Origin: a virus
Reading direction: 5' to 3' (one strand)
Length of the DNA: 22,739 bases
IMG/VR virus record: IMGVR_UViG_3300028883_000143
Location: 1-22,739 of that record
A model generated the notes under the pieces. That model made no database searches, was not told the DNA's origin, and saw only the letters and a program-made list of their open reading frames with translations. Positions within the stretch are counted from its first letter, which is position 1. Each line of letters opens with the position of its first letter. Made by a program: the position numbers and the translations under genes. Of the stretch, positions 1-22,739 are shown piece by piece.

Positions 1-672
1 CGCCAGTAACAGAATATAAATACAGGTAAATAACACCCAAGTCCGGTTCATATTGAAACCGGCAAAACGAACATTTTAGATCGTTTTTCCAGCCAATATC
101 CAATATGCAAGCAAAAGTGCACGATATCAAATTACCGACCAAGTCCGAGATAGATAAATATTGAACAAAAATACAAAAGGTTAGCTTCGAACCAGATAAA
201 ATATTGAACCAGAAAATGCGAGCATTCCGGCACATCTTTCCCCATTTGGAAAGATCAGATCAAAGAACTCAGACAATATCTTATTTAACAAATCTATTTT
301 ATACCCAATACAAAAACACGAAAAAATCTTAAAGCCATTCCAATTGTCGGTTGTTCAGTGCGGGCCGAATGCAACTAAAGTGTTGATATTCAAAATTTGG
401 ACGGCCCAGTTGTGTGATTCGGTTCTCATTGACCTAGTAGTACAAGTTAACTTCTGTTCGGGGCCATTGAAGTTGGAGATGTCATTTTGGAACAAGGATC
501 GCCTGCTACGTAACGCCATGGCTTTCTTATGTCAATGAAATAATTGAAAAAGACATTATAACAAAATGTTAGAAGGGAAAAGAGGGCTGTATTGACGGGC
601 CGATGCCAATCAGTCTAAAGATGGGACATAGAGGGAGATTTGTATTAAAAGTGGTGCGCGTCAAGGGATGCC
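1..672. other. AT-rich flank without a convincing gene
   Basis: This stretch is clearly more AT-rich than the rest and lies downstream of the holin-like gene, the last gene of the minus-strand block. The only open frames are a 64-codon plus-strand frame (344-538, TTG start, no good ribosome site) and a 54-codon minus-strand frame (355-519, ATG) preceded by a TATAAT at 555-560 but no matching -35 box. They overlap each other and neither resembles a known protein. Small structures are present: an inverted repeat CCGGTT/AACCGG at 43-48 and 57-62, and a near-direct repeat AGATAAATATTGAAC (152-166) / AGATAAAATATTGAAC (194-209). I see no tRNA and no clear terminator. It may be the phage/host boundary or a non-coding end of the late region. 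Confidence 0.5.
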
Positions 673-1098
673 TTATTGTTCATTTCTTGATTTTTTAAAC
701 CCTTTTATCGCCTGGCCGATTTGATACGGCCCGAAGTAAAAAACGCCAATGGCCAACACCAAGCCGGAAAGGCTGCCGGCGCATTCGATCAGAAACTTGG
801 ACCATTCGGCATTGAACGGATAGACGCCGGCGGCCGTCAATAAAAGGATCAAGAACGCGGATAGAATCATCACGGCCAGGATCCGGCGGGTAACGCTCCG
901 GGCGGAGGACTCCGATGCCGTGCTTTTGATAAAGTCGATAATGGCCGCCATGGCGGCAGCCGAAGCATCGCTTTTCTCCTCATCAGTAAAAAACAATTTG
1001 TCCAGTCCGGAGACCACGCCGCCCACAACCTTGTCGGCCATATCGGGGATCTTGTCGGCGGCCTTGCTGCCCGATGTCAAAAAGGTAAACCAGCCCAT
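673..1098 (-). CDS. Holin-like two-TM membrane protein
   Basis: This 141-residue product has a soluble N-terminal half with a charged stretch (FFTDEEKSDAS) and an Arg-rich segment (ARSVTRR). Two hydrophobic helices follow at about residues 70-91 (ILAVMILSAFLILLLTAAG) and 102-121 (SLSGLVLAIGVFYFGPY), with a basic tail GFKKSRNEQ. This layout matches phage holin-type proteins that follow a lytic enzyme gene; a holin would permeabilise the inner membrane at the end of infection. I chose the ATG at 1098 because GGGGGTGA lies a suitable distance upstream, overlapping the stop of the preceding gene. A TTG at 1104 would add two residues. It is the last gene of the operon. Holin function rests on topology and position, not on a diagnostic motif. 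Confidence 0.65.
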   Translation of the reverse strand: MGWFTFLTSGSKAADKIPDMADKVVGGVVSGLDKLFFTDEEKSDASAAAMAAIIDFIKSTASESSARSVTRRILAVMILSAFLILLLTAAGVYPFNAEWSKFLIECAGSLSGLVLAIGVFYFGPYQIGQAIKGFKKSRNEQ

Positions 1099-1104
1099 AA
1101 CCAA

Positions 1105-1515
1105 TCACCCCCACATCGAATTAAAGATCGACAATTTGAATTGATCCGTTCCGGCCATGATCCACATGAACTGGTCGAACGTCTTGCCGCTGTTGAGCAC
1201 GGCCCGTTCACCTTTGAGCTTGTCCCAATACTGGCCCAGGATGATACACCCTTCGGTATGGGCCACCACGTTTCCCTGATGAAACAGGATCGAAGACCGG
1301 CCGGGAACGTTGCTGACCTCGAAGGTTTCTCCGAACGTGGGCGATTGTATGCGATCGCATATGTATTGAGACGCCGGTATGCAGCTGATATTGGCCTTGT
1401 TGCCAAAGTCCGGAGGCTCCAGGGTTGCGCAGAAAACCTTTCCGCTGACCAGCAGTGCCCCGAAGGTTCCCCTGCCGAACTCCGTTTCGAGTCTGATAAG
1501 ATCGACGTTAATCAT
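1105..1515 (-). CDS. DUF5675-family protein, putative lysis enzyme
   Basis: This 136-residue soluble protein has the hallmarks of the phage-associated DUF5675 family. The core LFHQGNVVAHTEGCIILG (about residues 77-94) has His79, Gly81-Asn82, His86 and Cys90, followed by ERAVLNSGKTFDQFM. The arrangement of a His-x-Gly-Asn segment before Thr-Glu-Gly-Cys-Ile recalls the HGx...SxGC active site of YkuD-type L,D-transpeptidases, so a peptidoglycan-directed activity is plausible but not shown. No signal peptide is visible. The gene overlaps the upstream small membrane protein by ATGA and abuts the holin-like gene. No muramidase, amidase or transglycosylase is encoded in the window, which makes this the best endolysin candidate. 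Confidence 0.7.
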   Translation of the reverse strand: MINVDLIRLETEFGRGTFGALLVSGKVFCATLEPPDFGNKANISCIPASQYICDRIQSPTFGETFEVSNVPGRSSILFHQGNVVAHTEGCIILGQYWDKLKGERAVLNSGKTFDQFMWIMAGTDQFKLSIFNSMWG

Positions 1516-1853
1516 TCGTCCACTCCAGTTTCGACGTTGAACGCCTTCATGGTAAATTTAAATCCAATCCAAAGCAGCGTGATCAGGCCGCCGGCAGCCA
1601 TCACCGCAATCGAGCAGGCCACCGCACCGCCGATCTTTTCGCCGCGGCTTTTGATTCTGATCCACGCTTTGATCGCTTCGCTGGCGTCCTCAATGCCCTT
1701 GTTCAGGTTTCCGTTGCCGATGTCCCTGAAGCGTCCGATCAGATGGCCCATTTCCGACTGGGAAGATTCCGACAATCCGCACACGCAGCCGCCTTGCATT
1801 GCGCCCCTTACGATCTTTGCGATCTCTTTTTTGTCCTCTTCAGTCAGTGCCAT
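1512..1853 (-). CDS. Small single-TM phage protein of the lysis region
   Basis: This 113-residue protein of unknown family has a charged N terminus (MALTEEDKKEIAKIVRGAM), a Cys pair at GGCVCG, an amphipathic middle and one transmembrane helix at about 74-99 (AVACSIAVMAAGGLITLLW). Its position just before the DUF5675 enzyme and holin-like genes suggests a second holin, an antiholin or a spanin-like helper. No lipobox is visible, so a standard spanin is unlikely. The start is odd: no Shine-Dalgarno precedes ATG 1853. A ten-residue open frame (1854-1886) ends in TAA directly before this ATG, so termination-reinitiation could drive it. The downstream ATGA overlap couples it to the DUF5675 gene. 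Confidence 0.6.
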   Translation of the reverse strand: MALTEEDKKEIAKIVRGAMQGGCVCGLSESSQSEMGHLIGRFRDIGNGNLNKGIEDASEAIKAWIRIKSRGEKIGGAVACSIAVMAAGGLITLLWIGFKFTMKAFNVETGVDE

Positions 1854-1857
1854 TTAA

Positions 1858-1870
1858 AAACTCTGAGTTT
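1858..1870. repeat. 13-bp palindrome before the lysis genes
   Basis: AAACTC-T-GAGTTT is a perfect 6+1+6 palindrome 5 bp upstream of the start codon of the single-TM gene, within the 56-bp gap after the DUF2793 gene. It could be a protein-binding site or a small hairpin affecting initiation. There is no T-run to make it a terminator. Confidence 0.3.
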
Positions 1871-1909
1871 GAAGTGTTTCCGTCATGGGATCGAAAACGC
1901 TCTTTTTTG

Positions 1910-2389
1910 TTAAGACCATGTGGCGATGGCCACCCGTTGCCAGGTGTCTGTGGCAATGCAGATATAGAGATAACCGGACTCGTACGCCATTTGCCCGGGC
2001 GTGCCGGCGGCCGATGCCGATGCGGGCGGATCTACCCATTGGGGCCTGGTGATTAGCTCCCAGGCTGAAGCGCTGCGGACCGCGTCGGCGTTTTCATCTT
2101 CCACCCAGGCACGCCAGCCCCTGGCCGGCGGGTAAAATTCCCAGGCACCGGCCGCGCGCACGGCGACCTGGCCATCGTGGCCGGACCAGTCGCCGGTGGC
2201 GCCGGCGGGCACGATATAGCGATCGCCGTTGGAGGGACTGCCAGGCAAATCGGTGTCCATGCTGATGACCGACAGGTGCACCACGGCGCCGAGCTTTTTT
2301 AAGTTGGCGTCCATGCCGGTGTTCCAGCCGGATTCGCGCGGATCCCAGCCGTAGTAAAGATTCAGATTCGGGTCATTAGAAGCAGCCAT
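1910..2389 (-). CDS. DUF2793-domain tail appendage protein
   Basis: This 159-residue protein matches the DUF2793 domain found in phage tail and fibre proteins: NLNLYYGWDPRESGWNTGMD near the N terminus, then PGSPSNGDRYIVPAGATGDW, GHDGQVAV, GAWEFYPPARGWRAWVEDE. A short C-terminal module (GTPGQMAYESGYLYICIATD) resembles a small beta-structured fibre tip or bundle element. It follows the large central tail protein by three bases. GGAG at the end of that gene serves as its ribosome site. The probable role is a distal fibre or adsorption element attached to the tail tip. No catalytic motif is seen. Only this one module is present, so this is a short appendage rather than a long fibre. Confidence 0.75.
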   Translation of the reverse strand: MAASNDPNLNLYYGWDPRESGWNTGMDANLKKLGAVVHLSVISMDTDLPGSPSNGDRYIVPAGATGDWSGHDGQVAVRAAGAWEFYPPARGWRAWVEDENADAVRSASAWELITRPQWVDPPASASAAGTPGQMAYESGYLYICIATDTWQRVAIATWS

Positions 2390-2392
2390 GGT

Positions 2393-4624
2393 TTATTCTC
2401 CGTAGTATTCTCCATAAAACATGCCGTAGCCCTGGCATTCTGCAATCGTGTGATCATGGGCCTGCCAGGAGTTCCAGCCGTCGCGCTGGGCATCGAGCAC
2501 GATGCGAAGCGATTCGTTGGCCCGGCCCAGGGCGCCGCTGTCTGCGATCTCCTGGGCGATGGTATAAGCCTGGCTAGTGCCGGTGATCCCCGAGTACGTG
2601 CGCAGCAGCGAGCCGGTCTCGCCATAGATGCGCAGCCGGTAGGTGGTGCCCGCTTCAGGGCCGATGTTGCCCTCGTCCTGCTCGACGATGTAGGCGGTTT
2701 GCTGAAGCCGATCGCGATGGGCCCATGTAACGGTCAATGCCCCGGCGATCTCGTCCGGGTAGATGTCGGCATTGATTTGAACGTTGCCGGGAGGGTAGGG
2801 GCGGATAGCGCGGGCGTCATAGTCCATGGTGTTGGTGGGGGCGCCTGCGATGTCCAGCTCGCCCTTGCCGGTGATCGGGCACGCCCGGGCGCTGGCGGTT
2901 TCTCCCTGGTCCAGGATCCTTGCATCGGTGCCATGGCGCCCCTGGGCAAACCACACCCGTGTCGACTCGGCGTGATCGTCGGGCACCGTATCAAGCACGC
3001 CCCGGGCCACGGTGCAAGATCCGGATATGGGATTGACCGTCAACACCTTGACCAGCTCGTCACCGACATAGGCGTAGATGCCCTCTTTGACCAGGTCCAG
3101 GCCCGACAGATCCTCCATTTGAAGCAACGTGTCATTTTTGCCGATGGCAACGGCCAACAGCCCCGACGGCGCAAAGGCGAACGTGCCGCGATCCAAATAG
3201 GTCGGCGTCAGCGACCGGCCGTAAGGCTGCAGCGTCCAGAGCCGGTAGGAAAACGCGTCGTCGGTGGGCTTGACGTATAACGTGCCGAGCACGCCCGAGT
3301 TGTCTTCGAAGCCGTCCCAGAAAGTAGAATTTTCGCCGTAGATGCGTACCAGGGAGTAATAGGGCAGCTCGACCAGGCGCCGGTAAGGGCAGGGCGCCGG
3401 CAGGTTGACCGGGTCGGCCCATCCGCTGTCCGGCACCTCGGCATAGATCGCCTCGGCACTGGCGTAGATGTCCTGGGCGGCAGCAATACGCACCCGCCCT
3501 TCGGTGAGCGTGCCCCAATCGATGGTGACCACGCGCATGATCTCTTCGACCACACCGTACTTGGGCCAGGTGAACTTAAACGGCGACCCTTCGCGCAGCC
3601 CTTCGATATCTCCCACTGGCAAGGCGGTAAACACCAGGGAAGACAGATCGCTCGATGCGCTTTTGAGCTCCCTGGCCACCACTTTGCCGGCCACGGCCGA
3701 TCGCGATATGCCCTGGAAGTTGACCGTTTTGTGGATGGTCTGCCCCAGGCGCTGGATCATGGCCGTGTTGTGCACGGTGACCGAATCGTCAACATCACTG
3801 GTAGAAGTATGGCGCCGATATTTGAGCACCACCGTGTTGACCATTTCGGCCTGGGTGCGGCGCTGATAGCTCTCAACGGAGATGATATTGGACGTATCGG
3901 CCACGGGCAGGATCTCTTCATCGTAGTCGTCGCGCAGCAGGTGAAGCTCCCACTTGCCCGTGGTGCGCTCGACGTAAAGCACCGCATCGATGTGGCGCTT
4001 GATCTCGCCGATGAAGTCTTCGATGGAGATGGCCCGGTCCCAGATCATCGAAAGACCAAATCCTTCGTTGTATAGGGTTTCGGCCGCTGCGCTAAAAGAG
4101 GCGTCGTCCACGTCGCCGGGCAGATATCCCATGCCCCATTGGGTGTTGGTGATGCAGCCGTAGATCATATAGGCCGGGTTGGCATCTCCCTGGACACTTG
4201 CGTATGCCCCACCCAGCCAGCCCGGTGCAATGCGGCTGGTATTTCTGATCCGAAAGGCCCACGGCTTCAGGTAGTGGCTGTCGCCCAGGTAGCATTGGCG
4301 CAGCACAAAGCCCACCACCCCGCGAAAGGCAGGGATCATGGCGCCGAATCGCGCCAGCAGATAACTGTTTTGTCCCTGGTCGTCGTTGCCGAACTCGATG
4401 TCGATATCTCCGGAAACACCGCCCTCTTTGGTCTTGCCGCCGTAAAGATCGGGCAGATCAATGTCGATTTGTTCGGAGGTAGAAAGATTGCCGTTCCACA
4501 CCTCGTAGTCATCGGTCTTCATCCCCATAACGGCATCGACCGGCCCGTGGCATGCGATCATGTGCACGCCCAGAAAGTACCGGTACCCGGTGGTATACTC
4601 TACGCAATCGCTCTTACCGCCCAT
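2393..4624 (-). CDS. Central tail / host-specificity protein
   Basis: At 743 residues this is the largest product here and sits last among the tail-tip genes, as the central fibre or J/megatron-type proteins do. The N-terminal GYRYFLGVHMIACHGPVD is a signature I associate with siphophage tail-hub proteins that follow a small GxxIPVVxGT protein. The middle is typical of phage tail hub and fibre proteins of the Phage-tail_3 type (for example SIEDFIGEIKRHIDAVLYV). The C-terminal third looks like fibronectin-type beta domains (YPPGNVQINADIYPDEIAG, then SLRIVLDAQRDGWNSWQ). It would close the tail tube and contact the host receptor. Its ATG overlaps the 70-residue gene by 11 nt. Receptor and host range cannot be inferred. 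Confidence 0.85.
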   Translation of the reverse strand: MGGKSDCVEYTTGYRYFLGVHMIACHGPVDAVMGMKTDDYEVWNGNLSTSEQIDIDLPDLYGGKTKEGGVSGDIDIEFGNDDQGQNSYLLARFGAMIPAFRGVVGFVLRQCYLGDSHYLKPWAFRIRNTSRIAPGWLGGAYASVQGDANPAYMIYGCITNTQWGMGYLPGDVDDASFSAAAETLYNEGFGLSMIWDRAISIEDFIGEIKRHIDAVLYVERTTGKWELHLLRDDYDEEILPVADTSNIISVESYQRRTQAEMVNTVVLKYRRHTSTSDVDDSVTVHNTAMIQRLGQTIHKTVNFQGISRSAVAGKVVARELKSASSDLSSLVFTALPVGDIEGLREGSPFKFTWPKYGVVEEIMRVVTIDWGTLTEGRVRIAAAQDIYASAEAIYAEVPDSGWADPVNLPAPCPYRRLVELPYYSLVRIYGENSTFWDGFEDNSGVLGTLYVKPTDDAFSYRLWTLQPYGRSLTPTYLDRGTFAFAPSGLLAVAIGKNDTLLQMEDLSGLDLVKEGIYAYVGDELVKVLTVNPISGSCTVARGVLDTVPDDHAESTRVWFAQGRHGTDARILDQGETASARACPITGKGELDIAGAPTNTMDYDARAIRPYPPGNVQINADIYPDEIAGALTVTWAHRDRLQQTAYIVEQDEGNIGPEAGTTYRLRIYGETGSLLRTYSGITGTSQAYTIAQEIADSGALGRANESLRIVLDAQRDGWNSWQAHDHTIAECQGYGMFYGEYYGE

Positions 4625-4826
4625 GCTTCACCGCCGCCACCAACCGTTGGCACATGGCATCATCGATGCGCTCGAGCGTGTCGATCGCGATGCCGTTTTT
4701 GACAAAATCGTTCCAGTCTATCTCGTGGCGCTTTGCCCAGCGCCGGGCACCGGCATGGCAATAGCCCATGTGCCTTAAATCGCGCACCCGCACCACCGCT
4801 GAGACTTTTGTCGACGTTAGGTGCAT
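4614..4826 (-). CDS. Small conserved tail-tip operon protein (70 aa)
   Basis: This 70-residue basic protein contains VRVRDLRHMGYCHAGARRW followed by FVKNGIAIDTLERIDDAM. This pattern recurs, to my knowledge, in short proteins encoded just before the central tail protein of many siphophages, where no function has been assigned. A strong ribosome site (GGGAGGAG) precedes ATG 4826 inside the end of the 117-residue gene (10-nt overlap), and its own end overlaps the next start by 11 nt. Such tight coupling implies stoichiometric synthesis with its neighbours, perhaps as a tail-tip assembly factor. The length and double overlap might suggest a spurious frame, but the strong ribosome site and conserved-looking sequence argue it is real. 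Confidence 0.75.
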   Translation of the reverse strand: MHLTSTKVSAVVRVRDLRHMGYCHAGARRWAKRHEIDWNDFVKNGIAIDTLERIDDAMCQRLVAAVKHGR

Positions 4827-5170
4827 GACTCCTCCCGTTTTTCTTCCACCCGCAGGTGGCCGTACCAGACCACATTGGGAGCATCGACCCAGCGCGTTCC
4901 CATCACCACTGGAATCTCCCGACCCGAAGTGGCCGTCGGGACACGAAACTCATCGATGCCGTAAGGATTGGGTGCTTCAGGCGTCGGAGGATCAGGCCTG
5001 GGGGTTAATGCATAACTGGCCAGGGCGATCACCAGCCATATGATCAGCTCGACCCACCACACGATGCCCTCATACAGCACGGGCCCATCGGGATCCGGCC
5101 GCTGGAAGAAAACCATGCCCACCAGGACAACAACTATGAAAGCGATCTCTTTGAAATATCTTCTAAGCAT
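4817..5170 (-). CDS. Two-TM tail-tip assembly protein
   Basis: This 117-residue protein has two hydrophobic segments, at about 9-22 (IAFIVVVLVGMVFF) and 36-55 (GIVWWVELIIWLVIALASYA), then a Pro-rich linker and GREIPVVMGTRWVDAPNVV. That last motif is the start of the tail-hub fold in many siphophage central tail proteins. Here it is carried on a separate small polypeptide ahead of the 743-residue protein. The hydrophobic part could insert into the host membrane during DNA ejection or act during assembly, in the way lambda gpI-region proteins do; both are inference. The ATG follows the hub stop codon directly (TAAATG), so translation is coupled. No enzymatic motif is visible. Confidence 0.7.
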   Translation of the reverse strand: MLRRYFKEIAFIVVVLVGMVFFQRPDPDGPVLYEGIVWWVELIIWLVIALASYALTPRPDPPTPEAPNPYGIDEFRVPTATSGREIPVVMGTRWVDAPNVVWYGHLRVEEKREESCT

Positions 5171-5959
5171 TTAAAGCGCCGCATTGGGTGACGAGCTGGG
5201 TGCCGTAATAAACGACTGCCCGCCGGCAAAAGGCGTGCGTCCCGGGATGTAGGGATACCCGCCGAAGTTTAAGACATTATCGAAGCGCGCATGGCACATC
5301 GTGATGCTGTGATCGCAGCCCGGGAACAAAGTGGCCGGCCCTGTTCCTAACACCGGCCGGTCGATGCCGATCGCAGAACCAGTGTGGCTGATGATCATCA
5401 CATATTGACCGTCCATGGTCAGATAGCCGCCGGCAAAGTACCCATCCTCATAGCCTGAAGCTGCCGGCACGGTGAGTGCCAGGCCGTCGTTGGCCGATAC
5501 GGTGGCCGACACTGCAAAATCTCCAGAACTCAGGTTGCACCCGGCCTGATACAAGCCGTGGCGGCATACGATCTGATACATGGCCCGCAATCCCGGCCGG
5601 CCCAGGGAAGTAAAGATCGATTCACACGCGATCGTGGCCAACGAATCCTTTAGCGCAACGCCCACGATGCGCCCCTTCCAGATCAAGTTTACTTCGGTGA
5701 CCGGATAATCGGCCTCAAAGACCGCTGCCGATACGATGGACTCGGGCCGGCTCACCGTGAAAAGCCCCACCAGATCGTTGTCGCGTGGTGCGGTGATCTC
5801 AAGGTCCGCCTTGTGGATCGATCCCATGGAGCGAACCGGTCCGCGCTTTAACCCCGGCACGGCGGTATAGATGTCCGAGCCGTACTCCAGGTTGCGATCG
5901 GCGGAAGTAAAGCGCCAGTTCGAACCAGACGAATCGAAATTATAGAGCTCAACTTTCAC
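5171..5959 (-). CDS. Tail hub protein, DUF2163/BR0599 family, Fe-S type
   Basis: I start this at GTG 5959, which overlaps the upstream stop by 11 nt and gives 262 residues; a longer upstream frame reads antisense-like, compositionally odd sequence and is rejected. The C-terminal half has the signature CRHGLYQAGC (Cys132, Cys141) and GCDHSITMCHARFDNVLNF (Cys215, Cys222), then GGYPYIPGRTPFAGG. This is the DUF2163/phage_BR0599 pattern of gene-transfer-agent gp13 and lambda gpL relatives. The C-x8-C and C-x6-C spacing equals that of the gpL cysteines that, as I recall, hold a [4Fe-4S] cluster. It would form the ring at the end of the tail tube beneath the 555-residue protein. No obvious ribosome site precedes the GTG, so translational coupling is likely. 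Confidence 0.85.
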   Translation of the reverse strand: MKVELYNFDSSGSNWRFTSADRNLEYGSDIYTAVPGLKRGPVRSMGSIHKADLEITAPRDNDLVGLFTVSRPESIVSAAVFEADYPVTEVNLIWKGRIVGVALKDSLATIACESIFTSLGRPGLRAMYQIVCRHGLYQAGCNLSSGDFAVSATVSANDGLALTVPAASGYEDGYFAGGYLTMDGQYVMIISHTGSAIGIDRPVLGTGPATLFPGCDHSITMCHARFDNVLNFGGYPYIPGRTPFAGGQSFITAPSSSPNAAL

Positions 5960-7616
5960 TGTCCGGATCCAATCCCACCAGGCCCACGGCCGACTGGCAG
6001 CAGCCTGAGCGCGACCACTCGATCTCCACGCGATCGGCCGCCAGGCGACACAAGGGCATAAATGATATGCAAATAAAATCCGCATCCCCGCCGGCAAACC
6101 CGAGGGCCGCATCGATGGTGATCCACTCCGTATCTCCCACCTCCTGGGCGTTGACCACCTCACGCATATAGATCTGCCCGTCGGTACGGAAAAACGCCAG
6201 GTGGCCGAACTGCGGACTGTCAAAGCCCATCTGGGAGTAAAAGACCGGATGCACCACCAGCACCGTCTCTTCGGCCGAAAAACCTGCCGCCAGTTCCACA
6301 TCGCGCTCAAAGGTCGGTACCCACACCGGGCGCAAGCGCCCTGATCGGCGGTGCAGCCACTGGCGATACGCCCAGGCCTCGGCCCGGTCATGCGGGTTAA
6401 AATGCGCCTCGTCGAAAGACAGGCGACCCCAATCGCCGCGAGGATCCACCAGCACCTTGCCGGTCTGGCCGTCGATCACCTCCGCCGGCCGAATCATGTG
6501 CCGGGCCGCTACCTGGCCGGGGGCACCGTACGGGGTGAGCAGCGTATCGAACCCTTTGTACTGAACCACCGATGCAGATGAGTCCACCGGGTCGTTGTCT
6601 TCCACGGCAAAACCCAGCTGGGCCTCGGTATAGGTGGCCGCCTCGTCGTACTTGGGCATACCGTCCATGCGCGCGATGCGCACCGGCATGACCGCTGCGC
6701 GCGGATAACTCGCCGCCACCGGCAGCGCCAGGGTCAGACCGTCGGGCTGCACGTCAAGGATGCCCGCAAGCTCGCAATCGTTCCAGTTCGCGCCCATGAT
6801 CAGGCAGAAGCCGCCGGCCTTGTAGTCGGCATAGGCCGTATCGAACCCGATCCACTGATCGTCTTGCTGAACCTCACCGACAGCCACCGCTTCGGCCCAC
6901 ACGGGATATCCAAAGTAGCGCATCTGCCAGCCTGCAATTAACGCCCGCAATGATGCGCGAGCGTTGGCCCCGACCACCCGGTAATTACCCTGAAAACTCT
7001 GGCGCGGCGCGATACGCACTTGCTCGCGCGCTTCGCTGCCGTCGTATGCCTCATTTACGTCGGTGAGCCAGGCCAGAACCTCCTTGAGGCCCTCCATCGG
7101 GCGGAAAGCAAAGAGCATGCTGCGCGTGCCCGTGCATGCGATTGCGGGCGCCTGGTCGTCGTCGAAGTTGAAGGTGAAAACCGCATCGATATAGGCAGGC
7201 CCTGCCATCTCGGTTGAGATCGTGGCCACCAGGTCTTTCAACGGCTCGATGGTCTCGGGCAGCGTTCCGGCATCGATCGTCATGCCGCCCGTGTTGGTCA
7301 GATCGATCGAGATCAATGTGCGATCATCTGTCAAGTGGGCATTGCACACCAGCACGGTATCTTCCCGGCGCGACAGGAGAAAACTAAACTCCAATCTGCT
7401 CGGCACCAGGTGCACCCAGCCGAAGTACAAATCGCCCCAGGAGGCTGCGTGCACACCGCTTTTGACTGCGCCGATCTCGGCCACAGGCTGGGTGTCGGTT
7501 TTGGCGCCCGATCCGGCCACAGGTGCGCCAAACGGCGTTTGCGGCACATCAGCCACGGGCGTCCAGGTCGGAAAACCGATATAGTAGGCGATGATCTGTT
7601 CGGCTATGATGCTCAT
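5949..7616 (-). CDS. Tail-tip structural protein (distal tail region)
   Basis: This 555-residue protein precedes the hub gene, the slot of distal-tail proteins in GTA-like and siphophage clusters. The N terminus SIIAEQIIAYYIGFPTWTPV, a middle with SLRALIAGWQMRYFGYPVW, and a C-terminal RLRPVWVPTFERDVELA look like the large structural proteins found at this position. I would call the C-terminal part DUF2460-like only tentatively. No catalytic or membrane motif is visible. It begins with a 4-nt ATGA overlap with the 334-residue protein and has AGGGTGA as ribosome site. It probably forms a ring or spike base joining tape measure, tube and hub. The exact role is uncertain. Confidence 0.7.
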   Translation of the reverse strand: MSIIAEQIIAYYIGFPTWTPVADVPQTPFGAPVAGSGAKTDTQPVAEIGAVKSGVHAASWGDLYFGWVHLVPSRLEFSFLLSRREDTVLVCNAHLTDDRTLISIDLTNTGGMTIDAGTLPETIEPLKDLVATISTEMAGPAYIDAVFTFNFDDDQAPAIACTGTRSMLFAFRPMEGLKEVLAWLTDVNEAYDGSEAREQVRIAPRQSFQGNYRVVGANARASLRALIAGWQMRYFGYPVWAEAVAVGEVQQDDQWIGFDTAYADYKAGGFCLIMGANWNDCELAGILDVQPDGLTLALPVAASYPRAAVMPVRIARMDGMPKYDEAATYTEAQLGFAVEDNDPVDSSASVVQYKGFDTLLTPYGAPGQVAARHMIRPAEVIDGQTGKVLVDPRGDWGRLSFDEAHFNPHDRAEAWAYRQWLHRRSGRLRPVWVPTFERDVELAAGFSAEETVLVVHPVFYSQMGFDSPQFGHLAFFRTDGQIYMREVVNAQEVGDTEWITIDAALGFAGGDADFICISFMPLCRLAADRVEIEWSRSGCCQSAVGLVGLDPDSES

Positions 7617-8617
7617 GCGCCCGTCACCCTGATAGCAATGGCGTAGGGGTAGTCAAAATCGGCGTTGTTGCATGGCAGCACCACGAAGTCTTCACTTCCG
7701 ACAGTGATTGTCTGCCCGACTGAAAAGCCGTCCATGTGGGTAATGCGGGCCAGGCCGAAGTGCCCAATCGGTACCGGGTTGCCGGAGTAGACCACACCGA
7801 TCTGGGCCGGCAGTAAGGGAGAAAGCCCTCCGATGTCCGCCGGCATGGAAGAAAGCAATCCGTGCATCGCGCCCCAGGTGATGGACGTATCCTGATATGG
7901 CGTGTACCCGTACCCGATAGCCGATATGGGCTGGGCGACATCGCCGACCGGATTGCCGCCGGGCACAGCCCAGGCATCATTGAAGCGCACCGTGGCGTTT
8001 GGATATGACGTGTCGGAAGAGCGCATGTGGGCAAAGATGCGGCGAAGCTCTTCGTAACCGAGGCCGCTCGAGCTGGATCCACCCATGCACGAACTGGTGC
8101 TCACGTAAAACCCGTTGGGCGAGGATCCGATGCTGCCGTAGGCATCGAGCAATCCGAAGGCGATCCAGCGATAGACACCCGTGGAGATCTCCATGGCCGC
8201 GATGAACTGATCGCCGTCGGCCACAAGATGATAGCTGATCACCGCGCCGGTCATATCCGCCACCGCACAAGCAAAGATGTCATCGGCATAATCGAAATAG
8301 GATGGATCATGGACCGGTGCGCCGGGCATGTTCTTCCACGCCTTTGCCCCGGTCGGCGAGGCAGTAAATCCCGTGGAAGGTGATACCGCGATGCCGCTCA
8401 TGCGGTAGGTGGTCGAATACCAAGTATTTGCGGATATCGGGTCTGTGGCGATGCCCGAAAACATGTTGATATACAGGGCGCCCCTATTGAGGTGAAGGCG
8501 GTAGCCGTAGGTTTCCGAGACGTAACCGTTCTGGGTCCAGCCGTTTGCAACCAGAAAGGTGCGGATCTTGTCCAGCATGTCGTGGGCATCGGTGGCCGAA
8601 CCGGTTTCGTAGTCCAT
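7613..8617 (-). CDS. Tail-tip structural protein, paralog 2
   Basis: This 334-residue protein is rich in Gly, Ser and aromatic residues, as beta-structured virion proteins are. Its N terminus ATDAHDMLDKIRTFLVANGW (residues 8-27) aligns without gaps to ATDYLNLLDLLRTFMLANGW in the gene just upstream. Both end in a similar segment with GFS and a VGSEDFVVL or IGADDYLVV motif, so the two are tandem paralogs. The middle parts differ strongly. I know no function for this family beyond frequent occurrence next to tape-measure genes. A tail-tip collar or baseplate role is likely from position. AGGGGGG precedes the ATG, and the 3' end overlaps the next gene by ATGA. Confidence 0.65.
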   Translation of the reverse strand: MDYETGSATDAHDMLDKIRTFLVANGWTQNGYVSETYGYRLHLNRGALYINMFSGIATDPISANTWYSTTYRMSGIAVSPSTGFTASPTGAKAWKNMPGAPVHDPSYFDYADDIFACAVADMTGAVISYHLVADGDQFIAAMEISTGVYRWIAFGLLDAYGSIGSSPNGFYVSTSSCMGGSSSSGLGYEELRRIFAHMRSSDTSYPNATVRFNDAWAVPGGNPVGDVAQPISAIGYGYTPYQDTSITWGAMHGLLSSMPADIGGLSPLLPAQIGVVYSGNPVPIGHFGLARITHMDGFSVGQTITVGSEDFVVLPCNNADFDYPYAIAIRVTGA

Positions 8618-8627
8618 TGGCCCCCCT

Positions 8628-9563
8628 TTAAGCCAGCTTCACGGCGCAGTAATCGCCGATCGTGTTGCGGTAGACATTTTGCACCACCAGGTAGTCGTCC
8701 GCGCCGATGGTGATGACGTTTTCGGCCGCATTGGAAAAACCGGAGACGTGAAAGATGCCGTCCAGCTCGCCAAAGACATACTTCGATGGTGAAGTAAAAT
8801 TGACGATCACCGGCGTGAGCACATAGCCGCTGTCGACGGGGTTGGTGCGCATGCTTGAAAAGTGCGGCCCGCTGCGGGTGACATACGGCCAAATGGTTTT
8901 CCAGCGCGTGGCATTGGATAGCGAGCTGTTGTAGTAATTTTGCACTCCGTGCCAATCGCCGAACCAGAACCGGGCAGAAGATCGCGGGTTGGTCAAAATG
9001 GTGTTTTCCGTGCTCGATCCGTTGGCGCACACCGGCTGCATCACACCAAACGAGTGGGTGTCGTGAACGTGGCTCCAGCGCGATCCGGCCGAAGCCGTGG
9101 AGGTGCCGGCGATGAGCATGGGGTAGGGCATATTGACGGCCGGCAGATAAGGGTTGATCCAGCCCAGGTAGCCGAGCTGGTAAACCGTGGAGATCTTGGC
9201 CACCACGATCACCCGCCTGGCATTGACCACGAACCAGTAGGGAATCGAGCTGTTCCAAAGGTGCATGCGCGGAAGATTAGCGGCCAGGCTGTTGCCGATG
9301 TTGCCTGGCTGGGCGTTGAATTCCAAGCCGGAATCAAAGCCGGTCATGCCGTTTAACTGCCAGTTGAACCAGTCCTCTCCGTAATTTTCTTCACCCTTGA
9401 TGCCGACGTAGATCTCATCGGTTGCCCCCAGGCCCTCGCCCACGGCGATAAACTCGCTGGCCCCGCTCCACCGGAGCGACGTCCAGCCGTTGGCCAGCAT
9501 GAAGGTGCGCAGCAAATCTAGTAAGTTGAGGTAGTCTGTTGCAGTGCTGGTCTGGACGGCCAT
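8628..9563 (-). CDS. Tail-tip structural protein, paralog 1
   Basis: This 311-residue protein directly follows the tape measure, in the slot of distal tail proteins. The N-terminal helix motif ATDYLNLLDLLRTFMLANGW sits at residues 8-27, in exact register with the downstream paralog. The C terminus has VSGFSNAAENVITIGADDYL and ends in YCAVKLA. The central region is rich in Trp, Asn and Ser (for example RFWFGDWHGVQNYYNSSLSN), suggesting a beta-rich carbohydrate-binding or surface-exposed fold; this is inference. AAGGA inside the end of the tape measure gene provides the ribosome site, and one base separates stop and start. No close functional precedent is known to me. Confidence 0.65.
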   Translation of the reverse strand: MAVQTSTATDYLNLLDLLRTFMLANGWTSLRWSGASEFIAVGEGLGATDEIYVGIKGEENYGEDWFNWQLNGMTGFDSGLEFNAQPGNIGNSLAANLPRMHLWNSSIPYWFVVNARRVIVVAKISTVYQLGYLGWINPYLPAVNMPYPMLIAGTSTASAGSRWSHVHDTHSFGVMQPVCANGSSTENTILTNPRSSARFWFGDWHGVQNYYNSSLSNATRWKTIWPYVTRSGPHFSSMRTNPVDSGYVLTPVIVNFTSPSKYVFGELDGIFHVSGFSNAAENVITIGADDYLVVQNVYRNTIGDYCAVKLA

Positions 9564-9564
9564 G

Positions 9565-11412
9565 CTACTGGTTCCTTCTGATGATGTTCATGATCACCTG
9601 TTCGCCCGATGGCGAGTTGGCCCACTCTTCCACAAGAGACGGGTCGACGGCATTGATGATGCGCACGTTGCCGCCGCCCTGGTTTTCGGCCATGGGCTGC
9701 ACGTAGCCGCCCTGGCTACCGCCCATCATCAAGTACTGCTTGCCGCCGGTGTGCAGGATCTCGGGCACCCCGATTTCATACATCCCCCCAGGCGCAACGG
9801 GCCCGCCGCTGTCGCGCGTAGCCAGGTTGACCACCAGGTTGGCCAGCGATCCGATCCAGCCGCCGCCACCGTTGCCGCCGCTGTTGCCGGCGGACTGCCC
9901 GAGGGCCTGTTGGATCAGGATCTGGGCGATGGCTTCCGAGGCCATGCGCGCCAGGGATTGCCAGAACGAGCGCCAGTAATCCTCGAAGGTCTTCAACTCC
10001 CCGGTGATGGCATCGAAGAAAAAATCGCTCAGCGCGCTTTGCATCTGCTCGGCGGTGTGCTGGCTGATCTCGGTTAGTTCCCTGTTGCCCTGTTCGAACA
10101 GCTCGTTGCGGCGACGGATCATCTCTTCAATTTCCCGATAGGCCTGGTCCGCATCGCTGTCCGGGCCGGTGAGCAGAAGCCAATCGGTAAGGTCGCCCTC
10201 GTAGGGGGTTGATAGCTGCGGTGGGGAAGGCAGGCGCGGTTGCAGCAGTCCGGGCGTAGTTTGACCACCCGATGGCAGTGATGGCGCGGTTTTAGGGATA
10301 GAGGCTTCCGCGCTGGCAAAGTCGTCTGCAGAGTATCCCGGCACGGCGTCGATCATCGCCTGCTTGGCCAGAATATCGTCAACGAGGCGCTGGCGCTCAA
10401 GCAGGCCGAGGCGGGCAAACTTGGTCAAGTCGAGGTAGCCTTTATTGCTCAGTTCAACGGCCTGGGCAAAGGTTCCCTGGACACTTCGCAGGCCTGCGTA
10501 CTTGGCGATGCCGGCAAGGCCGTTGAGCACCGCTGCCGCGGCGTTGGCAAGGCTATTCAAGTTATCCGCAAAGTTCGACACCCATGTGGCCATGTCCTGG
10601 GCTAAAAGATCGCCGTTGCGCTCGATCCACTCGTTGAGTTTGGTGATCAGGGCGGTCTTGGCGGGGATCAGGTGCGTTCCGATCGTCGCCCGCAAGTTTT
10701 CCATCCGGGCATCGAGTTCGCGTTGCTGATTGGCCAGCGATCCGCTGGTGCGCGCGTAGTCTCCGGCGGCAACACCTGCATCACGGGTGATCACGGCCAC
10801 GGCGGCCATGGTTTTGTCCAGTTGGGTCAGCTCGTCCTTGCTCTTTTTGCCGGTACGGGCCAGGGCCTCCTGCTCGACGGCAGCGGCATTGATGGTGCCG
10901 ATGTACTTCTGGATGGGGTCGTATTCGCCGCGAAAGGCCGATTGCATGTCGGCCAGCACCTGGTTGGCGCCGCCGGCCACGTTGTTGAACGAGGCGATGT
11001 CGGCGGCCAGCTGCACCAGGTCTTGGCTGGTGGAGACGGCCTGCTGCCCTGACGCGCCGATTTGCTGGAACATGTAACCGATGGTGCCGACGGCATCTAA
11101 GGCCTGTTGCTTGGCAAGGCCCATGGCGTCAGCGGCGCCTTCGGCCCATGTGTCAAGCGTTGCGGCCAGATCGCTGCCGAAGACTTCGCGCACTTTATTG
11201 ACCGTCTCTTGCAGGTCGCTGGCCGAATCGGTCAAGCTGTTGAACGCATGCACGGCACCGGCGATGGATATGCCGGCAAGGGCGCCGGCAAAGGCTCCCT
11301 TGAGCAGGTTGGATGCCTTGGTCAGTCCGTTGATCTGATTCTTGACCTTGTCGAACGCCGCGTCGGCGGTGTTCTTTGCGGCCAGCAATATCTCCAGCTT
11401 GGCGTCGGCCAT
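9565..11412 (-). CDS. Tail tape measure protein
   Basis: This 615-residue tape measure protein sets tail length and is probably ejected with the DNA. The N terminus MADAKLEILLAAKNTADAAF and long Ala/Gln-rich helical stretches are typical. A hydrophobic segment lies at about 38-56 (GAFAGALAGISIAGAVHAF). A central ADIASFNNVAGGANQVLADM region is the common tape-measure core, and the C terminus holds GGPVAPGGMYEIGVPEILHT, a familiar tail-end motif. At roughly 0.15 nm per residue the tail would be about 90 nm, shorter than that of lambda. No lytic transglycosylase or peptidase domain is visible. Position directly after chaperones and a minor tail gene fits. AAAGGATC serves as ribosome site and contains the upstream stop region. 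Confidence 0.93.
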   Translation of the reverse strand: MADAKLEILLAAKNTADAAFDKVKNQINGLTKASNLLKGAFAGALAGISIAGAVHAFNSLTDSASDLQETVNKVREVFGSDLAATLDTWAEGAADAMGLAKQQALDAVGTIGYMFQQIGASGQQAVSTSQDLVQLAADIASFNNVAGGANQVLADMQSAFRGEYDPIQKYIGTINAAAVEQEALARTGKKSKDELTQLDKTMAAVAVITRDAGVAAGDYARTSGSLANQQRELDARMENLRATIGTHLIPAKTALITKLNEWIERNGDLLAQDMATWVSNFADNLNSLANAAAAVLNGLAGIAKYAGLRSVQGTFAQAVELSNKGYLDLTKFARLGLLERQRLVDDILAKQAMIDAVPGYSADDFASAEASIPKTAPSLPSGGQTTPGLLQPRLPSPPQLSTPYEGDLTDWLLLTGPDSDADQAYREIEEMIRRRNELFEQGNRELTEISQHTAEQMQSALSDFFFDAITGELKTFEDYWRSFWQSLARMASEAIAQILIQQALGQSAGNSGGNGGGGWIGSLANLVVNLATRDSGGPVAPGGMYEIGVPEILHTGGKQYLMMGGSQGGYVQPMAENQGGGNVRIINAVDPSLVEEWANSPSGEQVIMNIIRRNQ

Positions 11413-11415
11413 GGA

Positions 11416-12045
11416 TCAGATCCTTTCGCCGCGCAGCTTGCGACGGGTATTGGCAACGATGTTGCGCAGGGCTTCGGCACGGTGCGCCCGCCAGAAAGGA
11501 TCGATGATGGGGCGGGGCGGGATGGAAAATTGCCGGGTGCTTTTTTTAATTAAAAGATGCTTTCGTCCGGTTGCCCGGGCAGAGAGCTTCGATGCAACCC
11601 AACGAAAATAGGCGCGCTTTCGCGGCCACATCCCCGTATTGCGCGTGCCAAGCCGTGAGCCCGATGAGAACGTCAACCCTTCCTGATGGAGTTTGGCAAG
11701 CTTGCGCCACGTCTCAGACGATGCCCTGCCCACGAACCCGATGGATAATTTGGCGGGCGATGCGCGGTTGTGATCGTCGTAACCGATGCGATTCGACATC
11801 GCATACAATGGACGATCCGGGCGCATCCGGTTCGGGTTTCCCGATCGGCGGGCCAGGGTGGAAAGTTTTGCAAAGTGCCGCCCGCCCGGAGCCCCTGCCC
11901 GGATCTCGCGGCGCAGCAGGTTCATCAGGCGAAAGCCTTCAACGCGAACAGCGGTATTTTCGGCCTTTAACATGCGCGCCCGGGCCCGGTTCAAACCCCG
12001 GATGACGTTTTGCGATCCTTTGATCGTCGCCTCGAGCGATATCAT
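11416..12045 (-). CDS. Minor tail / tail completion protein (gp10- or Z-like)
   Basis: This 209-residue, strongly basic protein starts MISLEATIKGSQNVIRGLNR. I chose ATG 12045 because GGGAGGAAAG lies just upstream; an extended frame to 12138 reads out-of-frame chaperone sequence. The helical N terminus with ENTAVRVEGFRLMNLLRREI, the conserved-looking RAGAPGGRHFAKLS, and the C-terminal PIIDPFWRAHRAEALRNI resemble phage virion morphogenesis or minor tail proteins of the HK97-gp10, gpS or Z type. Such proteins usually act in joining or completing head or tail. Its place between the chaperones and the tape measure differs from lambda, where Z precedes the tail tube. The first 107 bp overlap the T frame. 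Family assignment is moderate. Confidence 0.65.
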   Translation of the reverse strand: MISLEATIKGSQNVIRGLNRARARMLKAENTAVRVEGFRLMNLLRREIRAGAPGGRHFAKLSTLARRSGNPNRMRPDRPLYAMSNRIGYDDHNRASPAKLSIGFVGRASSETWRKLAKLHQEGLTFSSGSRLGTRNTGMWPRKRAYFRWVASKLSARATGRKHLLIKKSTRQFSIPPRPIIDPFWRAHRAEALRNIVANTRRKLRGERI

Positions 12046-12379
12046 TTGCGCTTTCCTCCCGCGTCTTTTCGAACCGCTCCAGGGCCAGCATCTTGCGCCA
12101 CAGTCCGGCGGTCCACTGGATGCCCAGATCCAGCGCAATGGCCTTGACGGCGCAGTAGTCCAGCCCGATCAGCGCAAAGCCAGCCGCGCGCCACTGCGTG
12201 TTGACGTGCAGCCACAAATCCAGGGCCTCCCGATTGCCCGGCAGCAATGGCGTGGCGGATGTCGTCCACGCACACGAGCAGCACGGCGCGGCCCGGCCCT
12301 GCTGTGTTGCGGTCTCTACGCATGTTCGGCAGTACTCTCTTCGGGTGCGGTCTGATCGCTCGGACCAGACCGAGACGAG
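11939..12379 (-). CDS. T extension of tail assembly chaperone GT (-1 frame)
   Basis: This frame has no ATG downstream of the slippery site, as expected if it is only made by a -1 shift during translation of G. The fusion would be 89 G residues plus 146 T residues (235 aa). The part from DLWLHVNTQWRAAGFALIGL through DYCAVKAIALDLGIQW to MLALERFEKTREE matches the DUF1799-type chaperone pattern (QWR...GLDY). The segment before it (YCRTCVETATQQGRAAPCC) is Cys-rich. After about SAND the frame continues 36 residues into the next gene with no recognisable sequence. In lambda, GT recruits the tail tube to the tape measure. Stop position and the final 36 residues are the least certain part. Confidence 0.75.
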   Translation of the reverse strand, partial: LVSVWSERSDRTRREYCRTCVETATQQGRAAPCCSCAWTTSATPLLPGNREALDLWLHVNTQWRAAGFALIGLDYCAVKAIALDLGIQWTAGLWRKMLALERFEKTREESANDIARGDDQRIAKRHPGFEPGPGAHVKGRKYRCSR

Positions 12380-12645
12380 TTTTTTTCCTCTTGCCTCGAT
12401 GACCAGGTCTCCTTGCAGATGGCGTTGAATGCTTCGAGCAGATCCGAATTTTCCACTTCCAGCTCGCCTTCTTTGAACTGGGTGGCCAGCACGGCATCGA
12501 TGGCCTTGTCCTGATCTTCTCCTTTCAGGTGGTATACTTCGCATCGCATGTATCCGATGCCGTACTGGGAAAGCGATTTGATCTCGCTGCGGCGCAGGCC
12601 GCGCACGTTGACCGTTTCGCCATTGGACAATTTTACTTCCCGCAT
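12316..12645 (-). CDS. Tail assembly chaperone G-like
   Basis: This 109-residue protein sits between tail tube and tape measure, the invariant slot of G-type chaperones. MREVKLSNGETVNVRGLRRS starts a small beta-plus-helix fold typical of such proteins, followed by helical FKEGELEVENSDLLEAFNAI and a hydrophilic tail rich in Ser, Glu and Pro. Codons 87-89 (GAA AAA AAC) form the slippery site for a -1 shift, so the last 20 residues belong only to the unshifted form. A clear AAAGGAG lies 5 nt from the ATG. Chaperones of this type coat the tape measure during tail assembly and are absent from the virion. Confidence 0.85.
   Translation of the reverse strand: MREVKLSNGETVNVRGLRRSEIKSLSQYGIGYMRCEVYHLKGEDQDKAIDAVLATQFKEGELEVENSDLLEAFNAICKETWSSRQEEKNSSRSGPSDQTAPEESTAEHA
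12348..12386 (-). promoter_or_regulatory. Programmed -1 frameshift signal (slippery site plus hairpin)
   Basis: Read on the minus strand, the heptamer A_AAA_AAC (12385-12379) is in the correct phase with G codons 87-89. After a six-base spacer TCGTCT comes the stem CGGTCTGGTC / GATCAGACCG (12372-12363 and 12357-12348), ten pairs with one G-U and a five-base loop. Phase, heptamer type, spacer and stem all match known -1 signals. The shifted frame stays open for 146 codons and contains the DUF1799-like part. Confidence 0.85.
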
Positions 12646-12671
12646 GATGTCTCCTTTGATGGATGCGTGAA

Positions 12672-12688
12672 GGGCCCAGAGTGGGCCC
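12672..12688. repeat. GGGCCC hairpin between tail tube and chaperone genes
   Basis: GGGCCC-AGAGT-GGGCCC forms a 6-bp all-GC stem with a 5-base loop in the 66-bp gap after the tail tube gene. No T-run follows on either strand, so it is not a standard intrinsic terminator. It may protect the 3' end of the upstream message or partly stop transcription, which would fit the need for far more tail tube than chaperone. That role is inferred. Confidence 0.5.
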
Positions 12689-12711
12689 CTATCGATCGGC
12701 TGTAAAAATGC

Positions 12712-13659
12712 TTATGCGTGGGCGTCCGCGTTGGTCAGACGGGCCACGACGGCCGAGTCGGCGGCGCCGTCGTCGTGGTACGCCTGAAAGTCGAGCGTTA
12801 CGCGCACGCCCTGGGGCCCGGGCACCTCGGGGCCGTTGACGGCATACTCGATCTCTTGCATCTCCAGCTCGAAGATGCTGTTGGCGTTGGCGGTGACGGT
12901 GAGCTTCAGGGCGCTCTCGGTGCCGTCGATCGCCTTGACCAGCAGGGTGTCGTCCTTAAATAGCGTGGTCAACGATCCGCCGATCGAAAGGATGCCCTCG
13001 GTGATGTCGCCGCGCACGCCGCCCCCGCCGATGACGAAGGTGTCGGTGTCCAGGCCCATGTCCATGTTGAGCTCGATCTGGGGAGCGTTAGAGAGCACGG
13101 CGCCGCCTTCGGTAATGGCGGCCTGGAAGTTGTTGACCCGGGACAGACCGACCGGGGTAGGGGAGGCCACAAAGGGGCTGGTGGCGATCTCAAAGTCCGC
13201 GCCCACCACGCTTAAGGTCATCACCAGCTCGCCGTCGCCGCCCACGGTGATGGCGGCCGAAGCGATCTTGCAGCCCAGGTAGCGGATGTAGCGAGGGACG
13301 GCAAGGTCGAGCATTTGCTGCTCGATGGTAAGCGACGGCTGCAGCTGGGGCACGCTGAACTCGTGCAGGTAGGGTGCAGCGGATCCGGTAATGACGGGCA
13401 GGCCGAACATGGCGCGCAGCCAGTACCACATGGCCCGGGTGTCCACCGGCACGACGATCTGGCCGCTCACGTCCTTGTTGCCGCGGAACGGCTGGACTGG
13501 GTTGCGGCTGCCGGTGAGGGTGGCGGCCGCGTTGACGGTCTGGGCAGGCTTTACGGTGGTGCTGTTGATCGGCAGGATGAAGCCTTCGGTCGGGGGCGTG
13601 GCATAGGCGTCCTCGAAGCCGATGGCGATCTTGACGTTGGCGCCGCGTTGTTGTGCCAT
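12712..13659 (-). CDS. Major tail tube protein
   Basis: This 315-residue protein forms the hexameric rings of the tail tube. It is mostly beta-strand pattern, starting MAQQRGANVKIAIGFEDAYA, with GNKDVSGQIVVPVDTRAMWY and LPRYIRYLGCK-like central sheets, and a C-terminal VRVTLDFQAYHDDGAADSAV. This follows the phage tail tube family of the TTP type, where GSRNPVQPFRGN-like loops precede the tube core. At 315 residues it is somewhat longer than lambda gpV, allowing an additional surface domain in the C-terminal half. GGAG within the final codons of the upstream gene is the ribosome site. Position two genes before the tape measure and directly before the chaperones supports the call. Confidence 0.88.
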   Translation of the reverse strand: MAQQRGANVKIAIGFEDAYATPPTEGFILPINSTTVKPAQTVNAAATLTGSRNPVQPFRGNKDVSGQIVVPVDTRAMWYWLRAMFGLPVITGSAAPYLHEFSVPQLQPSLTIEQQMLDLAVPRYIRYLGCKIASAAITVGGDGELVMTLSVVGADFEIATSPFVASPTPVGLSRVNNFQAAITEGGAVLSNAPQIELNMDMGLDTDTFVIGGGGVRGDITEGILSIGGSLTTLFKDDTLLVKAIDGTESALKLTVTANANSIFELEMQEIEYAVNGPEVPGPQGVRVTLDFQAYHDDGAADSAVVARLTNADAHA

Positions 13660-13665
13660 GGTGTT

Positions 13666-14145
13666 TTACTCCATGCGATCGGCGCCCAGGGGCACCGACT
13701 CTTCCTGATAGGTTAAAAGCATGATGGCGAAAAAGGCCGGAAAGTGCGAGACGGTGTCGTACTCGATGTCCGCCTCGGCCAGGATGGCATCACCGGTGTC
13801 GATGCTGCGTGAGACGTTCTCCACCAGTTTGCGGATCTGCTCGATGTGATAACTGCCAGTATACTCCACGATGTTGGCGATGCCGTCGCGGGAACGCAGG
13901 CCGTCGTTTTCAAGCCAGCATTCGACCATGACGCCGTGATCTTTACCGGTGCGCATCAGGCCGACGGTCTTGGAGACGGGATACAGGATCACGGCGGGAA
14001 GATCATCGGCGGCCGGCGGGTTGCGTTCGTCGAAGCCGATAAACACCATGGGACCGCGGCCGTAGTTGGCCTGGCACCAGGCGGAAAGGGCCGCATCCGT
14101 TGCGATGGCGGCCGACAGGGTGTCGATGAGGGCGTTGATGTTCAT
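13666..14145 (-). CDS. Tail terminator / completion-like protein
   Basis: This 159-residue protein is placed immediately before the tail tube, where tail terminators (gpU-like) or completion proteins occur. It begins MNINALIDTLSAAIATDAAL, has a mixed alpha/beta pattern (MVFIGFDERNPPAADDLPAV, VILYPVSKTVGLMRTG) and a helical IEQIRKLVENVSRSIDTGDA. Tail terminators cap the tube after polymerisation and bind the head connector. The sequence itself carries no diagnostic motif that I can name, so the call depends on order and fold impression. The ATG overlaps the upstream stop by 4 nt. A neck or head completion role is the alternative. Confidence 0.6.
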   Translation of the reverse strand: MNINALIDTLSAAIATDAALSAWCQANYGRGPMVFIGFDERNPPAADDLPAVILYPVSKTVGLMRTGKDHGVMVECWLENDGLRSRDGIANIVEYTGSYHIEQIRKLVENVSRSIDTGDAILAEADIEYDTVSHFPAFFAIMLLTYQEESVPLGADRME

Positions 14146-14459
14146 CGTTTGATCCGTTCGTCCTTGATCAGGGGGATGCGCCAGGTGTACCCGTCGCCCT
14201 GGACGGCCAGGCCGCGGGCCTCGTCGCGGTGCACGCGCCAGGTGACGGATCCGATGATCACTGCATCGCGGTATTGCGGAGCGGGAACGTCGGCGACGGC
14301 CACTTCGATCTCGGCGATGTCGGCGTGCACGGCGCCGGCGGCGGACTGACCATAGATCACGTTCAGCGCAGTGATATCGGCGCCGTTATAGGCAACCGGC
14401 ACCCCCATCGTGCTTTTTATGGTGGCGACCATGTTCGAAACGGCGCTGGCAAAAGACAT
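14142..14459 (-). CDS. Head-tail joining protein (FII-like)
   Basis: This 105-residue protein starts MSFASAVSNMVATIKSTMGV, then has beta-rich PVAYNGADITALNVIYGQSA and a C-terminal SVTWRVHRDEARGLAVQGDG. Length, beta content and gene position after a head protein and before the terminator match FII-type head-tail joining or stopper proteins (lambda FII is 117 residues). It would attach below the gpW-like ring at the portal. GGAG lies 8 nt before the ATG. No more specific motif is seen; it could equally be a generic neck protein. Confidence 0.65.
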   Translation of the reverse strand: MSFASAVSNMVATIKSTMGVPVAYNGADITALNVIYGQSAAGAVHADIAEIEVAVADVPAPQYRDAVIIGSVTWRVHRDEARGLAVQGDGYTWRIPLIKDERIKR

Positions 14460-14477
14460 CGAACGATCTCCGGGTGG

Positions 14478-14867
14478 TCAGAATTTTTTGAAAAGCAATT
14501 TTTTGATGCGCCGCTCCTCTTCGATGGCGGCCTGCAGATCTCCCTTGAGCATTTTGTATTCGCCTTTGATCCGCGGATATTTTTTGGCCTCTGCGCGCAG
14601 CTCGGCAACGTTCATCGCGGACAATGGTTTTTCTGTATCGTCTGGTTGCTCTTCAATGGACCCGGCGCAGGCCAGCGCGTCGATGTCGCGCACCGCCAGG
14701 ACGAGCTCATAGCGGCCCTGGTTGCGGAAGGTGCGCAGGCGGCGTCCGGTGTCGAGCTCCCGGACGTCTTCCAGTTTGGCTTCTGTGAATGCCCGGAATC
14801 CGGCGGCCACCAGCACATCGATGGCCGCCTTCACATTTTCGGGCAACGTGTTTGCAAAATCAGGCAT
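14478..14867 (-). CDS. FI-like head/packaging accessory with HeH motif
   Basis: This 129-residue protein follows the capsid gene, the position of lambda FI (132 residues), which aids DNA packaging. The N-terminal half (ANTLPENVKAAIDVLVAAGF, then LDTGRRLRTFRNQGRYELVL) is an alpha/beta domain that I do not recognise. The C-terminal MNVAELRAEAKKYPRIKGEY plus KMLKGDLQAAIEEE (about 85-117) has the helix-extension-helix (HeH/LEM-like) pattern. In lambda FI the comparable motif is at the N terminus, so the domain order looks swapped. The tail IKKLLFKKF is very basic and could contact DNA. AAAGGA precedes the ATG. Functional equivalence to FI is inferred from place, size and motif. Confidence 0.6.
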   Translation of the reverse strand: MPDFANTLPENVKAAIDVLVAAGFRAFTEAKLEDVRELDTGRRLRTFRNQGRYELVLAVRDIDALACAGSIEEQPDDTEKPLSAMNVAELRAEAKKYPRIKGEYKMLKGDLQAAIEEERRIKKLLFKKF

Positions 14868-14887
14868 GACCGATTCCTTTGCCGTTG

Positions 14888-14903
14888 CCTAACTTCCGTT
14901 AGG
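14888..14903. repeat. Stem-loop over the capsid gene stop codon
   Basis: CCTAAC-TTCC-GTTAGG is a 6-bp perfect stem with a four-base loop (GGAA in the minus-strand RNA) spanning the TAA of the major capsid gene. Without a T-run it is unlikely to terminate. A 3' stabilising role for the highly expressed capsid message is possible. Confidence 0.4.
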
Positions 14904-15903
14904 GGGTGGTGGTGATGTTGGAAAATAGGTAGACGCAGGCAGCGGCGATGTTGCTCACCACGTTGCCGTCGTCGTCCTTGCTCTGCATCAGCGCTTCGTC
15001 CACGTTGTGGCGGACCCGGAAAACATCGCTTCGGCGTTCTTCTTCGCGGTAGCTTTCCACGATGGGATTCTGAGGGCTGTCTTCGGTCCACAAAAAGGTC
15101 CGCCCAATGCCGGGAATGCTGAAGTCGGGCCCGGAGGCGATCTTGACCAGGGCGGCATGCTCGTTGCTCCAGATGTCGGCGGTGATGGCGTCCAGTCCCT
15201 TTCCGCCGGAGTTGTAGACTCCGCCGCCGATCAGCACGCGCGGAACGCCGAACACAGCGGCCAACTGCTGGCTGTTCATGTTGTTGATGTCGATGCCCGG
15301 GAAGGTGTATTTGAGGCGGTCGACGATCTGGTCGCAGTTTTTCAATTTGAGAAAGGTGCTGTAGGCGATGATCAATGCATCGGGGAGCATGCCGCAGGCG
15401 CTTCTGAACGAAAGAATGCCTGTGTTCACGTCGTCGATGGGCTCGGCGTCGACGGGATCGTCCCATTCGTTGGTCACGGGATGGGCGGTGAAGTTGGCGT
15501 CGTTGAAAATCTTGCCCGCGATCCGCTTTTCCTGGCCGCGCATGATCTTCAGGTAGGCCCGGCGGGTGGCGATCAGATCCGCCATGCCGGCGGATTCCTG
15601 GTCGAAAAGACTACGCTCGGAGTCGTCCAGCGGCTCCTCGGTGCCCTTTTCAGCGGTGGAGAACATGCCGCGCTCGTATTCCCAGTCGTCGCGCTGGTAC
15701 TTTCCTCGCGGCGCACGGGACACGTCCGGCACGCTCATCAGCGCTTCCTTGGGAATCACCGGGTAGGTGCTGGCCTGCTTGCCGGTCCGGAAGATCGGCA
15801 TCACCTCCAGGCCGATAAAGCCCATGGTGTTGCCCTCGAAAAACTCCATCACCGTTTGTCCCAGGTCCGGTCGGTAAACGGCGCTCGATCCTTTTGGTCT
15901 CAT
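14899..15903 (-). CDS. Major capsid protein (lambda gpE-like)
   Basis: This 334-residue protein is close in length to lambda gpE (341) and follows protease, scaffold and decoration genes in the lambda order. The N-terminal arm (PDLGQTVMEFFEGNTMGFIG) is followed by GKQASTYPVIPKEALMS, a hydrophilic E-loop-like segment (RAPRGKYQRDDWEYERGMFS), helical RRAYLKIMRGQEKRIAGKIF and a C-terminal DEALMQSKDDDGNVVSNIAA. The HK97 fold is inferred. No cleavable delta domain is apparent, consistent with a separate scaffold. GAAAGGAG lies 9 nt upstream of ATG. Being directly followed by the FI-like gene supports the assignment. Expected as 415 copies for a T=7 shell, which is only the family norm. Confidence 0.9.
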   Translation of the reverse strand: MRPKGSSAVYRPDLGQTVMEFFEGNTMGFIGLEVMPIFRTGKQASTYPVIPKEALMSVPDVSRAPRGKYQRDDWEYERGMFSTAEKGTEEPLDDSERSLFDQESAGMADLIATRRAYLKIMRGQEKRIAGKIFNDANFTAHPVTNEWDDPVDAEPIDDVNTGILSFRSACGMLPDALIIAYSTFLKLKNCDQIVDRLKYTFPGIDINNMNSQQLAAVFGVPRVLIGGGVYNSGGKGLDAITADIWSNEHAALVKIASGPDFSIPGIGRTFLWTEDSPQNPIVESYREEERRSDVFRVRHNVDEALMQSKDDDGNVVSNIAAACVYLFSNITTTP

Positions 15904-15959
15904 CGTTCGTTGCTCCTTTCAATGCGTTGTTGTGTCGGCTCCAAGTCCAAGCGCCGCGG

Positions 15960-16328
15960 TTAGGCGCCCAGGAGCACTTCGATGTGTTCGTTGCTCGCGC
16001 CGGCGGCCTGCATGGCCGTTGCCTGGGCGGTGCCCGAGGTCGTATCCGACATCCTGCCGTCGGCGGCGCCGTATAGCGTGGTGCCGGGCGCGATGGCCGT
16101 GCCGACGGCGCACTCGACCTCGAACGTGCCGGAGGCCGATTTGAGCCTCACGGCCAGCGGCTCCCCGGTTTTGACGGCATATTCCGTGACGCCGATGAAG
16201 GCCTCGCCGGCGCCGGCATGGACGACCTCCGGGGGAATTTGGGTGGTGCCGGACGCGATTTTGACGCGCCGTTTGGCTTCCAGGTCCGCGCCGGCGATGA
16301 ATGTTTTGATTCCTTCGTTCCAGGGCAT
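15960..16328 (-). CDS. Head decoration protein, DUF2190 type
   Basis: This 122-residue protein takes the place of lambda gpD between scaffold and capsid genes. Its sequence (LEAKRRVKIASGTTQIPPEV, GAGEAFIGVTEYAVKTGEPL, AVRLKSASGTFEVECAVGTA, TTLYGAADGRM) fits the DUF2190 capsid-cement family and not the gpD domain. Such proteins trimerise on the expanded capsid and stabilise it against DNA pressure. The strong GGGAGG ribosome site 8 nt from ATG suggests high expression, as expected for a protein needed in hundreds of copies. The replacement of gpD by DUF2190 in an otherwise lambda-like head module is seen in other phages. Confidence 0.85.
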   Translation of the reverse strand: MPWNEGIKTFIAGADLEAKRRVKIASGTTQIPPEVVHAGAGEAFIGVTEYAVKTGEPLAVRLKSASGTFEVECAVGTAIAPGTTLYGAADGRMSDTTSGTAQATAMQAAGASNEHIEVLLGA

Positions 16329-16392
16329 GGTGTTTTCCTCCCTTTGTGGGGTGCTAGTTGATAGGGCCTCCGGTCGACGTTCGCCGGCGCGA

Positions 16393-16896
16393 TCAGTTGA
16401 CGCTTTTCAAGTAGGCCTCGTGCGCGTCAGGATATGCCTTGATGATGGCCGCCTGCGCATCGAACAGGCCGCACTTGTGGGCCGCCTTGTACTCGTTGAC
16501 GAGCGCAAGGAAGTCCTTTTCGCCGGCCGCGGCAGTGCCGTTGTCGGCGCCGGGGTTTTCCGGGCCGGTGTTTTTCAACGCGGCGAGGATTTCATCCTTG
16601 CCCTGGATGTTGCCGGCCTGGGGCTGGCCGGGCGCGCTGTCGCCGCAAATGGCCGTATATTGGGCCACGGTGACGCCCGTGGTGACAATCCCGGTGAATT
16701 TTTCCGCAGCCTCGGCGCCGAAGTGAACTTCCACCAGGCCCATGATGCGGCCGGTTTCGGCCTGGACGGCTGCGTTCACGTCCACGCCTTGCGCCCCCTG
16801 GTCGCGCAGGGCCTGGGCCAGCTCGGGTAGGGCGGCGGCAAGCTCTTCCACGGTCGCGGGGGCGGCGATCATCTTCTTGTTGGCTTTGTCGGTCAT
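16393..16896 (-). CDS. Nested scaffold protein (Nu3-like), in-frame internal start
   Basis: An in-frame ATG at 16896 is preceded by AAAGGAG nine bases upstream, inside the protease gene. Translation from it would give a 167-residue acidic, helical protein beginning MTDKANKKMIAAPATVEELA, sharing its C terminus with the protease. This is the organisation of lambda C/Nu3, where the separately made Nu3 scaffolds the procapsid. Features include AEKFTGIVTTGVTVAQYTAI and the C-terminal EYKAAHKCGLFDAQAAIIKA. The clear Shine-Dalgarno in a protein linker (PPAKEQYV) argues against coincidence. Expression as a separate protein is inferred. Confidence 0.8.
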   Translation of the reverse strand: MTDKANKKMIAAPATVEELAAALPELAQALRDQGAQGVDVNAAVQAETGRIMGLVEVHFGAEAAEKFTGIVTTGVTVAQYTAICGDSAPGQPQAGNIQGKDEILAALKNTGPENPGADNGTAAAGEKDFLALVNEYKAAHKCGLFDAQAAIIKAYPDAHEAYLKSVN

Positions 16897-17802
16897 GACG
16901 TATTGCTCCTTTGCTGGGGGCGTTGCCCCGGTTGATATGGGTAATTCGAGCGTGCCTTCGGACACGCGCTCGGCCAGCTCCCGGGCGGCGGCGATGGCGG
17001 ATTGAAGATTGCCGATGCCGTCCACCAGGCCGGCGGCCAGGGCGTCGTCGCCGATGAACACGCGTCCGTCGGCCATTTCGGACTGCACCCGGGCGGCTTC
17101 CGTTCCCCGCTGGGAGGCCACCGTGCCAACGAAGATGCCGTAGATTTTGTCCAGTTCGGCCTGCAGCACGGCCCGATCTTCGTCTGACAGCGGGTTGCAG
17201 TCATTGCCCACGGCCTTGTACTTCCCGGCGGTCAGCACGGTGAACTTGACGCCGGCCCGGTCGTCCGCCCTGGAGTAGTCGGCATGCACCATGATCACGC
17301 CGATCGAGCCGACCATGGCGGTGCGCTCGGCCACGATCATGGCGGCGGCCGATGACACCCAGTAGGCGGCCGAGCACATGCAACCGTTGGCATACGCCAC
17401 CACGGGCTTTGCGGCATTTGCCGCGGAAATGACTTCGGTCAGGCCGTCCGTTCCCGATACGGTGCCGCCGGGAGAGTCCACATCCAGGACGATGGCTTCG
17501 ACGTCCGGGTCCTCACCGGCCTCGGCTATCATCGCGGCGATCTGCGCAAAGGTGTGCCCGCCCAGCAGCCAGGTGAAAAAGGACATGCGCTTGGAAAGCG
17601 GTCCGACGATAGGAACCACGGCCACACCGTCCTGGACGCGGTAGGGCCTGTCATCGGATGACCGGCCGGCGAAGATGGCGGCCGTGGCGGCCTCCGAGCC
17701 GGCGGCCTCGTCCATTCGCGTCCACATTTTCGGATCGTTTATGATGCTCTCCAGATATTCCGGGCGGATGGCCCATGGAGACCAGTTCGCATTGTCAATC
17801 AT
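16393..17802 (-). CDS. S49-family head maturation protease with scaffold domain
   Basis: This is a lambda gpC-type head protease fused to a C-terminal scaffold. From ATG 17802 the product has 469 residues. LDVDSPGGTVSG marks the ClpP/SppA-like fold, ANGCMCSAAYWVSSAA carries the likely nucleophile Ser144, and VLTAGKYKAVGND carries Lys196, 52 residues later, the spacing of the SppA Ser-Lys dyad. MVGSIGVIMVHADYS is another S49 signature. Residues from about 303 are the acidic helical scaffold. I prefer ATG 17802 (AGGAAGG upstream, 8-nt overlap with the portal stop) over TTG 17829. The protease would process portal and scaffold within the procapsid and then degrade itself. Confidence 0.92.
   Translation of the reverse strand: MIDNANWSPWAIRPEYLESIINDPKMWTRMDEAAGSEAATAAIFAGRSSDDRPYRVQDGVAVVPIVGPLSKRMSFFTWLLGGHTFAQIAAMIAEAGEDPDVEAIVLDVDSPGGTVSGTDGLTEVISAANAAKPVVAYANGCMCSAAYWVSSAAAMIVAERTAMVGSIGVIMVHADYSRADDRAGVKFTVLTAGKYKAVGNDCNPLSDEDRAVLQAELDKIYGIFVGTVASQRGTEAARVQSEMADGRVFIGDDALAAGLVDGIGNLQSAIAAARELAERVSEGTLELPISTGATPPAKEQYVMTDKANKKMIAAPATVEELAAALPELAQALRDQGAQGVDVNAAVQAETGRIMGLVEVHFGAEAAEKFTGIVTTGVTVAQYTAICGDSAPGQPQAGNIQGKDEILAALKNTGPENPGADNGTAAAGEKDFLALVNEYKAAHKCGLFDAQAAIIKAYPDAHEAYLKSVN
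16906..16911 (-). promoter_or_regulatory. Internal Shine-Dalgarno for the nested scaffold
   Basis: AAGGAG on the minus strand lies nine bases before ATG 16896, in frame within the protease gene and at the boundary of protease and scaffold domains. It is one of the better ribosome sites in the window, which suggests selection for abundant scaffold. Confidence 0.8.
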
Positions 17803-19477
17803 CGTCTTCGCCTTCCTCTGTTTCGCCAAGGTCTTTACTTCCCGTCAGGGTCGTGCCGCCAACGCCGCCCTGGGCGCCCTGAGCCGATGCACCGTCAGTC
17901 GTTTCGCTTTCTTCGTAAAGATCGTTTTCTTCAAGCAGCGCTTTTTCTTCGGCCAACTCTTCCACGTTGGCCCGGAAGTCTCCGCCGCGCTCGATGGTGG
18001 ACTGCGTGCGGGTCTTGAGCTTGGCGTCGATCAAGATCTTGTCCGCCTGCGCGGCTTTCACGGGCTCGATGTCGCCCTTTGGCGCACCGCGCCATTGCGC
18101 CCGGGCGTAGGCTTCGCGGTAGCGGTAAAAGTCCGCGCCGTAATCGATGTCGCCACGCAGCCAGGCCTCTTCCATGAGCATGGAAAATACCGGCTGCAGC
18201 GATGTGCCGGCGTGCCACTGGCGATCGGCCTCGAACACGCGCCAGGCGTCAAGCATGGCCGATCGGAATCCGGCAAAGTTGGTGCCTTCGACATCCTTGA
18301 ACATGACCACGTAGGGCAGGTTGACGGCCATGGAGATCGATTTTTTAACGGTCTTGATGAACGGCTCGAAGGTCGTGCCCGGCCTGGCCGCGGCGAGCAT
18401 GTGCGGTTTTTCGCCCGAATTGCCGTACATGATGATGCCGGGATAGGTTTCCTGGTAGCGCTGCACGCGGGAGGTGCCGTCCGAGTTTTTGTATTCGTCG
18501 GTGTGGGTAGTAAAATTGGCCGCCAGTTGGTATGGATCGCCGGACGTTTCGATAAAGTAGGCAAGCGCTGCGGTGACCACGTTGGATACGAGCTCGGCGG
18601 ACAACAGGTCGTTCATGTCCCGCAAATACTTCATGGCCGGCGCCAGCACCGGCCAGCCGCGCACCTGCTCGGGCTCTTTGGCCACGAACCCATGGATCAG
18701 ATTGAGGCGGTGCCCGCTGCGGATAGGAATGCGAACGAAGTTCTTCGATATGTCCGGAACCGATAATACCGTCGTGCCGCTTTTTTTAAACCATACGGCA
18801 ACGGCCTGGCCGTAATCGCCAAGCTCGATGCCGTCGCGCATTTTCGGGTTGGAAAGCATGTCGAGCGGCGTTTTAACCCGCAAGGGATGGATCAATTGAC
18901 ACGCCAGCAAGTACGGCCTGGACGGATCGTCTATCATGGGCAGCAGCTTGAAAAACTCTCCGTACCGCAGCAGGCTCAGTTTTTCCAGGTACTGGATCTG
19001 TCCCGCGTTCATGCGTCCGCCGGCATCCGCCCTGGGCGCCCATCGGGTGTGAACGGCCCGCATTTGGCGATGCAGCTTCCGGATGCGCTCCTTGGGCAGG
19101 CCGATGGCGTCTCGATCGATGGCCGGCACCGGGATGAGCCCGGACCCAATGACGGTGACGGCCACATTGTCGATAATGCCGGCGGCGTGCGGATCGTTGT
19201 TGGTCAGGTCGATCGAGCGCTCGACAATCGCTGTGCGCTCCAACGCTTCGCCCTGATTCGAAAACACGGCCTGCGGCCGCCAGTTCTTGAATGACCCGAT
19301 GTTTTTGGATGCTTCGCGGCGGTAGGTGTAATCGGCCGTCGATGGCGCCAGCGGCTTTCCGTTGGGGCCGTAAAGCACCGGTTTGCCGGTAATGGCCGAC
19401 ATGGCGGCCATGGCCCGCGCAAAGAGCGCCAGGTCCTGGCCTTGCCCGTTCTGGTCGTATGATGCCGATGATCTCAT
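17795..19477 (-). CDS. Portal protein (lambda gpB family)
   Basis: At 560 residues this is near lambda gpB (533). The family signature LTNNDPHAAGIIDNVAVTVI followed by GSGLIPVPAID is clear at about 92-120. Helical MAVNLPYVVMFKDVEGTNFA and FAGFRSAMLDAWRVFEADRQ lie in the stem and crown region. WLRGDIDYGADFYRYREAYA and GGDFRANVEELAEEKALLEE near the end are typical of this family. The C-terminal tail is Gly and acidic rich (TEEGEDDD) and may be trimmed by the protease as in lambda, though no site is evident. Twelve copies would form the DNA channel, docking terminase before packaging and the gpW-like protein afterwards. The ATG follows the upstream TAA directly. Confidence 0.95.
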   Translation of the reverse strand: MRSSASYDQNGQGQDLALFARAMAAMSAITGKPVLYGPNGKPLAPSTADYTYRREASKNIGSFKNWRPQAVFSNQGEALERTAIVERSIDLTNNDPHAAGIIDNVAVTVIGSGLIPVPAIDRDAIGLPKERIRKLHRQMRAVHTRWAPRADAGGRMNAGQIQYLEKLSLLRYGEFFKLLPMIDDPSRPYLLACQLIHPLRVKTPLDMLSNPKMRDGIELGDYGQAVAVWFKKSGTTVLSVPDISKNFVRIPIRSGHRLNLIHGFVAKEPEQVRGWPVLAPAMKYLRDMNDLLSAELVSNVVTAALAYFIETSGDPYQLAANFTTHTDEYKNSDGTSRVQRYQETYPGIIMYGNSGEKPHMLAAARPGTTFEPFIKTVKKSISMAVNLPYVVMFKDVEGTNFAGFRSAMLDAWRVFEADRQWHAGTSLQPVFSMLMEEAWLRGDIDYGADFYRYREAYARAQWRGAPKGDIEPVKAAQADKILIDAKLKTRTQSTIERGGDFRANVEELAEEKALLEENDLYEESETTDGASAQGAQGGVGGTTLTGSKDLGETEEGEDDD

Positions 19478-19690
19478 TTAATCCCGCTTGAACAAACCGG
19501 TGGTTACCGTCATGCCGCGCCCGTGCTCTTTGTTGTAGCGGGCGAGAAGCATCTCTTCGCGCTTGTTCAGCGCGTCCAGATCCGCCATGCGCATGCGTTT
19601 GCCCCCCACGGCCACTTCCTGGCCGCTCATCACCGCGCTGATCGCGTTTTGAACCTCCTCGAGTTGTTCCGACGTGGTCTTGACGGCCAT
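19478..19690 (-). CDS. gpW-like head-tail connector
   Basis: From the ATG at 19690 this gives 70 residues, close to lambda W (68). The helical LEEVQNAISAVMSGQEVAVG, the beta hairpin GGKRMRMADLDALNKREEML and the basic end TTGLFKRD match gpW-family joining proteins, which bind beneath the portal once DNA is packaged. A GTG at 19732 would add 14 residues encoded by a hairpin region and is unlikely to be the real start. The chosen ATG follows GGGGTTTTTTT, the right arm of a long inverted repeat, so its only Shine-Dalgarno-like bases would be paired in RNA. Expression may therefore be conditional or low. It lies directly before the portal gene as in lambda. Confidence 0.88.
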   Translation of the reverse strand: MAVKTTSEQLEEVQNAISAVMSGQEVAVGGKRMRMADLDALNKREEMLLARYNKEHGRGMTVTTGLFKRD

Positions 19691-19749
19691 AAAAAAACCC
19701 CATGCATGGTGGTGTGATTTTGTCACGTCCACAATAACATGGGGTTTTT
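19691..19749 (-). terminator. Terminator-like long inverted repeat before gpW
   Basis: AAAAACCCCATG (19693-19704) pairs perfectly with CATGGGGTTTTT (19738-19749). Inside, the minus-strand RNA can add GTGG/CCAC and GTGA/TCAC around a CAAAA loop. On the minus strand the structure ends in GGGG followed by seven Ts, and the gpW ATG comes next. The matching A-tract on the other side makes it look bidirectional. It can be an intrinsic terminator or attenuator ahead of the head genes, and it also occludes the gpW ribosome site. Confidence 0.65.
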
Positions 19750-19761
19750 ATTGTTCTGAGC

Positions 19762-19815
19762 TATCGGGTAGCTTCCAGGTACTTATCGGGTAGTTTTGAG
19801 CATGTTATAGGGTAT
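19762..19815. repeat. Three 10-bp repeats at exact 22-bp intervals
   Basis: On the plus strand TATCGGGTAG occurs at 19762-19771 and again at 19784-19793, and TATAGGGTAT (8/10 match) at 19806-19815. Starts are spaced 22 and 22 bp, about two helical turns, placing all sites on one face of DNA. Because 22 is not a multiple of three and no gene covers them, they look like protein-binding sites. They lie just after the HTH gene. Confidence 0.7.
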
Positions 19816-19824
19816 TGACATGGG

Positions 19825-20061
19825 TTATTTATCACTGGCAATATCCCGTATCCTCACACTGTCCATCGTCACCGGGGCACCGATTGTCACCTTCCTGAAA
19901 AAATCGCTGATATTCTGTCTATGGCCGTACCACCTGCCGTTGATTTTGCGCATCGGCATCCCAAGCCCGAGAAACATATAAAACTGTTCCTGGTTGATTC
20001 CAAAGGCATCGCAAACGGATTTCATGCCGATCATCAGATCATTTATATGGGATTCCGCCAC
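19825..20061 (-). CDS. Winged-HTH-like DNA-binding protein (78 aa)
   Basis: This small protein has the layout of excisionase/MerR-like (HTH_17) winged helices: MIGMKSVCDAFGINQEQFYM provides the helix-turn-helix, and GMPMRKINGRWYGHRQNISD the wing plus following helix, ending in FFRKV. Lambda Nu1 has a related domain, but here a separate terminase small subunit is already encoded upstream, so this is an additional DNA-binding protein. GGAG is spaced 6 nt from the GTG start. It sits between terminase and gpW, followed by the three 22-bp repeats that may be its targets. Roles as late-gene regulator, cos-binding factor or moron product all fit. The target is unproven. Confidence 0.7.
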   Translation of the reverse strand: MAESHINDLMIGMKSVCDAFGINQEQFYMFLGLGMPMRKINGRWYGHRQNISDFFRKVTIGAPVTMDSVRIRDIASDK

Positions 20062-20118
20062 GCTTTTCTCCGCTATTGATTAGCTATGGCTATTTCAAGC
20101 ACCGCCAACAGCGCCGAC

Positions 20119-22068
20119 TTATCTGCTGTGTAGCCACGATGGCCGCTCGAATGTTTTTTGGTCCTTCCACTTGCCCGGTGGCGTGGGTTCTTTCGACTGT
20201 ATTTGCTTTTTGACTTCCGGCCGCTTCCAGAATTTCACCCCCAGCACCTCGGCAGCAAGACGATTGAGCACCGAACAATCCCACCCATGGTTGTCTTTCC
20301 CTTCCGGGCACTCCCATTTGCCAGACTCACCGATAAACTCAGCCGACATTTGACTCGCCCAGGCATCGGTCAGCTCAGAATGAAACCGCCAGGCCCCGGG
20401 ATCCGCCAGCTTGACACCCAGTCTTCTAGACAGATCATTTTTAAAAAAATTGGTGTCGAACCGGATCAGCTTAAGCCCTCCAGGAATTGGCTTTTTGCCG
20501 CCCGGGTAAAAATCGATGCTGCTCCAGGAAAAGGGCTGAGCCAGGGTGTCCTTCCCCTGGGTGGCAAAGATCTTGGGTCCATGGCGCCGGCAAAAATCGT
20601 ACACATCGGCCGTGCGATGGCCCATGGCATCCTGCAAGGCCATCCGGACGAAATAGAGATTGCCGTCCGGATCTCGATACTCACTGTTCCAAAGAATTTC
20701 CTCGAGATCGCTAAAAGTGAGGACCTCGCCGGCACGTATCTGCCACGAGTCCATGGAAGGGCCCCACCCCCAGGCCCTGATCTCGTACCAGAACGAATAG
20801 TCCTGGGTGTCGATCCCGGCCGTCAAACACGATACCCGCCCGCCACCTGGGACCATCCCTTCGGGCCGCTCGTCGCACAATTCGAAAATCGTATCGACCT
20901 TGCGCTCCTGAGTCCGGATGATCCACGGCTTCGCCTCATAGTCGTTTTTGTACTTTTTCAGCTTGGTCAGATCATTTAAGCCCAGTAAAAAGGCCGCTGC
21001 GCACTCGGACAGCGACACGAAGGGCGATACCCACGCCGGCAGATGAAACCCGATCACCCTTGGTTTGACCGACTTTAGACACGCCTCGAGGGCCATGCCG
21101 GTATCTCGATCGCGCCACTGCCCCATGCGAACGGCCATGTTGCGGGCCGAATCGCTCCAGGGTTCGTGACACTTTTCACATTCGTAGTAGGCCAACTTGC
21201 GGGTGTGCACCTCTTTGGGGTCGGCCTTGGATCCGCCGGGCCACTTGATGCCACGACCCTCTTTGCCGTCTCCCATCACCATGAGCTGGGTGGCCGAGCA
21301 GTGGGGGCATCTCACGTGATAGACGAACACCAGCTCGCACTCTTCGGTCAGGGCTCGCCAGATCGGGCCGGTCTCGATGGTGGGTGTCGACACCCGCCAT
21401 AATTTCCGCATGTGGGCGAAATTTCTTGCCCGGTTGCGCAACAGGTCCACCGGGCCCGACTCTTTTTTGCCCACCGTGACCGGGAACTTATCCTCTTCAT
21501 CGGCTACCCCATACGGCGCCGGCCGGTTGGCCAAACGGGCCGCCGAGTTGGCCCAGGCCATGTAGATGATCATGTGGCGCAGCTTGATCTTCACGGCGCC
21601 CTCGTCGTCGGTCTTGTTGGTCTTAAACGTGCGCAACAACGGCGAAGCGTTGATCATGGCCAATAAGCGATCCTTGGAGTTGTCCTTGGAGGTCACCTCA
21701 TCGGGATAGGTGACGATGGCATTGCCCGGCGCCCGGTCAGCGGCATAGGCCAGGCAGTTGTTGACGATGGTGGTCTTGCTGGTCTGAGACGGCCAGCACA
21801 TCACGATCTCTTCCACGCCCGGGAAAAAGGAGGCATCCATCACCCCGGCCGCATAGGGCACCATGGAGCAACGGTAAGGGCCTGGCACCGGAGAGTCCGA
21901 CGGCAGCACGATGTTCTTTTCCGTCCACTCGGAGGGGCGCATCGGCTTTTTACGACGCAGCACCTTGCGCTCGTCCCTGGACCACCTGGCCGAGAGCACC
22001 GTGCCGGCACCCGGCCGCACCTCTTCGGGAAACCATCCCGGATCGACGGGAATAGGGCAGGGCATCAT
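20119..22068 (-). CDS. Terminase large subunit (GpA family)
   Basis: This 649-residue packaging motor and nuclease matches lambda gpA (641). SEWTEKNIVLPSDSPVPGPY is the family N terminus. MCWPSQTSKTTIVNN (about 90-104) is the deviant Walker A typical of GpA members, and PYGVADEEDKFP (185-196) the Walker B. A zinc ribbon of Cys254/Cys257 (RCPHCS) and Cys297/Cys300 (ECEKCH) follows. The nuclease domain begins with LTAGIDTQDYSF (Asp420), with Asp597 in NHGWDCSVLNR another probable metal ligand. It cuts concatemers at cos and pumps DNA into the portal. The ATGA overlap with the small subunit couples their synthesis. Confidence 0.96.
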   Translation of the reverse strand: MMPCPIPVDPGWFPEEVRPGAGTVLSARWSRDERKVLRRKKPMRPSEWTEKNIVLPSDSPVPGPYRCSMVPYAAGVMDASFFPGVEEIVMCWPSQTSKTTIVNNCLAYAADRAPGNAIVTYPDEVTSKDNSKDRLLAMINASPLLRTFKTNKTDDEGAVKIKLRHMIIYMAWANSAARLANRPAPYGVADEEDKFPVTVGKKESGPVDLLRNRARNFAHMRKLWRVSTPTIETGPIWRALTEECELVFVYHVRCPHCSATQLMVMGDGKEGRGIKWPGGSKADPKEVHTRKLAYYECEKCHEPWSDSARNMAVRMGQWRDRDTGMALEACLKSVKPRVIGFHLPAWVSPFVSLSECAAAFLLGLNDLTKLKKYKNDYEAKPWIIRTQERKVDTIFELCDERPEGMVPGGGRVSCLTAGIDTQDYSFWYEIRAWGWGPSMDSWQIRAGEVLTFSDLEEILWNSEYRDPDGNLYFVRMALQDAMGHRTADVYDFCRRHGPKIFATQGKDTLAQPFSWSSIDFYPGGKKPIPGGLKLIRFDTNFFKNDLSRRLGVKLADPGAWRFHSELTDAWASQMSAEFIGESGKWECPEGKDNHGWDCSVLNRLAAEVLGVKFWKRPEVKKQIQSKEPTPPGKWKDQKTFERPSWLHSR

Positions 22069-22601
22069 TGCTTTCGTACCTCCACCTTGATCTCTTCCAT
22101 GTTGCCAAACTCACCCAAAAGCAAGTCCACTTCGGCGTAGACCAGGTTGCAGAACATGCTTTCTTTTTTTGAATCGCCGCCGGTCTTGTGGATCCAGTCG
22201 GCGGCGTTGACCCGCACCACATTTTTGATGCCCGCCTCCAAGGCCGCCAGTTTGATGGCAACCTGTAGGCGAACGTCTTCTTTCAGAATGTACTTGCCGC
22301 GCTCCTTATCCAGTTCGAAGCGCAGCTTTTCGGTCTGCACCTCGAGCTTTTCGATCTCTTTTTTCGATCGCACGCCGGCGTACTGGTCGATCTCTGCGAC
22401 GGCATCGCTCACTTTGCCCAGTTCGGACCGCACGGCATAGGCCAGGGCGTCGTCTTCGCTGATCGTGCCGTTTTCTCCGCAGCGCAAAAGCCCCTTTCGT
22501 TTGTCCTGATAGACCTTGGACTTTTCGACCCTGTATCCTTTGCCTTTAAGGAAGCGAATCACGGCCGCGATGCTTTTGAATGTCTGCTTTTCTTCTGGCA
22601 T
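22065..22601 (-). CDS. Terminase small subunit (Nu1-like)
   Basis: This 178-residue protein begins with a winged-helix-like segment (FKSIAAVIRFLKGKGYRVEK, SKVYQDKRKGLL) that would bind the packaging site, then a long coiled helix rich in Lys and Glu (KKEIEKLEVQTEKLRFELDK, ERGKYILKEDVRLQVAIKLA) used for oligomerisation. The C-terminal EFGNMEEIKVEVRKQ would contact the large subunit. Length and layout equal lambda Nu1 (181). It is the first gene of the late block. Only a weak AAAGA precedes the ATG at 22601, so initiation may be modest. The overlap with the large subunit gene strongly supports the pairing. Confidence 0.88.
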   Translation of the reverse strand: MPEEKQTFKSIAAVIRFLKGKGYRVEKSKVYQDKRKGLLRCGENGTISEDDALAYAVRSELGKVSDAVAEIDQYAGVRSKKEIEKLEVQTEKLRFELDKERGKYILKEDVRLQVAIKLAALEAGIKNVVRVNAADWIHKTGGDSKKESMFCNLVYAEVDLLLGEFGNMEEIKVEVRKQ

Positions 22602-22739
22602 TAGCGATACATCTTTTTCAATCTATGTTTTGAAGTTGGTGCGTAGTACTTGTCACTGCATACCCTTGAGAAAGGAGTATCCACCGCACTATTGTGTGAC
22701 CCGTACCGCCCATATCGGTTCTGTATGTCACACGGCGAT
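22602..22739. promoter_or_regulatory. Upstream non-coding region, candidate cos site
   Basis: No gene is open in this 138-bp stretch upstream of the terminase small subunit, where cos sits in lambda-like phages. It holds a 7-bp perfect inverted repeat GTGTGAC (22694-22700) / GTCACAC (22727-22733), with ACCG (22705-22708) and CGGT (22716-22719) inside. This partial dyad would suit cosN or an operator. I see no convincing -35/-10 pair. The window ends 6 bp further on, so the element may be incomplete. Confidence 0.4.

Follow-up and report, generated by a model that had tools for sequence, protein, structure and literature searches.

A virus record of IMG/VR, 22,739 bases long and analysed here as a whole (the window), carries between its packaging and head genes a compact element in which p78, a gene for a small protein with a predicted winged helix-turn-helix (wHTH) fold, is followed by helically phased direct repeats and a conserved dyad. 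This is one case of a conserved module, the layout of which is common to about 50 distinct elements in environmental phages of a little-known group, and it has the appearance of an exchangeable control module by which head genes are turned on. From the comparison of these sequences, we propose that a complex of p78 with the repeat array most likely switches the head/tail operon, a reading to which we give a probability of about 50%. The analysis established the anatomy of the element, a phasing of its repeats at 11 and 22 bp, the wHTH fold as a prediction for p78 and the co-variation of p78 with its array.

Along the minus strand, TerS and TerL come first, followed by p78, a TGTCAA box, three 10-bp repeats, the dyad, gpW and the portal gene (Table 1). 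The remaining head and tail genes follow the portal in the same direction, and the element heads a one-way operon. The coordinates and the 22-bp spacing given in the initial annotation were exact; the box beside the array was absent from it.

Table 1. Element and flanking genes in the window
Feature	Position	Strand	Basis
TerS, Nu1-like, weak match, separate from p78	22065..22601	-	phrog_57 E=0.035; relative L002 3e-12
TerL, lambda gpA type, upstream of p78	20119..22068	-	GpA_ATPase 6e-53, GpA_nuclease 6e-53
p78, stand-alone predicted winged-HTH protein, 78 aa, GTG start	19825..20061	-	ORF; directly after TerL
TGTCAA box, just past p78 stop codon	19815..19820	-	sequence; kept in relatives
Array site 1, TACCCTATAA (minus strand)	19805..19814	-	sequence + phasing test
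Array site 2, TACCCGATAA	19783..19792	-	sequence + phasing test
Array site 3, TACCCGATAG	19761..19770	-	sequence + phasing test
Dyad left half, AAAACCCCATGTTATTGTG; includes extended -10-like TGnTATnGT	19730..19748	-	half-site conserved in 47 viral stretches
Dyad right half, CACCATGCATGGGG + run of seven T; probable gpW ribosome-binding site inside	19691..19711	-	
gpW-type head-tail joining protein, first gene past element	19478..19690 (ATG 19690)	-	phrog_118 3e-9
Portal, next head-operon gene	17795..19477	-	Phage_portal_2 2e-68

The p78 sequence had no match of its own in Pfam, NCBIfam or PDB, and a direct search found no close relatives in IMG/VR or among GenBank phages. Its relatives were traced via their TerL neighbour and not via the p78 sequence, and a profile built from eight of them collected 87 ORFs, about 55 of them distinct and nearly all in the slot after TerL. 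The AlphaFold2 model obtained from a 52-member alignment has the strand-helix-helix-strand-strand-helix order of a winged HTH (pLDDT about 90 for residues 11-60, mean 76.9), as the initial annotation had proposed, and p78 is predicted to be a small wHTH protein. Foldseek E-values for this model were weak. With VIA-align, in which Z values below 8 can reflect just a common arrangement, so that such matches support the fold class and not a function, DNA-binding domains of packaging proteins and excisionases tied at the top (7lwr, Z 6.7, rmsd 1.5 over 51 residues; 6hn7_B, 6.7; 2kvv, 6.1; 8c3t, 5.9), with RdfS (5.5), RacA (5.2), BldC (4.9) and Pukovnik Xis (4.9) below them. The winged-HTH fold of the MerR/excisionase kind was recognizable in the model (2kvv, 8c3t, 8dgl and 4j2n, Z 4.9-6.1).

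The three sites of the window (CTATCGGGTA, TTATCGGGTA and TTATAGGGTA, starting at 19761, 19783 and 19805) are weak evidence by themselves: the lag of 22 bp gave p=0.003 for this array alone, which is the floor of the 300 dinucleotide shuffles used, and chance repeats beside an unrelated gene could be invoked. However, when self-similarity was summed over 45 distinct arrays, picked by their flanking motifs and not by their repetitiveness, it exceeded that of dinucleotide shuffles with z=23.4 at a lag of 11 bp, z=15.9 at 22 bp and z=8.6 at 33 bp, and 38 of the 45 arrays were individually significant (p<0.05). Control coding DNA gave small codon-type peaks only, at 18, 21, 27 and 39 bp (z<=4.5). 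Such phasing across arrays (z=23), together with the co-occurrence and co-variation described below, makes coincidence extremely improbable. The repeat unit differs widely between phages (for instance, L134 has five copies of TTGTCCCTGAA, and L056 three copies of AAGCTATCTATTA at 22 bp), and repeat number also varies from phage to phage. Over the whole window, sites resembling TTATCGGGTA with up to two mismatches number 24 versus 10.5 in shuffles, a twofold excess, and the three at 19761-19814 alone share a register. In a separate branch (L002:3610-3700 and L074:6210-6300), the repeats are tandem and 9 bp long, and a GGCCG/CGGCC inverted repeat covers the start of gpW; in L002, an HTH_17 protein follows TerL.

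The pattern AAAACCCCATGWTATNGTG has matches in 47 viral stretches, and in the collected loci it gave 105 matches with up to three mismatches, versus 2 for the reversed pattern. A scan with the right-half pattern was too strict, and its looser version returned true elements along with chance matches. The TGTCAA box is found in 49 distinct elements; in nearly all, 69-94 bp separate it from the dyad downstream, in steps of about 11 bp. In elements with sufficiently long flanks, p78 and TerL are on the upstream side and head genes on the downstream side, with the exception of L098, L120 and L122, in which the 2-4 kb upstream of the element hold cargo and no p78 was seen. In L098:1-4274 (reverse complement of the locus), genes that appear host-like by eye (PAS-domain proteins, an IS200-type transposase) stand in place of TerL and p78, for which a prophage edge and a chimeric contig are both possible. 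The distance from TerL to the portal gene is about 600-3,700 bp in the lineage with p78 and the element; gpW abuts TerL in GenBank relatives such as Paenibacillus phage Pd_22F and Rhodobacter phage RcKemmy. Searches of GenBank phages with the consensus element and three other family members found no relative in the same gene context, and Rfam gave no match. A single exact match among 395 host genomes of G021's phylum was rejected as an element, as its context does not fit. In six phages (L021, L027, L040, L086, L125 and L131), a longer first head gene of about 200 aa replaces gpW; the slot is kept in all six, and the dyad in some.

The co-occurrence of the parts was assessed in 34 distinct phages chosen by TerL alone, with no selection on the element. 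The dyad is present in 16 and absent from 18 of them, and p78 accompanies it in all 16, versus 4 of the 18 phages without a dyad (Fisher p=2e-6, relatedness not corrected for). For L030, one of the 16, a coordinate cut-off had hidden the gene from the scoring that detected it in the other 15. A significant phased array was detected in 15 of the 20 phages with p78 and in 2 of the 14 without it (p=0.0013), some misses being due to a longer first head gene that pushes the array outside the tested window. Gene and repeats, the separation of which in relatives had been named in the initial annotation as evidence against their connection, are mostly found together. By contrast, its suggestion that p78 might be a moron was not supported: with a presence in 20 of the 34 phages and in every dyad carrier, the gene is not sporadic but a near-constant part of the dyad-bearing lineage, and the true morons adjoin it. 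TerL and portal did not differ as predictors of the dyad.

The gene-repeat link, formerly drawn from proximity only, is now well supported by the finding that repeat sequence follows the wHTH protein. Array similarity correlates with p78 identity (r=0.53), with a sharp rise above 55% identity. In partial Mantel tests, which leave some shared ancestry in, the correlation stayed at 0.32-0.55 (p<=0.0005) when TerL, TerS, gpW or portal was controlled for. TerS retained a small partial correlation (0.15-0.19), and gpW had no significant partial effect, despite a distance to the array of no more than about 60 bp in most phages. The association persisted (0.46-0.48) when p78 was at least 300 bp from the array and gpW was the nearer gene, and the repeats track the wHTH protein rather than TerL, TerS, gpW or portal even with the gene 300-2,300 bp away. 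The most telling evidence comes from pairs of phages in which the proteins disagree. Arrays were alike in 12 of 15 pairs (80%) with TerL below 60% and p78 at least 55% identical, and in none of 10 with TerL at least 60% and p78 below 40%; the corresponding counts for TerS were 6 of 6 and 0 of 4. For example, L130 and L119 have TerL proteins 82% identical, p78 proteins 31% identical and unrelated arrays, whereas L130 and L004 (TerL 38%, p78 55%) have similar arrays. In all these comparisons the phages are not independent, the thresholds were set after the data had been seen and the array score is simple and ungapped; exchange as one block could also partly account for the co-variation of neighbouring parts. 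Taken as indirect evidence, they argue strongly that p78 and its array are a cognate pair.

Downstream of the array, hairpin arms at 19693-19704 and 19738-19749 (RNA fold z=-4.65) limit a structure that ends at the gpW start codon, the inverted repeat as a whole running from 19748 to 19691. A run of T is present in 24 of 31 elements, gpW starts 4-8 nt past a run of G in most, and the inner loop is self-complementary beyond chance (combined Z=-8.7). All this would suit a hairpin at the RNA level that blocks transcripts coming from the packaging operon and masks the ribosome-binding site of gpW, with the repeats being incidental. However, the mismatches in the stem show no excess of G-U, with 32 G-U versus 29 A-C (p=2e-8 against an assumed 5:1), and this lack of preference favours a symmetric site at the DNA level rather than a stem in RNA; equal counts would also be expected from a hairpin that acts on both strands. 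Moreover, the conservation of sequence and of span (45-48 bp in 29 of 31 elements) is unneeded for a terminator, and the phased arrays and p78 would stay unexplained. We therefore regard the RNA reading as improbable. The terminator-like hairpin of the initial annotation is real as a hairpin, but no terminator was found in a scan of the window, in which the loop is too long for a simple scan, and the mismatches in relatives behave as those of a DNA dyad.

No other non-coding DNA is as conserved across the genomes as the left half of the dyad: its 13-mers are the only ones common to four of five diverged genomes. This, the single copy of the element in the near-complete genomes that carry it, and a fixed span without G-U bias, which indicates that the dyad acts at the level of DNA, would also fit a packaging site, where p78 would be a free-standing TerS-type DNA-binding domain on a cosB-like array and the dyad a cosN cut by TerL. 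The best structural matches (Z 6.2-6.7) include a packaging-motor protein (7lwr, 7lxs) and 6hn7_B, from the entry of the lambda TerS N-terminal domain with RppC, and TerS abuts the upstream gene in most relatives, so that the usual cos gap is missing there. Phages lambda and 21 have a common cosN with different cosB (PMC4669245), and in P2 and P4 cos has defence genes beside it (PMC9122126). However, a cosN should be kept wherever the cutting domain of TerL is kept, and L030 and L031, with TerL proteins 85% identical and nuclease domains almost identical, differ in that only L030 has the dyad; none was seen within three mismatches in the 21.9-kb contig of L031, a fragment that may be incomplete. 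Nine other contigs with a related TerL have no dyad within two mismatches, and the array does not follow TerS as a cosB would. Lambda-type TerS joins its wHTH to an oligomerisation and TerL-binding part, whereas the ordered part of the p78 model stops after the wHTH, with no TerL-binding part, and the phage has a separate TerS. Contigs continue across the site, and no contig end was observed in it. One contig (L119) seemed to end in the dyad and was dismissed: this end is an artificial cut of the locus and no virion-end signal. The cosB-like role envisaged in the initial annotation is thus weakened, the dyad not being tied to TerL nor the array to TerS, and we consider a packaging site, the main rival reading, unlikely. 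It is quite unlikely that p78, array and dyad form a swappable cassette setting packaging specificity apart from TerS; if they did, cos recognition could be exchanged between phages without a change of terminase.

A further rival reading is a site for integration, excision or replication, with p78 acting as an excisionase-type factor at att or an origin, or a recombination hotspot for cargo. Six of the 52 p78 members match phrog_66 (excisionase and transcriptional regulator) and nine match HTH_17, the p78 of the window matching neither; the spacing is iteron-like, and variable cargo lies alongside. Against this, the element always stands directly before head genes, a place to which excision factors are not normally tied, and GC skew does not reverse at the site, on which ground a replication origin was rejected. 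A role of this kind is accordingly improbable too.

We favour control of the head/tail operon by p78. The protein would bind the adjoining helically phased direct repeats, probably as one monomer per turn, head to tail, in the manner of Apl, Xis, Cox and BldC. The repeats sit just upstream of the dyad at the operon start, and we infer that p78 forms a filament on them which activates or represses a promoter, the -10-like element of which would be the left half of the dyad (TGnTATrGT across relatives). As p78 follows TerS and TerL in one row of genes, it would couple terminase expression to the onset of head genes. In four phages, a strong terminator lies 8-49 bp before the box (0.1 expected), and the head genes there would need either a promoter within the element or antitermination; these carriers are a minority (4 of 44), and antitermination of the lambda type could read through the four terminators. 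A sigma-70 scan of the window found no promoter, because there is no -35, and the -10-like hexamer has a conserved G as its fifth base, which is atypical of sigma-70 promoters. Two phages with p78 but no dyad, L031 and L094, show TACAAT in the equivalent position, 7 bases beyond an A-run; this was read by eye, without statistics. A promoter alone fails to explain the AAAACCCC block, the symmetry of the dyad and its constant span of 45-48 bp. A leftward promoter from the complement of the box, TTGACA, was rejected as no -10 was seen by eye at the right distance.

The initial annotation knew of no phage system with this arrangement, which holds for its location: in the literature, of which our coverage was partial, we found none at a head operon. 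The geometry of the repeats, however, is of a known type, since wHTH proteins are known to bind direct repeats spaced by one turn (PMC7498355, PMC11963761, PMC5859096). The sites of recombination directionality factors (RDFs) are built in this way, with 10-11 bp in Apl, which also regulates promoters (PMC7498355). Phage 186 Apl, lambda Xis and P2 Cox are small wHTH proteins like p78, and the peaks at 11, 22 and 33 bp correspond to the same arrangement of direct repeats about one helical turn apart, here with putative binding. The p78 array differs in lying at the head operon and not at att or pR-pL, no connection with an integrase was noticed, and the p78 of the window has no significant sequence match to the Apl, Xis and Cox families. 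BldC, a wHTH-only protein of 68 residues that binds variable numbers of direct repeats (PMC5859096), resembles p78 in architecture, size and variable repeat number; its repeats are chromosomal and of 9 bp, whereas those of p78 are of 11 or 22 bp, phage-borne and beside a dyad. The TerS domain of lambda-type phages with cosB, and the Rpp proteins of PICI, belong to the same fold class, and their recognition sites likewise differ between phages with matching proteins (PMC4669245, PMC6739421). Unlike in those systems, p78 is separate from TerS and the dyad is not tied to TerL; cosB has three R sites, one of them inverted, where the p78 array has many direct repeats. If p78 does switch the head genes, the element would be a late-gene control module of a type for which we found no description among lambda-like head operons. 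The wHTH proteins with their matching phased arrays, dozens of natural pairs in all, also offer a data set on the recognition of direct repeats by filament-forming wHTH proteins.

Variable cargo, including anti-phage genes, occupies the slot between p78 (or TerL) and the array, and this slot marks a position for such genes in environmental phages. The cargo comprises DarT and DarG (E 3e-51 and 3.5e-139), SoFic (5e-50), a GNAT-like pair recognized by eye only, an IrrE-type peptidase, a TIR-like protein, Bro-N and a Dam-type methylase (L122:100-1708, L120:613-1866, L004:2654-3353, L035:6963-7466, L088:6010-6948, L083:7387-8232 and L021:6141-6659). The defence hotspot next to cos in P2 and P4 similarly has variable anti-phage cargo at a fixed position (PMC9122126), although in a different phage lineage, the cargo here lying between p78 and the array. 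Directly upstream of TerL, L054:1991-2953 and L072:2901-3902 carry tyrosine-recombinase-like ORFs, which by eye resemble integrases of the integron type.
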